Source: Flavobacteriales bacterium (GTDB taxonomy: Bacteria > Bacteroidota > Bacteroidia > Flavobacteriales_D > Crocinitomicaceae). Taken from it: a DNA stretch of 64,000 nt. The DNA lies in contig JADFAL010000047.1 in assembly GCA_015665275.1 (NCBI GenBank), positions 1 to 64,000 on the forward strand, read 5' to 3'. The notes under the pieces were generated by a model. That model was given only the letters and a program-made list of their open reading frames with translations, was not told the origin of the DNA and did not search any database. This document shows, in pieces, positions 1 through 64,000 of this stretch (its first letter is position 1; the number at the start of each line of letters is the position of its first letter). A program made the position numbers and the translations under genes.

Positions 1-1
1 A

Positions 2-862
2 ATTGTAAAAAAGCTGCTTGAACTCATGGAAGGTGAAATTAATGTGATTTCAGAAAATGGCACGACATCATTTGAATTCTTCCTTAACCTTAAAAGATCA
101 ATCAATTCAGGTACTAAAGATTCTTTAAATATTAATAAAGGATCATTTAAAGACTTCAAAGGAGTAAAAGTCTTAGTTGCAGAAGACAATAAGGTAAATC
201 AGTTTTTGATAGAAGGTTACTTAAAGCACTTAAATGTTGAATTTACCATTGTCAATAATGGTGAAGAAGCTATTAGCTGCCTTAAAACTAATAAGTTCGA
301 TGCTGTGTTAATGGATATGCGCATGCCAATAATGAATGGATTAGAGGCGACTAAAATGATTCGCGATGATTTAGGAATGAAGAACCTACCTATTCTTGCT
401 TTAACCGCAAACGCATATCACACACATAAGAAAGAATGCAAAGATGCTGGAATGAACGATTCTTTAGCAAAACCTTTTAACATTTCTCAATTACAAAACA
501 TCCTGATTAAAAACCTGAACCTTGAATCAAAAGACAGTATTCTTTCACCTTCTCGTCATGATGAAGTCAACCTGCCGGATAGCTTTCAGCAAAAGCTTGA
601 CCGTATATTTATTGAAGACACTGAAGTTCGCATAATTAAACTTGAGAAAGCAGCTTCGGCTAACAACATACAAATGTTAAAGGATATTTGCCATTCTATG
701 AGGCCTTCTTTACTGCATCTTAAACAGGCGGAAATTATTGAAATAACTGATCAAATTGAATTTGGAACGTCAGATATACTTGGTAATACTTACGAACTAA
801 TAAGCAAGCTAAAAGAACTCACTCATCGGATGAAATCGGATCTAACTGATATTCCAATTTGA
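2..862 (+). CDS. Hybrid sensor histidine kinase, C-terminal part (5' end outside window)
   Basis: The frame is open from base 2, so the gene starts upstream of the window. The first residues (IVKKLLELMEGEI, then SENGTTSFEFFL) match the end of a GHKL ATPase domain after its G boxes. A receiver domain follows at about residues 55-165 counted from base 26: acidic pocket EDN, phospho-acceptor Asp in LMDMRMP, ALTA switch and AKPF lysine. The last ~90 residues resemble a histidine phosphotransfer (Hpt) helix bundle with the candidate His in ICHSMRP. This is the order of a phosphorelay kinase in which phosphate passes from receiver to Hpt. The sensor region is not visible, so the signal is unknown. 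Its partner could be the response regulator directly downstream. Confidence 0.85.
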   Translation: MVKKLLELMEGEINVISENGTTSFEFFLNLKRSINSGTKDSLNINKGSFKDFKGVKVLVAEDNKVNQFLIEGYLKHLNVEFTIVNNGEEAISCLKTNKFDAVLMDMRMPIMNGLEATKMIRDDLGMKNLPILALTANAYHTHKKECKDAGMNDSLAKPFNISQLQNILIKNLNLESKDSILSPSRHDEVNLPDSFQQKLDRIFIEDTEVRIIKLEKAASANNIQMLKDICHSMRPSLLHLKQAEIIEITDQIEFGTSDILGNTYELISKLKELTHRMKSDLTDIPI

Positions 863-983
863 CAAAATAATTCTCAATTTGAGACGATCCACTTAATAGG
901 TTTTTCATGTAGCCCATCCCAGAAGGCATTATTGGGTTTTTGGAATAACACTTGAAGTGATAAAAGCACTTAATTCTATTGCT

Positions 984-1427
984 ATGAGCGCTTCAATAAA
1001 AATTTTCATTCTTGACGACAATCGCTACTTCGGAACAATGGTCAAAGAGGTCTTGAAAAATCAAAATAGAGAGATAACCTATTTCCAATCAGAAATGGAG
1101 TTTATTCGAAATTTATCAGATAATCCAGAAGTGATAATTCTTGACCACAAGCTAGAACATTGTACAGGATTGGAGATACTCGAAGTTGTAAAAAGGAGGT
1201 GCGGGAACAAAACAAATGTAATTTATCTTTCTGCTCAAGAATATTTAAATGTGACGCTGAAGTCATTGAGAAATGGTGCTGTGGAGTATGTCGAAAAAGG
1301 CTTAACTCCATTACCATATTTAGACAAAGTAATAAAGAAGATATCAGTGCACACAAACAACTTTCTCGAACCAATTAATCTTGTAGCCTACAGATCAGAT
1401 TCGAAAGTTTATAATTTAGAAATGTGA
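984..1427 (+). CDS. Single-domain response regulator (CheY-like)
   Basis: About 147 residues forming one receiver domain and no output domain. Visible are the acidic pair in FILDDNRYF, the phospho-acceptor Asp in VIILDHKLEHCTGLEIL, the Ser of the switch in VIYLSAQ and the conserved Lys in VEKGL. It lies about 120 bases after a hybrid kinase on the same strand and could receive phosphate from that kinase's Hpt module; this is inference from position. I chose the ATG at 984 because the receiver fold (SIKIFILDD) begins just after it. An in-frame GTG at 957 would add nine residues. The ~35-residue tail after the receiver has no recognisable domain. Confidence 0.8.
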   Translation: MSASIKIFILDDNRYFGTMVKEVLKNQNREITYFQSEMEFIRNLSDNPEVIILDHKLEHCTGLEILEVVKRRCGNKTNVIYLSAQEYLNVTLKSLRNGAVEYVEKGLTPLPYLDKVIKKISVHTNNFLEPINLVAYRSDSKVYNLEM

Positions 1428-1739
1428 AATTGGATTATCTACACACAACTATGCGTTCATTTTCTATCATAACTACTAAAGCTAGATACTCCTTCCCTAT
1501 TCCACTCCGCATGCTCCATAAGAACAAGAGATAGCAATTAGGCATATACCGTAAGCTCTAGCTATGGCTCCAAAATTGTCTTAGGTTATAACTGTGACTG
1601 CTAAGCCTGTCGAGTTATGCTAACTATAATACACTTCAACTTACTTAGAAAAACAAACGAATGGTTTTTATATCTTTAATTTCGTTCATGGTAATGCTCG
1701 CTTCAGCATAATGATCAAAAAAAATTAAGCTAGTACGCA
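1428..1739. other. Intergenic region without recognised features
   Basis: 312 bases between the response regulator and the frameshifted gene. It is AT-rich. A weak -7-like TATCTTTA lies near 1672-1679, about 60 bases before the next gene. I see no tRNA fold, no hairpin with a T-tract and no convincing reading frame. Confidence 0.5.
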
Positions 1740-2391
1740 ATGAGAAAATTAATCATACTAATGTGCTTTTTTCCGCTCTTCGGTATCTCCCAAAATAGCG
1801 ACGCCTATAAGAATGAACTTGGACTCGATGTCACTGGATTTATCAAATTCTTCACTGGTTTCAATTCAGATAATAATTTCGATTACGAACCGACATATTA
1901 TTTGACTTACAGAAGGTTAATGGGAAAACAAAACTTCAGAGCTGGTATTGGGGGGGGAATATGATATGCTCCAAAAGTCAGGCATCTCTGACTCAATTTC
2001 TGTATATCAGGAAAACAGTTATGCATTTAACATTAGAGCTGGATGGGAATGGAATACCAGTCTCTCGAAACGGTGGACCGTTTTTTATGGAGGAGATTTA
2101 AGATATGGATATGCGTTTGAAAAGGACGAAGCAATTTACTTTAATGCCGGTTATGCGCAGGGGACCGAACAATCAGCAAATGTTTTTGGACTAGCCCCAG
2201 TCCTAGGTATTCGCTTTATTATTAATGGCAGAATCAGCTTAATTACAGAAGCGACATTTTCAGTCAACTATGGTATTGGGGAAAGAAAACAGACGTCCAA
2301 AAGAGCTTCCGTGGTGTTAGATGTTTTCTCTTCCCATTGTTGGGCCGATACAGAAAAACTTCCGATGAGAATAATAAGAATGAGATGGTAA
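1740..2391 (+). pseudogene. Secreted outer-membrane-type protein broken by frameshift at a G8 tract
   Basis: The first frame (1740-1964) begins with a good signal peptide ending in FGISQN and continues into alternating aromatic segments typical of a small beta-barrel, then stops just after eight consecutive Gs (1950-1957). The continuation lies in the next frame (from about 1948 to 2391), with barrel-like strands such as FNIRAGWEWNTSL and LAPVLGIRFIINGRIS. Removing one G would join them as GIGGEYDM. Near the 3' end (about 2300) the original frame again looks barrel-like (FLFPLLGRYRK), so a second shift is possible. I do not recognise the family. It is either a slipped or phase-variable gene, a decaying gene, or a homopolymer sequencing error. 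Confidence 0.6.
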
Positions 2392-2518
2392 ATAGCATTC
2401 ATAATTGTTGTTTTTACGAAAGTAGGAATCATGTCTAGTCAATGCCATGTACATTTCGCCCTTTTTCTTGTACAATTTAGAAATACACAGCGTGAGAAGG
2501 ATGTAAACGAACTGAAAG

Positions 2519-3874
2519 TCAGCCCCTCTTCTGACGCTTATGATACGTCTTATCCCCGCGTGTTTGGGCCTTCTTGTACTTTTTAGCAATTTTTTTCTTG
2601 TAGCTTCCGCCTTCGTTGGTCTTCTGGTTTTTTGCTTTCTTTTCATGAAAACCAGCCCCGCGCGTCTCCTTCTTACTGTTCCGGTGGATGTTTTTGGAGA
2701 TTTCTTCGTCTGGGCGCTCTTCAGGAATTAAATCTCTCGAAACTTTAACTTCCTCTGGGAAAGGAATTTCTGGAATTTTGTAATCCATTAACGCTTCAAT
2801 ATTCTCCTTCAATTGGACTTCTTTCTCCGTATAGAAGAGAATGGCGTTCCCTTCTTCCTTTGCTCTCCCCGTTCTACCAATTCGGTGCATGTAGTTTTCA
2901 GGGAAAGAAGGCGTGTCGAAATTGATGACGTGGGTTATTTTATCTAGATCCAATCCTCGGGTCATGATGTCCGTAGCGATGAGCAAACGGTTTTTTCCTT
3001 CATCGAATTCCTCAATGGATCGGATTCTATAATTTTGCGATTTGTTCGAGTGAATAATACACATTTCGTTGCCCAACTCTTCTTCCAAAGTATTGAAAAG
3101 GCGGTCCGCACTTCTTTTGTGCGACGTAAAAACAAGCACTTTTTGGAAGGTGTCTCGATCTTCAAGAAGATGACGAAGTAGGTTGACTTTCGTGTAGAAA
3201 TTCTCCACATGATAACACGTCTGACGAATGTTTTCCAAGGGCGTTCCACTAACAGCGATAGAAATCTTCTCGGGTACCACAAAAAACGAATCAATCAATT
3301 CACTCACGGGCTCTGTCATTGTTGCAGAGAACATAATGTTTTGACGTCGCTCCGGCATCAACTCCATAAGGTTGTTCAACTGAGGTAAAAACCCCAAATC
3401 CAGCATAACATCCACTTCGTCGATCACCAACTTCTTAATGCCTTTCAGTGAAACCGATTGATCCAAAATCAAGTCATACAAACGACCGGGCGTTGCCACA
3501 ACGATATCAGAACCTTCCCCCAATGCCGCACGCTGTGGATTTGCGTTCACACCACCATAAACTGCCACAGTTCTAACACTTATATAAGCAGTCAAACGCT
3601 CAATTTCTTCAACTACCTGCAATACCAATTCACGCGTCGGAACCATAATTAGGACCCTTGGAGTCAATTGTTTAGAGAAGGTCATCTCATCTAAAATTGG
3701 AAGTAAGTAGGCAAGCGTCTTTCCTGTTCCCGTTTGGGCCACCCCAAGAATGTCCTTTCCTGATAAGATTACAGAAAAAGCAGCTGATTGAATTGGCGTT
3801 GGCTTCTCAAAACCAAGCTCAGCTACAGCGTTGTTAAGCGTCTTTTTTAATTGAAAATTATCGAATGTATCCAC
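2519..3874 (-). CDS. DEAD-box RNA helicase with DEVD motif II
   Basis: A 451-residue superfamily 2 RNA helicase with all core motifs in order: Q motif (GFEKPTPIQ), motif I AQTGTGKT, Ia PTREL, Ib TPGR, motif II as DEVD rather than DEAD, motif III SAT, then in the second RecA domain TRGLD and HRIGRTGR. The ~80-residue tail is rich in Lys/Arg, as expected of an RNA-binding extension. It should unwind short RNA duplexes in ribosome assembly or RNA turnover. The start is a GTG: no ATG precedes the Q motif, and a -7 promoter box sits 14 bases upstream. It is divergent from the ABC-F gene. A second DEAD-box gene with a canonical DEAD box lies at 15.5-16.8 kb, so the two are not recent duplicates. 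Confidence 0.93.
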   Translation of the reverse strand: MDTFDNFQLKKTLNNAVAELGFEKPTPIQSAAFSVILSGKDILGVAQTGTGKTLAYLLPILDEMTFSKQLTPRVLIMVPTRELVLQVVEEIERLTAYISVRTVAVYGGVNANPQRAALGEGSDIVVATPGRLYDLILDQSVSLKGIKKLVIDEVDVMLDLGFLPQLNNLMELMPERRQNIMFSATMTEPVSELIDSFFVVPEKISIAVSGTPLENIRQTCYHVENFYTKVNLLRHLLEDRDTFQKVLVFTSHKRSADRLFNTLEEELGNEMCIIHSNKSQNYRIRSIEEFDEGKNRLLIATDIMTRGLDLDKITHVINFDTPSFPENYMHRIGRTGRAKEEGNAILFYTEKEVQLKENIEALMDYKIPEIPFPEEVKVSRDLIPEERPDEEISKNIHRNSKKETRGAGFHEKKAKNQKTNEGGSYKKKIAKKYKKAQTRGDKTYHKRQKRG

Positions 3875-3888
3875 AGGGCAATTTTCAG

Positions 3889-3896
3889 CAAAGTTA
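3889..3896 (-). promoter_or_regulatory. Promoter -7 box of the DEAD-box helicase gene
   Basis: On the minus strand this reads TAACTTTG, an exact match to the Bacteroidota -7 consensus TAnnTTTG. It ends 14 bases before the GTG start. No clear TTTG -33 element is visible at the usual distance. The implied transcript leader is very short. Confidence 0.55.
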
Positions 3897-3984
3897 ACAC
3901 TACTGGAATAAGTATGACGCAGCTTTGAAATCGTTTTATTCTAAAGGAGTTTGGCATCAGTCATTCAAGTTCCTTCCCTTTGCC

Positions 3985-3992
3985 TACCTTTG
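3985..3992 (+). promoter_or_regulatory. Promoter -7 box of the ABC-F gene
   Basis: TACCTTTG matches TAnnTTTG exactly and ends 20 bases before the ATG at 4013. A start upstream at the TTG of 3980 would lie before this box, which supports the ATG. No strong -33 TTTG is seen. Confidence 0.55.
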
Positions 3993-4012
3993 CGCCCTCA
4001 AATTCCTATTGC

Positions 4013-5644
4013 ATGATTTCAGTAAATGGCTTAACGGTTGAATTTAGTGCCAGAACGCTTTTCAAGGATGTCAACTTTGTGATTAACGAGAACGACAAGA
4101 TTGCCTTGATGGGGAAAAATGGCGCTGGCAAGTCAACGATGATGAAAATTATTGCAGGCGAACAAAGCGCCAACAGTGGCGGCATCAATTGCCATGAAGA
4201 CACTGTGATTGCTTATCTGCCCCAGCATTTGCTCACAGATGATAATTGCACTGTGTTTGAAGAAACGTCAAAGGCATTTGGGCACATCTTCGAAATGCAA
4301 AAGGAGATGGACGATCTCAACAAACAGCTAGAAACCCGCACAGATTACGAGTCAAAGGAATACATGAGTTTGATAGAACGCGTTTCTGAATTGGGCGAAA
4401 AATACTACGCCATTGAAGAAACAAACTTCGATTCAGAAATTGAAAAAGCGCTCATGGGACTTGGATTCAATCGATCCGATTTTACCAGAAGCACCAGCGA
4501 ATTTAGTGGTGGATGGCGTATGCGTATTGAATTGGCAAAAATCCTATTAAAAAAGCCCGATCTCGTATTACTCGATGAGCCTACCAACCATATTGATATA
4601 GAATCGGTGATTTGGTTGGAAGATTTCCTCAAAAACAAGGCGAAAGCGGTCATTGTAATTTCTCACGATAGAACTTTCATTGACAACATTACGAACAGAA
4701 CCATTGAAATCACAATGGGGCGCATTTACGATTATAAAGCCAACTACTCGCATTACCTGACCTTGCGTGAGGAAAGACGGGCGCAGCAACTTAAAGACTA
4801 CAAGGAGCAGCAAAAACTCATCAAGGATACCAAACGGTTTATTGAGCAATTCAAAGGAACGTATTCCAAAACCAACTCTGTGAGTTCGCGCCAACGCATG
4901 CTCGACAAAATGGAATTAGTAGAGATCGATGAAATCGACACTTCGGCACTGAGCTTACGTTTCCCTCCCTCTCAGCGATCGGGTGACTATCCGGTAATTG
5001 CCAAAGACTTTTCGAAATCGTACGGAGAGAATATTATTTTCAAAGATGTCAATATGGCGATTGCGCGCGGAGAAAAAGTTTCCTTCGTCGGCAGAAATGG
5101 TGAAGGTAAATCAACGATGATTAAAGCAATCATGGACGAAATCGAATATGAAGGCACCTGCGACCTTGGTCATAACGCAAAAGTCGGGTATTTCGCTCAA
5201 AATCAAGCCTCTCTAATCGATCCATCCCTTTCCGTATTTGAAACGGTAGACAACGTGGCAGAAGGAGAAATTCGAAAAGAAATCAAAAATATTCTTGGTG
5301 CATTTATGTTCTCTGGAGATACCGTTGATAAGAAGGTGGAGTTTCTATCTGGTGGAGAACGCACGCGTTTGGCGATGGTAAAACTCTTGCTCGAACCGGT
5401 AAATGTTTTAATTCTCGATGAGCCCACCAATCACTTGGATTTGAAATCAAAGGATGTATTAAAAGAAGCACTCAAGAAATTCGATGGAACTTTGATTCTC
5501 GTTTCCCATGACCGTGCTTTTTTACAAGGACTTTCGGAAAAAGTATTTGAGTTCAAAAACAAGCGCGTGATTGAACATTTCGAAACCATTGATGCCTTTT
5601 TGGAACGCAATCGCATTGAACAAATCAAGCAATTGGACTTGTAA
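4013..5644 (+). CDS. ABC-F family ATPase (ribosome-associated)
   Basis: 543 residues with two ABC ATPase domains in tandem and no membrane segments, the hallmark of ABC-F proteins that act on the ribosomal E site. Domain 1 has Walker A GKNGAGKST, signature FSGGW and Walker B LVLLDEPTNHID; domain 2 has GRNGEGKST, LSGGERTR and LILDEPTNHLD. Between them is the charged helical linker (about residues 240-310, rich in Glu/Gln/Lys) that probes the peptidyl-tRNA. The length is normal for the family. ATG at 4013 gives MISVNGLTVEF, the usual beginning of an ABC fold. A general translation factor is more likely than an antibiotic-resistance ABC-F, but the sequence alone does not separate these. Confidence 0.93.
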   Translation: MISVNGLTVEFSARTLFKDVNFVINENDKIALMGKNGAGKSTMMKIIAGEQSANSGGINCHEDTVIAYLPQHLLTDDNCTVFEETSKAFGHIFEMQKEMDDLNKQLETRTDYESKEYMSLIERVSELGEKYYAIEETNFDSEIEKALMGLGFNRSDFTRSTSEFSGGWRMRIELAKILLKKPDLVLLDEPTNHIDIESVIWLEDFLKNKAKAVIVISHDRTFIDNITNRTIEITMGRIYDYKANYSHYLTLREERRAQQLKDYKEQQKLIKDTKRFIEQFKGTYSKTNSVSSRQRMLDKMELVEIDEIDTSALSLRFPPSQRSGDYPVIAKDFSKSYGENIIFKDVNMAIARGEKVSFVGRNGEGKSTMIKAIMDEIEYEGTCDLGHNAKVGYFAQNQASLIDPSLSVFETVDNVAEGEIRKEIKNILGAFMFSGDTVDKKVEFLSGGERTRLAMVKLLLEPVNVLILDEPTNHLDLKSKDVLKEALKKFDGTLILVSHDRAFLQGLSEKVFEFKNKRVIEHFETIDAFLERNRIEQIKQLDL

Positions 5645-5794
5645 TTGGCATTTTGGGTAATTTCGGAAGAACAGAAACTAAGATTCTGCTCAAAACTTTG
5701 TAGCGGCTTGGCTTCTGACCAAAAATTTACTGCCTTTTATGCATTTCATCGAACCAAAGCATCTCTTCTTTGTACAGTAAAAAACACTAGAAAG

Positions 5795-6202
5795 ATGCGC
5801 ATACTTCTTTTAATAGCCAGCCTAACTTTTAGTTCTGCCTCGTTCGGACAGAATGAATTTTCCTTTGATCTATTCAAAACCATGGAACAGGATGAAAATC
5901 TCTTGTTCTCCCCCACTTCCATTAAGGCCGCCTTAGCCATGGCGTATGATGGTGCCAACGGCGAAACTCAAAAAGAATTCGAAGAAGTACTTGGTTTCGA
6001 CGAGGAAAATGAACTCTTCCTGAAGGAGTTAGCACACCTGAAGGAATCAGCGGAAATTAGCAATTCGGTTTGGATCCTAGAGGACTACAAGGTACTAAAG
6101 GCATATATCGATTCATTGCAATCGCGTTGCTGTAGGTTATTCCGTTGGCTCCAACCAAATGGTAGGTCTCATTCTCCTCCACACAAAGTGTTATTGGTGT
6201 AG
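5795..6202 (+). pseudogene. Serpin, N-terminal fragment truncated at a rearrangement junction
   Basis: The first ~110 residues are a secreted serpin (serine/cysteine protease inhibitor): signal peptide ending SFGQ, then ENLLFSPTSIKAALAMAYDG, the classic serpin B-helix segment, GANGETQKEF and ISNSVWILEDYK. Similarity stops at about base 6125 (YIDSLQS). The remaining frame to 6202 is antisense to the gene coming from the other side. A serpin is normally about 370-420 residues and needs its C-terminal reactive-centre loop to inhibit, so this fragment cannot work. The ATG at 5795 is chosen because it begins the signal peptide. Confidence 0.75.
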
Positions 6203-7841
6203 GACATTCAGCGATGCTTAGAGTAGTAAAAACCACTCCTGTATTCGCGTTCACGACATCAATATCAATAGGTTCACAGGTACACAAGGACTGATTTGAC
6301 ACATTGAATGTTACCGAGTTATAATTGGAAATGGAATAATCGAATCCATCAATTTGATCCGGCATCTGAGACACAAAACCATTTGTAGTGATGTTTGGAA
6401 GTAAGCCGGTTGAGAAATCAATTACTCCTGGCGCCATATTGATTGGCAATGGACTGTTTGGCGTAGGCAAAACGTATAAATCAGAGTTACGTCCTTTGGT
6501 GAAATAAAGGTTTCCATCAATACAACTTTGCATTCTTGATAAGGAATGGAATTCCCACAAATTGGTATAATTAGCAGCACTCCAAGTATTTCCTGCACCT
6601 GAATTTGCATTGAAGGTGTTGGCAGTATTTGCTTGCTGTACCTGAATGCGCGCAGGATGATCGTTGTTCACGGTTGTAGTAAGATCTATCTGAACTAGAT
6701 ACGTAAGATTTTGAGTTCCTCCACTTACGTACCCTCCTCCACAGATGTACAAGTAGTCTCCGCTGGGGCTGTATTCCAATCCTGAAATCTTTCTTTCAAA
6801 ATTCTTCAGCCATTCAAAGTTCGTTCCCGGGTTCGCATCAAAGTCTTGTGCTTGATGGTATAACCCCGTTAAAGGTGCAGGTGGTGCGGTAAATTCCAAC
6901 TCCAATTCATTGATAGCAATCGTATTCGGTGCAGTTGTAAGGGAAGTCGGATCGAAAAGATAGATTTCTTGTTGATCATCAATCTCCGTTCTTGCCATCA
7001 CAGCCAAACTGTTCTCTGTAGGAGAAAGTTCGATTGGACTTCCTGCCACCATTAGGTACCAAGCATATCCTTGGATCTGATTAGAACTTCCCGAATAGAT
7101 GATTTGGTCTGTATTAGAAACCGTAAAACGATCAATGTGAAAGGTAGAACTAATAGTCGATGATCCTGCAGCCTGTGTTCTGCGTTGAACATAAATATCA
7201 TGATCCCCTCCAACAACCACAGAAGTTCTAGAAGTTGCTTTTCCAGGGAAGTAAACGTGTGTATTCGCATTCTCCATCAGAATAATATCCTGAATTGGGT
7301 TTCCAAAACCGTCGTCTACATAATTTGCTGAAGTACTGTTCACGGTAATCAGTGAATAAGCAAGGTTGGACGCTTGATACCCCGGATGTCCTGACGGATA
7401 TAATACTGGCGCCATATTGTAGATCACAAACCACTGATTCGGGAATCCAGGTCTGCGTACAATTTGTACTTCATCATCTCCCGCACTTGCATTCATATCT
7501 CCACCGGGAAGCGGCAAATACAATCCTGTTGGTGTATAGATTTGAAGTGCTGCCGAAGCTGCAGTAAAATCACCGTTGTGAAGCGTAAAGAAAACCAGTT
7601 CATTACATCCATTAACCCCCGCTTGTGTTGGCCCGGAATTATTACTGCCGGTGCCCGGAATATTAATGGCTGTGGGTGTTCCAGCCGTCCAGTCAACGAA
7701 TTGATGTGGCGTGGTTGACATGTTGTCGATGGTCGGTCCCGATTGCGGGAATCCTGTTACTAGTGGCCATACCGGTAATTGACCGAATGAAATGGCGACA
7801 GAGCATAGCACTGCCAGTAAAGGTCAAAGTGTCCTTTTCAT
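6057..7841 (-). pseudogene. Large secreted protein, nonsense codon in signal peptide and 3' truncation
   Basis: From the ATG at 7841 the protein would start MKRTL, meet TGA as codon 6 (bases 7826-7824), and continue in the same frame as PLLAVLCSVAISFGQ, together a normal signal peptide. Restarting at the GTG of 7811 leaves 584 residues without the charged n-region. The body has loops such as EYSPSGDYLYICGGGY, like the propeller-type proteins that in this phylum often end in a gliding-motility C-terminal domain. Here that domain is missing: recognisable sequence ends near base 6120, where the frame runs antisense into the serpin fragment. The family is otherwise not recognised. With a stop at the 5' end and a lost 3' end it is probably not functional. 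Confidence 0.65.
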
Positions 7842-8154
7842 AGAAAATAGTGTTAAAATTTGCCTACTCTTATATAGCTTTTCGGCATCCGCTAGAAGCA
7901 ATTCAAGTGTTAGTTGAGGTAAGTGGTTATTTGAAGAATTGCCTTATTGGTTACTCTAAACAAGAATAACGAAAAAACTCGTAAACCCAATAAAATCGGG
8001 CTATTTCAGGCATATGTACGTAATAAATTGAAGATGATTGGGTATTTCTGACGTATCATTTTCAGAGGGATTACCTACGTTTTGACATCTTCTCTATTGA
8101 TCACTGCACCGCTCTTCTGTCCGAGTGTAACTTGCGGCATCTTGACTACAAAAA
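7842..8154. other. Intergenic region without recognised genes
   Basis: AT-rich spacer upstream of the broken secreted-protein gene and downstream of the next minus-strand gene, whose terminator is listed separately. I find no TAnnTTTG box, RNA fold or convincing frame. Confidence 0.45.
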
Positions 8155-8185
8155 AAGCGCTTTTGAAAGGACATCAAAAGCGCTT
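8155..8185 (-). terminator. Intrinsic terminator of the 8223-9560 gene
   Basis: A perfect 12-bp stem, AAGCGCTTTTGA (8155-8166) with TCAAAAGCGCTT (8174-8185), and a 7-base loop. On the minus strand it is followed by a run of T, and it lies 38 bases after the stop codon. Confidence 0.85.
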
Positions 8186-8222
8186 AAAATATTGTTTGCC
8201 TGACTCAGCAATTTTCCATGGA

Positions 8223-9560
8223 CTACTCCATGTCCAATTTGCTACGCGCGGCAGCATCGCCAAGATCGAATACCATTTTTTTGTTCTCAAAGGCTTTGTT
8301 AAGGCTTTTATAGAAATCCACCTCATCGATAGAAAGCGTTTTGTGATCTGAGAAATATTTTTGGATAGCTTCGTTGCAAGGAACCGTTGAGATTACCTCT
8401 TCTTGGCCGTTTACGTTTATAGTGAAGTAAATTCCGTCCAAAGATGTTTCAGAAGCATTACCAGCTGAGTGAAATGACTCCTTGGCGTAAATTTTTTCAG
8501 GGGAATACTCAATCCAAAAAAAGACTTCTTTCGGGGCTGGATACTGAAAAGATGACGAACCATCGGCATTTTCAATTACCAATTCCTTTCCGAAATTAGG
8601 CGAGTAAGGATCTTTATCCTTCAAGGGTTTAACGGAGATCTCATGATCGCTAAACACCTCTTTAAAGGTGGATAGCAAATTGGCCCGGCCTGTTGTATCC
8701 GCCACGATTCCACTTCCCAAATTGAGTCCGAAAGGAAATTGAGCTTCCTGTGCCTCATCGCTGAGAGATGCATAGTAAACATCACGGTTGGCCTCCCATT
8801 GCCCAATTTTCATAGGTCCATCTCCCCAATTAAAGAAACCGAATAGAATTGCGTCTGCCGGAAAATAGTGCTGCTTCAAATCGTATCTCCATTTGCCAAA
8901 CTTGCTTCCATTGTACATCTCTTTTTGCTGCAATGCCTCGGTGCGCATAGCTGTCCACATGGAATTGGGAGCATCGGAAACCAATTCATCGGTAAATTTA
9001 TCGTCCAACGGTCGACAGTAAGAGAAACCGTCGAAAGAAAGCAAGTCTTGTGCATTCACCCGTAACACCGAGTGATACACACCATCCAATTGCTTGAAAT
9101 AGGAAACAGTTGTTGCTCGCTCCCAAGCGGAACCTTCTCCGTCTTTCAGTTCGATAACAATGCGGTCAATAGGATTGAGCATCGTATACACGGTATCTGG
9201 TGCCGCATACACAAATGATTGTTGTCCAGTTGTTGGATTTGCAACGATTAGCGCATTTCCAAACCTTGGAGAGTTTGGGTCAGCATCTAACAAGGGCTCT
9301 GTTCCGGGCTGTCCAATGAATTCCGAAACATTCTTTTTCTCCGAAGACGACAGTTTATCATAGACTTTTTCTGACATCCCTTCAATTTCCATGTACCCAA
9401 GATAATAGGCGTTCGATTGAACAAGAGAGACAAAACTAAACGGATCATTGCTATCAAAAATAGATTGATAGTCTTTGGTATTGTCAATTACGATTGCGTT
9501 TTGAGCCGTTGCAGACACTGAAGCTACTAGGCTGAAAATAAAGATTGAAACTTTTAACAT
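8223..9560 (-). CDS. Secreted protein of unknown function with an internal duplication
   Basis: 445 residues beginning with a signal peptide (to SATAQ). Residues about 88-175 and 312-385 are repeats of each other: the first has LLDADPNSPRFGNALIV, a YAAPDTVY turn and LDGVYHSVLRVN; the second has LKDKDPYSPNFGKELVI, YPAPKEVF and LDGIYFTINVN. Between them is a distinct segment with aromatic-rich GFFNWGDGPMKIG. There is no C-terminal T9SS domain and no lipobox, so it is likely periplasmic. I do not recognise the family; the repeat pattern is faintly reminiscent of GldN-type periplasmic proteins but I cannot support that. It is monocistronic, with its own terminator. Confidence 0.75.
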   Translation of the reverse strand: MLKVSIFIFSLVASVSATAQNAIVIDNTKDYQSIFDSNDPFSFVSLVQSNAYYLGYMEIEGMSEKVYDKLSSSEKKNVSEFIGQPGTEPLLDADPNSPRFGNALIVANPTTGQQSFVYAAPDTVYTMLNPIDRIVIELKDGEGSAWERATTVSYFKQLDGVYHSVLRVNAQDLLSFDGFSYCRPLDDKFTDELVSDAPNSMWTAMRTEALQQKEMYNGSKFGKWRYDLKQHYFPADAILFGFFNWGDGPMKIGQWEANRDVYYASLSDEAQEAQFPFGLNLGSGIVADTTGRANLLSTFKEVFSDHEISVKPLKDKDPYSPNFGKELVIENADGSSSFQYPAPKEVFFWIEYSPEKIYAKESFHSAGNASETSLDGIYFTINVNGQEEVISTVPCNEAIQKYFSDHKTLSIDEVDFYKSLNKAFENKKMVFDLGDAAARSKLDME

Positions 9561-9671
9561 ACTACAGAAGATTGTTGGTTTATACGAGGAGATGTCGAAA
9601 TTGCAAAAAGGTTAGCACGATTTTGAAAAAAAACAGTAATTTCCTCGAAATCCATCCAAAACGAATTGACC

Positions 9672-10343
9672 ATGAGACGGTATTTACTTCCACTTCTTAT
9701 ATGTTTTGCCTTAGCTTCTTGCGCGGAGCAAAACAACGATGCCGACAACCATCTCGAATCTGATACAGATCCTGAGATCAATCAAACGGAGGGCAATTCT
9801 CAGGAAGATTCAAAGGATAACATGACATCACCCGCAAGTGACACTGCGGAAACAACTGTTGCTGAAGTACAAAGTGCTCCCGCCCCTGAGGGATTTGATG
9901 ATATGGACTGGACGGCATTCGAAGAAAGTATGACCAAGGATTTTTCCTTTGTAATCATCATTTCAACCAAGAGTTATGAAAGCGCAATGAAAAGAGCCAA
10001 TGAAGCGTCTGAAAAACTTGGATACCCGCTAGATTTACGCGGATTGCATGCTAACAAGGAAATTGGACTTTCTTTTTCAAGAGATGTCTGCGAGAATGAT
10101 ATTTGCGGTGGAGGTCTCGATTACCCCATTTATATTCCCAGAAGTGATTGGGGTGAAGAAAAATACATTTCTATTGAATACTCTGACGCTTTTGACGGAT
10201 TCACTAAAGGATACTACATTGTGGTTGTAGCCAGCGGAGAAAAAGGAGCTCCTGTGGTCAAGGAAGCACTTTCTGAAGCAAAGAAATTTTACAAAGACGC
10301 TTATGCTAAAACGTGCGGTGTATATATGGGGTGTGGGTGCTAG
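9672..10343 (+). CDS. Lipoprotein with acidic linker and Cys-rich end
   Basis: 223 residues. The signal peptide ends in the lipobox LASC (lipidated Cys at about residue 17). A low-complexity Asp/Glu/Ser/Thr linker of ~60 residues follows, then a folded region (about 80-223) with CENDICGGG and a terminal CGVYMGCGC, so disulfides are likely. The segment GYYIVVVASGEKGAPVVKEA followed by a helix resembles one half of a SPOR-like alpha/beta fold, which is only a suggestion. The ATG at 9672 is preferred to the in-frame TTG at 9666. The family is not recognised. Confidence 0.72.
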   Translation: MRRYLLPLLICFALASCAEQNNDADNHLESDTDPEINQTEGNSQEDSKDNMTSPASDTAETTVAEVQSAPAPEGFDDMDWTAFEESMTKDFSFVIIISTKSYESAMKRANEASEKLGYPLDLRGLHANKEIGLSFSRDVCENDICGGGLDYPIYIPRSDWGEEKYISIEYSDAFDGFTKGYYIVVVASGEKGAPVVKEALSEAKKFYKDAYAKTCGVYMGCGC

Positions 10344-10421
10344 ATGAATCATTTTTCGTTAGCATTTCCTTAATCGCTTCTTATAAATTAACACAGACCA
10401 CGAATCGGATGAGAAAGAAAA

Positions 10422-10447
10422 AAGCGCCTGAATTACTCCAGACGCTT
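10422..10447 (-). terminator. Terminator of the 10469-11011 lipoprotein gene
   Basis: Imperfect stem AAGCG-C-CTG (10422-10430) with CAG-A-CGCTT (10439-10447), with a run of T following on the minus strand. It begins 22 bases after the stop codon. The two convergent lipoprotein genes may share it. Confidence 0.65.
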
Positions 10448-10468
10448 GCTTAACTTTATAGGAAAGCT

Positions 10469-11011
10469 CTATTTCTCTTGATCGATCATTTGCACAACAA
10501 ATGTTCCGGCTACGGTTCCTTCGTCGCAGGTTACCTCTCCTTCCATTTTAACATATTCTCCAACAGAAGCTTTCTCTCCCGTTGCTTCTACATTCATCAT
10601 TTGACACGTACAATCGTTCGAGTTATAATCGTCAGATATGATTTGAGCGTTGTAAATGTTGCCTACCATGTTATTAGGCCTGAATTCATCTGTCAGAATG
10701 CGCATTTTCCAATCTCCAACCGTACAAATCATATTATCGGAGATTAAAATTTTGCCAGTTGTCATTCCAGTTCCCATTTCCCCGTCATCTGAATCCAAAG
10801 AGATATGATAGGACTGATCTTCTTTTTTGTTCGAAGCACTATCATTATTCGATTCATCTCCAACATTTTCGTTGTCAGCATCTTGATTTACTTCAGAGTT
10901 CGTTTCGCTCCCAGAATCGGCAGCGTCATCGCCAGATGCATCGTCACCTCCACATGAGTAAATTCCAAAACTTAGCACTAAAGCAGAGAGTATTTGAATC
11001 GTAGTTTTCAT
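10469..11011 (-). CDS. Lipoprotein with acidic tether
   Basis: 180 residues with lipobox YSCG, so lipidated at about residue 20. The acidic residues directly after the Cys (GGDDASGDDAAD) resemble the acidic lipoprotein export signals known from Flavobacterium and Capnocytophaga that send lipoproteins to the cell surface; surface display is inferred. A Ser/Asp/Asn-rich linker runs to about residue 70. The compact C-terminal region has three Cys (ICTVGDW, CTCQM, VTCDEG) and beta-rich sequence with GTFVVQM at the end. It converges on the 9672 lipoprotein gene, which shares the acidic-linker design but no clear sequence similarity. Confidence 0.75.
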   Translation of the reverse strand: MKTTIQILSALVLSFGIYSCGGDDASGDDAADSGSETNSEVNQDADNENVGDESNNDSASNKKEDQSYHISLDSDDGEMGTGMTTGKILISDNMICTVGDWKMRILTDEFRPNNMVGNIYNAQIISDDYNSNDCTCQMMNVEATGEKASVGEYVKMEGEVTCDEGTVAGTFVVQMIDQEK

Positions 11012-11175
11012 AGTTTTTTGTTTAGGGTTTGTAATTTCGAGACGACAATCTAATCATTTTCAACTAGATACCTATGCGGATATCTCACGACTTCATTTGG
11101 GTTGAAGTTACACACCTAACTCGCTCACTGGATTAACTTTTTCGTATCTTTCTTTTTCGAAACTTAATCACGACT

Positions 11176-11835
11176 ATGGAAGAGCAAACCCACCTTTCCC
11201 AACTCACACCAGAACAAGTACGAGTGTTGGGCGCATTGATTGAAAAAAGCAAAACGACACCCGATTATTACCCAATGACCTTGAATGGTCTCGTAACTGC
11301 CTGTAATCAAAAGTCTTCAAGAAACCCTGTAGTGCAATACGATAGCGACACAGTGATTCATGCTCTGGATGGATTGCGTAAAAAAGAACTCGCGGCTAAA
11401 GTGATTGGAGACGGAAGATCCACAAAATACCGGCATACCTTATCTGTAAAGCATTCCTTAGATCCTGCGGAATTGACCATTCTCGGATTGTTGTTTTTGC
11501 GAGGACCATTGACCAGCGGTGACATAAATTCTATGTCCGGTCGCATGTTTGATTTTGAAGGATTAGATGAAGTACAGACAACGATTCACCAGTTAATGGA
11601 ATACGAAACTCCTTTTGTTCAATTCCTCCCAAAAATGACAGGACAAAAAGAAGCGCGCCTGGTTCATTTATTCGCAGAAGTTCCCAGCGCGGAAGAATTG
11701 GAGTCTAACATGCAATCTGGAGACTCGGATAATCCATCAAAAACATCCGAACTGGAAGAGCGGCTGAGTGCTGTAGAAAATCAACTCTCTGAATTGCAAG
11801 CAGCTTTCGACGCATTAATGAAGGAATTAAGCTGA
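11176..11835 (+). CDS. yceH: YceH-like DUF480 protein
   Basis: 219 residues matching the DUF480/YceH family from its first residues: TPEQVRVLGALIEKSKTTPD, then YPMTLNGLVTACNQKSSRNP, ILGLLFLRGPLTSGDI and a late LVHLFAEV. The family folds as two winged-helix domains and its function is not established, although the architecture suggests nucleic-acid or partner binding. The last ~45 residues form a predicted coiled coil (LEERLSAVENQLSELQAAF), as in many members. The gene stands alone, divergent from the lipoprotein gene and convergent with mtfA. Confidence 0.92.
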   Translation: MEEQTHLSQLTPEQVRVLGALIEKSKTTPDYYPMTLNGLVTACNQKSSRNPVVQYDSDTVIHALDGLRKKELAAKVIGDGRSTKYRHTLSVKHSLDPAELTILGLLFLRGPLTSGDINSMSGRMFDFEGLDEVQTTIHQLMEYETPFVQFLPKMTGQKEARLVHLFAEVPSAEELESNMQSGDSDNPSKTSELEERLSAVENQLSELQAAFDALMKELS

Positions 11836-11965
11836 CCCACATCGATTCTGTTTGCCCAGAAACTTGGCCATTATTGGCAGTAGAGACGGTCTATTATATC
11901 TCCTCGGTGCAAATTCTAAAGCAACAACCGTAGAAATTGAGGTGCCTTATGATGAGATTCATTGC

Positions 11966-12796
11966 TCATTTTTTTCTTCTTCGACTTTTAAATCGATTTT
12001 GAATTTTCATCTTACGATCTCTCGGATTGAAGAAGCTGTTGAGCGCGTTATAAAGAGCTGGATGCTCCGTTTTCATTCGCTCTGGGTTCTCGAAAAAGAA
12101 TTCACTCACGACAGCTAGAAACTCCGCCTTATTGGTAACTCCGTAATCTCGGATTGTTGATTGCCCCTTACCTATTTCCTGCATCTTCATGTTGATAATC
12201 TGCAACCATGGCATGATATCAATCTCATTCATAACTTGCTCAATAACGCCATCCATTTCACCGTCTTGCTTGTCCAAAACATGAATAAACTCGTGAATCA
12301 CAACGTTTTTGTTATCGGATTGATCGTAAAAGCCATGTTCTATTGCTTTGCGCGACAACATCATCTTTCCTTCCATAGCTCCCCAGCCTACCAGTCCACT
12401 TGCCATTGTATCTGTTGTTGGGATCACGAACTTATTCGGATGAATTTGTACTTCTTTCAAATTGGAATAATGCCAATTGTCAAATCCGAATATGGGTATT
12501 ATGGCTCCTGCAGCTACGAGAATTCGGTCTGTGTGCGTGATTTCGGTGTCTACACCAGTCACCTGAACGTTCAAAAGGAAAACATGCACCCTTTTCTCAA
12601 AATCGGTTTTATTCGACGATGGAAGTCGGTTGTAGAATTCGACCTTCTCCTGAAGAATTCGGCGCCATTCATTCGGAAAAGTTCGTTCTGGCATGCGAAG
12701 GTTCGATTCTCCTCGCAACGACCAACGACTATAGCCAATCAATCCGCCAATAACTGCTCCAATCAGCAGTAGTAAAAGGGTTATTTCATTGAACAT
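11966..12796 (-). CDS. mtfA: MtfA-like zinc peptidase with N-terminal membrane anchor
   Basis: 276 residues. One transmembrane helix at about residues 5-24 is followed by an M90/MtfA peptidase domain. The zinc motif HEFIH lies in VVIHEFIHVLDKQDGEMDG, and NKAEFLAVVSEFFFENPE provides the downstream Glu region typical of the family. E. coli MtfA binds and inactivates the Mlc repressor and is a cytosolic aminopeptidase; the membrane anchor here is a difference also seen in many Bacteroidota versions. A TATTTTTG promoter box ends 4 bases before the ATG, so it probably has its own near-leaderless transcript. Confidence 0.88.
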   Translation of the reverse strand: MFNEITLLLLLIGAVIGGLIGYSRWSLRGESNLRMPERTFPNEWRRILQEKVEFYNRLPSSNKTDFEKRVHVFLLNVQVTGVDTEITHTDRILVAAGAIIPIFGFDNWHYSNLKEVQIHPNKFVIPTTDTMASGLVGWGAMEGKMMLSRKAIEHGFYDQSDNKNVVIHEFIHVLDKQDGEMDGVIEQVMNEIDIMPWLQIINMKMQEIGKGQSTIRDYGVTNKAEFLAVVSEFFFENPERMKTEHPALYNALNSFFNPRDRKMKIQNRFKSRRRKK

Positions 12797-12800
12797 GGGG

Positions 12801-12808
12801 CAAAAATA
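12801..12808 (-). promoter_or_regulatory. Promoter -7 box of mtfA
   Basis: TATTTTTG on the minus strand, an exact TAnnTTTG match ending 4 bases before the ATG. A TTG lies 24 bases further upstream (12833-12835), slightly beyond the usual spacing. Confidence 0.5.
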
Positions 12809-12844
12809 ACATTCTGTACTGCCTAATTAGTACAATCTAAGCGA

Positions 12845-13033
12845 TTAACGCTTCACGTAAGCAGGCTGTAATTGAATTGCCATTCGCTGTAAACGGATCC
12901 AATCATGCAAATGCGAAATTTCACCTCGTGTTAATAGTTTCAGTGCTTTGCGATATTCTTTGTTTAGCAATTGAACATCAAAACTCATTTTCGATAACAC
13001 CTCTTTGGTGTAAGTAAGATATCCTGTCATCAT
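12845..13033 (-). CDS. Small conserved-looking protein, 62 aa
   Basis: Residues read TGYLTYTKEVLSKMSFDVQL followed by a helical stretch and HDWIRLQR. Short proteins beginning with a TGYL-type motif and about this long occur in many Bacteroidota, so I treat it as real despite its size. It is Lys/Arg-rich, without signal peptide or membrane segment, and probably a small helical cytosolic protein. It lies between pirin and mtfA on the same strand with short gaps (32 and 48 bases). Function unknown. The start could be either of two adjacent Met codons. Confidence 0.65.
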   Translation of the reverse strand: MMTGYLTYTKEVLSKMSFDVQLLNKEYRKALKLLTRGEISHLHDWIRLQRMAIQLQPAYVKR

Positions 13034-13065
13034 TACAATCTTTTTTCATCAATATTTTAGTTACA

Positions 13066-13932
13066 TCAATCTGCCTCAACCAGAAATCCCATTTTGCCCA
13101 TTTGATAATCACGCATGGCCTCCATGATTTGCGTTTGAGTGTTCATTACAAAGGGTCCGTACTGTGTCAGTGGTTCATCTATTGGTTTCCCGGCCAGAAT
13201 CAGAAATTGCAAATCCGAAATCGCCTGAATATCCATAGAGGTTCCTTCATCATTAAAAACCACTAACTCCTCGGCCTGCACCAAGCCATGTCCAGATACC
13301 TTCAAATCTCCCTTGATATTGTAGATAGACGCATTGAATCCATCAGGAATTTCAAACGATTCGCTTTCTCCTTCGTTTATCACACCCCAAAGAATCAATA
13401 ATTCACTTTGCCCACGGAATGCACCCGTTTTTCCGTCATAGCTGCCAGCAATAAGCTTGATATCAGCCCCAGACGAACTACTAATTCTTGGAATAGCATC
13501 TTCTTTCACATGAATGTACTCCGGCTCAATCATCTTCCGATTTGCAGGTGAATTGATCCATAATTGAATAATTTCTTGTGTTCCTTTTGCGTCTACTAGC
13601 GCCTGGGTCGGGCGTTCGCTGTGAATGATACCAGATCCTGAATGAATCCATTGCACCTCTCCTACTTTGGCTACTTGATTGTTTCCTCTACTATCTTGAT
13701 GGTTCACTTCCCCTTCAATTACAAAGGTCACGGGCGAAAACCCTCTATGTGGATGAGGCCCAACTCCCTGCGTCTTAGCAGGGCGATCAAAATGCGGTGT
13801 TACCCTTGCATGATGTAATAATAAAAACGGGTCTACTTGTTCCACCTTATTTGTTGGAAGTGCTTGTTTCACCGGAAACCCTCCCATATCAACCTCCTCT
13901 GCTGGCAATATATATTTTACTGATTTGTTCAT
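13066..13932 (-). CDS. Pirin family protein
   Basis: 288 residues with the bicupin pirin fold. The N-terminal cupin has the metal ligands in GPHPHRGFSPVTFVIEGEV and the later His and Glu in SGSGIIHSERP. The C-terminal cupin begins at about residue 175 (IKLIAGSYDG). Family members are iron-binding nuclear cofactors in eukaryotes or quercetin 2,3-dioxygenases in bacteria. All four expected N-terminal ligand positions appear present, so metal binding is likely, but the substrate cannot be told. A promoter box and a 10-bp palindrome lie upstream. Confidence 0.9.
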   Translation of the reverse strand: MNKSVKYILPAEEVDMGGFPVKQALPTNKVEQVDPFLLLHHARVTPHFDRPAKTQGVGPHPHRGFSPVTFVIEGEVNHQDSRGNNQVAKVGEVQWIHSGSGIIHSERPTQALVDAKGTQEIIQLWINSPANRKMIEPEYIHVKEDAIPRISSSSGADIKLIAGSYDGKTGAFRGQSELLILWGVINEGESESFEIPDGFNASIYNIKGDLKVSGHGLVQAEELVVFNDEGTSMDIQAISDLQFLILAGKPIDEPLTQYGPFVMNTQTQIMEAMRDYQMGKMGFLVEAD

Positions 13933-13960
13933 GATTCCTGTTTTAATGGTTTCAATAGAC

Positions 13961-13989
13961 CAAATATAAGTTATTTAATTACCATGGTA
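13961..13989 (-). promoter_or_regulatory. Pirin promoter with a candidate operator palindrome
   Basis: TATATTTG on the minus strand (13968-13961) matches TAnnTTTG and ends 28 bases before the pirin ATG. The perfect palindrome TACCATGGTA (13980-13989) begins 11 bases upstream, in the place where the -33 element would be expected; no TTTG is seen there. A repressor or activator site is inferred. A 10-bp palindrome alone is weak evidence. Confidence 0.4.
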
Positions 13990-14102
13990 TATATTTTAGA
14001 TGTTAATAAAATACAACCAGAATTAACCACCTGTTTATAAGATAGCTTCCTAACGGTTATTTCTAACTCTGGGGCCATATTTTGATTCTTGTAGCACAAA
14101 AA

Positions 14103-14124
14103 AAGAGCCCCTCACGAGGCTCTT
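14103..14124 (-). terminator. Terminator of the prohibitin-like gene
   Basis: Stem AAGAGCC (14103-14109) with GGCTCTT (14118-14124), an 8-base loop and a run of T on the minus strand, 26 bases after the stop codon. Confidence 0.82.
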
Positions 14125-14149
14125 AGAAACTAAATTTTATCTCTAATTG

Positions 14150-14929
14150 CTAATCATCATTGCCTATAATCATAGGAGATTTGCCATCGGTTATAATGAG
14201 TTTCGCATTCGGTGAGGCAGCTAAGTTTTGCATTACCTCTAGACTTCTCCATCGAATCGTGCTTTCGCTCAATCCTTCTGCTAAAATTCGCTGTGCGTCC
14301 GCTGTACCTTGCGCTTCAATCTTTTTTCTTTCGGCTTCCAATCGTTCGCGCTGCAATACAAACTCCATTCTTTGGGCGTCTTGTTCTGCTTCGAGTTTGT
14401 CTTCAATGGCACTGTACAATCCACTCGGAAGATTGATACTTTTCATCAATACTGACTCAATCACAAATCCTCTGTCCAAGAGTAAACTGTCCATATGGTG
14501 CAAGATGGCCGCTTCAATTTCACTTCGCTTTCCAGAGTGCATGTCCTTCGCGTAGAATTGTGCACAGATATCCGCAGAAGCCGATCGGAATACACTTAGA
14601 ATCATGACGTCTTCGTAATTGCGTCCAATTTCTTCAATGATCGTAGGTACGTCATCTTTTTGAATGTGGTATAAAATGGAAATCTCCGCGTTCACGTTCA
14701 AACCTTCTTTCGAGGGTAAATTGATTTTCACTTCTTTGTTTACCGTTCGAACAGGAACTCGGATGTAATATTTATTGGGACCAACACCGTATCTTCCGGA
14801 AGGATACATTTTGTTCTCCATTACTCCTCGATTCACCTTCACCCCTACTTCTCCGGGGCCAATCGTCACACAGCTAGTAATTAATAAAGCGAACACTGCA
14901 GTCGCTACTACGTAAATTTTGTTTTTCAT
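14150..14929 (-). CDS. Prohibitin/SPFH-domain lipoprotein
   Basis: 259 residues. A short signal peptide ends in the lipobox ITSC. Next comes an SPFH/prohibitin domain (VTIGPGEVGVKVNRG, then VNAEISILYHIQKDDV and RSASADICAQFYAKDMHSGKR). From about residue 185 there is a long charged coiled coil (QRERLEAERKKIEAQGTADA) that drives oligomer formation, and the tail LAASPNAKLIITDGKSP is typical of bacterial prohibitin homologues. Such proteins form ring-like membrane scaffolds. The lipid anchor instead of a transmembrane helix is common in Bacteroidota. The gene is monocistronic with a terminator. Confidence 0.88.
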   Translation of the reverse strand: MKNKIYVVATAVFALLITSCVTIGPGEVGVKVNRGVMENKMYPSGRYGVGPNKYYIRVPVRTVNKEVKINLPSKEGLNVNAEISILYHIQKDDVPTIIEEIGRNYEDVMILSVFRSASADICAQFYAKDMHSGKRSEIEAAILHHMDSLLLDRGFVIESVLMKSINLPSGLYSAIEDKLEAEQDAQRMEFVLQRERLEAERKKIEAQGTADAQRILAEGLSESTIRWRSLEVMQNLAASPNAKLIITDGKSPMIIGNDD

Positions 14930-14989
14930 AATCTTTCTTGTTGTTTAATAATACATGTTAAGCAGGGTTTACTGCAATTAAGTGTAGAA

Positions 14990-15289
14990 TTAACAACGCG
15001 GCGGATGTACTTCGGGTTCTTTACAAAACGAATTGATTGCAAAGTTGTAGTGAAATGAAGGGTTCGTTTCAAAGATAGGCAGAATTGCAATATCTCCTGT
15101 TAAATAAATTTGAATGGAATTCAGGTGTTCATCTTCTGACTCTTCTTCACTTGTGGATGACTCATATTCGATGCCCTCTTCCATTACTTCTTCAATTCTA
15201 TCCTGCTCATTATTGGAGAAATCGATGCTATTCCAGGCGATAACGCTGGTCACGACGGCAAAAATGAATAGAATCCAATTCTTTCGCAT
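14990..15289 (-). CDS. Small exported hypothetical protein
   Basis: 99 residues: an N-terminal hydrophobic segment (ILFIFAVVTSVIAW) that is a signal peptide or anchor, an acidic Glu/Ser-rich middle (EEVMEEGIEYESS and following) and a C-terminal part ending CKEPEVHPPRC with two Cys. I do not recognise it. It lies on the same strand as the prohibitin-like gene, 60 bases upstream, and is preceded by a cluster of inverted repeats (15370-15472). Modest confidence that it is expressed. Confidence 0.5.
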   Translation of the reverse strand: MRKNWILFIFAVVTSVIAWNSIDFSNNEQDRIEEVMEEGIEYESSTSEEESEDEHLNSIQIYLTGDIAILPIFETNPSFHYNFAINSFCKEPEVHPPRC

Positions 15290-15369
15290 GTGCGGATCGA
15301 ATGTTTTGAGTTAACAAAAAATTAACAAATATCTTGCCATGAATTGAAAACGTTGTGAAATATTAAGAA

Positions 15370-15472
15370 AAATACCCGGGTATTTAATAAAAGTGACGTA
15401 AGAACCACATGAAACTATGCTAAAACGCATAAACCCATTTTTGCGTTGAAGGAACACTTAAAACTTTAAGTG
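15370..15472. repeat. Cluster of three inverted repeats
   Basis: Three symmetrical elements lie in 103 bases: a perfect 16-bp palindrome AAATACCCGGGTATTT (15370-15385); a hairpin AACGCA/TGCGTT (15424-15429 with 15442-15447); and CACTTAAA-AC-TTTAAGTG (15455-15472). They lie downstream of the rhlE-like gene and upstream of the small exported gene on the same strand. None has a T-tract like an intrinsic terminator. The first is 81 bases upstream of the small gene's start, a plausible operator position. Confidence 0.5.
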
Positions 15473-15498
15473 ATATAATTTAAAAACCTTTATATCAG

Positions 15499-16770
15499 CT
15501 ACTTATTCCCGCCACTTTTATTACCCTCTTGTTTTCTATTCTGCCCACCAGACTTCTTCTTTCCGGAGTATCGACTCTTCCCTTTGTTGTTTCGATTGCG
15601 ATTGCGATTTTTCGGGTTTCCGGCTTTCCATTCCGGTCCAGGGCCAAATTCTTCAGCCGGTTGTTCTTTGGGGATTTCAGATTCAATTAAGCCCTCAATT
15701 CGGCGAATCTTAGGCATATCTTTCTGATTGATAAGCGTAACCGCCTCTCCTTTAGTGTTAGCACGAGCTGTTCTACCAATACGGTGGACGTAATCTTCCG
15801 CGTCCGAGGGAGCATCGTAGTTAATCACCATATTGATCTCCTTAATGTCAATCCCACGGCTCATAACGTCGGTTGCAACCAGAATACGGATTCTTCGCGA
15901 TCGGAATCCGCGCAATACCTCTTCGCGTTCTGATTGATCCAAATTGGATGAGATCCCTTTTGCTGGAAGCTTTGCACGATTCAACGCACGTGTAATCGAA
16001 CTTACCTTTGCCTTGGCAGACGTAAATACAAGAATACTTTTATACTCTTCACGTTCGCGGATCAATTGACACAAAACCTTATCCTTTTGTTCATCAAACG
16101 CCAGAATTGCACGTTGCGTTACTCCTGTCGCTGGTTTTGAAATAGACAAACTAATCTCGAGCGGGTTCTTTTGAATCGACTTCGCCAATTGACGAATGTT
16201 ATTTGGCATTGTAGCGCTAAATAAAAGCGTTTGGCGCTCTTTCGGTAAATGATTGATGATATTCTTTAAATCATCCACGAATCCCATATCGAGCATACGA
16301 TCTGCTTCATCTAGTACTAAATGCTTTACAGAATCGAACTTCACATATCCTAATTTCAGGTGAGATAAGAGTTTTCCGGGAGTTGCAACAATAATATCTG
16401 TCCCTTCCGTAAGCGCTATCTTCTCTTCGCCCCATTCTTTTCCGCCTCCGCCACCGTAAATGGCTTTGGATCCTACGGAAACGAAATACGACAATCCCTG
16501 AATTTGCTGTTCAATCTGAACGGCTAGTTCTCTCGTGGGCACAATAATGAGTGTATCGATAGAGGTGTCCTCCTTCCCCGTTATTTTATTGAGAATGGGC
16601 AACACGAACGCTGCTGTCTTACCAGTTCCCGTTTGCGCACAGGCAATTAAGTCCTTGTTTTCGAGAATTATGGGAATCGCTTTCTCTTGAATTGGCGTAG
16701 CTGTTTCGAAATTCATGTAAGAGAGTGCCTCTAACATGTTTTCGTTTAAATTGAGTTCTTTAAATGTCAT
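15499..16770 (-). CDS. rhlE: DEAD-box RNA helicase, RhlE-like
   Basis: 423 residues with the full motif set: FETATPIQEKAIP (Q motif), AQTGTGKT, PTREL, ATPGKL, VLDEADRMLDMGF, SATMP, SRGIDIKEINMV and HRIGRTARANTKG. After residue 365 there is a basic Lys/Arg/Asn/Gly tail of low complexity typical of RhlE-type helicases, likely used to hold structured RNA. Role: RNA remodelling in ribosome assembly, decay or cold adaptation. It differs from the helicase at 2.5 kb in having a canonical DEAD box and a glycine-rich insert (YGGGGGKEWG) after motif Ia. Confidence 0.92.
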   Translation of the reverse strand: MTFKELNLNENMLEALSYMNFETATPIQEKAIPIILENKDLIACAQTGTGKTAAFVLPILNKITGKEDTSIDTLIIVPTRELAVQIEQQIQGLSYFVSVGSKAIYGGGGGKEWGEEKIALTEGTDIIVATPGKLLSHLKLGYVKFDSVKHLVLDEADRMLDMGFVDDLKNIINHLPKERQTLLFSATMPNNIRQLAKSIQKNPLEISLSISKPATGVTQRAILAFDEQKDKVLCQLIREREEYKSILVFTSAKAKVSSITRALNRAKLPAKGISSNLDQSEREEVLRGFRSRRIRILVATDVMSRGIDIKEINMVINYDAPSDAEDYVHRIGRTARANTKGEAVTLINQKDMPKIRRIEGLIESEIPKEQPAEEFGPGPEWKAGNPKNRNRNRNNKGKSRYSGKKKSGGQNRKQEGNKSGGNK

Positions 16771-16946
16771 TGTCGGTGAAGATACGCAATCCCAAAGCCA
16801 ACTACAATTGCACCGAAAAAAGTATTGAAGATAAGTCTGTTAGGAATTCCCTAAAGTCAGACAGGATTTTTCCTGTTAACAGATAATTCTCATTGTCGTT
16901 TGAGATGGAGATAATAGATTGGAGTAAACATTAAAACTATTCAAAT

Positions 16947-17366
16947 ATGTCTGAAATCCATTTTCCCAACACAACCGGCAACGAAGGCCTAGTGAGTTAT
17001 TCTAATTGTGCAAACCCGAACAGAAATATAGACCTAGATGCTGTGAGAAGCTTTCTTGGCAGGTTCGCTGGTATTTCGGCAATTAACCATGATGACGACG
17101 GCGGTGAAAATCATAAAACAAAAGGATTCCTTTTTGAAGCCACACTTGTAAATCAAGTAATTCAAGGGCTTGAAGCAGTCGACCCAGATCTAAACGACCT
17201 TGAAGTCTACATTGGAATTGGAATAAATGATGACAATGAGCACACAACAGTAGTTACTGGAGTTCAAAAAAGTTGCAATGAGGACCAACAAGTCGAAGGG
17301 AGATCCTTTGTTGGAGACATGTCAATCGACTACTGCCAACCTTGCCCACCAAAGTGCACTATTTAG
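16947..17366 (+). CDS. Hypothetical protein, 139 aa, Cys-rich C-terminus
   Basis: No signal peptide or membrane segment, so probably cytosolic. The N-terminal half contains LDAVRSFLGRFAGI and the middle LEVYIGIGINDDNEHTTVV looks like a compact alpha/beta unit. The end, DYCQPCPPKCTI, carries three closely spaced Cys that might bind metal. I do not recognise the family. It has its own strong terminator and about 180 bases of upstream DNA, supporting a single-gene unit. Confidence 0.65.
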   Translation: MSEIHFPNTTGNEGLVSYSNCANPNRNIDLDAVRSFLGRFAGISAINHDDDGGENHKTKGFLFEATLVNQVIQGLEAVDPDLNDLEVYIGIGINDDNEHTTVVTGVQKSCNEDQQVEGRSFVGDMSIDYCQPCPPKCTI

Positions 17367-17390
17367 TACTCATCAAAATTCTTAGAATTT

Positions 17391-17423
17391 TAATACCTTG
17401 GCAATAACAATGTCAAGGTATTA
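17391..17423 (+). terminator. Terminator of the 16947-17366 gene
   Basis: A perfect 10-bp stem, TAATACCTTG (17391-17400) with CAAGGTATTA (17414-17423), followed by TTTTTAT. It lies 24 bases after the stop codon. Confidence 0.85.
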
Positions 17424-17720
17424 TTTTTATCTACTATTACTAAGTATTACGCTGTTAGTTAATCTAAGAATTTTTAAAGGGAAAAATGTTCATTCCTAGA
17501 CCGTTAAGTCAATAAGGCGGATATGGTTTGAATTACCACAAATATTAAACTGTACAACCTAACTCTCTCTATAAATGGTCCAATATTAGGATGAGCGGTT
17601 AAAAAATTCACTGCTTTTGAAGTAACTTTATGGCAAACTATACTTGCTCAAGGCGAAGTGTTAAACGATGTTGAAAGATTCTCCTGCGTTCTGCGTCTAA
17701 GCGTTTAAGTAAAATATACT
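17424..17720. other. Upstream region of the M36 peptidase gene
   Basis: About 300 bases of AT-rich DNA. I see no exact TAnnTTTG box, no RNA fold and no frame worth reporting. It probably holds the promoter of the M36 gene. Confidence 0.4.
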
Positions 17721-20669
17721 ATGACTTTATCTAGAAAACTAGCAGCCGCAGGCTTGTTCTGCGCAATTGGGCTTGTCTCCTATGCCCAAACAACTCAAGA
17801 ACGCATTAAAACGTATTTCGAAAGAGAACATGTCCAAATCGGATTAACTCAAGAAGATTTCAGCGATTTTGAAATTAAAAACGAGCATTCGTCAAAGCAA
17901 TTTGACATCTCTTACGCATACGCACATCAGCGCTATGAGGGAATCATTATTTACAACGCTATTGCCAATTTTGCGTTTAACGATAATGAAATGCGTTTAA
18001 CAGGAAATCGTTTTATCTCTGATATCGATTCTCGTGTGAATACTACAAACGCAACCATTTCAAAAAGAGATGCAATATATAATGCAGCCTTAGAATTGGG
18101 AATCAATGTGAGCACAGCAGTAGACATCGACAAAACCAAAGACGCAAATGGAAATAACGTATTCGTTGCTTCTGAAATCAGCTCTGAGTTGATTCCGGTT
18201 TCATTATGCTACACCTTAGATGGTGAAGATTTGAAATTGGCATGGGACTTAAGCATCCTGCATGGAAATGATTGGTGGAGCGTTCGTGTAGACGCTACAA
18301 CAGGATCAATTATCAATCAAGTGAATTGGATGGTAAGCTGTTCTTTCGGAAGTACCGGAAGCTGCGAAGATCACGTACACCCTGTTGCTCCTGAAGTTGA
18401 GGAACAAATGTTGATGCCGGCTCCTCCGCCAAATACAGATGCTTACCGTGTATTAGCTATTCCAATTGAAAGTCCTAATCATGGACCAGATGCATTGGTT
18501 GTTGGTCCTTATGACGCTGTAGCTTCTCCATTCGGATGGCACGATATTGACGGTAACGCCGGTGAGGAATTCACAATTACACGTGGTAACAATGTTTACG
18601 CTTCAGAAGATACAGACGATGATAATCAACCAGGTTACTCTCCTGACGGTGGTGCAACCCTAAACTTTGACTTCCCTTGGAATTTAAATCAACCAGCTGT
18701 TGGTTTCTGGGATCCAGCTATTACAAACTTGTTTTACATGAATAACATCATGCACGATGTATTCTACCACTATGGGTTTGATGAAGTAGGTGGAAACTTT
18801 CAGGAAAACAACTATGGAAACGGTGGTTCTGCATCGGACAATGTAAATGCCGACGCTCAAGATGGAAGCGGAACGAACAATGCAAACTTCGGAACGCCAC
18901 CGGACGGACAAAATCCACGCATGCAGATGTACATCTGGACTGCTGGAGGAACACCTCAAATTGTAGAGATCTTCACTCCTGCCGGAATCGCAGGAACATA
19001 TAATGGCCAAGAGGCTACTTTCGGACCAGGACTTCCTGTAACACCAATTGTAGGAGATTTCGTTCTCGTTGACGACGGAACTGGTGACACAGCAGACGCT
19101 TGTGAGCCTATTCAAAACGGTGCAGCAATCAATGGAAACATTGCTGTAATCCGAAGAGGATCATGCTCGTTCGTAGACAAAGTAGTTGCTGCTGAGGCAG
19201 AAGGAGCTACGGCAGTGATCATTGTAAACAATACAGGTGGACTAACACCTCCAGGTGGTACAGATCCAGGAATTGGAATCCCTACAATCATGGTTACAGC
19301 GTTGGATGGTGAGAATATCATCGATGAAATTGAATTAGGAAATACTGTTAATGGACAGCTCGGAGATTTCGGTCCATGGGATCGCGACAGTGACTTGGAC
19401 AACGGTGTAATTGCACACGAATACGGACATGGAATTTCAAACCGATTGACTGGTGGACCTTCCGCTGCAGGATGTTTAGGAAATGCTGAACAAATGGGTG
19501 AAGGATGGTCTGACTGGTGTGCCTTGATCACAACCATCGAACCCGGAGATCAAGGATCTGATGCACGTGGAATCGGAACGTATTCTGACGGTCAGCCAAC
19601 ATCAGGTGTAGGAATTCGTCCTGCTCCTTACTCTACAGATATTCAGGTTAACAGCTTCACGTATGGAAGTACAAATAATACAGCAGGAATTTCTCAACCA
19701 CATGGAATCGGATTTGTATGGTGTACAATGCTTTGGGATTTGACTTGGGCATTGATCGATCAGTACGGTTTCGATAATGATATTTATCAAGGGACTGGTG
19801 GAAACAACATCGCGATGCATTTAATTACGAATGGAATGAAAATGCAGGCATGTAGCCCTGGATTCATCGACGGACGTGATGGAATTTTAGCAGCGGATCA
19901 AATGCTATACAACGGTGCGCACCAGTGTTTGATCTGGGAAGTGTTTGCAAACCGTGGCTTAGGGTTCTCCGCAGATCAAGGAGATAATGATGAGCGTGAC
20001 GATCAGATTGCTGCTTTCGATCTTCCTCCGGGAATCGACCACATTACAGATGCAACTGTTTCTTGTTCTGATTATGTATGGGCTGTAAACGGTCAAACGT
20101 ATACGGCAACAGGAACCTACTTCGCTCCTATTACTCCTTCAATTGGTTGTGATAGTGTTGCGACGTTGAATCTTACTGTAAACTCGACTATCAACGCGAT
20201 TATCACTTATGACGGTCCAACAGTATTGGAATGTTTGGTTGATAATGTAAACTATCAATGGATTGATTGTTCTAATGGTGACACTGCAATTGTAGGCGCA
20301 ACAAGCCAAGCATTTGCTCCAACTCAAAACGGACTGTACGCAGTAATTGCCTCTCAAGGAAACTGTACCGATACTTCGGTTTGTTTCTTGGTGAACCAAC
20401 TTCAAGCAGGATTGGGTGAGTTGAATATTACGGATCAGATTTTAGTTTCGCCAAACCCAACGAATGGAGACATCTTCGTAAATCTTGGAGGAGCTCTTTA
20501 CAGCAATATCGATGCAAGTGTATTAAACGCAATGGGCCAAGTTGTTGCAGAAGGTACTTTCGAGAACACAAGCGAATTTGACATGTCCATTGACACTGCG
20601 CCGGGCGTATACTTTGTAAACGTAATTGCAGATGGCAAAACAGGAATTATCAAAATAATTAAAGAGTAA
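17721..20669 (+). CDS. Secreted M36 (fungalysin-type) metallopeptidase with PA domain and T9SS sorting domain
   Basis: 982 residues. Signal peptide (to SYAQ), an FTP-like propeptide region to about residue 200, then the catalytic domain with zinc motif HEYGH at residues 566-570 and downstream Glu in EQMGEGWSDWCAL. A protease-associated (PA) domain is inserted before the motif (about 430-545; NIAVIRRGSCSFVDKVVAAE). After the catalytic domain comes a ~55-residue Cys-containing module (VSCSDYVWAVNGQTYTATG to GCDSVATLNLTVN), then a type A T9SS C-terminal domain (ILVSPNPTNGDIFVNLGG, ending GIIKIIKE). It should be exported to the surface or medium and degrade proteins, feeding peptides to enzymes such as the DPP7-like peptidase at 54.3 kb. 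Confidence 0.93.
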   Translation: MTLSRKLAAAGLFCAIGLVSYAQTTQERIKTYFEREHVQIGLTQEDFSDFEIKNEHSSKQFDISYAYAHQRYEGIIIYNAIANFAFNDNEMRLTGNRFISDIDSRVNTTNATISKRDAIYNAALELGINVSTAVDIDKTKDANGNNVFVASEISSELIPVSLCYTLDGEDLKLAWDLSILHGNDWWSVRVDATTGSIINQVNWMVSCSFGSTGSCEDHVHPVAPEVEEQMLMPAPPPNTDAYRVLAIPIESPNHGPDALVVGPYDAVASPFGWHDIDGNAGEEFTITRGNNVYASEDTDDDNQPGYSPDGGATLNFDFPWNLNQPAVGFWDPAITNLFYMNNIMHDVFYHYGFDEVGGNFQENNYGNGGSASDNVNADAQDGSGTNNANFGTPPDGQNPRMQMYIWTAGGTPQIVEIFTPAGIAGTYNGQEATFGPGLPVTPIVGDFVLVDDGTGDTADACEPIQNGAAINGNIAVIRRGSCSFVDKVVAAEAEGATAVIIVNNTGGLTPPGGTDPGIGIPTIMVTALDGENIIDEIELGNTVNGQLGDFGPWDRDSDLDNGVIAHEYGHGISNRLTGGPSAAGCLGNAEQMGEGWSDWCALITTIEPGDQGSDARGIGTYSDGQPTSGVGIRPAPYSTDIQVNSFTYGSTNNTAGISQPHGIGFVWCTMLWDLTWALIDQYGFDNDIYQGTGGNNIAMHLITNGMKMQACSPGFIDGRDGILAADQMLYNGAHQCLIWEVFANRGLGFSADQGDNDERDDQIAAFDLPPGIDHITDATVSCSDYVWAVNGQTYTATGTYFAPITPSIGCDSVATLNLTVNSTINAIITYDGPTVLECLVDNVNYQWIDCSNGDTAIVGATSQAFAPTQNGLYAVIASQGNCTDTSVCFLVNQLQAGLGELNITDQILVSPNPTNGDIFVNLGGALYSNIDASVLNAMGQVVAEGTFENTSEFDMSIDTAPGVYFVNVIADGKTGIIKIIKE

Positions 20670-20690
20670 GTATTACAGTGAAGCTGTAGT

Positions 20691-21281
20691 ATGGATCAAA
20701 TTCGGGACCTCGGTAATGTTGATATTTATGTCATAGATCAACTGTTGAAAGGAACCATTCACGCAGATCAAAGAATTTTGGATGCAGGATGTGGTTCTGG
20801 AAGAAACTTCAGTTATTTAGCCAAACATAATTTCAACATTACCGGGATCGACCCGATGGAGGAACACATTCGGAACCTCCAACAACAATTTCCGAAATAC
20901 AAGAACCAACTTCACGCCTCCTCTATCGAGGAATTTCAATCTCCACATTCATTCGATTATATTATTTGCAGCGCAGTCCTGCATTTTGCAAATGATCATA
21001 ATCATTTCAATCAACTCATTTCCGGTTTGGTTTCACTTCTTGACTCAAATGGAACGTTGTTTATCCGCATGACCACTGATCACGGATTGGATCAATCGTA
21101 TCAAAACAAAACTGGAGTGTTCCATTTACCTGATGGATCTACACGTTATTTAATAACACGAGATCAGTTAACTCACTTGTGTAAATTGCATAATCTCGTA
21201 TTGATCGAACCGTTCAAAACAGTTGTGGTAGAGCAATTGCGCTCCATGTCGACTATTGTTCTCAAAAAGAAGTCTATTTAA
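20691..21281 (+). CDS. Class I SAM-dependent methyltransferase
   Basis: 196 residues with a Rossmann-like methyltransferase fold: motif I ILDAGCGSGRN, the acidic residue of motif II in ITGIDPME, and motif IV-like FDYIICSAVLHFAND. The arrangement resembles small TehB/UbiE-like methyltransferases, but the substrate cannot be assigned. No membrane segment. It lies 21 bases after the M36 gene and may be cotranscribed by read-through, although no functional link is evident. Confidence 0.88.
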   Translation: MDQIRDLGNVDIYVIDQLLKGTIHADQRILDAGCGSGRNFSYLAKHNFNITGIDPMEEHIRNLQQQFPKYKNQLHASSIEEFQSPHSFDYIICSAVLHFANDHNHFNQLISGLVSLLDSNGTLFIRMTTDHGLDQSYQNKTGVFHLPDGSTRYLITRDQLTHLCKLHNLVLIEPFKTVVVEQLRSMSTIVLKKKSI

Positions 21282-21312
21282 TTTACGGTATGGTTGTTGC
21301 CTTACAAAGTGC

Positions 21313-21483
21313 ATGAGGCTAACAATTTTTGCTCTTCTATTCTTGAGCTACTCCCTTCATGCACAACCGGATTCTCTTTCGGCTGAAGTAATTCTGTCGT
21401 ATACAGATGGTACTACTTCTGTTTCAAAAGAAAAGATCAACGAACGAGAATTTGTTTGGCGCTTCTTTGATACAAACCAATAA
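21313..21483 (+). pseudogene. 5' fragment of a secreted protein gene
   Basis: From the ATG at 21313 there is a clear signal peptide (MRLTIFALLFLSYSLHAQ) and about 30 more residues (SLSAEVILSYTDGTTSVSKE), after which the frame runs antisense into the N-terminus of the facing gene and stops. The ORF is 56 residues, too short for a typical exported domain. It appears to be a truncated gene whose 3' part was lost at the junction near 21470. The original family cannot be recognised. Confidence 0.5.
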
Positions 21484-21620
21484 ATCAAACCGAAGTAAAC
21501 TGCAAAAAAGAAAAGCAGTCCGAACATCGCAAAAAACACTTTCCACTTAAAGGACTTGGTTGCTTTGGTCAATTTTTCGGAAACATTCTGAGGGCCAGGT
21601 CTGAAGTACTTAGATGTCAT
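21470..21620 (-). pseudogene. 5' fragment of a membrane protein gene
   Basis: From the ATG at 21620, about 50 residues look like a real membrane-protein N-terminus: a soluble lead (SKYFRPGPQNVSEKLTKATK) and one long transmembrane helix (VFFAMFGLLFFFAVYFGLIYWF). Beyond that the frame (open to 21357) is the complement of the facing signal-peptide gene. The lead resembles the start of some membrane-anchored peptidases in this phylum, but that is a guess. Both facing genes seem to have lost their 3' ends here. Confidence 0.5.
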
Positions 21621-21655
21621 AATTAAGCAGTTTGACCGCTAAATATAAAGCAAAA

Positions 21656-21677
21656 AAAGCTCCCCGAAGGAAGCCTT
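21656..21677 (-). terminator. Terminator with UUCG loop after the 21702-22013 gene
   Basis: Nine-base arms (21656-21664 and 21669-21677) with two wobble pairs. On the minus strand the loop is TTCG closed by C-G, the stable UUCG tetraloop, followed by a T run. It lies 24 bases after the stop. Confidence 0.8.
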
Positions 21678-21701
21678 GTACTACTTAAAAGCATTGATTG
21701 A

Positions 21702-22013
21702 CTATTCGCAAACAACAACTTTAGTTCCTTCCGAAGAAGTGGATATCTTGTGTACCAATTCTTTGTCAGAGTTATAAATCTTCGTCCCTTCCATAAAAGT
21801 CATTGGTTTCGAAGAATTGTCATATGCGGTATAACTAGTTGCACTTCCGGGCGATTCCACACGGAATTCAACGTCCTCACTACAGTCATTAACAATATAA
21901 ACTTTGATTCTTCCTCCTTCTCCTTCACCTTCGTTTGGTGCAAAACTTGACATTAGCGATACTCCACCGATCAAAAATGCTGTTACGAACAGCGATTTCA
22001 TGATTTTTTTCAT
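21702..22013 (-). CDS. Small secreted hypothetical protein
   Basis: 103 residues with a signal peptide (KSLFVTAFLIGGVSLMSSF) and a mature region of about 75 residues. The mature part, IKVYIVNDCSEDVEFRVESP through VHKISTSSEGTKVVVCE, reads as a small beta-sandwich closed by two Cys that could form one disulfide. The family is not recognised. It has its own terminator and about 190 bases of upstream DNA, so it is probably a single-gene unit. Confidence 0.68.
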   Translation of the reverse strand: MKKIMKSLFVTAFLIGGVSLMSSFAPNEGEGEGGRIKVYIVNDCSEDVEFRVESPGSATSYTAYDNSSKPMTFMEGTKIYNSDKELVHKISTSSEGTKVVVCE

Positions 22014-22210
22014 AGTAGATTTTATTTGGTTTCCCTGAAAGTAAGAATAGTTTCTTATAACCGAATGATTTTCAGCTACATTCTTATCAACATAAGATAT
22101 GGAAACTATTAAAATAATCTCAAGTTATAAAAGCAACGTTTTGTTTAATTTGGCGTCTATCTAATCAAATAAGGGTTCCGACGCTCTTAAAACGAAAAGC
22201 AATTACTACC

Positions 22211-22546
22211 ATGAAAAGTCTACTCGTTGCTTGTATAGTAAGCGCCAGCTTCACTGCCAGCGCACAACAACATGCCACATCATTCACGCAATGCCAAATG
22301 GCAGCCGATGACATTTTGACCATGCAAACTTTCGATATCGATGATCCGATCTCAGAAGAAGCACGTCACATTGTTTTCGAACTGTATACTGAGCTAAATC
22401 TTATCTACCAAACGGACATTAATGATCCAACGTTGGTAACCCTTGTTGATGAATTCAACGAAACTTTGGATAAAGCGGATGATATTAACCTGAACGTTTC
22501 CATGTTTCAGGCAGACATTACTCATGTAGCATCTTTGAATATTTAG
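22211..22546 (+). CDS. Small secreted hypothetical protein
   Basis: 111 residues: signal peptide (to TASAQQ) and a mostly helical mature region (DEFNETLDKADDINLNVSMF) with a single Cys. No recognisable domain. The stop codon is one base before the ATG of the 957-residue T9SS protein, so the two are almost surely cotranscribed and this may be its partner or chaperone; that role is inference from spacing only. Confidence 0.65.
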   Translation: MKSLLVACIVSASFTASAQQHATSFTQCQMAADDILTMQTFDIDDPISEEARHIVFELYTELNLIYQTDINDPTLVTLVDEFNETLDKADDINLNVSMFQADITHVASLNI

Positions 22547-22547
22547 C

Positions 22548-25421
22548 ATGAAAACATTAAGACTACTAACTTGCCTTGCCATTGCGGCATCAACTGCTCA
22601 ATTCGCAGCAGCACAATGTGGACCAACACAGGTTACACCTACTCCACAAATAAGTGGGCTTTGTGAAGGAGACCAAGCAACTATAGACTTCTCTGCTGCG
22701 GGAACATGCGCAGGTACTTGGGAATTTCAAGTGGAAACATCAACAAGTGTTGTTGTACAAGCTTGGTCCACAAGTAACCAGCTTCTTTTCTCGCCCATGA
22801 CAACTGATACTTATACTGTGTTAGCGCGTTGTTCAACGTGTCCGACAGCAACGGTTTTAGACACTTTCCTTTTGGAGGTAATTCCGGCGCCTGTTATTAC
22901 AGCGGATACATTTGTATGTTATGGAACTGCTGCACAATTTTCTGCAACCGGACCAACGGGTGCCATGTCTTGGTGGGATTCAGGAGCAACGAATCAATTG
23001 TCACCTAACGAGAACTATACAACCCCGCCAATGATGGCCGACGAGTCTTTCATGATGGAAGTTACTGGAACCGTAACAGGTGGTACATCTCAGGGGAGCA
23101 TTTTGCTTACCGAATGTGGACTGCACGGATTCCCAGGATCAGCTTCGGCCGATTACATCGAAGTGTCTAACCTATACAACACACCAGTAAACACCACGGG
23201 TTGGGTGGTAGCATTGAGTAACTCTTATACGAATATCAACTCGGCGAATACCATATTGTGGAACTTGCCAGCATTATTCCCTCCATGTTCTATTGAATCC
23301 AGAACGGACGTGAATTCTCAGCCAAATTACTGGGGAAATAACATTTTCTGGAATCCAAATAACAACGGTTGGGCAATCATACTTGACGACATGGGGAATA
23401 TCGTTGACTTCGTTTCTTGGGGATGGACTCCAGCTGATATCGCGAACTTCAACATGAATATCAATGGGTATAATGTTACCATTGGTGCTGAATGGACTGG
23501 AGCTTCTTGTAGCGCTGCCTGTACGACAGTTGGTGGAGTTGCATATAGTATTTCTCGAGTTGGATCAAGTGATAGTAACACTGCCGCTGACTTCGTTTGT
23601 CAGGCGACATCATTGAATGCATTGAATCCTTCTTTGAACTGTGGATGGACAACTTCTACATTGGGGTGTTATTACCCTGTTAATGTATGGGTTGACATGC
23701 CACCTACAGCTTCGAACCCAGCTACCATCGCGACAGATTGTTACGCTTCTGTACCAGCACCAGATCCAAGCGTTGTAATTGACGAACTGGATGACTATAC
23801 AGCTATTCCAACCGTGCAATTTATGGGCGAAGTCTCAGATGGATTAACTTGTCCCGAAACACTAACCAGAACCTACCGCGTTACAGATTCCTGCGCGAAT
23901 TGGGTTGAGGTAACACAAGCCATTCGAATTTTTGATTCCATTGCTCCAGTAATGGATCCTGCACCAGCCGATCTTACTGTTTCATGTTATGCAGCTGTTC
24001 CTCCAATGACGGATTTGAACTGGACAGATAACTGTTTGGGGGCTGGTATTGCGCAAGGTGTTGAAGTTTCAAGCGGTACAACTTGCCCTGAAACGCTGAC
24101 GCGTACCTGGACTGTCACGGACACGTGCGGTAACGTAGCTACTGAAACACAAATCATTACAATTCATGACCAGCAGGCTCCAGTAATCGATCCGGCGCCG
24201 AGTGACTTATCTGTATCTTGTTATTCTGCTGTGCCAGCTATGGTTCCATTGAACTGGACAGACAACTGTGACGGTTCAGGCGTTTTAAATGGTGTAGAAG
24301 TCTCAAGTGGTACAACATGTCCAGAGACATTGACACGCACATGGACGTACACTGATGGCTGTGGTAATACAAGCACAGAAACGCAAACTATTGTAATTCA
24401 CGATCAACAGGCGCCAGCTATCGATCCGGCTCCAGCAAACGTTAACGTACAGTGTTATGGTGATGTTCCGGCGATGGCAGCACTTAACTGGGTAGATAAC
24501 TGTGACGGAGCAGGAATATTGAACGGGGTTGAGTTTTCAGACGGAATGTCTTGTCCAGAAACAATAACCAGAACTTGGACCTATACAGATGGTTGTGGAA
24601 ACACAAGCACGGAAACACAAGTGATTATAGTACATGACATCACTCCTCCTACTGCAAGTGCTTTACCGAATGAAGTTGTAGCTGTCCTTCCTCCACCTGA
24701 CGTTAGTTTGATTGAGGACGCAGCAGATAACTGTGGAACCCCTAATGTTGTTTGGGTAGAAGACGTATCCGATAATGGGTTCTGTCCTGAAAATGTAGTT
24801 CGTACGTACAGCGTTACAGATGATTGTGGAAACGAACTGTTGATTGTTCAGGAGTTCCAAGTGGGTGACAACATTCCTTTGGTTGGATTTACGCCTTCGC
24901 AAACGATACTGACAAATGCAAACCTAGACGAAAGTGGCATTGTGCAATTTATCAACACCACAATTGGCGCAGAAACGTACTTATGGGATTTCGGAGATGG
25001 TACTACGAGTACCAACTTTAGTACAAGTCATACTTTTGATGTCAGTGAATCTGGTGGATTCGTAGTTATGCTTTATGGTTACTCAGAATACGGATGTGTA
25101 GACTCTGCTTCTATTGCAATTCAAATTCGAAGAGAGTTACTGTATTATGTGCCAAATACATTCACACCAGACGGCGATGAGTTCAACCAAACATTCCAGC
25201 CTGTCTTTGAATCAGGATTTGATGCACACGATTGGAAAATGACAATATTCAACCGTTACGGTGAACTTATTTTCGAATCGAATAACGACCAAGTTGGATG
25301 GGACGGAACCTATGGAGGCGAAGTTGTACAACAAGGTACGTATACATGGAAAATTGAATTCGGATTAGAATATACCGATGAAAGATCTATAATTACCGGT
25401 CACGTGAACCTTATAAAGTGA
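22548..25421 (+). CDS. Large T9SS-exported protein with lamin-tail domain, 78-residue repeats and gliding-motility-type C-terminus
   Basis: 957 residues. Signal peptide (to FAAAQ); a Cys-containing Ig-like region to ~170; a lamin-tail-like domain at ~180-320 (SILLTECGLHGFPGSASADY, then IILDDMGNIVDFVSWGW); then HYR-like repeats at ~385-725, three of them in exact 78-residue register with a CPETLTRTW...DGCGN core; a PKD domain (FGDGTTSTNFSTSHTF); and a type B T9SS domain (YVPNTFTPDGDEFNQTF to ITGHVNLIK). Proteins with this end are exported by the T9SS and can be adhesins such as SprB. It follows a small secreted protein by one base and ends at a strong terminator. An adhesin or surface-layer role is likely. 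Confidence 0.9.
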   Translation: MKTLRLLTCLAIAASTAQFAAAQCGPTQVTPTPQISGLCEGDQATIDFSAAGTCAGTWEFQVETSTSVVVQAWSTSNQLLFSPMTTDTYTVLARCSTCPTATVLDTFLLEVIPAPVITADTFVCYGTAAQFSATGPTGAMSWWDSGATNQLSPNENYTTPPMMADESFMMEVTGTVTGGTSQGSILLTECGLHGFPGSASADYIEVSNLYNTPVNTTGWVVALSNSYTNINSANTILWNLPALFPPCSIESRTDVNSQPNYWGNNIFWNPNNNGWAIILDDMGNIVDFVSWGWTPADIANFNMNINGYNVTIGAEWTGASCSAACTTVGGVAYSISRVGSSDSNTAADFVCQATSLNALNPSLNCGWTTSTLGCYYPVNVWVDMPPTASNPATIATDCYASVPAPDPSVVIDELDDYTAIPTVQFMGEVSDGLTCPETLTRTYRVTDSCANWVEVTQAIRIFDSIAPVMDPAPADLTVSCYAAVPPMTDLNWTDNCLGAGIAQGVEVSSGTTCPETLTRTWTVTDTCGNVATETQIITIHDQQAPVIDPAPSDLSVSCYSAVPAMVPLNWTDNCDGSGVLNGVEVSSGTTCPETLTRTWTYTDGCGNTSTETQTIVIHDQQAPAIDPAPANVNVQCYGDVPAMAALNWVDNCDGAGILNGVEFSDGMSCPETITRTWTYTDGCGNTSTETQVIIVHDITPPTASALPNEVVAVLPPPDVSLIEDAADNCGTPNVVWVEDVSDNGFCPENVVRTYSVTDDCGNELLIVQEFQVGDNIPLVGFTPSQTILTNANLDESGIVQFINTTIGAETYLWDFGDGTTSTNFSTSHTFDVSESGGFVVMLYGYSEYGCVDSASIAIQIRRELLYYVPNTFTPDGDEFNQTFQPVFESGFDAHDWKMTIFNRYGELIFESNNDQVGWDGTYGGEVVQQGTYTWKIEFGLEYTDERSIITGHVNLIK
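23943..24644 (+). repeat. Three in-frame tandem repeats of 234 bp
   Basis: Units start at 23943, 24177 and 24411, each exactly 234 bp (78 codons). Each begins APVxDPAP or similar and carries DNC, CPET and CGN motifs. More diverged copies flank the block on both sides. Exact period with silent divergence suggests old duplication kept in register. Confidence 0.85.
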
Positions 25422-25437
25422 TCACTCTAGTAAAGAC

Positions 25438-25469
25438 AAAAGCCGCTTCTCAAACAAGAAGCGGCTTTT
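25438..25469. terminator. Strong bidirectional terminator
   Basis: A perfect 13-bp stem, AAAAGCCGCTTCT (25438-25450) with AGAAGCGGCTTTT (25457-25469), and a 6-base loop. It has T runs on both strands, serving the 957-residue protein gene from the left and the rhodanese gene from the right. Confidence 0.9.
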
Positions 25470-25490
25470 GTGTTTTATTCAAGTTATTCC

Positions 25491-25892
25491 CTAGTTTACC
25501 CAGGCGCTATAACCTCCTCTTAGTTCATGGATCTCAATGAACCCCATTGTCTTCATCATTTGTACTGCTTTTGCACTTCTGCCTCCAGCCGCACAATATA
25601 CCAGCACCGGCTTTTCCTTATCTAGGGATGCCAGTTGACTTTTAAAATCCGAATCATGAAAATTCATTTCGATAGCTTCTCCAATTTTTCCATTCGCCAC
25701 TTCACGCGGAGTGCGAACATCTAGCAATTGTGTTCCCTCCTTCTCCATCAACTTTTTAAAATCTGATTTGTCAACGAGACTCACAATTGGCTCCGATGAA
25801 TTCTTATTCGAAGAAACTTCTTCTTGAGCATTTGAACAACTCAAAAATAAAGTTGACATCAAGAATAAACCGAAAATCTTAGTAATGCGCAT
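25491..25892 (-). CDS. Rhodanese-domain lipoprotein
   Basis: 133 residues. The signal peptide ends in lipobox LSCS. A single rhodanese domain follows at about residues 40-132, with QLLDVRTPREV, the active-site loop YCAAGGRSAKA (catalytic Cys present) and the end ELRGGYSAWV. It could transfer sulfane sulfur or bind thiols at the outer side of the inner membrane or inner leaflet of the outer membrane. The catalytic Cys argues for an active enzyme. Single gene sharing a terminator with its convergent neighbour. Confidence 0.9.
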   Translation of the reverse strand: MRITKIFGLFLMSTLFLSCSNAQEEVSSNKNSSEPIVSLVDKSDFKKLMEKEGTQLLDVRTPREVANGKIGEAIEMNFHDSDFKSQLASLDKEKPVLVYCAAGGRSAKAVQMMKTMGFIEIHELRGGYSAWVN

Positions 25893-25942
25893 AGCTGTTA
25901 ATTTATTGCAATTTACACATTATTCAATGTGGCAATGTAACC

Positions 25943-25970
25943 TTGATTACAGAACGATGCCTTACATTTG
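25943..25970 (+). promoter_or_regulatory. Promoter of the DUF4268 gene, near-leaderless
   Basis: A -33-type TTG (25943-25945) and a -7 box TACATTTG (25963-25970) are 17 bases apart. The -7 box ends only 6 bases before the ATG at 25977, so transcription should begin at or almost at the start codon. Confidence 0.6.
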
Positions 25971-25976
25971 TGTCCA

Positions 25977-26438
25977 ATGCTATCAAAAGAAGAACGAAGA
26001 GCCCTCAATACCGCCTTTTGGGATGGATTTCGCAAAGAAATGCGAAACATCAAATCAGTGAATGGTCGTGGCATCAATTGGATCAATTATCCATCTGACG
26101 TTAAGGACATTTATATTCGTCTTGAAGCAGATCATTCTGGAGCAAGAGTGTGTGTTGATATCCAACCAAAGGACGACAGTATTCGTTCGATTCTCTGGGA
26201 GCAATTTACAGAACTCCGAACTGTAATGGAGAAAGAAGTCGGAGTGGCTGAATGGAACGAATTTGACCGTGTTTTTCAAGGCCGAAACGTTTCAAGAGTG
26301 TCGTGGAACCTGAAGGACGCTAATTTCTATCAGGAAGACGGTAGGCTTCGAATCAAAGACTTTTTACGGTCCAAATTGGTTCAGTTTGATGCATTTTATC
26401 AGGAATACAAAGAAATATTAATATTACTCGCCGAGTAA
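25977..26438 (+). CDS. DUF4268 family protein
   Basis: 153 residues matching the DUF4268 family: LNTAFWDGFRKEM, INWINYP, IYIRLEAD and VSRVSWNLKDANFYQEDGR. This family occurs both alone and at the C-terminus of nuclease or restriction-related proteins; here it stands alone, so no defence role is implied. No signal peptide or membrane segment. The ATG at 25977 is chosen because the -7 box overlaps the alternative TTG at 25968. Confidence 0.82.
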   Translation: MLSKEERRALNTAFWDGFRKEMRNIKSVNGRGINWINYPSDVKDIYIRLEADHSGARVCVDIQPKDDSIRSILWEQFTELRTVMEKEVGVAEWNEFDRVFQGRNVSRVSWNLKDANFYQEDGRLRIKDFLRSKLVQFDAFYQEYKEILILLAE

Positions 26439-26461
26439 CTTCAAAATCGTACTTTTACGCC

Positions 26462-27259
26462 ATGATTAAGCACTTGTTATCGATCGGATTTATTGGATTA
26501 TTATCCCAATCTCAAGCCCAGACACAGGTCTATGAGGAAGATTTCGAAAGTGGAATCCCAGTTAGTTATACATTGATTGACAACGATGGCTTGACACCAA
26601 ATCAGGCAACGTCAGCATTTGCTGATGCATGGATTTCCTTACCAAATCCATTGGATTCTATGGACACTGTTGTTGGTTCCACCTCTTTTTTTGAACCCAC
26701 AGGAACTGCTGATCGTTGGTTAATCACACCTCAAATTACACTTGGAGCGTATGGCAACTTTGTGTATTGGGAAGGTCTATCTGATGATCCTTCGTTCCCA
26801 GATGGTTATTTCGTTTTGGCGTCTCGAACAGATACACAAATTTCTAGTTTTACGGACACCGTAGCGATTGTATTTGCGGAATTGGCTGCATGGACTTTGA
26901 ACAGTGCAAGCTTGAGTGACGCCGGATTGGATGGAGAAACAGTGCACTTGGCCTTTGTCAATCGTACATTCGATGGATTCAAATTGTATCTTGATTCTAT
27001 TACTGTTTTTGTAGACGATCCAGTAGGATTGCAGGAAGAACAGCCTTTACAAGTAGAATTCGGGCCGAACCCTACTTCTGATAGAGTATATTTCAGCGTG
27101 CAGCCCGATGCTATCGAGGTCTATACACTTTCTGGCTCGGTTGTAAAGAGCTTTGAAAATACCCAACAAATTTCTCTAGCAGAATTGCCTGCAGGAATGT
27201 ACTGGATGGAGATTCGTAAAGGAACGGCGGTAGTTCGCGAAAAGATCATTAAACGCTAA
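26462..27259 (+). CDS. Secreted protein with cleaved-adhesin-like domain and T9SS sorting domain
   Basis: 265 residues. Signal peptide (to SQAQ), then a beta-jellyroll of the choice-of-anchor/cleaved-adhesin type at about 22-185 (VYEEDFESGIPVSYTLIDND, DRWLITPQITLG, DGFKLYLDSITVF), then a type A T9SS domain at about 190-265 (VEFGPNPTSDRVYF, ending REKIIKR). It should be exported and attached to the surface or released. The stop overlaps the convergent lipoprotein gene's stop by four bases. Cleaved-adhesin domains occur with proteases such as gingipains; here the domain is alone. Confidence 0.88.
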   Translation: MIKHLLSIGFIGLLSQSQAQTQVYEEDFESGIPVSYTLIDNDGLTPNQATSAFADAWISLPNPLDSMDTVVGSTSFFEPTGTADRWLITPQITLGAYGNFVYWEGLSDDPSFPDGYFVLASRTDTQISSFTDTVAIVFAELAAWTLNSASLSDAGLDGETVHLAFVNRTFDGFKLYLDSITVFVDDPVGLQEEQPLQVEFGPNPTSDRVYFSVQPDAIEVYTLSGSVVKSFENTQQISLAELPAGMYWMEIRKGTAVVREKIIKR

Positions 27260-27690
27260 AGCTCAGGAAGCGGAATCAACTCCAGTGTAAATGGGGCTCT
27301 ACCCTTTTTATAAGGTCGCATCACAATTCTGTCATCTTCCAAAACAGAAAGCATAAAGAACCATTCTTTGTCGTGAAACACGATAGACAAAGTTCTCTTG
27401 TCAGAATCTAAATAATAACGTCCTTTTTTCGGAGACGCAGATCCTAAAACTTTCAGCGGAACATAATCCAGCACGCCAGATTCGTGAAATATGAATACCT
27501 CCTTATTGGTTAAATTTGATTGACTAACATCGATATCGTTAACGATCATTTTATTGATTACCCAGACCTTACTATTACCATCACAAAAGAGATCGTCGTA
27601 ATTCACCGATTTTAGCGGATAATTAGACGTACACCCACCAGATAAAAGTGTGATAGCGAGGAATAGCGTAAGGAATGAAACTGCTCGCAT
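27256..27690 (-). CDS. Lipoprotein, lipocalin-like length
   Basis: 144 residues with signal peptide and lipobox SGGC. The mature part has alternating strands (VWVINKMIVNDIDV, RYYLDSDKRTLSIVFHDKEW, RIVMRPY) and would suit a small beta-barrel such as the lipocalin-like lipoproteins common in this phylum; the assignment is from pattern only. Its ATG overlaps the upstream lipoprotein's stop (TAATG), so the two are translationally coupled. Confidence 0.7.
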   Translation of the reverse strand: MRAVSFLTLFLAITLLSGGCTSNYPLKSVNYDDLFCDGNSKVWVINKMIVNDIDVSQSNLTNKEVFIFHESGVLDYVPLKVLGSASPKKGRYYLDSDKRTLSIVFHDKEWFFMLSVLEDDRIVMRPYKKGRAPFTLELIPLPEL

Positions 27691-28349
27691 TAAAAGATCA
27701 GATTGCTTTGCATTATAGATCCGTAAATCTCATTCGTTACGGAATCTCGCGTACTTTCGATCAAGGACATGACGCCATCACCGTAATCCAATCCTTCAAT
27801 GGACTTGAATTCGTATTTATCGCCATTCCAGACATACTTGCATTGAAATAAGGTCTCATCTGCTTTAACATACAGCGCCAAAATCAAATCGTTCGCTTCT
27901 GTGCTAACATCCTTTGCAATAAGATCTCCTCGGAATCCATTCACTTGGATCAATTCTCCATTCTCCCGCTCAAATACAATGATATGTCGGATAGGAGGCA
28001 GTGGCTCGTTACTTCCTTTAAGCATTACACCAGCTTTAACCTCTAAAATAAAAGCATCCTCAATTGGAACGTTATTCTTAAACGGTATTATTTTGAAATT
28101 CTTCGGAGAACATTCTGCAATGAGCCCTAATGAATCGCTGAGTACACAGATGTCTAATTCTTTTAGAATTTCGAGGTACTTCGGGTTATCAAATGAATCA
28201 TCAGAAAAATTGGTTACCTGGTCTTCAATTTGGCTTTTGCCTCCAATTTGATCCGTTGTAGAAGTTGTCTTCTTCGCCACCTCTGATTCACATGAAATCA
28301 AGACTAGTAGGGCAAGTAAGTATAGGGGAAATTGTTTCATCACATTCAT
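27690..28349 (-). CDS. Lipoprotein of unknown function
   Basis: 219 residues. The signal peptide ends in lipobox LISC (lipidated Cys near residue 20). The mature part has a charged linker to about residue 50 and an alpha/beta-looking domain (CVLSDSLGLIAECSPKNFKI, HIIVFERENGELIQVNGF, CKYVWNGDKYEF). No family recognised. It is translationally coupled to the following lipoprotein gene through TAATG, so the pair probably forms one unit. A start at 28340 (MKQFPLYLL) is equally possible. Confidence 0.7.
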   Translation of the reverse strand: MNVMKQFPLYLLALLVLISCESEVAKKTTSTTDQIGGKSQIEDQVTNFSDDSFDNPKYLEILKELDICVLSDSLGLIAECSPKNFKIIPFKNNVPIEDAFILEVKAGVMLKGSNEPLPPIRHIIVFERENGELIQVNGFRGDLIAKDVSTEANDLILALYVKADETLFQCKYVWNGDKYEFKSIEGLDYGDGVMSLIESTRDSVTNEIYGSIMQSNLIF

Positions 28350-28369
28350 AATTCAGAAATCAGCAATAG

Positions 28370-29221
28370 TTACGGAAATACCTGAACCGCCTTTTGCATA
28401 GAGTTTACGAAAGAATTCGATTGAATTCCGGTTTCAATATGATTGGCGTCGAACCAAGCTATCATTGCTTCCGTTGGCATATTCCCTGTTAAATCGTCTT
28501 TTGCCATAGGACATCCACCGAATCCTTTGATGGCACCGTCAAATCTTCGGCAACCAGCTTCATATGCCGCTTTCACTAGATTTTTCGCATTCTCAGGAGT
28601 CGTATGTAAGTGTGCTCCAAATTCAACTTCGGGCAATTCTTGTATCAAGGTTGAAAAGAGACTGTCAACTATCTCAGGATTCGCTACTCCGATGGTATCC
28701 GAAAGCGCCAGAATCTTCACATCCAATTCTTTGTATAATTTCTCACTCCATTTTGCTACAATATCTGGATGCCATTCTTCGCCATATGGGTTTCCAAACC
28801 CCATTGATAAATACAAAACCAGTTCTTTGTTCGATTTCATTGCAATTTCGCGAATGCCTTCAACTCTTGAAAAGGATTCGTCAATGGTTGCATTCGTATT
28901 TCGTTTTTGAAATTCTTCGGAAACTGAGAATGGATATCCTAGGTACTGAATACGCTCATGAGAAGCTGCATCGTTCGCTCCGCGTTCGTTCGCAATTATC
29001 GCTAACAACTTACTATCAGAACTGTTCAAGCCTTCCAAAACCTCCGCCGTATCTCGCATCTGAGGAATTGCCTTTGGAGAAACGAAACTTCCAAAATCAA
29101 TGGTATCAAAACCACACTCCAACAAACCATTGATATAATCAATTTTCACTTCTGTCGGGATGAAATCATGGAGTCCTTGCATGGCATCGCGCGGACATTC
29201 GATCAACTTCAATTTTTGCAT
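28370..29221 (-). CDS. Hydroxymethylglutaryl-CoA lyase-like enzyme
   Basis: 283 residues of the HMGL-like TIM-barrel family. Visible are the N-terminal IECPRDAMQG (Arg and Asp of the metal site), LSDTIGVANPE, the HLHTTPENA metal-binding His pair and GFGGCPMAKDDLTGN, which holds the catalytic Cys of HMG-CoA lyase. It would split HMG-CoA into acetoacetate and acetyl-CoA in leucine breakdown. The ATG at 29221 begins the family's normal N-terminus; a TTG at 29236 would add five residues and touch the pyrD stop. It directly follows pyrD, with no metabolic link evident. Confidence 0.88.
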   Translation of the reverse strand: MQKLKLIECPRDAMQGLHDFIPTEVKIDYINGLLECGFDTIDFGSFVSPKAIPQMRDTAEVLEGLNSSDSKLLAIIANERGANDAASHERIQYLGYPFSVSEEFQKRNTNATIDESFSRVEGIREIAMKSNKELVLYLSMGFGNPYGEEWHPDIVAKWSEKLYKELDVKILALSDTIGVANPEIVDSLFSTLIQELPEVEFGAHLHTTPENAKNLVKAAYEAGCRRFDGAIKGFGGCPMAKDDLTGNMPTEAMIAWFDANHIETGIQSNSFVNSMQKAVQVFP

Positions 29222-29236
29222 ACTTAAAAATACCAA

Positions 29237-30268
29237 TTATCCCTTAGACAGAATCGCCTTATTGATATCCTTCACTAGACGGGGGCCTTCATAAATAAAG
29301 CCTGTGTATAATTGCACTAAATCAGCCCCAGCTTCCATTTTCTCCAATGCGTCTTCGGCCGAGTGAATTCCTCCTACACCAATAATTGGGAAGGCTTTGT
29401 TAGATGTATCCGCTAAATAACGGATTACCTCTGTTGATCTAGATTTAACTGGCTTTCCAGAAAGTCCTCCTGCCCCAATTTCCTCAATGCGTTCTTTGGA
29501 TGTTTTTAAGCCCTCTCGACTAATTGTTGTATTTGCAGCGATCACTCCATCCAGTTGAGTATCCTTGATAATCTCAATGATGTCATCTAGTTGCTCGTTC
29601 GTTAAATCTGGAGCAATTTTCAATAGGATAGGCTTTCTTGATTCCTTTTTATTGTTCAAATCCTGCAAGGTCTGTAGCAATTGCGTGAGCGGCTCTTTTT
29701 CCTGCAGCGCGCGCAAATTTGGCGTGTTTGGCGACGAAACATTAACTACAAAGTAGTCTACGTAATCGAACAAAGCATTGAAGGTGATGATATAGTCTTC
29801 CGTAGCGGATTCGTTCGGAGTTACCTTGTTCTTTCCAATGTTCCCGCCAATGACGAGTTTAGTCTTACGCTTTTTAAGATTGGACACAGCATTTTCTACA
29901 CCATCATTATTGAACCCCATTCGGTTGATGATGGCCTCATCCTCTTTTAGTCGGAACAAACGTGGTTTATCATTTCCGGGCTGCCCTTTTGGTGTAACTG
30001 TTCCCACTTCAATGAATCCAAAGCCACAGTAAGCAAGATCGTTATACATGGATGCATTCTTATCAAAACCAGCCGCAAGTCCCACAGGGTTCTCGAATTC
30101 GATTCCGAACAGCTCTCGTTTCAAGCGATCATCCTTAACACGGTACATTCCGTTCCAGATTCCTTTCATCCCTGGAATACGCAGAATGAACCGAATCATA
30201 CCTACTGTTTTGTAATGTATTTTCTCCGGATCGAATTTGAACAGGATGGATCGAACTAGCTTGAACAT
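29237..30268 (-). CDS. pyrD: Dihydroorotate dehydrogenase (quinone), class 2
   Basis: 343 residues with the class 2 hallmarks: an N-terminal extension for membrane association (about residues 1-45), [40 protein letters not shown], the FMN-site [15 protein letters not shown] and [19 protein letters not shown]. It oxidises dihydroorotate to orotate in pyrimidine synthesis and passes electrons to quinone at the membrane. The length is normal. A TAACTTTG box lies 14 bases upstream of the ATG, directly after the terminator of the preceding gene. Confidence 0.96.
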
Positions 30269-30282
30269 AACTAAAGTTTTCG

Positions 30283-30290
30283 CAAAGTTA
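30283..30290 (-). promoter_or_regulatory. Promoter -7 box of pyrD
   Basis: TAACTTTG on the minus strand, an exact TAnnTTTG match ending 14 bases before the ATG, the same sequence and spacing as at the DEAD-box helicase gene (3889-3896). No clear -33 TTG is seen; the region upstream is occupied by a terminator. Confidence 0.55.
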
Positions 30291-30298
30291 TAAACGAA

Positions 30299-30324
30299 AA
30301 AGAGGCGACCGAAGCCGCCTCTTT
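30299..30324 (-). terminator. Terminator of the PorG-like gene, cUUCGg tetraloop
   Basis: Stem AAAGAGGCG (30299-30307) with CGCCTCTTT (30316-30324). On the minus strand the loop core reads C-TTCG-G, the extra-stable tetraloop, and a T run follows. It lies between the barrel gene and pyrD and overlaps the pyrD promoter region. Confidence 0.85.
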
Positions 30325-30351
30325 AATTCTTTCAAAAAAATATGAACAGTC

Positions 30352-31302
30352 TTAGAACTTGTAACGTCCTCTCCAACGGTTCGATCGACGCGATTTCGCG
30401 TAATCTTTATAAGTAATGTTTCTTGCAACAACAATGTTAATCGTGTAAAACGCATCGTTTTGAGTGTCTCCACGTTGCTGATCTGCAGCGAACCATGAAA
30501 TGTTCTCAGTTGCAGGATTGGATAACAAAGCTGATTGCTCACCGTATTCGGCCAACAAAAGGTCGCGATCGTAGTACGTTCCGCTTACATCATCCATGTA
30601 ATCTGTAAATGTCTTAATGTACGTTGCTTCGATTCCTAATCTCCACATACGGCCAATTCCCATTCGCATACCAATACCAAAAGGAATGGTAGCTGTTACC
30701 CCTAGAACTTCAGAGGGTCCATCTGGTAAACCTTGCCCTTCTGTACGAAGCGGACGAAGTGCTACCCAGTTACCATTGTAACGTGCTTTCGGGTTAAAGT
30801 AATTAACTCCTGCTCCTGTAAAGATGTACACTTGTTCGTTGCGATTTTTCATTTTACGACGGTGCCCACCTAAACCATAACGGTTTCCAAATTTTTCGTT
30901 TGCAATCAGAATTACCTCAATTCTCTGTTGCAATTCAAAAAACATTGAACGGAAATGCAAGTTACGAGACTGACGAACGATTTCGTTGGTCAAAGCATCG
31001 TCACCGCGTACCATACCAATATTCAATGTAGTTGATGTAGCCCATCTTGGGTGAAAACGGAAACGATAACCAACCATTCCGCCAAGACTAGTTGAAGGCC
31101 AATCCAAATCGGCAAGGCTGTAATCCGTACCAATTTGATCTCTTCCTCCCAAGTCTCCAAGGAATTGTGTTGCACCGAAACCGAAAAGAATCTCTTTTTT
31201 ATTCAACGCCCAGTTACTCTGAGTATTGAAGTTGGTGTGCTGCGCATGCGAGTAGGAAGCTGTCGCAGCAAATAGTAGTAATAGAAAAAATGAATTTCTC
31301 AT
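30352..31302 (-). CDS. Outer-membrane beta-barrel protein, PorG-like (DUF6089)
   Basis: 316 residues from the ATG at 31302, which begins a good signal peptide (MRNSFFLLLLFAATASYS). The mature part is beta-rich with an early EILFGFGATQFLGDLGG motif and YRFRFHPRWATSTTLNIGMV, the pattern of the DUF6089/PorG family of T9SS outer-membrane components. Its C-terminus ends in Lys/Arg residues and Phe. The assignment to PorG itself is moderate. It follows the sigma factor and membrane protein genes but has its own promoter (31343-31373). A role in T9SS assembly is plausible. Confidence 0.62.
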   Translation of the reverse strand: MRNSFFLLLLFAATASYSHAQHTNFNTQSNWALNKKEILFGFGATQFLGDLGGRDQIGTDYSLADLDWPSTSLGGMVGYRFRFHPRWATSTTLNIGMVRGDDALTNEIVRQSRNLHFRSMFFELQQRIEVILIANEKFGNRYGLGGHRRKMKNRNEQVYIFTGAGVNYFNPKARYNGNWVALRPLRTEGQGLPDGPSEVLGVTATIPFGIGMRMGIGRMWRLGIEATYIKTFTDYMDDVSGTYYDRDLLLAEYGEQSALLSNPATENISWFAADQQRGDTQNDAFYTINIVVARNITYKDYAKSRRSNRWRGRYKF

Positions 31303-31342
31303 TCCAGTTAAGTTTGAGGTATTTACCTGTTTTTCAACGCTA

Positions 31343-31373
31343 CAAAAATATGAATGTTTTTGTAACTGTGCAA
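31343..31373 (-). promoter_or_regulatory. Promoter of the PorG-like gene
   Basis: On the minus strand TTG (31373-31371) and -7 box TATTTTTG (31350-31343) are 20 bases apart, a full match to the Bacteroidota promoter plan. It lies about 40 bases upstream of the ATG at 31302. Confidence 0.65.
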
Positions 31374-31452
31374 TTATTGAGGTTAACATTTTATTAAACG
31401 TCAAATGTTGAAGAATGGTTGCCCGAATTGAGCCTTCAATTCCTTTGAGTTA

Positions 31453-32238
31453 TTAAGGATGCGTTGTCAATGAAAATTTCTTGAGTTGCACTGGGTTTCC
31501 GTCACGATCTTCTGCCTTGAAATTAGAGAATGTAACTTCAATTGGCGATCCACAATCGCGAATTTCATCACAAACTTGATCTGGAAGTCTATTTCCGCGA
31601 ATTCTTGCCGTAATATCACGAGCACATGAACGGTATTGGATTGTATACTGATGGATGAGAACTCCTCCGTTAACTTGGATTCCAAGAGGGTCACAGAAAT
31701 CTTTGAAAGCAATAGGACCTCCGGAAACTCCAGCTACGTTTGGAAGACCAGCCTCAACCTTCTTCTCTTCAACTTCGTTTTCCTGCGTTGTTCTAGCAGC
31801 CGTATTGTTTACTGATTCTTCAACTGGATTTTCATTCACGGCAACAGAAGGGGGTACTTCAGGAGTAACAGGTTGTGTGTTATTTTCTTCAACTGGGACT
31901 TCTGGTGAAGAATCAGCACTTGACTCAAGCTTCTGATTTTCAGTAGATTTTAGTGTTTCCCGAACAACCGAATTCTTTTCCTCGTCGTTGGTTGCCGACA
32001 TGGCTAAAACATTGTTCTGCTTCGGATCTTTATCTGGTGCATCCGAACTGGAAAGTGTTACGGCAGTTACGATAATAGCAACTGTTGCAACACCAACTGT
32101 TCCATAGAACCAATTCGTTTGCCAGTAGGGTTTTCCGAGACCTTTCGCACCATTAACCACATTTGCGAAATCCTGTTTAGACCGTATTTGCTCTGAGCTT
32201 AGTTGCTTGCGGTCTAAAATGGTCTTTATTTTTTCCAT
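31453..32238 (-). CDS. Single-pass membrane protein following the sigma factor gene (possible anti-sigma factor)
   Basis: 261 residues. The N-terminal ~37 residues are cytosolic and charged (EKIKTILDRKQLSSEQIRSK), one transmembrane helix follows at about 45-63 (GTVGVATVAIIVTAVTL), then a ~100-residue low-complexity Glu/Pro/Thr/Asn periplasmic linker and a folded C-terminal domain with four Cys (FKDFCDPLG, YRSCARDITA, VCDEIRDCGS). The gene begins 8 bases after the ECF sigma factor and shares its operon. Size and topology suit an anti-sigma factor, but no known anti-sigma domain is visible. Confidence 0.7.
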   Translation of the reverse strand: MEKIKTILDRKQLSSEQIRSKQDFANVVNGAKGLGKPYWQTNWFYGTVGVATVAIIVTAVTLSSSDAPDKDPKQNNVLAMSATNDEEKNSVVRETLKSTENQKLESSADSSPEVPVEENNTQPVTPEVPPSVAVNENPVEESVNNTAARTTQENEVEEKKVEAGLPNVAGVSGGPIAFKDFCDPLGIQVNGGVLIHQYTIQYRSCARDITARIRGNRLPDQVCDEIRDCGSPIEVTFSNFKAEDRDGNPVQLKKFSLTTHP

Positions 32239-32246
32239 TTGTATTA

Positions 32247-32813
32247 TTATTTCATAAATAGCTTCTTTAACCTCTCGAGTGCCCTGAAGGTCCGTACCTT
32301 TGCATTGTTCTCCGTAATTTCAAGGATCTCGCCGATTTCTCGGTACGATCGTTTCTCGAAATAACGCAATTCGATCAATTGCAAATCTCCATCTTTCAAC
32401 AAAGACAAACATTGTAACAGCTTTTTCTTGTTAGTTGCGGAATCGTCTTCTTCAAATTCCTCCACCATCTCGAAAAGGTGCATGCTTTCTACGCTTACCG
32501 TCCTTCTTGCTTTTCTATCGCGAAATGCCTGGTATAATTCGCTTTTCGCAATGCGATATAGCCAAGAAGAAAATGGTACTCCTCTGTATTCGTACTTATG
32601 TAAGTTTTTCAACGCTTTAATAAATACTTGAGAAGTGACATCGAAAGCCAAATGTTCATCATCCATCCGTTGATAGATGTAGCGAAATATCTGTTCATGA
32701 TATTTCTGATACAGTGGTCCGAATCGCTCCGGATTATCCTTTGCCGCCTGAATAATACCCAACTCCTCTTGGAGACGGTCATTCGTCTGGTGGTAAACAG
32801 GGTTCACTGCCAT
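32247..32813 (-). CDS. ECF-type RNA polymerase sigma factor
   Basis: 188 residues. Region 2 spans about 25-95 (FGPLYQKYHEQIFRYIYQRM, VTSQVFIKALKNL, FSSWLYRIAKSELYQAFRDR) and region 4 about 125-185 (LIELRYFEKRSYREIGEILE, then ENNAKVRTFRALERLKKLF). No signal peptide. In this phylum some ECF factors (SigP of Porphyromonas) direct T9SS genes. Its neighbours, a membrane protein and a PorG-like barrel on the same strand, make control of secretion or envelope stress a reasonable inference. Confidence 0.93.
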   Translation of the reverse strand: MAVNPVYHQTNDRLQEELGIIQAAKDNPERFGPLYQKYHEQIFRYIYQRMDDEHLAFDVTSQVFIKALKNLHKYEYRGVPFSSWLYRIAKSELYQAFRDRKARRTVSVESMHLFEMVEEFEEDDSATNKKKLLQCLSLLKDGDLQLIELRYFEKRSYREIGEILEITENNAKVRTFRALERLKKLFMK

Positions 32814-33002
32814 TGGTTCTGGTTTAAAATAGTTCTAGTTTGGTTTTATAAAGCTTGCAGACTTTATACTCCCATAACTGTTAATAATACATTTGGTTAC
32901 AATGTCTAACGCAAAAACGTTGCCAATATTATGCATACATATTAAAAGTCTTTGTTAATAAGCATTTACAAATCATTTTTAAGCTACAAAAACTTTCATA
33001 AC

Positions 33003-33992
33003 TTATCGAAAATCACGTAAATAGCTTGTATCTGTCAACGTTTTGAGAAAGGTAATCAAATATTTTTTTTCATCGCTGTTGAGCGTTCGATTTCTGATGC
33101 GAGCGTCTTGGTACTCCCCACCCGCCCCTCCAGTGGCGTAGTGATTTACTACTTCCTCCAGAGTACTCATAGAACCATCATGCATGTACGGAGCTGTTAG
33201 GGCTATGTTTCGAAGACTAGGTACCTTGAATGCCCCAGTTTTAAGCTCATCACCCGCAATTCGATACTTGCCCGGATCATCACCATAACCTTTATACAAT
33301 CCATTATTCAGTGCTTCGTAATTGGTGAAATTCGGCAACGAATGGCATTGAATGCATTGCAGGCTATTGAACAATTCCCAACCTTTCTTGACATCATCAG
33401 AAATCTCTCCATCACCGCTAAGGAAACGATCAAACTCACTGTTCTTGGACTCAAGTGTTCGTTGAAAGGATGCCAAGGCCCGCGTCACAACCCAAGCATC
33501 CAAGTCTCTTTTATAAAGCTGACGGGCAGCATCCACATAGTGTGGAACGGTATTCAAACGCTTGATTAAGTCGCCCATGGGCATGTTCATTTCATTTGAA
33601 TCCTGAATGGGAACAATAGCCTGTTCTTCGAGCGTTTTAATATGTGCATCAAACATGAATACGGGAGCATCAGCAACATTCAAAATGGAAGATGCATTTC
33701 GGAAGGATAACTTGCCTCCCACTCCTTCAGACTTTACCTTCCCGTCCGTAAACGCCAATTCAGGTTTGTGGCAATTAGCACAAGAAGTTGATCTATCAAT
33801 GGAAAGACTTGGATCAAAAAACAATGCTTTACCAAAATCTTCTTTTGTATCGAACGCGTAATCCTCCTCCAACTCTCCGCTTCCAACAGTTGCTCCTGCA
33901 TCAATCTGGTAAGTAGAAAAAATGCGATAAGCGCCAAAAGCTGCAATCAACATCAAAAATAGAATGAATACGATCCTTCCTGATTTGCTCAT
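33003..33992 (-). CDS. Dihaem cytochrome c peroxidase, membrane-anchored
   Basis: 329 residues with one N-terminal transmembrane segment (IVFILFLMLIAAFGAYRIF), two haem c motifs, CANCH at about residue 73 and CIQCH at about 215, and the conserved GKALFFDPSLS and PSLRNIALTAPYMHDGS segments of the CcpA/MauG superfamily. It should reduce hydrogen peroxide in the periplasm with electrons from cytochrome c. Candidate Met and His axial ligands (MHDGSM, MNMPMG) are present. It is divergent from the DUF4421 gene and monocistronic. Confidence 0.93.
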   Translation of the reverse strand: MSKSGRIVFILFLMLIAAFGAYRIFSTYQIDAGATVGSGELEEDYAFDTKEDFGKALFFDPSLSIDRSTSCANCHKPELAFTDGKVKSEGVGGKLSFRNASSILNVADAPVFMFDAHIKTLEEQAIVPIQDSNEMNMPMGDLIKRLNTVPHYVDAARQLYKRDLDAWVVTRALASFQRTLESKNSEFDRFLSGDGEISDDVKKGWELFNSLQCIQCHSLPNFTNYEALNNGLYKGYGDDPGKYRIAGDELKTGAFKVPSLRNIALTAPYMHDGSMSTLEEVVNHYATGGAGGEYQDARIRNRTLNSDEKKYLITFLKTLTDTSYLRDFR

Positions 33993-34061
33993 TTGTTTAA
34001 TTTCTATCAGTCACACCTTGGAAATATCACCAACTGGTTGAAAGTTACGAATTCTCAATTG

Positions 34062-34089
34062 TTTGACTTTTAGAGATTGATTAATTTTG
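34062..34089 (+). promoter_or_regulatory. Promoter of the DUF4421 gene, near-leaderless
   Basis: TTTG (34062-34065) and TAATTTTG (34082-34089) are 16 bases apart. The -7 box ends 4 bases before the GTG start, so the transcript should have almost no 5' leader. Confidence 0.6.
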
Positions 34090-34093
34090 CCGT

Positions 34094-35086
34094 GTGAAAT
34101 ACACATTTCTATATATCCTACTCTTAATCAGTTCGTCATCCTTTTCACAGGATTCACTTGATACCGTTCCGTACAATTCATATCGCGATAAAATCGTTTT
34201 GTACACTGATTTAGGATTCTCTTCTGCCCCATTTACCGTTCGCGGAGACTTTGGCAACAATGTCAATCGCCTGCGATACCGGCATAATCAGCGTTTGATT
34301 ATGGGGATTGGATTCGCGTATAAATGGGCCGCGTTACGCATTGGTTTTGGTTTACCTGTATTGATGCGACCGGTTAGCAGATACGGCCCCTCCAATTATA
34401 TTGACCTTGGATTTAAATTCAACCTGAAACAAACGTTTTGGGATTTTGATTTCCGGAATTATAACGGATACGTCTTACGCGATGCCTATCAATGGAACGA
34501 TACATTGAACGCGTTATCTCCTAATGCTAAAATGGGACAGACGCGATCTACCAGCTTTTCAATAAATACTTGGTACTTCCGATCCAAAGACTTCAAGATG
34601 AATTCGGTCCTCGGAAAAAAAGGTGATTATAATCGATCTCACGGCACGTGGTACTTCAAGGGCACCTTGAATTTTTTTGGTTCAGCGAATGACGCGGGTG
34701 GAATTCTTCCTATTGAACTGGTAGATACCACAAAGAACATCAATCGCGTTTCTACTATAACTGCTTTAGATATTGGAATTGTTCCTGGTTACGCTTACGT
34801 GTATCGTTGGAATAATTGGCAAGCAGCTGGATTTGGTGGTCTGGGCGGAGTATTGCAATCCAAGTTCTTTGCTGCCGAAGGTCAAGGAAGAGGATTTCTG
34901 GGGTTAGCACCGAGACTTGATCTCAGATTTATTATTGGCTATTCAAAAGCGAGATACTTTTTGTGGATGCACATGAATTTCGACGTGAAATCGATTCGTT
35001 TTCAAGATTTATCCTACCAACAAACGTATAATACTATTCGTGTTATTGGCGGCATACGACTAGACAAAAAGAAGAAAAAGCGATAG
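34094..35086 (+). CDS. DUF4421 family outer-membrane protein
   Basis: 330 residues. A signal peptide (to SFSQD) is followed by a beta-rich protein with IVLYTDLGFSSAPFTV, RLIMGIGFAYKWAALRIGF and LDLRFIIGYS, the pattern of the DUF4421 barrel family of Bacteroidota. Function unknown; an outer-membrane pore or lipid-related barrel is likely. It starts with GTG. The C-terminus is a short Lys/Arg tail after the last strand. Its stop lies inside the first copy of a short direct repeat (35083-35152). Confidence 0.78.
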   Translation: MKYTFLYILLLISSSSFSQDSLDTVPYNSYRDKIVLYTDLGFSSAPFTVRGDFGNNVNRLRYRHNQRLIMGIGFAYKWAALRIGFGLPVLMRPVSRYGPSNYIDLGFKFNLKQTFWDFDFRNYNGYVLRDAYQWNDTLNALSPNAKMGQTRSTSFSINTWYFRSKDFKMNSVLGKKGDYNRSHGTWYFKGTLNFFGSANDAGGILPIELVDTTKNINRVSTITALDIGIVPGYAYVYRWNNWQAAGFGGLGGVLQSKFFAAEGQGRGFLGLAPRLDLRFIIGYSKARYFLWMHMNFDVKSIRFQDLSYQQTYNTIRVIGGIRLDKKKKKR

Positions 35087-35152
35087 CTTTTGAAGACGAA
35101 TAGCAGGCGGACTTGCGCCGTAGCTATGAGGATAAGCAATAGCTTTTGAAGA
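35083..35152. repeat. 14-bp direct repeat flanking a small palindromic segment
   Basis: ATAGCTTTTGAAGA occurs at 35083-35096, where it overlaps the stop of the DUF4421 gene, and again at 35139-35152. Between them lies AGGCGGACTTGCGCC with a GGCG/CGCC stem and a TAGCTATGAGGATAAG stretch. It looks like a small duplicated or inserted intergenic element. Confidence 0.5.
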
Positions 35153-35216
35153 AGAGCAAGTACTGTTTGGAAAATTGGTGGAAAATTCGAATCTATTGGG
35201 TATTATAAAACGAGCT

Positions 35217-37820
35217 TCAACGGAGCAGATTCACATGACCATTGATGGTTTGTCGCTCGTCGTTTTCCTTGCGCTTATAATTAATCACCCAGGTATAGGT
35301 TCCGCTTGGGGCGTAGTTTCCACCATGTGTTCCGTCCCAGCCTGAATAGACATCATTGGAAAGAAAGACGCGTTGCCCCCATCGATCGTAAATAATCATC
35401 TCGAAATTGAACGCATCGAAATCTCCAATAAAACTTGTCAGAAATAATGGATTGATTTCATCTCCATCTGGTGTGAATGAATTCGGCACGTAAATTAAAA
35501 CGCCTTCAGAAACGCTAATCCAATGAGATGTTGTGTCGGAGCACCCTAATTCATTAAATGCGACAAGAACAGCTTGATACTCCCCTGTTGTTTGTGCTGG
35601 ATACTCATGAAACGGATTCTCCTCTTGCGAACTTGCTCCATCTCCAAACAACCATTCATAACTACTACTATTCTCCGATTCATTACTGAAAAAGACGTTA
35701 GTTGATAGGAAAACGTCCAACTCCGTATCGCTCGCTATAAAATTTGCAAATGGCAATGGCAATACGCTCACATTTCCAGATATGACTGCACTACAGCCCA
35801 ACGCATCTACTCCAGTCACGGTATACAGTGTGCTTGACACCGGACTCACCAAAGCCACTCCAGGAGACAACTCTTGTACTATAGGTGACCAACTATAAGA
35901 AATTGCACCAGTGACTATTACAGTATCAGATTCGCCAGCGCAAAACGCTTCTGGGAGAATCATATTTAATACTGGGGCTGGATTCACGTCCAAAGCAAAT
36001 CCTATTGTATCAAAACATCCATTGAGAGTCCCTACCAATTGATAAGTAGCCAATTGAGTTGGTGAAAGCAACTGTGGATTTGCAGAAGGATTGTTGACTG
36101 ACGGACCGGTCCACTCGTAAGATGTAGCACCATTCGCCAGAACTTCCAAAGAATCACCTTCGCAAATTGCAGCAATTAAACCACTAAGCGTCAAAACTGG
36201 AGAAGAATTGACTACGATCTCAATTTGAGCTGTTCCAGTACATCCATTCGGACCCAACCCTTCAATCACATACGTAGCGGTTTGATTGGGATTTACAACA
36301 TTCGATATTCCTGTTGTATTCGAGACACCGCCTGAAATCCAATTATAGGACTGAGCGCCAGAAACACTGATTGTTGAACTATCACCAATACAGAGAGAAT
36401 CTGGAGTTGCACTAATTTGCAAAACGGGAGCTGGATCTACGGTAACTGTTGTGTACACTGTATCCATACAACCGTTCGCGTCCGTCCCGATCACCTCATA
36501 AGTCGTTGTAACTATTGGGCTAACAGTAACGCTAGCTGAAGTTCCTTGTGGGACCGATGTCCATGAATACGAATTGGCGCCAGAAGCCGTTAAGATCGCC
36601 TGATCCCCTTCACAAATCGTGGCATTTGTAGCCGAAATGGTTGGATTGGGCTGTAAATTTAAATTGAGCGTAACGGTAGAATCACAGCCGTATATGGTTT
36701 GAAAAACGTCTGTATACGTTCCGCTAGATTGATACGTTGTTCCATTCCACGTATAAGAATTGCCGCATGCAACTTCGTTCGTTGTTTCTTGAATATTAGG
36801 AGCGATGGTAACTTCAATGGTATCTGTCGTAGGACAAACACCAGGATTTGAGGTTAAGGAGGTCTCAACAACTAATGTCTGTGTGATTGGCGAATTCCCC
36901 GAATTACCAAGGGTGAACGTAGGATCAGAAATCGTCGTAGAATTCAAGCCTGTTCCCAGCGTCCAACTGTATAAATATTGGGGATTGTTTGCAGTGCCAA
37001 TTTGAACGGATTGGCCATCACAGATTGTAACATCTGGGCCGGCATCAGAAGGCGCTTGCTCCGTGTAAATTATTACATTTCTAATCGAGTGAAAATCATT
37101 GAGTCCTCCTGTGCTTGCTGTAAATCCCATATAACCAGTAAAATTAGCAGGAGCAAATGCCGTCAAATAAGAAACATTGTTAATGAACAACTCCACGACT
37201 CCTCCGTCATATGTTATTTTGGCGGGTTGATAATTATTACTTCGAACGAAGTCAAGATTCCCTAGGTTATTCTCCAGCTTGGTTATACCGGCAATGCATT
37301 CATCGTAACCGATACCTGAGTAAATTTGAAACTCTGGATTCGGGCCACCACAATTATCGTAGGTGTCGAGGATCACCTTCAATCCATTCGCTGCTGCAGG
37401 AATCCCTGCACCACCTCCTGGTACAAATCCTGTTGGAGGAATGTCTAAAAAGCAGAAAGCAAGTCCATCAGCACCAGAACCTTCCCACATTCGAAAGTCG
37501 AATTCTACCGTCCATTTCGTGCAAACTTGCAAATCAATGGGCGTATCCCAGAAAACTGCACCGCTTTGAAAAGTGCCAAGAGCAGTAGTTAAGATCAGTT
37601 CATCAGGATCTGCATTGGCATCTCCTTGTGTATCTCCTATCGCGGCATTCCCCGTAAGGTTCCAACCCGTTGTATTCATGGTTGGCGTCCCATTGAGTGC
37701 CGCAAAAGTATAGGTTTGCCCTAGCCCATTGTGACTGGTGCACACTAGAACGACAAGCAAGAAAAAAGCTTCTAGCTTAAATGTTACATTTTTGGATATC
37801 AACTTGTTAACCCTTGACAC
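35217..37820 (-). CDS. Large T9SS-exported protein with L-type lectin domain, Ig-like repeats and gliding-motility-type C-terminus
   Basis: 867 residues. The start is a GTG (or TTG seven codons later) before a signal peptide ending GLGQ. An L-type lectin-like domain spans about 36-250 (WTVEFDFRMWEGSGADGLAF, VELFINN). Then come Ig-like repeats with GDS/YSW spacing, including a module at about 345-395 (GNSYTWNGTTYQSSGTY to YGCDSTVTLNL) shared with the M36 peptidase, a PKD domain (EWLFGDGASSQEENPFHEY) and the type B T9SS domain (IYVPNSFTPDGDEINPLF to INGHVNLLR). A surface glycan-binding adhesin is likely. Confidence 0.88.
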   Translation of the reverse strand: MSRVNKLISKNVTFKLEAFFLLVVLVCTSHNGLGQTYTFAALNGTPTMNTTGWNLTGNAAIGDTQGDANADPDELILTTALGTFQSGAVFWDTPIDLQVCTKWTVEFDFRMWEGSGADGLAFCFLDIPPTGFVPGGGAGIPAAANGLKVILDTYDNCGGPNPEFQIYSGIGYDECIAGITKLENNLGNLDFVRSNNYQPAKITYDGGVVELFINNVSYLTAFAPANFTGYMGFTASTGGLNDFHSIRNVIIYTEQAPSDAGPDVTICDGQSVQIGTANNPQYLYSWTLGTGLNSTTISDPTFTLGNSGNSPITQTLVVETSLTSNPGVCPTTDTIEVTIAPNIQETTNEVACGNSYTWNGTTYQSSGTYTDVFQTIYGCDSTVTLNLNLQPNPTISATNATICEGDQAILTASGANSYSWTSVPQGTSASVTVSPIVTTTYEVIGTDANGCMDTVYTTVTVDPAPVLQISATPDSLCIGDSSTISVSGAQSYNWISGGVSNTTGISNVVNPNQTATYVIEGLGPNGCTGTAQIEIVVNSSPVLTLSGLIAAICEGDSLEVLANGATSYEWTGPSVNNPSANPQLLSPTQLATYQLVGTLNGCFDTIGFALDVNPAPVLNMILPEAFCAGESDTVIVTGAISYSWSPIVQELSPGVALVSPVSSTLYTVTGVDALGCSAVISGNVSVLPLPFANFIASDTELDVFLSTNVFFSNESENSSSYEWLFGDGASSQEENPFHEYPAQTTGEYQAVLVAFNELGCSDTTSHWISVSEGVLIYVPNSFTPDGDEINPLFLTSFIGDFDAFNFEMIIYDRWGQRVFLSNDVYSGWDGTHGGNYAPSGTYTWVINYKRKENDERQTINGHVNLLR

Positions 37821-37872
37821 GATCTAAAGATACGAAAGAAATTGTACAATAGACAATAAGCTTAGGTGCTTA

Positions 37873-38319
37873 TCAAACAAATGGGCTCTCTTCTACTCGA
37901 ACTTTCCAATTTTCACGCAAATCGGAAAGATTGGTAATCATTGGATTGAATACGAATGCATTGGGATGATCCTTGAGGTCAGAAATATGAATAATTTCCA
38001 ACTCTCCCCCTTCTTCAATTACCATATTCAGGCGATTGAAGAAATCAATTTTTAAATAGGCCCCTAGGTCTTTAATGAACCGTACCGATGAATCAATAGA
38101 ACAACCCGAGGCTCCGGCCTGTGACTCATCAACAGCAAGTATTAAGAATTTGTCGTGTTCAATGGAGTAATCACCAAATAATGAATTCCCGTGAGCCGCC
38201 CATTGCGGTAGAAATTGCTTCATAGCTCCTGCAATCTCTTCCTTGTCCTTATCGGTAAAAAATCGATCGGCGGTATATATCCATACCTTACTTTGAGGCG
38301 ATAAATTAGGAAACATCAC
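37873..38319 (-). CDS. Small conserved Bacteroidota protein
   Basis: 148 residues without signal peptide or membrane segment. It has the conserved core FLILAVDESQAGASGCSIDSS and SVRFIKDLG, which I recognise as a short Bacteroidota family often labelled ABC transporter ATPase although it has no Walker motifs; that label is doubtful. It is the last gene of the amidase-MCE-Fe-S operon and overlaps the upstream gene by four bases (ATGA), implying coupled translation. Function unknown; the Gly-Cys-Ser motif may be an active or metal site. Confidence 0.7.
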   Translation of the reverse strand: MMFPNLSPQSKVWIYTADRFFTDKDKEEIAGAMKQFLPQWAAHGNSLFGDYSIEHDKFLILAVDESQAGASGCSIDSSVRFIKDLGAYLKIDFFNRLNMVIEEGGELEIIHISDLKDHPNAFVFNPMITNLSDLRENWKVRVEESPFV

Positions 38320-39104
38320 AGTTCAGCCGCATTTGCGATTAGCTCGGCAACGTCCAACACCTCTACAGAATCCTCTTTATTGAAGTTCTTAACCCCGTCT
38401 GTCATCATGGTATTACAGAATGGACAACCGGTTGCAATTATGTCTGCTGAAGTCTCTAGCGCCTCTTCGGTGCGCTCAACATTAATCTCCTTGTTTCCTT
38501 TTTCTGCTTCTTTGAACATCTGCGCACCGCCAGCTCCACAACAGAGTCCATTGGTTTTACAACGCTTCATCTCAACCAGTTCCGCGTCCAATTTCTCAAT
38601 CAACGCACGTGGCGCTTCATAAACGTCGTTAGCACGTCCCAAGTAGCATGGATCGTGGAAAGTGATCTTCTTTCCTTTGAAAGTATCGCCCCCTTTCAAG
38701 GTCAATTTCCCTTGATTGATCAATTCTTGAATCAGCTGCGTATGGTGAATAACATCGTATTCCCCGCCTAACTCCGGGTATTCGTTTTTCAAGGTGTTGA
38801 AACAGTGCGGGCAAGCTGTTACGACCTTCTTTACTTCGTAACCATCCAAAACCTGGATGTTCATCATTGCTTGCATTTGAAAAGTAAACTCGTTTCCAGC
38901 GCGTTTTGCTGGATCTCCTGTGCAACTTTCCTCAGTTCCTAAAACGGCAAAGTTCACCTTGGTTTCGTTCAAAATTTTCACCAACGCTTTGGTAATCTTT
39001 TTTGCTCGATCATCAAAACTTCCTGAACACCCTACCCAAAAAAGGTATTCGGGTGCTTCTCCCTTCGCCATCATTTCGGCCATTGTTGGAACAACTAGAC
39101 TCAT
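38316..39104 (-). CDS. CCG-domain Fe-S protein (heterodisulfide reductase subunit B-like)
   Basis: 262 residues with two cysteine-rich CCG domains: CSGSFDDRA, GTEESCTGDPAKR and TACPHCFNTLKNEYPELGG in the first; DPCYLGRAND, GLCCGAGGAQMF and TGCPFCNTMM in the second. Such domains hold noncubane 4Fe-4S clusters in HdrB-like proteins and electron-transfer partners of flavin dehydrogenases. It likely pairs with the membrane Fe-S protein encoded upstream (39523-40854), which resembles HdrC. The electron donor and acceptor are unknown. Confidence 0.9.
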   Translation of the reverse strand: MSLVVPTMAEMMAKGEAPEYLFWVGCSGSFDDRAKKITKALVKILNETKVNFAVLGTEESCTGDPAKRAGNEFTFQMQAMMNIQVLDGYEVKKVVTACPHCFNTLKNEYPELGGEYDVIHHTQLIQELINQGKLTLKGGDTFKGKKITFHDPCYLGRANDVYEAPRALIEKLDAELVEMKRCKTNGLCCGAGGAQMFKEAEKGNKEINVERTEEALETSADIIATGCPFCNTMMTDGVKNFNKEDSVEVLDVAELIANAAEL

Positions 39105-39107
39105 GAT

Positions 39108-39533
39108 TTACTTTTTAAAAACTTGAATATTTACTGTTTCATCCACCAAATCGGTGAATTTACCTTCGTATCGTGTAGCGCGAACGATATGATTATCAAT
39201 CCAATGATAATTCCCTCCGCGCGGTTTTCCCATTAATAATCCGTGGTATTGGAATCCATGCTCGTCCAACCACTTCTCTGTCACCTCACGGTGCTCCTCA
39301 ATTCTTGAAGTAAAGAAGGTAATTACATGACCTTGCTCGAACCAACGATTGATTGTCTCCAATGCATCTGGATACAATGCTGCCGTAGCCATTCTTTCTG
39401 GTTCTTCGTTTGGAATATCATCGCAAATAGTACCATCAATATCAACGAGGTAATTCTTTACTTCATCTGGCAAAATAGGCGATAGTTTTTGTCCGTCTAC
39501 CTCAAGTTCTTTCAATTCTTGATTACTCTTCAT
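39108..39533 (-). CDS. Small HAD-like hydrolase
   Basis: 141 residues with the HAD motif I YLVDIDGTICDD (both catalytic Asp present), the motif II TFFTSRIEEHREVTE and the later IDNHIVRATRY region. It is short, with no cap domain. It lies between the two Fe-S protein genes and overlaps the upstream one by 11 bases, so it belongs to the operon. Small phosphatases of this type in Bacteroidota sit in the same place in other genomes as far as I recall; their substrate is not known. Confidence 0.8.
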   Translation of the reverse strand: MKSNQELKELEVDGQKLSPILPDEVKNYLVDIDGTICDDIPNEEPERMATAALYPDALETINRWFEQGHVITFFTSRIEEHREVTEKWLDEHGFQYHGLLMGKPRGGNYHWIDNHIVRATRYEGKFTDLVDETVNIQVFKK

Positions 39534-40854
39534 TTGCCCAGTTTAAACGATCCGTAGGACTAAATTGCCAAGGAGCTCCGTTATTTTCAATATTGGTCAG
39601 CATACCTGTCAATTCCGTTGGTACTTTTGATTCTTCCATCACTAAGTAACGTCTTAAATCAACAATAATAGATAATGGATCAATATTTACTGGACACTCC
39701 TGAACACAGGCGTTACACGATGTACAAGCCCACAATTCTTCTTCCGTAATATAATCACCTAACAAGGACTTACCGTCGTCATGTTCTGCACCATGCTTGC
39801 GTTTGTTCTCTCCTACTTCTACTAATCGATCTCGCGTATCCATCATGATTTTACGAGGAGAGAGCAACTTACCAGTCATGTTTGCCGGACATGCAGATGT
39901 ACAGCGGCCACATTCGGTACATGTGTAGCTATCCAAAAGATTCTTCCAGGTAAGATCCGTTACGTCCTTCGCTCCAAAACGCTGTGGTTCGGGAGCCCCT
40001 TCTGGCGGTGCAGCAAATGGATCAGCCGTAGGATCCATCATTAATTTCACTTCGTTAGTAACCGATTCCATATTTGTAAATCGCCCTTTCTTCTCCAGAT
40101 TACTGTAATACGTGTTTGGGAATGCCAGTACGATGTGGAAGTGCTTTGAGTACGGTAAGTAGTTCAAAAAAGCAAACACCATGATGATGTGCCCCCACCA
40201 ACCGATGCGCTCCAAGGTATGCAAACTGCTTTCGCTCATTCCTCCGAATAGTGGCTCGGCAATTAGACTACTAATGGTGAGGTTCATGGAACCATCTCCC
40301 AAGCTCTCAGCATGCGATGCCCCCATCGAGTAAAGCATCTCGTCCGTTCCATTCATAGTGAAGATACACGTCACTAAAATGATCTCCATGAAAAGAATCA
40401 TGTTACCATCCATTTTCGGCCAACCATTCATTTCCTTCATATTAAAACGAGGGATTTTCAGCAGGTTTCGGCGCGCTAGAAAAATGAATGTGGCAATTAA
40501 TGCAGCAACGGATAAGATTTCAATAAACGAAATCATGAATGTGTAGAATCCACCCAATGAACTGCGGAAAATTCGGTGCTCCCCAGAAACTCCATCAATA
40601 AAGATCTCAATCAATTCTATTTGAGTGATTACAAAAGCTGCATAGATGGCGAAGTGTAATAATGCTGGAATGGGACGCGTGAACATCTTTTGTTGACCGA
40701 ACGCTACCAGTATCATTGTTTTCCAACGTTCCTTTTTGTTGTCAGAGCGATCTACGTCTCTTCCTAAAAGTATGTTTGAACGAACTTTGCGCACATTCCA
40801 TGCGAAAAAACCTAATCCTGCAGTAAGCACTACTGCGAAAATGATTTGACCCAT
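39523..40854 (-). CDS. Membrane Fe-S protein (HdrC/NarI-like)
   Basis: 443 residues. The N-terminal ~220 residues hold five or six transmembrane helices, with His residues that could bind haem, like the b-type membrane part of NarI/HdrE. The C-terminal part has two 4Fe-4S motifs: CTECGRCTSACPAN and CTSCNACVQECPVN. It probably moves electrons between quinol in the inner membrane and the soluble CCG protein encoded two genes later. The operon neighbours (MCE, amidase) point to envelope work, but a link between these electrons and lipid transport is not shown. Confidence 0.9.
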   Translation of the reverse strand: MGQIIFAVVLTAGLGFFAWNVRKVRSNILLGRDVDRSDNKKERWKTMILVAFGQQKMFTRPIPALLHFAIYAAFVITQIELIEIFIDGVSGEHRIFRSSLGGFYTFMISFIEILSVAALIATFIFLARRNLLKIPRFNMKEMNGWPKMDGNMILFMEIILVTCIFTMNGTDEMLYSMGASHAESLGDGSMNLTISSLIAEPLFGGMSESSLHTLERIGWWGHIIMVFAFLNYLPYSKHFHIVLAFPNTYYSNLEKKGRFTNMESVTNEVKLMMDPTADPFAAPPEGAPEPQRFGAKDVTDLTWKNLLDSYTCTECGRCTSACPANMTGKLLSPRKIMMDTRDRLVEVGENKRKHGAEHDDGKSLLGDYITEEELWACTSCNACVQECPVNIDPLSIIVDLRRYLVMEESKVPTELTGMLTNIENNGAPWQFSPTDRLNWANEE

Positions 40855-40891
40855 AATTTAAAAGCGGTAATGAACTTACCTTGAATTGCTA

Positions 40892-41935
40892 TTAGTCTAT
40901 AACTTCCTTCCGAATCTTCTTCTCTTCTGCTTCAGTAAACTGCCTTCGAGACTTTGCGCCGAGAACAGAGAAGTGAATATATCTTTCTGGATGTTTTTGA
41001 AGATCTTCAACCAAGTCTTGCATTTGCTGGTTGGTTTCTATCAGTTCCATATAGAGACTGTCATCGCTAATTAACTTACCGATGGTACCGTCACCTTCTA
41101 GTGCAGCATCCAGCACTTTATTGACCGAAGCCAATGTGTTTTTAGCGTTCTCAATAGTTCCTACGAAATCTGCCGTCACCAAATTGTCGGTGATGGTCTT
41201 GACATTTCCTACAATAGCTTTTACGGTATCGTTACTCTTCTTAAGATTCAGTGTAATCTCCTGCACGTTTGTCATTACCCGGGAAACCTTAACTTTCTCT
41301 TCCGCCACCAATGAATTGATCATTTCAGCGGCATTTCCAAATTTCTTAATTGCCAATCGAACTTCTACCAAACTCTGCTCCATTTCCGAGGAAGCCGTAG
41401 TATCCCAGAAGGCCGCAAGCTTTTTGGAGAAATCATCGAGATTTCCGAGCACAAAATTGATATTATCTCGAATTGGACCTATTTCCGCTTCAATTTGTGA
41501 TTGTAACGTTTCTGAAACGACCCCTTGAATTTTATCACCTGGCTTGTAAAAGCCTGCCATCGTCATTCTGGTAGAATCCTCAGAAGGTATTATCGTAATT
41601 CCTTTTCCTAATAAATCATTCTCAGCGCCACCGGCCTGAAGAACCATATTCTTCGGAATTTTGAATTTGTCGTCCTGAATATTGAAGGTGATTTTTACCG
41701 CCTTGTTTGGGTCTTTGCTATCGGTCAATTTCACCTCTGTGATCTTTCCAACAATAACCCCGTTGTAGTAAATCGAGTTAGAAGGTGTTACCCCTGCGGA
41801 GTTTGAAAAGTAAGCGTAGTACACATCATCTCCCCCTAAAAAGCTATTTCCTTTCAAGAAATTCACTCCTGCTACCAACAATCCGATGGCAGCCAGCGTG
41901 ACAATTCCTACGATTAATTCTTTCGAAATCTTCAC
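40892..41935 (-). CDS. MCE/MlaD family lipid-transport protein
   Basis: 347 residues. One N-terminal transmembrane helix (ELIVGIVTLAAIGLLVAGV), an MCE domain at about 35-120 (YYAYFSNSAGVTPSNSIYYN, GVIVGKITEV) and a long helical C-terminal region, consistent with the tunnel-forming helices of MCE proteins. MCE proteins shuttle phospholipids across the periplasm. The operon contains no recognisable MlaE permease or MlaF ATPase, which may be elsewhere. It follows the amidase gene by four bases. Confidence 0.9.
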   Translation of the reverse strand: MKISKELIVGIVTLAAIGLLVAGVNFLKGNSFLGGDDVYYAYFSNSAGVTPSNSIYYNGVIVGKITEVKLTDSKDPNKAVKITFNIQDDKFKIPKNMVLQAGGAENDLLGKGITIIPSEDSTRMTMAGFYKPGDKIQGVVSETLQSQIEAEIGPIRDNINFVLGNLDDFSKKLAAFWDTTASSEMEQSLVEVRLAIKKFGNAAEMINSLVAEEKVKVSRVMTNVQEITLNLKKSNDTVKAIVGNVKTITDNLVTADFVGTIENAKNTLASVNKVLDAALEGDGTIGKLISDDSLYMELIETNQQMQDLVEDLQKHPERYIHFSVLGAKSRRQFTEAEEKKIRKEVID

Positions 41936-41939
41936 AATC

Positions 41940-43076
41940 TCATTTTTTTGCTAAGTTAATAGCTTTTTGCAAATCTATTCGCTCTCCGTCAAGGAATCCA
42001 ACGACAAAGGCATGTTCAAAACCTTCGTTTCGCATCTTCTTTTTGTGTTCGTTGGCGGCATTCAAATCATTAACATGCTGTCCAACGGTGTATTTGTACA
42101 ATCCTCCTTGTTGGTATTCGAAGACCGTTTCTCCTTTAAATTTGGGATCAGTAAGGCGGATGGATTTCTCGGAAGTTTCAATTTGGACACGGAATACGAT
42201 ATCTCCTGATTTCGCCTCGTTGACAAAAGGATCTTCGATGTTAACAACTTCTTCCTGACGATCGAGATCGATTTGCTCGTCAACACCTTCCAGTTCGTTT
42301 TTGTAATTCTTAAATGCAGTAAACATCGATCCTGCCATTTGCAGCTGTGTAGCAGAGTCGCTTAGAAATTTCTCTTCTTTCGGGTTCGTTAAAAAACCCG
42401 TTTCAATCAACACACTTGGCATCGTTGTTTTATAAAGAACTAGAAATCCGGCTTGTTTCACCCCTCGATCATGACGCCCAATTTTTTTGAATTCGGATTG
42501 CAAATGCGATGCAAACATGATCGATTGATCTAAAAATACGCTCAGTTGAATTTGACGCGCAATGATGGCATCTGGAGACATATCGAATGATTTGTACTTC
42601 TCACCTCCGTCTTCTTCCAAGTGGATAATAGAGTTTTCACGCTCTGCTACGCGTTGCTGCGCTTCTGTCCTATGCAACCCGAGCACATAAGTTTCCGTTC
42701 CATATGCAGAGGCGCTTGCAGCGTTTGCGTGGATACAAATAAATAAATCAGCATTATTTCGATTAGCAATTTTTGCGCGTTCGTCCAATTCTACAAATAC
42801 ATCGGTATCTCTGGTGTAAACAATCTCGATATCTGGGTATTCCGACTTGATCTTATCTCCCAGCATCAATGCCATATCCAAACAAACATGTTTTTCCTGA
42901 GCAAAGTTTCCGTGACAACCAGGATCCTTACCTCCATGCCCGGCATCAATTACTACTGTGCGGATAGTACCCAGCGACAACTCGTCTTCTTGAGCCGTCG
43001 TGATAAACGAGATGCAGAACAGAACGGAAACTGTAGCCAAAGCCTTTAATCGCCAACTCTTCTTAAAATAAAACAT
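41940..43076 (-). CDS. N-acetylmuramoyl-L-alanine amidase (AmiC/Amidase_3 type)
   Basis: 378 residues: signal peptide (VLFCISFITTAQ), an Amidase_3 domain at about 35-260 with zinc-site VVIDAGHGGKDPGCHG, Glu in AQEKHV, the His in LFICIHANAA and catalytic Glu in SVLIETGFL, and a C-terminal SPOR-like segment (FRVQIETSEK to EGFEHAFVVGFLDG) that could bind denuded glycan at the division site. It cuts stem peptides from peptidoglycan during cell separation. It is first in the operon with a clear promoter. Confidence 0.93.
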   Translation of the reverse strand: MFYFKKSWRLKALATVSVLFCISFITTAQEDELSLGTIRTVVIDAGHGGKDPGCHGNFAQEKHVCLDMALMLGDKIKSEYPDIEIVYTRDTDVFVELDERAKIANRNNADLFICIHANAASASAYGTETYVLGLHRTEAQQRVAERENSIIHLEEDGGEKYKSFDMSPDAIIARQIQLSVFLDQSIMFASHLQSEFKKIGRHDRGVKQAGFLVLYKTTMPSVLIETGFLTNPKEEKFLSDSATQLQMAGSMFTAFKNYKNELEGVDEQIDLDRQEEVVNIEDPFVNEAKSGDIVFRVQIETSEKSIRLTDPKFKGETVFEYQQGGLYKYTVGQHVNDLNAANEHKKKMRNEGFEHAFVVGFLDGERIDLQKAINLAKK

Positions 43077-43092
43077 TCACAGGTAATTTTAA

Positions 43093-43100
43093 TAGTTTTG
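43093..43100 (+). promoter_or_regulatory. Promoter -7 box of the LptD-like gene
   Basis: TAGTTTTG, an exact TAnnTTTG match, lies 40 bases before a CTG that begins a signal-peptide reading and 91 bases before the first ATG. It is divergent from the amidase promoter. No clear -33 TTG is seen. Confidence 0.45.
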
Positions 43101-43121
43101 CTGCGTTATTGCTGTCGTAAA

Positions 43122-43148
43122 CAAATTTAAGATTCTACTTCTGTCCAA
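43122..43148 (-). promoter_or_regulatory. Promoter of the amidase-MCE-Fe-S operon
   Basis: On the minus strand TTG (43148-43146) and -7 box TAAATTTG (43129-43122) are 16 bases apart. The box ends 45 bases before the amidase ATG. Confidence 0.6.
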
Positions 43149-45690
43149 AAAGCGTTCCATATCGCAAGTTATTCTCGCCTTACTGTTAATAATGTCGGGA
43201 GTTACAGCTGGTTACACTCAAGAATTTAGTGATACTCTTTCGGTAGATGATGAGGATTTGGACTCTCCGATCTTCTATAGTGCGGAAGATTCCGTGTATG
43301 CCGACCTACGGAACGAAGTAATTCATTTGTATGGAAAAGCGGTTGTTGACAACGGAGAGGTACGACTGGATGCTGGATACATCATGATCGATATGAAATC
43401 GAAGGAAATACTTGCAAAGTATCGCTATGATGAAGACTCCGCCAAGGTTGAGCTTCCAAAATTCGCGGATGGAGGCGACGAAATTCTAGCAGAAACCGTT
43501 CGATATAACTTTGACACGAAGAAAGCTTTCATTGAAGAGGTAGCCATACAGCAAGATGAGAACTTTTTATATATGGGAGTCGCAAAACGGCAAACCAATG
43601 AAGAGGTGCACTTCTTAAAAGGTCGATTCACTTCGTGTAATTTAGAAGAGCCTCATTATCATTTTCAACTTTCGAAAGCTGTTTTAGTGCCGAACAAACG
43701 CATTGTATCGGGCCCCATGAATCTTTGGATCGCCGGAGTACCCACTCCAATAGGACTTCCATTCAGTATCATTCCTCAAATGGAAGACAAGACAAAGGGT
43801 TTGATGTTTCCTGAGATTGTTATGCCTTCTGTATTTGGTTTTGGGGTGCGTGATTTGGGGTATTACCTGCCAATCAATGACAATTTTCAAACGACATTTT
43901 ACGGCTCATTATATAGTCGTGGTTCTTGGGGATTACGAAATCGTACGGATTATAACGTTCGTTACAAGTTCAACGGGTCACTGAATTTGAGTTTCGACCA
44001 ATTCAGACGTGGATTCCCAGATACTACTGCTCAAAACAAGACTACAGTCATCTGGACGCACCGCAAGGATTTAAAATCGAGTCCTTTCTGGACTTTTACA
44101 TCGAATGTAAACTTCCAATCGGATAACAACACACAAAACAGTTTGGACCCAGTAAATACTGATTATTTCAACAATACCTTGAGTTCGGATATCAACATCT
44201 CTCGGAAATTCCCGGGAAAACCGCTTACATTAGGAGGAAAGATCTCATTGCGTCAAAATTCATTGACTGAGAACATATCTCTTACCAGCCCTGTTATTAA
44301 TGTTAACATGACGCGCGTTTTCCCATTTAAAAAGCTAGTAAAGTCTACAGGTAAACTCAAAGGATTCAAGGAGTTGGCAAGACAATTCTCCGTCACATAT
44401 AACTTTGAGGGTCAAAACCAAGCATTATTCAAAGACACTTTGCTGCGTGACCGAAATTACGCGGAAATCGGAACTAAATTCCAAAACGGAATATCTCAAG
44501 ATGTGCGATTGGCAACAACTTCGTCGCTATTTAAGAACACCTTGAAGATCACACCATCAATGAACTACGCGAATTATTTGAACTTCCAGCAAATTCGAAG
44601 GGAATATGACGCTGTTAATAGCTTAGTAGTGACAGACACGTTGCAGCAATTCGGATTGGCTCAAACAATGAGCGTTGGAGCATCAGCCACAACGATTCTT
44701 TATAGTTATTACAGATTTGTAGGCAAAAATCAACCGATCCTAAGGCATCTAATGACACCTTCAATTAGTTACACTTGGAGACCAAATTGGAATCCCGTTG
44801 ATGAGTACATTACGGACACAGACACTGTTGCATACTCCCGTTTTGAGCAAAGTGCGTACAACATATCATCGACTAGAGATCAGAATATTATAAGCTTTGG
44901 TGTAAACAATACCTTCCAATGGAAACGGAAATCTGATAAAGACACCGTTGACGGATTTAAGCGATCAATGTTGATAGATGCCTTCTCTATACGGAGTAGT
45001 TTTGACTTCAATGATACGCTGCGTCCGCTTCGTGACATCAACTTTAGTTTGAGAACAAGTCCTTTAGATTTCATCAATGTTGTAGCCAACGCAAATTTAT
45101 CTCCATATCAATGGAATGATACTACCGGTGCATTAAGTACAATTAATGAAGATTACGCTTGGAATAACAGGTCGGGCTTAGCAAAATTAGGACGATTTAC
45201 ACGTTTCGATGTGACAACTTCACTTACATTGACGTCAAAAGAAGGCCGGGAACGCCTAAAAAATGCAGTTGACAATATAGGGCAGAATTGGAATGCCGAT
45301 TTCAACTATTATTTTTTAAATCCAGAACAATTTCTTGATTTCAAAATCCCATGGAAAGTCACACTTTCACACGTTTTCACACTTACTCGAAACACATCAA
45401 TAAGTGAATTTAATCCAGACAATTATATTCAAATTCAAACTTTAATGTTTCAGGGAGACATCAGCTTCACTAAGCGCTGGAAAATTAGTACGAGAACCAA
45501 TTTTGATATGAAGGAAGGAAAAATCACCAACTCACGCGTTTCACTAAACCGTGACATGCACTGTTGGGCGCTATCCTTTGACTGGACGCCTATTGGACTG
45601 AATCAAAGCTTCGTGTTTTCACTCCGATCCACATCGCCATTCTTGCAAGATATTCCGATAAACTTGCGTCGCCCTCCCACATTTTTGTAA
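43141..45690 (+). CDS. lptD: LPS assembly protein LptD (Bacteroidota type)
   Basis: The frame has an N-terminal OstA-like region (YADLRNEVIHLYGKAVVDNG, VRYNFDTKKAFIEEV, HYHFQLSKAVLVPNKRIVSG) and a large beta-barrel, the plan of the LptD_2 family that inserts LPS into the outer membrane. The first ATG (43192) would leave the protein without a signal peptide. Reading in frame from the CTG at 43141 gives SKKRSISQVILALLLIMSG, a convincing signal peptide; no ATG, GTG or TTG precedes it before the stop at 43093. I therefore take CTG as the likely start, giving 849 residues. It is divergent from the amidase operon and followed by YqgE. Confidence 0.85.
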   Translation: MSKKRSISQVILALLLIMSGVTAGYTQEFSDTLSVDDEDLDSPIFYSAEDSVYADLRNEVIHLYGKAVVDNGEVRLDAGYIMIDMKSKEILAKYRYDEDSAKVELPKFADGGDEILAETVRYNFDTKKAFIEEVAIQQDENFLYMGVAKRQTNEEVHFLKGRFTSCNLEEPHYHFQLSKAVLVPNKRIVSGPMNLWIAGVPTPIGLPFSIIPQMEDKTKGLMFPEIVMPSVFGFGVRDLGYYLPINDNFQTTFYGSLYSRGSWGLRNRTDYNVRYKFNGSLNLSFDQFRRGFPDTTAQNKTTVIWTHRKDLKSSPFWTFTSNVNFQSDNNTQNSLDPVNTDYFNNTLSSDINISRKFPGKPLTLGGKISLRQNSLTENISLTSPVINVNMTRVFPFKKLVKSTGKLKGFKELARQFSVTYNFEGQNQALFKDTLLRDRNYAEIGTKFQNGISQDVRLATTSSLFKNTLKITPSMNYANYLNFQQIRREYDAVNSLVVTDTLQQFGLAQTMSVGASATTILYSYYRFVGKNQPILRHLMTPSISYTWRPNWNPVDEYITDTDTVAYSRFEQSAYNISSTRDQNIISFGVNNTFQWKRKSDKDTVDGFKRSMLIDAFSIRSSFDFNDTLRPLRDINFSLRTSPLDFINVVANANLSPYQWNDTTGALSTINEDYAWNNRSGLAKLGRFTRFDVTTSLTLTSKEGRERLKNAVDNIGQNWNADFNYYFLNPEQFLDFKIPWKVTLSHVFTLTRNTSISEFNPDNYIQIQTLMFQGDISFTKRWKISTRTNFDMKEGKITNSRVSLNRDMHCWALSFDWTPIGLNQSFVFSLRSTSPFLQDIPINLRRPPTFL

Positions 45691-45710
45691 ACTATTTGTA
45701 TATTCGATTA

Positions 45711-46289
45711 GTGATCGATTTTGACTTTTCCACAGACGACCAACCCCGCAAAGGGAGTATCCTCATCTCAGAGCCTTTTCTCGCAGATGATTACTTCTCG
45801 CGTTCTGTTATTTTCTTGTGCGATCACAACGAGAATGGAAGCTTTGGTTTTGTACTGAATAAGTACGTCGAAACAAGTTTAGCCGATTCGATTGAAGGCT
45901 TTCCTACCATTGATTTTAAAGTAAGTTTGGGAGGACCGGTAGACACCTCTAATTTATACTACATCCACAGCTTTGGAGAAAGCTTGGAAAACGCCTACCC
46001 TATTGATCAAGGGCTTTTTATTGGTGGTGATTTTGAGGACATGAAAACGATAGTCACGAAAATTCCTGGCAAAGCGAAAGAAGTGCGCTTTTTCATTGGT
46101 TACTCTGGATGGGAAGAAGGCCAACTAGACGCTGAAATGGAAGAAAAATCATGGATCGTGCTCAACAATGTTCCCAGTTCCATCATTATGAATACTGAGC
46201 AAGAATCGCTTTGGACAGAGCTTATGAAGCAAATGGGCGGCAAATTCGAATTGATGAGCAAGTTCCCAGTCAATCCTTCAGACAATTAA
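45711..46289 (+). CDS. yqgE: YqgE/AlgH family protein
   Basis: 192 residues of the YqgE/AlgH family: KGSILISEPFLADDYFSRSV, FGFVLNK, LGGPVDTSNLYYIH, LFIGGDF and FFIGYSGWEEGQLDAEMEEKSW. No signal peptide; cytosolic. The family has a role near transcription or redox control that is not well settled. GTG at 45711 gives the usual start MIDFDF; a TTG at 45696 would add five residues. It lies about 20 bases after the LptD gene and probably shares its transcript. Confidence 0.9.
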   Translation: MIDFDFSTDDQPRKGSILISEPFLADDYFSRSVIFLCDHNENGSFGFVLNKYVETSLADSIEGFPTIDFKVSLGGPVDTSNLYYIHSFGESLENAYPIDQGLFIGGDFEDMKTIVTKIPGKAKEVRFFIGYSGWEEGQLDAEMEEKSWIVLNNVPSSIIMNTEQESLWTELMKQMGGKFELMSKFPVNPSDN

Positions 46290-46360
46290 GATTATAGAGA
46301 AGGTAGAAGGCTGAACGTAATTACAGCTCTCACTTGATATTGTTTTGGTATTTTTACCCG

Positions 46361-47644
46361 ATGGGAATTATTGCTCCTCTTGCCGAACGAATGCGTCCAA
46401 AAACGCTTGATGATTATCAAGGGCAGGATCATTTGTTGAAAGAAGGCGCATCCCTCAGAAGAGCTTTAGACTCTGGCGTTATTCCCTCAATGATTTTTTG
46501 GGGACCTCCGGGAGTTGGTAAAACAACACTGGCCAATTTAATCGCCACACATTTAGACCGACCTTTCCATCAACTTTCAGCCATTTCATCTGGCGTGAAA
46601 GACGTGCGTGAAGTCATTCAGAAAGTAGAAAAAGCAGGAATGTTCCAACAATCAGGAACGCTTCTATTTATTGATGAAATTCATCGTTTCTCCAAAGCGC
46701 AACAAGACTCTTTACTCGGTGCTGTTGAGAAAGGTATTGTCACATTGATTGGTGCTACGACTGAAAACCCTTCGTTTGAAGTTATCTCCGCATTATTATC
46801 CCGATGTCAGGTATATACGCTAAATGGACACTCGAAAGAATCGCTGCTCTCCATTTTGGACAAAGCCATTACGGAAGACCAGGTAATCAAGGAGAAATCG
46901 ATTAAACTCACAGAAACCAATGCCCTACTGGCAATTTCTGGTGGTGATGCCCGTAAACTCCTGAACATTTTCGAAATCATTATTGGGACATTTGGTAATA
47001 AGAAGGATATTGAAATCACGGATGAGTTGGTTCTAAATACCGCGCAGCAAAGCGTGGCAATGTATGACAAGGACGGCGAACAGCACTACGACATCATCTC
47101 GGCATTTATCAAATCAATTCGAGGGAGTGATCCAAACGGAGCGATTTATTGGCTAGCAAGAATGGTTGAAGGCGGAGAAGACCCTAAATTCATTGCTCGA
47201 AGATTAATTATTTCGGCCTCAGAAGATATTGGTCTTGCCAATCCCAACGCACTTTTGATGGCAAACAATTGCTTTCAGGCTGTGCAAGCTGTTGGCTGGC
47301 CAGAGGCTAGAATCATACTTTCACAATGCACAATCTACCTGGCTAGTTCACCCAAAGGGAATGCGGCATATATGGCAATCAATCGAGCGCAACAATTGGT
47401 AAAGCAAACAGGAGACCTTGGAGTTCCACTGCCATTAAGAAATGCACCCACAAAATTGATGAAGGAACTTGGCTACGGAGAAGGCTACAAATATTCGCAC
47501 GATTTCCCTGGAAACTTTGTGCAGCAGGATTTCCTTCCGGAAGAGATAGCAGGGACAAACTTCTTTAAGTCTGGAAGCAGTGCCAAGGAGAAAGAAATTG
47601 AAAACAAGATTGCCGAATTATGGGGCAAGCGATATGGGAAATAG
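46361..47644 (+). CDS. rarA: Replication-associated recombination protein RarA
   Basis: 427 residues of the RarA/MgsA/WRNIP1 AAA+ family: start PLAERMRPKTLDDYQGQDHL, Walker A GPPGVGKTT, Walker B LLFIDEIHRFSKAQQD, sensor 1 GATTENPSFEV, and C-terminal RARA domains (ALLSRCQVYTL, VGWPEARIILSQCTIYLA). It acts at stalled replication forks. The ATG at 46361 begins the family N-terminus; the frame extends upstream to 46334 without support. It is followed by the acyltransferase gene with no gap. Confidence 0.95.
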   Translation: MGIIAPLAERMRPKTLDDYQGQDHLLKEGASLRRALDSGVIPSMIFWGPPGVGKTTLANLIATHLDRPFHQLSAISSGVKDVREVIQKVEKAGMFQQSGTLLFIDEIHRFSKAQQDSLLGAVEKGIVTLIGATTENPSFEVISALLSRCQVYTLNGHSKESLLSILDKAITEDQVIKEKSIKLTETNALLAISGGDARKLLNIFEIIIGTFGNKKDIEITDELVLNTAQQSVAMYDKDGEQHYDIISAFIKSIRGSDPNGAIYWLARMVEGGEDPKFIARRLIISASEDIGLANPNALLMANNCFQAVQAVGWPEARIILSQCTIYLASSPKGNAAYMAINRAQQLVKQTGDLGVPLPLRNAPTKLMKELGYGEGYKYSHDFPGNFVQQDFLPEEIAGTNFFKSGSSAKEKEIENKIAELWGKRYGK

Positions 47645-48565
47645 ATGGGAGCGAAAATTGGTTATTACATATTCATCTTGCCTCTCTCCTACTTACCATT
47701 GCGGGTATTGTACATTTTTACTTACTTCTTCTACCTAATTCTCCTTTCTATTGTTCCGTATCGGAAAAAAATCATCCTTGGTAATATTGAACGTAGCTTT
47801 CCGGAAATGTCTACAAAAGAACACAAGAAACTTGTACGTAAGTATTACCGACATTTTACAGATATACTGGCTGAAGGGGTGAAAAATCTAAGTATATCCG
47901 AAAAGGAATTGCGCAAACGCTTTGTGGTTAACAACCCTGAATTGATGCAGCAATTGTTTGAAGAAAAAAGAAACGTGCTCTTGGTTTCGGGACATTTCAA
48001 TAACTGGGAATGGCTTATCACCTCACAAAACATTTTGTTCCCGCACCAGGCATATGGTATTGGAATGCCGCTTTCCTCTCAGTTCTGGCATAAGAAAGTA
48101 ACCGCTAGACGCGAACGACTGGGAATGAGAGTCATTCATGCTAAGAATTATCGCGATATTTTATTGGGGAATCCGGATGAATTAAAAGCGGTTTTGGTAC
48201 TTTCGGACCAATCTCCGGGAAATTCTCTAAAGAGTTACTGGATGGACTTCCTGAACCAGCAAACAGCGGTTTTATTTGGTACCGAGATGATGGCGAATGA
48301 ATTGGATTATTCTGTTGTATTTTTCGCTACAAGAAAAGTAAAACGAGGACACTACCAAATGGAACTTAAAGTTCTGACAAACGAACCGCGTTCTACCAAT
48401 TGGGGAGACATTACAGAAGCGCATACAAAGGCGCTAGAAAAAGAGATCAGAAACAACCCGACACAATGGTTGTGGTCTCACAGAAGATGGAAAAGGGAAC
48501 TACCGCAGGACCTGAACAAACTTAAAACCGAACAAAATGAGAAGTTTAACGCTCGTTATCGTTAG
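47645..48565 (+). CDS. Lysophospholipid/lauroyl acyltransferase (LpxL/HtrB-like)
   Basis: 306 residues with an N-terminal membrane helix (YIFILPLSYLPLRVLYIF), the LpxL/HtrB family pattern LGNIERSFPEMSTKE, catalytic HFNNWEW, and DQSPGNSLKSYWMDFLNQ. It should add a secondary acyl chain to lipid A or a related lipid at the inner membrane. The stop overlaps the next gene by 29 bases. With LptD and the MCE operon close by it forms part of the window's outer-membrane lipid genes. Specificity cannot be told. Confidence 0.88.
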   Translation: MGAKIGYYIFILPLSYLPLRVLYIFTYFFYLILLSIVPYRKKIILGNIERSFPEMSTKEHKKLVRKYYRHFTDILAEGVKNLSISEKELRKRFVVNNPELMQQLFEEKRNVLLVSGHFNNWEWLITSQNILFPHQAYGIGMPLSSQFWHKKVTARRERLGMRVIHAKNYRDILLGNPDELKAVLVLSDQSPGNSLKSYWMDFLNQQTAVLFGTEMMANELDYSVVFFATRKVKRGHYQMELKVLTNEPRSTNWGDITEAHTKALEKEIRNNPTQWLWSHRRWKRELPQDLNKLKTEQNEKFNARYR

Positions 48566-49559
48566 CTTTTTAATGCTTGGAAGCATCAATCAATGTTTCG
48601 CCCAATCGAAAAAGTACTTGCGAAGAAACCGCATGGCTCCGATAACAATTTACGGCGATTCAAACATGTATTCAAGAGGCATCTATGTTGATTCTTCGGA
48701 CCTCTACCTGGCGAGTTCGGACGGTTCAGTAATCCGGTACAATTCAGAAACTGATAAAGCTACACAAGTCTTAAAATTGGCCAGACGCGGTGAAAATCGT
48801 GATATTGAGGCATCCAACGAAGTATTGTTCGTGATGCAAAGTGGCGACAACGGCTCTGTAACTAAGATTGATACGAATGGTAATGTCGGTTTTATCGAAC
48901 CGAATGAATGGCGCGGCGTCTTTATGGATGCATTGGATTTCCATGGAGAAGTTGGATTCCTCTTGGGCGACCCTGTCGATGGCAACTTCACGTTGTATCA
49001 CACCTTAAACGGAGGCAAATCATGGACTCCATGTAAAGGAAAAGTTCATGCAATTACTGGAGAAGCTGCTTTTGCCGCCAGCGGAACCAATGTTCATATT
49101 GCGAATGACACAACATATTTGTTCATCACTGGTGGCATGCGAAGTCGATTCCACAAATCCATTGACAACGGAAAAACGTGGACTTCTGTAGATCTTCCTT
49201 ATTATCCTTCAGAAACTGTTGGGGCTTATTCAATGTGCTTCGCCGATGAATTGAATGGTGTAATAGTCGGTGGAAATTACAAACAACCGGACTTAAAGAT
49301 GAATACCACTTATTATACGCACGATGGCGGCGAGACGTGGTTCAACTCGTTCGTTCCACCTGGAGGTTATCGTTCTTGCGTGATTCATCACAACGGAGCT
49401 TTTTACGCCTGTGGACAAAACGGTATCGATTTCTCTCTTGACGGTGAAAAGTGGACACCATTCGCCGAAGGGAAATTTTATGCCATGGGAATCTACCAAG
49501 ACAAAATCATTGCAACTATGCGCCACGGACGCTTCCAATCATTCAATCTTGTTGACTAA
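48537..49559 (+). CDS. Exported BNR-like propeller protein (Ycf48/sialidase-like)
   Basis: 340 residues: signal peptide (to QCFAQ) and Asp-box/BNR-type repeats in a beta-propeller (TLNGGKSWTP, SIDNGKTWTS, THDGGETWFN and SLDGEKWTP). These are the signatures of Ycf48-like and sialidase-like folds, but no catalytic residues of sialidases are evident, so binding or scaffold function is likely. It overlaps the acyltransferase gene by 29 bases and the HD gene by one (TAATG), so it belongs to the same run. Role in the envelope is a guess. Confidence 0.82.
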   Translation: MRSLTLVIVSFLMLGSINQCFAQSKKYLRRNRMAPITIYGDSNMYSRGIYVDSSDLYLASSDGSVIRYNSETDKATQVLKLARRGENRDIEASNEVLFVMQSGDNGSVTKIDTNGNVGFIEPNEWRGVFMDALDFHGEVGFLLGDPVDGNFTLYHTLNGGKSWTPCKGKVHAITGEAAFAASGTNVHIANDTTYLFITGGMRSRFHKSIDNGKTWTSVDLPYYPSETVGAYSMCFADELNGVIVGGNYKQPDLKMNTTYYTHDGGETWFNSFVPPGGYRSCVIHHNGAFYACGQNGIDFSLDGEKWTPFAEGKFYAMGIYQDKIIATMRHGRFQSFNLVD

Positions 49560-50212
49560 TGAAGATCACAGAACAAGTTGAAAATGCTATTCGCGAACAG
49601 TTTCTTGATGACGCTACAGGTCACGATTGGTATCACATATTACGTGTGGTTAACTTATCGAAGTACATTCAGTCGAAAGAAGGTGGAGATTTGGAAATTG
49701 TAGTATTGGCTGCCCTACTTCACGACATTTCCGATCATAAATTTAATGGCGGTAAGCTGGACGAAGGCGGAAAAGTAGCCTATGCGTTGCTCAGGTCTTT
49801 CGATTATCCGGAAGACAAGTCCTTGAAGGTAAAATACATCGTAGACAATATCAGTTTCAAAGGAGCCAATACCGAAGCTGAAATGCAATCGTTAGAAGGT
49901 CGAATTGTGCAGGATGCAGACCGTCTGGATGCCATTGGTGCCATTGGTGTTGGGAGAACTTTTGCATACGGAGGACACAAAGGTCAGGCTATGTACGATC
50001 CTACGATACCCGTTAAGATGCACGATAGCTTTGAAGATTACGCTAATTCTAAGGGGACAACCATCAATCATTTTCATGAGAAATTGTTACTTTTAGCAGA
50101 TCGATTGAATACGAAAACTGCACAGGGAATTGGAGCTAAAAGGCATCAACTTATGGAACGTTTTCTTAATGACTTTCTAAACGAGTGGGATTTCAATCCT
50201 GAAGCTAAATGA
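49559..50212 (+). CDS. HD-domain phosphohydrolase
   Basis: 217 residues with the HD signature: GHDWYHILRVVNLS, the metal-binding LLHDISDHKF and the later IVQDADRLDAIGAIGVGR. This matches the small YedJ/uncharacterised HD family in bacteria; substrates of relatives are nucleotides or sugar phosphates. It is coupled to the propeller gene by TAATG and overlaps the ROK kinase start by four bases (ATGA), so the three are cotranscribed. No membrane segment. Confidence 0.88.
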   Translation: MKITEQVENAIREQFLDDATGHDWYHILRVVNLSKYIQSKEGGDLEIVVLAALLHDISDHKFNGGKLDEGGKVAYALLRSFDYPEDKSLKVKYIVDNISFKGANTEAEMQSLEGRIVQDADRLDAIGAIGVGRTFAYGGHKGQAMYDPTIPVKMHDSFEDYANSKGTTINHFHEKLLLLADRLNTKTAQGIGAKRHQLMERFLNDFLNEWDFNPEAK

Positions 50213-51150
50213 AGACCAAAATTGCCCTGGGTATAGATATCGGCGGAACGAACGTAGCTTTCGGCGTATGTGATGATAAAGGCAATTCGTTTTACGAAAC
50301 CTCTGTCCCAAATGCATCCTACGAAACGCCAGAACTACTAATAGAAGAAATTTACCGATTGATTGATCAACAAGGATTAATCGAATCTATTGTCGGAATT
50401 GGAATTGGTGCTCCGAATGGAAACATCAATACAGGAACTATTGAATATGCTCCAAATCTTTCTTGGAAAGGAAGTATTCCTTTGGCATCTCTTTTTGAGG
50501 AACGTTTTAATAAAAAAGCCATACTTACCAATGACGCAAATGCTGCTGCCATTGGTGAAATGATCTATGGAAACGCCAAAGACCTTAAGGATTTCGCCAT
50601 CATTACTCTTGGAACCGGGTTAGGAAGCGGCATTGTTATAAACGGAAATTTGGTGTACGGTCACGATGGTTTTGCTGGAGAATACGGGCATTTCCGTATT
50701 ATCCCGAATGGAAGAACCTGTGGTTGTGGTAGAAAAGGGTGCTTGGAAACATATGTCTCCGCAACAGGAGTTGTTCGATCGGTTACCGAACTTAATTCTC
50801 CTAACAAAGAAGCTTCTGCATTAAGTCAAATGGAATCCATTTCCTCATGTGATGTTTTCGATTTGGCTGATAGTGGAGATGCCTTTGCTGAAGAAATTAT
50901 AGACTTCACAGCACAAACCTTAGGAAGTGCACTGGCAGACTACGCCTGCTTTTCCAGCCCAGCTGCGTACATACTATTTGGAGGAATTGCTCAGAATGGC
51001 GCGCCATTTGCAGCTAAGGTTAAATCATACATGGAGCAACACATTCTCAACATATATCAAAATAAGATTGAGATTCGCGTATCTGCACTTCACGATAAGA
51101 ACGCCGCTGTTTTAGGAGCTTGCTCTCTCGTCTGGAACGAATTAAACTAA
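50209..51150 (+). CDS. ROK-family sugar kinase (glucokinase-like)
   Basis: 313 residues: phosphate-binding LGIDIGGTNVAFGV, the catalytic Asp in LTNDANAAAIGE, LGTGLGSGIVINGNL, substrate EYGHFRIIPNG and the ROK zinc motif CGCGRKGCLE. It should phosphorylate a hexose such as glucose or mannose at C6. The downstream GH92 mannosidase, 4 bases away, makes mannose a natural candidate, which is inference. It overlaps the HD gene by four bases. Confidence 0.9.
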   Translation: MKTKIALGIDIGGTNVAFGVCDDKGNSFYETSVPNASYETPELLIEEIYRLIDQQGLIESIVGIGIGAPNGNINTGTIEYAPNLSWKGSIPLASLFEERFNKKAILTNDANAAAIGEMIYGNAKDLKDFAIITLGTGLGSGIVINGNLVYGHDGFAGEYGHFRIIPNGRTCGCGRKGCLETYVSATGVVRSVTELNSPNKEASALSQMESISSCDVFDLADSGDAFAEEIIDFTAQTLGSALADYACFSSPAAYILFGGIAQNGAPFAAKVKSYMEQHILNIYQNKIEIRVSALHDKNAAVLGACSLVWNELN

Positions 51151-51154
51151 TTCT

Positions 51155-54100
51155 ATGAAAAATTGGAACGTTGTCCTATTGTGTGCTTTTATGGCTTGCA
51201 ATGTCTACGCGCAAATCCCACAATTGCAAAAAGCATCGGATAAAGCGCAAAGTATGATTGATACTCCCAATTCTGCTTTTAGCGAGGGCAAACTGCAATA
51301 TGTGAATCCGTTTATTGGAACAGGAGGTCATGGACATACCTATCCCGGTGCTTCTGCTCCCTTTGGAATGATTCAATTGAGTCCTGACACCCGTTACGAT
51401 GGTTGGGACGGATGCTCTGGATATCATTATTCCGATGAGGTCATTTATGGATTTAGTCATACGCATTTAAGTGGCACTGGAGTAAGTGATTACGGCGATT
51501 TATTGGTGGTTCCGCAGCACGGCTCTCCCCGACTCGATCCCGGTTACAAGGTAGAAGACGGTTATGGAGCATCATTTTCACACGACGAAGAAAAAGCAAC
51601 TCCTGGGTTTTATAGTGTTCATTTGAAAGAACCGGATATTGATGTACGTCTTGCAACCGCAACGCGCGCAGGAATTCATGAATACACCTTCAATATTGAG
51701 AAAGGAAAGAAGTTCATTCTATTGGATATGGACCATAGAGATAAAATTGTAGCTACTGATATGAGTGCACCCGACAAGAATACGGTTCAGGGGTATCGCA
51801 TTTCTCAAGCTTGGGCCCAACGTCAAGAATTTCATTTTTATTTGAAAACAGATGTTCCCTTCCAGAAGGCACGGATGATTCTGAAAAAAGGACGCCACAA
51901 AATGCTTTTAATCTTCCCCAAGGACACTGAGAAGGTAACGTTACGCGTAGGGATTTCGGCAGTAGATATAGATGGTGCTAAGGCCAATTTGGACAAGGAG
52001 ATTCCCCATTTTGAATTGGATAAAGTTCAAAAAGCTACTGAAAGTCAATGGAGAAACGAATTAATTAAAATTCAATTTCAAAGTGGCGATAAAGAAGTAA
52101 TGACCAATTTCTACACAGGAATGTATCATTCGTTCTTGAATCCTAATGTTTTCTCCGATGTTGACGGCCGTTACCGAGGATATGATGGGAATATTCACGA
52201 ACTCCCGAGCGATTCCAAAAACAACTACACGGTGTTCTCTTTGTGGGATACCTATCGCGCCACGCATCCGTTGTTTACTTTAACGCAAGTACAGCGCACT
52301 AATGATTTCATTCGAACCTTCTTGCGTCAGTTTGATCAAAAAGGAACCCTACCTATTTGGGAATTGGCCGGAAATGAAACTGGCTGTATGATTGGATATC
52401 ACAGTGTTTCCGTAATTGCGGATGCATACACCAAAGGAATTCAAGACTACGATGCTAAGGAGGCCATTAAGGCGATGATTGCAACATCTTTACGCGATGA
52501 ATTAGGAAAGCTGGAGTATGGTTCACAAGGATTTCTGGGTGTCTCTAACGAGCCAGAATCTGTTTCTAAGACCTTGGAATATGCTTACAACGATTTTTGT
52601 ATCGCAGAAATGATAGCCGATTACCATCAAAAGAGTGGAACAAATTCTTATGATAAGGATTTGGCAGAATACCGAAAGCGCTCCATGAGTTTTATCAACC
52701 TGTATGATCCAAGTTCCAAATTCATGCGTGCAAGAAGATCAGGTACTTGGTTCTCTCCCTTTGATCCAGCGGAAGTGAATTTCAATTATACGGAAGCAAA
52801 CAGTTGGCAGTACTCTCTCTACACCCCTCACGCGGTGGGTGTTCACACTGAATTATTAGGAGGCAAAGACTCATTAGAAGTTTGGCTGGATCGTTTGTTT
52901 ACCACGCCTTCTGACCTTGCCGGAAGACATCAGGTAGATATCACAGGATTAATCGGTCAGTACGCGCATGGAAACGAACCGTCGCATCACATGGCGTATT
53001 TGTACAATTACACCAATGCACCGGAGAAAACGGCCAAATACATTCATCAAATAAGTTCCACGCTTTATACCAATGCACCTGACGGTCTTTCTGGAAATGA
53101 GGATTGCGGGCAAATGTCATCGTGGTATGTATTGAGTTCACTCGGATTCTATCAAATTGCTCCTGGCCGTCCGTATTATGACTTTGGAACGCCGCTGTTG
53201 AACGATGCTATGATTCAATTTGGCAGACGCAAACTTCGCATTAAAGCCAAACATGAGAGCAAAAATTCGAAGTACATCGATAAGATTGTATTGAACGGGA
53301 AAGAATTAAAGCAACGTTACATCAGTCATGAACAAATATTGGAAGGAGGCAACTTGGAATATTTCTTAACAGATCAACCTAGTGAAAACTACAGAAGTTA
53401 TACCATCGCCCCTACGATTGATGAGGTTCCAGAAAATTTTGTTCCGGTACCGTATCGTATTCAAACAGAACGTGTTTTTGAAGACAATACATTAGTAACG
53501 TTAAAAACCCCAGTGCCAGCGGAAATTTACTTTACGACGGATGGATCCGATCCCAAAACGAGTAAAACAACAAGGAAGTACGGATCTCATTCAATATTTA
53601 TACCGTCTCCAGAGGATATCGAAGGTCCAATCACCATTCCCGCACCAGATATTTACGTTGACAAAACATCTACCGTAAAAGCATTTGCTAAGGATTCAAG
53701 TGGTAACGAAAGTGCGGTCGTTTCTATGGATTTGGTAAAGAAAAATCCAAACATCTCCATTGAGATCAAATCAGAATATGCGAATCAATATGCTGCCTAC
53801 GGAGATTTAACAATGATTGACGGCATACGAGGCGGAAACGAATACAGAACCGGAGATTGGCAAGGGTATTGGGCACAGGATCTACAATTTGAATTAACAT
53901 TTAAAGCACCTCGCACTGTTTCAGCCATCGCTTTAGGATGTCTGGAAGATACGAAATCGTGGATTTTCTTGCCAAATGCAGTTGTATTTGAAGGTAGCAC
54001 CGATGGAATAAACTTTGAAATCATAGGAATTAACAAGTTGATCCATACGGCTACTGAAGTAAAACCATCGAAAATTTTCGACTTCGATATTCAGTTGGAA

Positions 54101-54220
54101 CAAGCGAAAGCATATAGAAAAATCCGCGTTACCGCCTTGAACTATGGCAAATGCCCAGAATGGCATCTTGGCGCAGGAAATGACACATGGTTGTTCGTTG
54201 ATGAAATTGTATTGAAATAA
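51155..54220 (+). CDS. GH92 alpha-mannosidase with C-terminal carbohydrate-binding-type domains
   Basis: 1021 residues. Signal peptide (to NVYAQ), then the GH92 family: YVNPFIGTGGHGHTYPGASA, FGMIQLSPDTRYDG, HTHLSGTGVSDYGD, LWDTYRATHPLFTL, GNEDCGQMSSWYVLSSLGFY. The last two carry the catalytic acidic residues of the family. C-terminal extras are a chitobiase-like Ig fold (EIYFTTDGSDPKTSK) and an F5/8-type-C-like domain. GH92 enzymes are calcium-dependent exo-alpha-mannosidases that trim N-glycans or mannan. No lipobox or T9SS tail, so probably periplasmic. It pairs with the ROK kinase. Confidence 0.94.
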   Translation: MKNWNVVLLCAFMACNVYAQIPQLQKASDKAQSMIDTPNSAFSEGKLQYVNPFIGTGGHGHTYPGASAPFGMIQLSPDTRYDGWDGCSGYHYSDEVIYGFSHTHLSGTGVSDYGDLLVVPQHGSPRLDPGYKVEDGYGASFSHDEEKATPGFYSVHLKEPDIDVRLATATRAGIHEYTFNIEKGKKFILLDMDHRDKIVATDMSAPDKNTVQGYRISQAWAQRQEFHFYLKTDVPFQKARMILKKGRHKMLLIFPKDTEKVTLRVGISAVDIDGAKANLDKEIPHFELDKVQKATESQWRNELIKIQFQSGDKEVMTNFYTGMYHSFLNPNVFSDVDGRYRGYDGNIHELPSDSKNNYTVFSLWDTYRATHPLFTLTQVQRTNDFIRTFLRQFDQKGTLPIWELAGNETGCMIGYHSVSVIADAYTKGIQDYDAKEAIKAMIATSLRDELGKLEYGSQGFLGVSNEPESVSKTLEYAYNDFCIAEMIADYHQKSGTNSYDKDLAEYRKRSMSFINLYDPSSKFMRARRSGTWFSPFDPAEVNFNYTEANSWQYSLYTPHAVGVHTELLGGKDSLEVWLDRLFTTPSDLAGRHQVDITGLIGQYAHGNEPSHHMAYLYNYTNAPEKTAKYIHQISSTLYTNAPDGLSGNEDCGQMSSWYVLSSLGFYQIAPGRPYYDFGTPLLNDAMIQFGRRKLRIKAKHESKNSKYIDKIVLNGKELKQRYISHEQILEGGNLEYFLTDQPSENYRSYTIAPTIDEVPENFVPVPYRIQTERVFEDNTLVTLKTPVPAEIYFTTDGSDPKTSKTTRKYGSHSIFIPSPEDIEGPITIPAPDIYVDKTSTVKAFAKDSSGNESAVVSMDLVKKNPNISIEIKSEYANQYAAYGDLTMIDGIRGGNEYRTGDWQGYWAQDLQFELTFKAPRTVSAIALGCLEDTKSWIFLPNAVVFEGSTDGINFEIIGINKLIHTATEVKPSKIFDFDIQLEQAKAYRKIRVTALNYGKCPEWHLGAGNDTWLFVDEIVLK

Positions 54221-54266
54221 TTATCAGAAAGTTGGTATTTTAGCCAGCGAAAAATTAAAACCAAAT

Positions 54267-56417
54267 ATGAAACAATTCAAATTTGCAGTACTTGCAATTG
54301 TATTCCTCGCAGGATCATTCGTTTCCCGCGCTGACGAAGGAATGTGGCTCCCTTTCTTACTAGGGCGTAACTACGAAGACATGAAAGCTCATGGGTTGAA
54401 CCTAACACCAGAGCAGATTTATGATATCAATAATGCTTCCTTGAAGGATGCAATTGTTTCCTTCGGTGGATTCTGTACCGGTGAAGTAATTTCTGACAAA
54501 GGTTTGGTACTAACCAACCATCATTGTGGGTACGATGCGATTGCTGGTGCATCAACTTCAGAGAACAATTATCTGGATAATGGTTTTTGGGCAAAGAACC
54601 ACGGTGAAGAAATTCCAATTCAAGGGCTTTCCGTAACATTCATCGTGAGCATGGAAGACGTTACCGAAACGGTTCTTGCGAATTTGAACGACAATATGAC
54701 TGAGGACGAGCGTAAGGAAGAAATAGACAAGGTGCGCAAAACACTAATTGCTGACGCTACCGATGGAACGATTTACACTGCCAGCGTAAAATCTTTCTTT
54801 GAAGGAAACGAATTCTACCTTTTTGTTAAGAAGAAGTACACCGATATTCGTTTGGCAGGTACACCTCCACAATCCGCAGGAAAGTACGGAGGAGATACGG
54901 ATAACTGGATGTGGCCACGTCATACTGCTGACTTTTCAATGTTCCGTATTTATGCAGATGCCAACAACGAACCTTCTGATTATAGTGATAGTAACGTTCC
55001 AATGAAGCCGAAACACTCCTTACCAGTAAGCTTGAAAGGTGTGGAAGATGGTGATTACGCCATGATTCTTGGGTTTCCAGGATCTACAGACCGTTATTTG
55101 AGTTCATGGGGAATTGAGCAAGCAGTGTCATTGGAACAGCCGAAGCGTGTTGATATCCGAGCGAAGAAATTGGACATCATGAAGAAGTACATGGATATGG
55201 ATACAGATGTTCGTTTGAAATACTCTTCAAAGTATGCACAGGTTGCGAACTACTGGAAGTACTTCATTGGTCAAACAGAACAAGTAAAGAACAATGATGT
55301 CATCGGAAAGAAGCAGGCAATAGAAGCTGACTTCGCTGACTACATGAAAAACAAGCGATTGAACTTTGATATCATGGGGGCCATGAAAACGTATTACGAA
55401 GCGACAAATGACGCTGTGTATATCAATGCTTATCAGTCGGAGTTCTTATTCCAAGTAGATGCAATCATCAACGTAATTCGCTACAAATTCTGGGCTGAGG
55501 CCATGGTAGACGAAGATCCGGTGATGAATCAGCGTGCAGGAATGATGGCGTCTTTCTTCAAACCTCAAGTTATGGAGTTCTTTGAAACCAGTCACCTTGA
55601 AATGGAGACGGAAATTGTACACGAAGTATTGGCAATGTATATCAACGATATTCCTGAAGAGCAACACGGAGAATATGTTGGAAAGATAGCTGCTAAAAGA
55701 CGCAAGGGTGTAGACAAATTCATGAAGAAAGCCTTGAAAAAGTCCATCTTCTTTAACAAAGAGAAATTTGAAGCGTTTGCGAATGACCCAACAATTGAAG
55801 CATTGGAAAAAGACGTGATGTACCAGTTGGTCGTGGATCTTTGGAATTCGGCTGAAGCTGTGAATGAAACTGAAGAGATGAAAAAAGCAGAGGACGACTT
55901 GAACAAGGCAAACCGTCTGTTCGTTTATCACTTGCGTGAAATGAATACAGACAAGAACTACTATCCGAACGCAAACTTTACAATGCGTGTAACTTACGGA
56001 AATGTTCTTCCTTACTCTCCTAAAGATGGAATCACGTACAACTATACTACAACCTTGGATGGTATGTTGGCCAAAGAAGACCCAACGAATCCTGAGTTTA
56101 ACGTTGATCCGCGCATCAAACAAGTGCACAAGAAAAAAGATTACGGACAGTATGCCGATAAAAATGGAGACTTGATCGTAAACTTCCTTTCTAATAATGA
56201 CATTACAGGAGGAAACTCTGGGTCTCCAGTAATTAACGGAGATGGTGAATTGATTGGAACCGCGTTTGATGGAAACTGGGAAGCTATGTCTGGAGACATC
56301 TTCTTTGAGCCCAACATTCAGCGCACAATTTCATGTGACATTCGCTATACGTTGTGGTTGGTAGACAAGTGCTACGGCGCAACGAACCTGATTGACGAGT
56401 TGAACTTAGTAAAATAG
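54267..56417 (+). CDS. S46 dipeptidyl-peptidase, DPP7-like
   Basis: 716 residues: signal peptide (to SRADEG, the Asp/Glu-Gly start of mature S46 enzymes), catalytic His in LTNHHCGYD (residues 85-86), Asp region in TDNWMWPRHTADFSMFR, and nucleophile Ser651 in GGNSGSP. The residue 18 after the Ser is Gly669, the state of DPP7 (hydrophobic P1) rather than the Arg of DPP11 (acidic P1). It cuts dipeptides from peptide N-termini in the periplasm. Its substrates could come from the M36 peptidase. It has a strong terminator downstream. Confidence 0.94.
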   Translation: MKQFKFAVLAIVFLAGSFVSRADEGMWLPFLLGRNYEDMKAHGLNLTPEQIYDINNASLKDAIVSFGGFCTGEVISDKGLVLTNHHCGYDAIAGASTSENNYLDNGFWAKNHGEEIPIQGLSVTFIVSMEDVTETVLANLNDNMTEDERKEEIDKVRKTLIADATDGTIYTASVKSFFEGNEFYLFVKKKYTDIRLAGTPPQSAGKYGGDTDNWMWPRHTADFSMFRIYADANNEPSDYSDSNVPMKPKHSLPVSLKGVEDGDYAMILGFPGSTDRYLSSWGIEQAVSLEQPKRVDIRAKKLDIMKKYMDMDTDVRLKYSSKYAQVANYWKYFIGQTEQVKNNDVIGKKQAIEADFADYMKNKRLNFDIMGAMKTYYEATNDAVYINAYQSEFLFQVDAIINVIRYKFWAEAMVDEDPVMNQRAGMMASFFKPQVMEFFETSHLEMETEIVHEVLAMYINDIPEEQHGEYVGKIAAKRRKGVDKFMKKALKKSIFFNKEKFEAFANDPTIEALEKDVMYQLVVDLWNSAEAVNETEEMKKAEDDLNKANRLFVYHLREMNTDKNYYPNANFTMRVTYGNVLPYSPKDGITYNYTTTLDGMLAKEDPTNPEFNVDPRIKQVHKKKDYGQYADKNGDLIVNFLSNNDITGGNSGSPVINGDGELIGTAFDGNWEAMSGDIFFEPNIQRTISCDIRYTLWLVDKCYGATNLIDELNLVK

Positions 56418-56434
56418 AATCTCATTATATTTTT

Positions 56435-56478
56435 AAAAATCCCCGTTTCACGACTTCGCTCGATGACCGGGGATTTTT
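56435..56478 (+). terminator. Terminator of the DPP7-like gene, with a repeat core in its loop
   Basis: A perfect 11-bp stem, AAAAATCCCCG (56435-56445) with CGGGGATTTTT (56468-56478), followed by further T. The loop (56446-56467) contains a 17-base sequence that matches a second intergenic element at 59778-59794 in reverse orientation with one mismatch. Confidence 0.88.
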
Positions 56479-56488
56479 TTATTGAATT

Positions 56489-57298
56489 ATGCTTTTATCA
56501 CAAATCACCGATCTGAATGAGGACTCCATGGAAACCTATGGGGCCATCTACTCTATTCTTTTCGTAGCGTTCGTCTTTTTTGCCCCATTCACTCTTTACT
56601 ATTTCTTTGTAATACTTAAGGTTAAGAGATGGGAAAATAGTATCCTGCCGCGCAGAGGAGAGAAAAGCGATCACAATTTTGGAATTGCTTACGTGGTACT
56701 GGTAGGAATGCTTCTGAAACAAGACCCACGAGAATTTGAGGCCAAAAACTACTACCTCAAGAAAATAGTAGAAAATCTTTCAGCAGATTCAGTTGACCTA
56801 GAGGCTATCCTTCAGAAAGTACATGACAAAGATGTTCGTGTAAAGCATGTTGCTGCATGGGCCAACGTGAGAATGAGTGACATTGAGCGCGAAGAACTGA
56901 TGTATGCGTTGATTGAAGTAGTTTACATGGACGAAACGCTCATCCGAAAAGAAATGTCTCTCCTACTCGACTTTGTGCGTTATACGCATATTTCTAAGCG
57001 TGATCTCGACAGCATGATGGCATCGCACAAACAAAAATTGGCTCGAGAGGCTGAAAAAGCACGTCAGGCGCAACGAAAACGACGGGAAATTTCTCCATCG
57101 AAAAGTCGGCGTGAGAAAGCCTTCGAAATTCTTGGTGTTTCCCCTTATGCTGGAGAAGATGAAATCAAGCGAGCCTATCGCGAATTGGCAAAAAAACATC
57201 ATCCCGATCGATTCCATGGCAAAGAAGATTCTTTGAGAGATGCAGCTGAAGCACGATTTATTGAAATTCAAAAAGCCTACGAATTAATCACTTCATGA
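56489..57298 (+). CDS. Membrane-anchored TerB-like/J-domain protein, copy 1
   Basis: 269 residues. One transmembrane helix near the N-terminus (residues 21-45), a TerB/DjlA-like helical domain at about 65-165 (YVVLVGMLLKQDPREFEAKN), a charged linker (SMMASHKQKLAREAEKARQ) and a C-terminal J domain at about 205-269 with the HPD motif in KKHHPDRF. This is the DjlA plan: a membrane-bound partner that stimulates DnaK. Its last bases overlap the next gene's ATG by four (ATGA), and the two proteins are paralogues. Confidence 0.87.
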   Translation: MLLSQITDLNEDSMETYGAIYSILFVAFVFFAPFTLYYFFVILKVKRWENSILPRRGEKSDHNFGIAYVVLVGMLLKQDPREFEAKNYYLKKIVENLSADSVDLEAILQKVHDKDVRVKHVAAWANVRMSDIEREELMYALIEVVYMDETLIRKEMSLLLDFVRYTHISKRDLDSMMASHKQKLAREAEKARQAQRKRREISPSKSRREKAFEILGVSPYAGEDEIKRAYRELAKKHHPDRFHGKEDSLRDAAEARFIEIQKAYELITS

Positions 57299-58101
57299 AT
57301 CAAGTACTCTTCATATTAGCAATTGCGGATGACGAAGATCAAAGCTATACGTGGATTTTATGGGGGTTTGCCTTCATTCCAGGGCTTCTGATCTTTGCAT
57401 ATCATGTGATCAAAGCACAACTTTGGGAGCGAAGGTTCTTGCCAAACAGAAGAGATAAAAATACCAGCGCTTTCATGAATGCTTATATCTGTGCTGCAGT
57501 GCTTATAATAAAGCTGGACCGCCGGGATCTGGATGAAAAGAAAGCAGTGTTGCATAAAAAAATGGTGGAGTTGGGGCGTAACCCGCAGGAGCTTTGGAGC
57601 ACATACGATCGTATTTGGAACAACGAGATTAGTGAACGTCGCATAGCGAATTGGAGCAAGCGTAATTTGAGCGAAAAAGAGCGAAGTGATCTCGTTTACA
57701 TGCTTGTTGGCCTCGCTTTTCTAGATGGAGCATTACTTGCCAGAGAATATACCTTTTTGGTGAATCTTATGAAGGCAATGGGACTTCCGCTGCGCGAACT
57801 GAAAGGAATGATGGCTTCTCACAAGCAACGAATGGCGCGTGAAGAAGCACAAAAACAACAAAAACAGCGGCAGTATAGCAAGAAACGGGCTAAGGTTCCT
57901 TCCAAATCAGCCTGGGAACAAGCACTGGAAATACTCGGTTTGAAGCCGAATGCCGATGCTTCTGAAATTAAGAAAGCTTATCGCAAACTCGTGAAAAAAC
58001 ACCATCCTGATCGTTTTTCTGGGCAAGAAGAAGCCATTGTAAAGGCCGCAGAGTCGAGGTTTATCGAGATTCAACAGGCCTACGAAATGGTGAGTGCTTA
58101 A
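57295..58101 (+). CDS. Membrane-anchored TerB-like/J-domain protein, copy 2
   Basis: 268 residues with the same order as copy 1: transmembrane helix (ILWGFAFIPGLLIFAYHVI), TerB-like domain starting AYICAAVLIIKLDRRDLDEK, linker MMASHKQRMAREEAQKQQKQ, and J domain with HPD in KKHHPDRF. The linker and J domain are the most alike (MMASHKQ.. and KKAYRKL/ KRAYREL); the membrane part and TerB domain have diverged. A tandem duplication with division of work is likely. It overlaps copy 1 by four bases. Its DnaK partner is not in the window. Confidence 0.87.
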   Translation: MNQVLFILAIADDEDQSYTWILWGFAFIPGLLIFAYHVIKAQLWERRFLPNRRDKNTSAFMNAYICAAVLIIKLDRRDLDEKKAVLHKKMVELGRNPQELWSTYDRIWNNEISERRIANWSKRNLSEKERSDLVYMLVGLAFLDGALLAREYTFLVNLMKAMGLPLRELKGMMASHKQRMAREEAQKQQKQRQYSKKRAKVPSKSAWEQALEILGLKPNADASEIKKAYRKLVKKHHPDRFSGQEEAIVKAAESRFIEIQQAYEMVSA

Positions 58102-58192
58102 CAAAGTTTAGCAGCATTTCCCAAAAAAGCATAAACAAGCACTAGATATTCCAAAGAGTCGTTTCTTGTTGGAAACCAAAAATCAACTCACT

Positions 58193-59740
58193 ATGAAGCA
58201 GCCAAATTCTGTGCGGGTGCTATTTGTATTCGCAGTTATTTTCGCCTTTTTATTTCATCGGCAAAGTTTAGGATTAAATCTAGTCCTCTTTGAAGGAATC
58301 CTTTTCGGTTGGTTTGCATTCAGCAAACAATTAAAACTTCAGACTTTTTTCGAAAAACTGGTATTTGCGTGCTTGTTGGTAACACTCGGATTTACTATTC
58401 TTCACCACTCCATCTGGAGTTACTTTATACATTTCTCTGTACTTTTCCTGTACATTGGAGTGATGATTGCACCAAGAATGCGTTCTCTTGTGAATGTCAT
58501 CGGTATGTCGTTCAGTAATATTTTTCTGTCCTACAATGAACTGTTCCGAAACAGAAAGGACGATCCGGTCGTGCATACCAAAGAGTCCAAGCGTAAATTT
58601 CAATTCAAACGATTACGCTATTATATCATTCCCGTAGGAATTATTATTCTTTTTGCTACACTCTATGGCTTTGCAAATCCTGAATTTGGGGAATACGTTG
58701 ATGCTGTTTTGGGAGAAGTCTACCAGACCCTCATTTACTTCTTCAAGAATATCGATTTCCTTTGGCTGTTCACATTCTTACTGGGATTGCTCGTCTGTAT
58801 TTTTCTACTCATGCGCAAGAAGAATGAAGTTCTCGAAGATCGTGACACGGCGGCCAATGACGACAAAATTCGAATTCGAAAAAAGCATACTGCCTCAACC
58901 ATGACTGGTTTGAAGAATGAATATCGTGTAGGAATATTTTTGTTCGGTACTTTGAATTTGTTGTTGTTATTGATGAACATTATGGACATCGATCGTGTTT
59001 GGCTGAACTTCGAATTTGAAGGACAGTATTTACAGCAATTCGTGCATTACGGAACCATTGTCCTAATTATTGCCATTATACTTTCCATTGTTCTCGTGCT
59101 TACCTTTTTTCGAGGAAATCTCAATTTTTACAAGAAGAATGTTTGGCTCAAACGCTTGTGCTACCTTTGGCTAGGGCAAAATGCCATCCTTGCCGTTTCA
59201 GCAGCGATACGGAACTTTTATTACATCCAACATTACTCTTTAGCACACAAAAGAATCGCAGTGATGTTCTTCATACTCCTGGTGCTATATGGATTGTTCA
59301 GTGTATTTATTAAAATTCGCGATACTCGATCTAACTTTTATATGCTTCGAAAAAATGCCGTTGCGTGGTTGATCGTCATTACAGTGTCCTCTGGATTCAA
59401 CTGGGACAGAATCATCGCGAAGTACAACTTCAGCAGAGAGGATGGGGCTTTCGTGCATTTAAATTACCTCTCCACCCTATCAGACTCAGCGTTGCCGTAT
59501 TTGGATCAACCACTAGACAAAGTCACAGCGATTGATAAGAAACAAGGCCGTTGGATGAGAGCTTTCAAAAGAGGGTTATCCAGTAAAAGTTACCGAAATC
59601 TATATATGCGTCCAGAAGAATATAGCATGAAAATGTCTTACCGTAAATTGGCATTCCAGTGGAAATGGAAGAAGAAATCTTGGTTGGAATGGAATTATGC
59701 CGAATGGAAGGCTAATCAGGAGATTAAAGAGGGGAAGTAA
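58193..59740 (+). CDS. Polytopic membrane protein, DUF4153/DUF4173-like
   Basis: 515 residues from the ATG at 58193 with about a dozen predicted transmembrane helices in the first 400, a cytosolic loop of about 60 residues (RNRKDDPVVHTKESKRKFQF and following), and the segment VSSGFNWDRIIAKYNFSR near residue 410, the DUF4153/DUF4173 signature. A charged C-terminal tail follows. Function unknown. It lies 90 bases after the J-domain pair on the same strand; the gap has no terminator, so shared transcription is possible. In this phylum such proteins may be envelope regulators, but I cannot support a role. Confidence 0.78.
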   Translation: MKQPNSVRVLFVFAVIFAFLFHRQSLGLNLVLFEGILFGWFAFSKQLKLQTFFEKLVFACLLVTLGFTILHHSIWSYFIHFSVLFLYIGVMIAPRMRSLVNVIGMSFSNIFLSYNELFRNRKDDPVVHTKESKRKFQFKRLRYYIIPVGIIILFATLYGFANPEFGEYVDAVLGEVYQTLIYFFKNIDFLWLFTFLLGLLVCIFLLMRKKNEVLEDRDTAANDDKIRIRKKHTASTMTGLKNEYRVGIFLFGTLNLLLLLMNIMDIDRVWLNFEFEGQYLQQFVHYGTIVLIIAIILSIVLVLTFFRGNLNFYKKNVWLKRLCYLWLGQNAILAVSAAIRNFYYIQHYSLAHKRIAVMFFILLVLYGLFSVFIKIRDTRSNFYMLRKNAVAWLIVITVSSGFNWDRIIAKYNFSREDGAFVHLNYLSTLSDSALPYLDQPLDKVTAIDKKQGRWMRAFKRGLSSKSYRNLYMRPEEYSMKMSYRKLAFQWKWKKKSWLEWNYAEWKANQEIKEGK

Positions 59741-59777
59741 TGAGTTATAAGTAAGAAATGTTGAATATTGAATAACG

Positions 59778-59848
59778 GTCATCGAGCGCAGTCGAGACGT
59801 GAGTTGTAATTAATACCTTCGAGCTGCGACGTACTGAGCTTGCTGAAG
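59778..59848. repeat. REP-like intergenic elements
   Basis: Two short imperfect inverted repeats. The first, GTCATCGAGCGCAGTCGAGA (59778-59797), shares a 17-base core (one mismatch, reverse orientation) with the loop of the terminator at 56451-56467. The second (59817-59848) has arms CTTC/GAAG and AGC/GCT around a TGCGACGTACTGA centre. They lie between convergent genes and look like decayed copies of a dispersed repetitive element. Confidence 0.6.
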
Positions 59849-59909
59849 TGTCAAGAAGCCGAAATAGCGATGCTGAAATCGCGATAAACTTCAATTGTCG
59901 CAGATGCAT

Positions 59910-60941
59910 TTATTTAATGATAAGCTTCTCAGTATGCACCAAATTTGATGATGCATTGTAAATTTGAACAAAGTACACTCCTGCGGTTGTGATTGCTTCC
60001 AAATCAATACTCATCTTATCCGTTGTGAGATTAGCCTCCATTTCGATTTGTTCTAGTCCATTGATTATTTTCAAATTACCGCCCGCTAAATTATCTCCAT
60101 CTACAGTTAATTGGTCTGAAACAGGATTTGGATACACATGAATGGTAGAAAGATCTGATACGGCATGCAAGGATAACGACTCACCGAACAACGAACCAAT
60201 CTCTTGATCCGTCAGCACCCTACTGTAAATGCGAATATCGTCGAGTACTCCGTTAAATGCAGAAGTGTGTTGTGGCGGATCATAAAGCCCAAGGGTTATC
60301 CCCAAACCATTTACAAACAGCGAAGAAGTACATGGATGACTATCTTCAAATTGTCCCTTCACATAGATTTTTATTTCTCCTTCAATAACAATAGCTGTTA
60401 TCATATACCACGTATTCGCTGTCCAAGTATTTGTGGTTGTTCCTACACGAGTTAGTCCAAAAGCATTACAAACGGTTGAGTTATTATTCACGAAGTCGCC
60501 CTGAAGTTCAAAGTTTATTTTTCCGTCATTCGTATTGGGATCGCTATAGCAATTGGAACGATTTATACCTAGAATAAAATGACCATTGACATCTCCTGTT
60601 ATATCCGACTGAAACATAACCTGGTGATCCGACTGATTATCCCAATTATTCCCAGGAGCGACCCAATAATTCACCGTAACACTATTATCCGGAGCCAAAT
60701 TACTATTTAGAATATCTATTCTATCGTCTACACCATCAAAAGCGTATGCGGAATTAGCGTTTCCATAACGATCCATTGTTAAGTTGGGTCCGTTTACTGT
60801 TCCGTTGTTTCCGTTTCCGGTTTCGTCAATTGCGTTGCCATTAAAAGGCATGTGCAATAGTAGGTTGTCAATTGGAATTTGGGCATTTACGGCAAAATGT
60901 ATCGAAATTGTTGCAAGAGCAAAGAAGAAATATTTCATCAC
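59910..60941 (-). CDS. Secreted LamG-domain protein with T9SS sorting domain
   Basis: 343 residues. Signal peptide (to AVNAQ), a LamG/concanavalin-like domain at about 25-240 (LLLHMPFNGNAIDETGNGNN, AYAFDGVDDRIDI, FNGVLDDIRIYSRVLTDQEI), then a type A T9SS domain at about 265-343 (IHVYPNPVSDQLTVDG, ending THTEKLIIK-like). It should be exported and may bind sugars or matrix. The start could also be 60938. Single gene, convergent with the membrane-protein gene across the REP-like elements. Confidence 0.9.
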   Translation of the reverse strand: MMKYFFFALATISIHFAVNAQIPIDNLLLHMPFNGNAIDETGNGNNGTVNGPNLTMDRYGNANSAYAFDGVDDRIDILNSNLAPDNSVTVNYWVAPGNNWDNQSDHQVMFQSDITGDVNGHFILGINRSNCYSDPNTNDGKINFELQGDFVNNNSTVCNAFGLTRVGTTTNTWTANTWYMITAIVIEGEIKIYVKGQFEDSHPCTSSLFVNGLGITLGLYDPPQHTSAFNGVLDDIRIYSRVLTDQEIGSLFGESLSLHAVSDLSTIHVYPNPVSDQLTVDGDNLAGGNLKIINGLEQIEMEANLTTDKMSIDLEAITTAGVYFVQIYNASSNLVHTEKLIIK

Positions 60942-60988
60942 GTGGTTTTGATCCCCTAAAAGTAGGAAAAATCACATTTTAATCGAAA

Positions 60989-62062
60989 TCACTTCATTGC
61001 AATACCAAAATGAGAGTAGATCGGGCGTTCAATTCCGTCGCTATCCGCAGGACGATTGATAATCCCACCCATGTTTCGAACGTACATGCATGAAGAACCT
61101 CCTTGATCGCAAGCCATTGCATCGGAAGCCCCTAATGCCATCAAGATCTTTGCGCAGTCTCTATACGTGAGTCCAGCACTGTAATCCGGACGTTTACCAT
61201 CAACGATCATCAAATACAAGTAGGTTCCTTCTTTATTCACCGCCATCACTGTTCTTGCATAGGGCCTGTCGGAATCGTGCTGAATCAACTTGTTATTCTT
61301 AAGAATATCAAATCGGCCCCAAATGGAGTTGTAGTAGGCATCTTTGTAATCTGTATCTACGAAAGATTCCTCGAAATACTTCGCTTTATTTTCTTTGGAA
61401 ATTCCAATGAAAGGGCGCTTTTTCGTGTCTGCCATCATCACTACTTTGCCATCGGAAACCCAATTTCCAGACCACTCTCCCAATTCACAATCCATGGCCA
61501 TCGTCTCACCTGCTTCTCCGTTGATTGCGAGGATGCAGTTGTTCTTTTCAGCAAACTTTGACGTGAGAAACTTCTTTCCCTTTTTACGGGTAACCTGAAC
61601 GTCTACTGCGGGATGCGTTAAATCTACACGAGCAACAAAACTGACCGCATTAGGATCTTTCTGCGTTATGGTTACCAATTGAATGGCTTCATTAATGGGG
61701 CGCTCGGCCAATTCTGCTCCCGGATACGCATTCTTTAATTCAGTTAAATCATAGGGTGTACCTCCAGAAACCGAAACTCCTGTCATTTGAACCTTTCTGA
61801 TTTTTTCGTTCAAAAACGTCATCTCGGATCGCATGAAATCCATTTTCTTATCAATGATAAGCAGGAGCATAAGGAGTACTAACCCTCCGTTGATGTACAA
61901 GCGTTTTTGTTCGGAAATTCGCTTCAACCATCTTCGACCTAACCAATTGATCGCGACGATAACCACAACTAGCAATAGTAACAAGGCATACAAGGGCAAA
62001 TCCATGAGGCGCCATGTCACCGAGATTAAGTTGTCGATAAGATTATTAATGAAGTTTCCCAT
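60989..62062 (-). CDS. Membrane-anchored phosphodiester glycosidase (NAGPA-like)
   Basis: 357 residues. Two N-terminal transmembrane segments (LYALLLLLVVVIVAINWLG and LYINGGLVLLMLLLII) precede a phosphodiester glycosidase domain at about 130-355 (CILAINGEAGET, YARTVMAVNKEGTYLYLMIV, GLTYRDCAKILMALGASDAM, CDQGGSSCMYV). The family cleaves phosphodiester-linked sugars. The active side would face the periplasm. A TACCTTTG box lies 12 bases upstream of the ATG, within the 3' end of the SRPBCC gene. Confidence 0.85.
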   Translation of the reverse strand: MGNFINNLIDNLISVTWRLMDLPLYALLLLLVVVIVAINWLGRRWLKRISEQKRLYINGGLVLLMLLLIIDKKMDFMRSEMTFLNEKIRKVQMTGVSVSGGTPYDLTELKNAYPGAELAERPINEAIQLVTITQKDPNAVSFVARVDLTHPAVDVQVTRKKGKKFLTSKFAEKNNCILAINGEAGETMAMDCELGEWSGNWVSDGKVVMMADTKKRPFIGISKENKAKYFEESFVDTDYKDAYYNSIWGRFDILKNNKLIQHDSDRPYARTVMAVNKEGTYLYLMIVDGKRPDYSAGLTYRDCAKILMALGASDAMACDQGGSSCMYVRNMGGIINRPADSDGIERPIYSHFGIAMK

Positions 62063-62074
62063 TCAGAATATCAG

Positions 62075-62082
62075 CAAAGGTA
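62075..62082 (-). promoter_or_regulatory. Promoter -7 box of the phosphodiester glycosidase gene
   Basis: TACCTTTG on the minus strand, an exact TAnnTTTG match ending 12 bases before the ATG. A TTTG (62100-62097) lies 14 bases further upstream, slightly close for a -33 element. Confidence 0.5.
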
Positions 62083-63012
62083 CTAAGACTTTACCGCAAA
62101 AAGTACTTCTGTTTCTAAATCGTTTTCATCTGTATTCATCGGGCTATTCAAGTATACTTCCATTGGATCAACTCCTTTGTTCGCCTTGAATTTTTTGCCG
62201 CGTTGTCGCAAGTACTGCGCAGACCAGATATTTCCTGTAAATCGGTACGGGCCTTTCCCATGAACTACGTGCACTTTCGTTGCCGGAACACTTCCTGTAA
62301 TAACTCCAGTGGGTAAATCTGTAGGCACCTCAGTTACGGGAACACAAGCTGTGTAAGACGCCTCTCCGCTAACCATATCCCATTTGTGATAGATCGTGAA
62401 GGAAGCTCCGTCTTGCTTGTCAGCATAACCTCCCATCACGTATTCCATTAGTTTCGTATAGTCTTCTCTCATTGCATCAGGAATCCCCTTTACAGCAACA
62501 TTACGTTTAATTCCAATATATTTTTTCCCTTTGAACTCGTCCATTCCTTTCACGGTAATGGTATGGGGTACTTTTCCTTGTTCGGAATAATCCTTCAACA
62601 TGGTCAATCCGCGCTCGTAATCGTTTCCAACAAATGCTTCCATCATCTTTTTCATCCAGAATAAGAAGAATGGTAGGCTGCTGTTCATATCCCATGACAA
62701 TCGCACGCCGTCACCTTCTTTCTTCATGTGAAAGGAAACCTTTGCTTTCGATTTCCATGGCTTCAAGAACATTAAATCGATATCAACAGATGTATTCTCT
62801 ACTTCGTTTGCTATGGTCATCTCTCCTGCCCCAACAACATCTCCTTCCCATGAGTAATATTTTCCGTCTTCACGAACGTTTACTTTCGCTCCTGGCTCTG
62901 TTACCAACCATGGCGACCATTCGGTCCAGGTATGGAAATCACTAACAGTTTTGAAAACTTCATCAAGCGAAGCGTTAATAAGGGCTGATCTTTCAATGTG
63001 CATTTTGGGCAT
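62083..63012 (-). CDS. SRPBCC and GyrI-like effector-binding domain protein
   Basis: 309 residues without signal peptide. The N-terminal ~145 residues are an SRPBCC/START-like polyketide cyclase fold (ALINASLDEVFKTVSDFHTW, EWSPWL, WKSKAKVSFHMKKEGDGVRL). The C-terminal part, from about 155, resembles the GyrI/AraC effector-binding domain (FKGKKYIGIKRNVAVKGIPD, SFTIYHKWD, ATKVHVVHGKGPY). Both domains bind small hydrophobic or cationic ligands. No DNA-binding domain is present. The ligand is unknown. Confidence 0.86.
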   Translation of the reverse strand: MPKMHIERSALINASLDEVFKTVSDFHTWTEWSPWLVTEPGAKVNVREDGKYYSWEGDVVGAGEMTIANEVENTSVDIDLMFLKPWKSKAKVSFHMKKEGDGVRLSWDMNSSLPFFLFWMKKMMEAFVGNDYERGLTMLKDYSEQGKVPHTITVKGMDEFKGKKYIGIKRNVAVKGIPDAMREDYTKLMEYVMGGYADKQDGASFTIYHKWDMVSGEASYTACVPVTEVPTDLPTGVITGSVPATKVHVVHGKGPYRFTGNIWSAQYLRQRGKKFKANKGVDPMEVYLNSPMNTDENDLETEVLFAVKS

Positions 63013-63061
63013 AACGAGGCGTTTTTATAGGTAGGCGAAAGATATTCATATAAACCAAAAA

Positions 63062-63089
63062 TCCCAAGCACTAATAAAGGCACTTGGGA
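63062..63089 (-). terminator. Possible terminator of the GIN-domain gene
   Basis: Stem TCCCAAG (63062-63068) with CTTGGGA (63083-63089) and a further G-T pair inside, with four T following on the minus strand. It lies 23 bases after the stop codon of the broken gene. Confidence 0.55.
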
Positions 63090-63111
63090 AATTCATATTT
63101 TTTGATTCTGA

Positions 63112-63827
63112 CTATTGCTTGTTAACGGAAGATGCTCCCGAGATATCCAATTCGTTGATTACGCCGTTTCCCTTGTAATTGAAACGACTTGCTCCGGAAA
63201 CTTCGATATCCATCGTACCATCTACTGTCAATTCGGCCTTACTCGCTCCAGATAAATCAATATCTAGGTAACTATTAATTAAAAAGGCAAAATCGCCAAT
63301 GTTACTTGCTCCTGAAGCTTTGATTTTGGCTGTATCAGATGATCCCCACATCTCTACTTTTGAGGCTCCTTCGGACTTTACTTCGATATCAGCCGTATAA
63401 ATCCCTCCTTGAAAACGGCTGGCTCCATCAACGTCTAGCTCGAAATTTGTGGTGGTAACATCGTTCATAAATTCTACACGTTAAGCGCCATCAATTCGTA
63501 CTTGACTTAACGTTGTAGCGCTTACATAAACTTTGATTTCGGAACCAGATTTAATGCGAACATTGTTCTTTAATCGGATTTTTAAGACTCCATTCACCAC
63601 ATCCGTAAGAATATATTGATGTAAGTTTGAATTTGCCTCGACAACCACTTCTTCTGACTGCCCGAATGTCACTTCTACTTCCATTGCATCCGACACATCC
63701 AATTTTGTGTAGCCCGAAAGTTGGCGTGTTTCTATCGTTATATCGTCTGATGGTTTGACTCCCTTTTTACATGAAGTGAAGACAAGTGCTAATGACATTA
63801 CTGCTCCAAAAAATACGTTGCTTTCAT
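63112..63827 (-). pseudogene. GIN-domain (DUF2807) lipoprotein broken by a frameshift and a stop codon
   Basis: Two open segments (63798-63481 and 63468-63112) lie in one frame and together make a complete GIN domain: ISGY-type TRQLSGYTKLDVSDAM, then IDGA, and repeated GAS-type turns (VDGASRF, ASGASNI, LSGASKAEL, VSGASRF, ISGASSV). They are split by TAA (63483-63481) where Ser is expected in the IDGAS turn; TCA to TAA explains it. At the 5' end the ATG at 63827 is out of frame by one base: adding one T to the T6 run (63808-63813) gives MKATYFFGAVMSLALVFTSC, a proper lipobox signal. A restart at 63798 gives only a stub. Probably inactive. Confidence 0.72.
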
Positions 63828-64000
63828 AATTTCAAATTTGTTTACTCTTAAGACAGTTGTTTTTGAAGTGCCCCCTACTTGAATTCGAAAAAAAGTAAAA
63901 ATAGATGGAAATATTGGTATTCATCAATGAATTTGATAAGCGGATTCAGTTCGTAAAGCCTCTGGAATAATGGAATATTGCTATGTCACGATAAAGCTTT
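63828..64000. other. Right edge of the window, no supported gene
   Basis: About 170 AT-rich bases. A short frame on the plus strand from the ATG at 63905 (EILVFINEFDKRIQFV) stops after about 20 residues and could be the start of another broken gene, but there is too little to judge. Confidence 0.3.

What the first reader, a model, noticed from the sequence alone, without database searches (positions are those of the whole stretch)
30352..32813. ECF sigma factor, Cys-rich membrane protein and PorG-like barrel in one locus
The sigma gene is followed after 8 bases by a single-pass protein with a long periplasmic linker and a four-Cys domain, then by a T9SS-like barrel with its own promoter. SigP-type ECF factors regulate T9SS in Porphyromonas. 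The membrane protein has no known anti-sigma domain and could be a new kind of sensor for secretion load or disulfide state.
Basis: inference. Interest (0 to 1): 0.6.

Follow-up and report, generated by a model that had tools for sequence, protein, structure and literature searches.

The report
Sigma-factor switch with secretion-machine docking domain
A bacterial gene switch holds its regulator at the inner membrane with a protein whose outer end resembles the part of a secretion motor that grips its ring, so it may let the cell sense how that machine is doing.

Summary
The three genes are real: ECF sigma (32813-32247), 8 bp, single-pass membrane protein (32238-31453), 150 bp, PorG-like barrel (31302-30352). 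Sigma and membrane protein are an old pair: its N-terminus follows sigma in 78 of 80 named loci. The 'four-Cys domain' is a GldM/PorM D4-type domain, the module that docks the type IX secretion (T9SS) motor on its ring. Its cysteines are not conserved, so a disulfide sensor is unlikely. In relatives the domain is often a separate protein beside a larger anti-sigma candidate; fused and separate states change at least five times on the sigma tree. The barrel is a PorG paralogue without the tail cysteine; in some genera it leaves sigma but stays beside pyrD. An ECF-like promoter precedes sigma in 73 of 76 loci with a periplasmic anti-sigma candidate and 9 of 26 without, followed by a covarying leader hairpin. 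Best reading: an autoregulated sigma/anti-sigma unit that reads T9SS state through a GldM-like domain. Architecture shown; anti-sigma action, ligand and regulon inferred. New variant of a known kind.

The parts
32874..32901 (-). ECF-type promoter TGTAAC-N17-GTTAT upstream of the sigma gene
   Evidence: One search gives the place. In relatives (states A, B, C as in the report), allowing 1 mismatch: 41 of 41 A, 20 of 21 B in the family, 12 of 14 B outside it, 7 of 18 C, 2 of 8 without the gene; shuffles 0.4%
32846..32869 (-). Leader hairpin: 8-bp covarying stem, conserved 8-nt loop TCTGCAAG at 32861-32854
   Evidence: (46 chosen sequences): 86.4% of cells paired (shuffled mean 63.3), 82 cells with both sides changed (27.4); 42.1 bits here, next best in the own genome 16.7; no Rfam family
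32247..32813 (-). ECF sigma factor, 188 aa
   Evidence: Pfam Sigma70_r2 and r4_2; NCBIfam sigma70-ECF superfamily 87.7 bits against cut-off 42.9
31453..32238 (-). Single-pass membrane protein, putative anti-sigma factor, 261 aa
   Evidence: 8 bp after sigma; N-terminus adjacent to sigma in 78 of 80 named loci
32110..32238 (-). Cytoplasmic N-terminus, aa 1-43: presumed sigma-binding segment
   Evidence: Conserved LDR..LSSE.I..RQDF-like pattern; predicted helices 15-21 and 24-32; binding inferred
32050..32109 (-). Transmembrane helix, about aa 44-63
   Evidence: Hydropathy maximum at 44; predicted helix 47-64
31756..32049 (-). Periplasmic disordered tether, about aa 64-161
   Evidence: Low pLDDT; 76-127 aa, median 99, in the 41 proteins of A2
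31456..31755 (-). GldM/PorM D4-type domain, aa 162-261
   Evidence: pLDDT 84-97 per block of ten; PorM/GldM lead sequence and fold searches; Pfam GldM_4th in 16 of 41 proteins of A2, not in the window's own
31343..31373 (-). Sigma-A-like promoter of the barrel, TTG-N20-TATTTTTG
   Evidence: such a site upstream of 10 of 27 barrels, shuffles 2.8%
30352..31302 (-). PorG-like outer-membrane barrel, 316 aa, no cysteine
   Evidence: 33% identity over 240 aa to the genome's own PorG, E 1.2e-29; below the PorG cut-off

Best explanation
An autoregulated ECF sigma/anti-sigma unit that watches the type IX secretion machine. The short cytoplasmic N-terminus of the membrane protein holds the sigma. One helix crosses the inner membrane and a ~100-residue flexible tether crosses the periplasm. 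The tether ends in a GldM/PorM D4-type domain, the module with which the T9SS motor grips the PorN/GldN ring. Occupancy of this domain (free GldN, the ring, or the PorG-like barrel next door) sets whether sigma is held or freed; freed sigma transcribes its own operon and possibly a gldN copy. Shown by computation: pair, architecture, D4 homology, conserved promoter-like site and leader hairpin. Inferred: anti-sigma action, the ligand, the release step, the regulon.
For: D4 identity: PorM are the top three of four PDB sequence hits (E 0.0015, 0.0016, 0.0026); Foldseek's first seven chains (four entries) are PorM/GldM; Z 11.5-10.6 against 6.3 for the next entry; the same profile finds full GldM proteins, five of five checked having all four GldM domains; GldM_4th matches 16 of 41 proteins of A2, no other family more than 2. 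Literature: PorM D4 contacts PorN (PMC12421860, passages). Fused and separate D4 interchange: fewest A/B changes on the sigma tree 5, plus a fused form after a sigma in another family of the class (L291). Promoter-like site in 73 of 76 loci with a periplasmic anti-sigma candidate against 9 of 26 without. T9SS translocon SprA in 149 of 150 family genomes. A promoter-like site lies 60 bp upstream of one gldN of the own genome (GldN by Pfam); second gldN copies have one in 4 of 7 against 2 of 38 control genes. In Flavobacterium psychrophilum one ECF-type promoter motif precedes a PorG homologue, GldN, PorU and a sigma/anti-sigma pair (PMC9723704, first part of the promoter section with Table 2, plus passages).
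Against: No contact between sigma and the N-terminus, or between D4 and any partner, was modelled. The 18 loci labelled C have no D4 on the anti-sigma chain, and none of the 12 with enough flank has it downstream, although T9SS is near-universal in the family. The whole gene is missing in eight loci. The exact promoter pattern is not enriched in the own genome (7 sites against 12 in the reversed control); no site was found in the sprA and porG regions. With relatedness taken into account the promoter/anti-sigma link falls to p 0.06-0.125. First gldN copies mostly lack a site (3 of 24), and so does the own genome's second copy. The window protein alone gives no Pfam GldM_4th hit.
Confidence: 0.5

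Rival explanations
1. A split version of the Dma design: the D4-type domain docks on the neighbouring PorG-like barrel, not on the T9SS ring, and the pair reports outer-membrane state. Dma proteins carry the barrel on the same chain after TM and tether; here barrel and anti-sigma are two proteins joined by a docking domain.
For: Same order of parts as Dma2 up to the C-terminal module (PMC13088901, passages). All 31 fused (A) loci with enough flank have the barrel next door, B 13 of 19, C 7 of 12.
Against: The barrel remains beside pyrD without sigma in several genera, and has its own sigma-A-like promoter. Seven C loci keep the barrel without any D4. Homology of the N-terminus to Dma was not tested.
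Confidence: 0.27
2. The barrel is a bystander. Sigma and membrane protein form one unit; the PorG-like gene belongs to the pyrD neighbourhood and only lies next to it.
For: Barrel adjoins pyrD in 20 of 20 regions fetched around barrels, 12 of them without sigma in front; in the 14 order-level and 5 class-level sigma loci no full-length barrel was annotated next door (L292 has an 80-aa barrel-profile match about 1.9 kb upstream).
Against: Adjacent in 51 of 62 named loci with enough flank; PorG kinship fits a GldM-type domain. Not exclusive with the best explanation.
Confidence: 0.4
3. The membrane protein is a redox sensor whose four cysteines form disulfides that set sigma release.
For: Four cysteines in the window protein.
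Against: Cys occupancy 32, 4, 32 and 7 of 64 at the four columns; none in the domain of 17 of 41 same-build proteins.
Confidence: 0.04
4. The membrane protein does not inhibit the sigma; it is an activator, or a decaying accessory.
Against: Gene position and single-pass build are typical of anti-sigma factors (general knowledge); the ECF-type promoter is found in only 2 of 8 loci without the gene.
Confidence: 0.12

Closest known systems
Dma (dual membrane-spanning anti-sigma) proteins of Bacteroides thetaiotaomicron
   Same: N-terminal sigma-binding part, one TM helix, long disordered tether, cognate ECF sigma, outer-membrane barrel in the system (PMC13088901: outline, introduction, passages)
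   Different: Tether ends in a GldM D4-type domain, not in a fused barrel; the barrel is a separate, PorG-like gene
GldM/PorM of the type IX secretion motor
   Same: N-terminal TM and C-terminal D4-type domain
   Different: No D1-D3 recognised; tether disordered; N-terminus tied to an ECF sigma; GldM proper lies elsewhere in the genome
[quoted passage not shown]
   Same: Homologous barrel, 33% identity over 240 aa to the genome's own PorG
   Different: Below the NCBIfam PorG cut-off; no tail cysteine for the GldK/PorK disulfide
ECF promoter group SM6 of Flavobacterium psychrophilum (PorG homologue, GldN, PorU, sigma/anti-sigma pair)
   Same: ECF-type promoter linked to T9SS parts and to a sigma/anti-sigma operon (PMC9723704)
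   Different: Orthology of that pair with this one not tested; no sensor domain described in the parts that I read
SigP with PorXY of Porphyromonas gingivalis
   Same: ECF sigma linked to T9SS; autoregulated (PMC7712824, passages)
   Different: Activated through PorX; here a membrane partner is encoded beside the sigma

Membership tests
GldM/PorM | C-terminal D4 domain | tested here: met
   hhalign against 25 GldM: P 1.9e-5, probability 77%
GldM/PorM | Domains D1-D3 (GldM_1st to GldM_3rd) | tested here: not met
   No such Pfam hit; tether disordered
PorG | Score over the NCBIfam equivalog cut-off of 130 bits | tested here: not met
   62.5 bits; another gene of the genome scores 168.4
PorG | Cysteine in the periplasmic C-tail | tested here: not met
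   No cysteine in the window barrel; true PorG has C300 of 304; feature from PMC12635249 (passages)
Dma anti-sigma factors | Single TM plus long disordered tether | tested here: met
Dma anti-sigma factors | Barrel on the same polypeptide | tested here: not met
   Barrel is a separate gene 150 bp downstream
Dma anti-sigma factors | Homologous N-terminal sigma-binding domain and ECF21 sigma | not tested
   No Dma or ECF21 sequence was at hand
Anti-sigma factors with a known domain (zinc type, FecR type) | Pfam or NCBIfam anti-sigma domain | tested here: not met
   None; no cysteine in residues 1-43
ECF sigma factors | Region 2 and region 4 and the superfamily cut-off | tested here: met
SigP | Orthology and activation by PorX | not tested
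   No SigP sequence fetched; PorX binding needs experiment

The most novel reading that the evidence does not exclude
Bacteroidota have a dedicated T9SS assembly gauge: an anti-sigma factor carrying a copy of the motor's own ring-docking domain competes with GldM for GldN or the ring; loss or excess of free docking sites frees an autoregulated ECF sigma, which restores gldN and its own operon, with a leader hairpin tuning sigma translation.
Probability: 0.25. Interest if true: 0.85.

Novelty: new variant of a known kind. Interest (0 to 1): 0.6.

Why it matters
How cells sense assembly or load of the type IX machine is largely open. In Porphyromonas the link runs through a soluble regulator: PorX binds SigP (PMC7712824, passages) and, by the title of PMC5005315 (listing), the motor subunit PorL. 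A membrane anti-sigma candidate that ends in the motor's ring-docking domain would be a second, more direct kind of link, and it is testable. It would also extend the Dma idea to a two-protein form. The repeated joining of the same two modules and the covarying leader hairpin give handles for experiments in cultured Crocinitomicaceae (Crocinitomix, Taishania, Lishizhenia).

Tried and rejected
Disulfide sensor: rejected, cysteines not conserved. Barrel as PorG itself: rejected. Genome-wide regulon from the exact promoter pattern: no enrichment, 7 sites against 12 in the reversed control. Promoter near other T9SS genes: in three regions scanned the only site is the one upstream of gldN, which reads on both strands; about one site was expected by chance in all that sequence. 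HMM of the D4-type domain against ORFs of the GldM loci found nothing at E 10, while Pfam GldM_4th and the profile-profile comparison did. Pfam GldM_4th also rings, below cut-off, in 5 of 14 unrelated control genomes, so weak single hits were not used alone. Leader hairpin as a known RNA: no Rfam match. The large periplasmic part of B-type relatives: predicted, no solved fold at E 0.001. T9SS presence as discriminator: useless, 149 of 150 have SprA. Stem counts on A4 are biased in the inner pairs, since rows were chosen for a loop with at most one mismatch and at least 4 stem pairs; 48 were found, two (L166, L212) dropped before alignment. Matches of profile A2 at order and class level (301 of 399; 190 of 395) include GldM itself, so they are not counts of the locus. 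L183 (contig end) was left out of the sigma tree.

Full report
What is there. On the minus strand lie an ECF sigma gene (32813-32247), a 261-aa membrane protein (32238-31453) after 8 bp, and after 150 bp a barrel (ATG 31302, end 30352), with pyrD and an HMGL-type lyase behind and a MauG-type peroxidase in front. The membrane protein has no recognised domain in Pfam or NCBIfam.

The membrane protein is modular. A search of 150 family genomes matched 97, but in many the N-terminus (about aa 1-80) lies on one ORF and the C-terminal domain on another. Annotating the fetched loci gave four states: A, N-terminus, TM, tether and C-terminal domain on one chain (the window); B, N-terminus and TM on a larger protein with an unknown periplasmic part (537-585 aa in the named loci, besides three of 222-340 aa), the C-terminal domain being a separate protein downstream in 17 of 19 named B loci with enough flank and in 7 of 14 order-level ones; C, a remnant of 59-110 aa in the named loci; none. 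Of 103 sigma loci labelled, 41 are A, 35 B, 18 C, 8 none and 1 at a contig end. B is the state of all 14 order-level loci fetched, so it is probably ancestral. The fewest A/B changes on the sigma tree are 5. A fused form also stands after a sigma in another family of the class (L291). Repeated joining of the same two pieces argues that they work together.

The C-terminal domain is GldM/PorM D4-type. AlphaFold with 41 sequences gives pLDDT 84-97 per block of ten over residues 161-261. Foldseek's first seven PDB chains are PorM or GldM, E 1.1e-4 to 0.033. VIA-align gives Z 11.5, 11.4, 11.4 and 10.6 for 7cmg, 6ey6, 6ey5 and 6ey4, in each case to the last ~110 residues, and 6.3 for the next entry. 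A profile of the 41 proteins finds PorM 6ey5, 6ey6 and 7cmg as the top three of four PDB sequence hits, E 0.0015 to 0.0026. The same profile matches the ends of many ORFs of about 540-590 aa in other families; five of five that I fetched carry GldM_1st to GldM_4th. Pfam GldM_4th scores over its cut-off at this locus in three sister genomes (G025, G141, G047) and matches 16 of 41 proteins of the alignment at E 0.1 or better, best 3.3e-5; the window protein itself gets no hit. Profile-profile comparison with 25 GldM is in register but modest (P 1.9e-5, probability 77%), and an HMM of the domain did not find GldM ORFs. In print, PorM D4 contacts PorN of the ring (PMC12421860, passages). The cysteines are not conserved (17 of 41 have none).

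The barrel is a PorG paralogue. It aligns at 33% over 240 aa with the genome's own PorG, E 1.2e-29, but scores 62.5 against a cut-off of 130, while the own PorG scores 168.4. PorG is held to GldK by a C-tail cysteine (PMC12635249, passages); the window barrel has no cysteine at all. The barrel profile matches 149 of 150 family genomes; where only a weak match at about E 1e-30 to 1e-40 is present, that is probably true PorG alone. All 20 regions fetched around barrels have pyrD next to it; sigma lies in front in 8 of these 20. Of 62 named loci with at least 4.2 kb downstream of sigma, 51 have the barrel (A 31 of 31, B 13 of 19, C 7 of 12). So the barrel is a frequent partner, not an obligate one.

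Control region. A TGTAAC-N15..18-GTTAT site, up to one mismatch, lies upstream of sigma in 41 of 41 A, 20 of 21 B in the family, 12 of 14 B outside it, 7 of 18 C and 2 of 8 loci without the gene; shuffled sequences 0.4%. A strict pattern finds it in 42 of 83 leaders. A+B against C+none: 73 of 76 against 9 of 26, Fisher 2.7e-10, which ignores relatedness; in 7 independent pairs it goes the same way in 4-5, the other way in 0, and does not differ in 2-3, p 0.06-0.125. In genus group g11 (unnamed; perhaps Fluviicola proper, not verified), where the gene is absent, a terminator-like stem follows sigma in the four loci viewed, then the barrel, and none of five g11 loci has the site. Between promoter and start codon lies a hairpin with loop TCTGCAAG: exact loop in 35 of 83 leaders, a related hairpin in 56 of 83. 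On 46 chosen sequences 82 cells change on both sides against 27.4 in shuffles and 9-31 when slid. It has no second good copy in the own genome (42.1 against 16.7 bits) and no Rfam match. Its role is unknown; it sits at the presumed 5' end of the sigma mRNA.

Link to T9SS. SprA is in 149 of 150 family genomes. In three T9SS regions of the own genome the only site within one mismatch is 60 bp upstream of a gldN (G000:C6; GldN by Pfam); about one was expected by chance in all that sequence, so place, not number, is the point. Over gldN genes of relatives, second copies have a site in 4 of 7, control genes in 2 of 38, Fisher 0.003; first copies have one in 3 of 24 and, of the six, only in the own genome. 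The three negative second copies are the own genome's and those of G059 and G088, both of group g11: the sigma locus of G059 lacks the membrane protein and G088 has no match to it. In Flavobacterium psychrophilum one ECF-type motif precedes a PorG homologue, gldN, porU and a sigma/anti-sigma pair (PMC9723704). This supports, but does not prove, a T9SS regulon.

Mechanism. By general knowledge of ECF systems, and as PMC7712824 says (passage), an ECF sigma is in most cases regulated by an anti-sigma factor encoded just downstream; the joint decline of promoter and gene fits. Dma2 has the same order of N-terminal part, TM and tether, then a barrel (PMC13088901, passages). Here the tether ends in a domain whose known job is to grip the T9SS ring. 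I therefore think that the unit reads free GldN, ring state, or the PorG-like barrel. Which one is undecided: the ring by what D4 is known to bind, the barrel by its presence in all 31 fused loci tested.

Novelty in print. Searches of the held library for 'anti-sigma factor' + 'type IX secretion' + 'GldM' gave 0 papers; 'anti-sigma' + 'type IX secretion system' + 'PorM' gave 3, two of which I read in part, the third only in the listing; 'Crocinitomicaceae' + 'sigma factor' + 'secretion' gave 0. Subscription papers and preprints are not covered.

Noticed in passing
window 32846-32869 (minus) and leaders of sister sigma genes: Covarying leader hairpin with conserved loop TCTGCAAG just before the sigma gene; not seen in the 14 order-level leaders viewed, no Rfam match.
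   Followed up: partly
L268, L269, L270, L284, L285 (group g11), L274, L283: The sigma gene persists without its membrane partner; a terminator-like stem follows sigma in the g11 loci viewed, and the ECF-type site is missing in 6 of these 7.
   Followed up: yes
L298 (G000:C6:8500-18000): The own genome carries two GldN and two GldM genes in one cluster, suggesting a second motor or ring set; Pfam finds no D4 on one of the two GldM.
   Followed up: partly
L123, L127, L132: Secreted-looking ~246-aa proteins with a GldM_4th match that look like free GldM D3-D4 pieces; no sigma in the stretch held.
   Followed up: no
B-type relatives, e.g. L197:6576-8333: Anti-sigma candidates of about 550 aa with a large periplasmic part of unknown fold (beta domains around a 75-residue helix); related stretches occur in two other ORFs of the own genome (L055, L056).
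   Followed up: partly
L034:5545-6042 and relatives (s130): Small protein of about 130-165 aa between D4 protein and barrel in many B-type loci; no Pfam match.
   Followed up: no
window 33003-33992 (minus): A MauG-type di-haem peroxidase precedes the sigma in several genera of the family.
   Followed up: no
L212, L269, L285: Tandem duplication of the PorG-like barrel.
   Followed up: no
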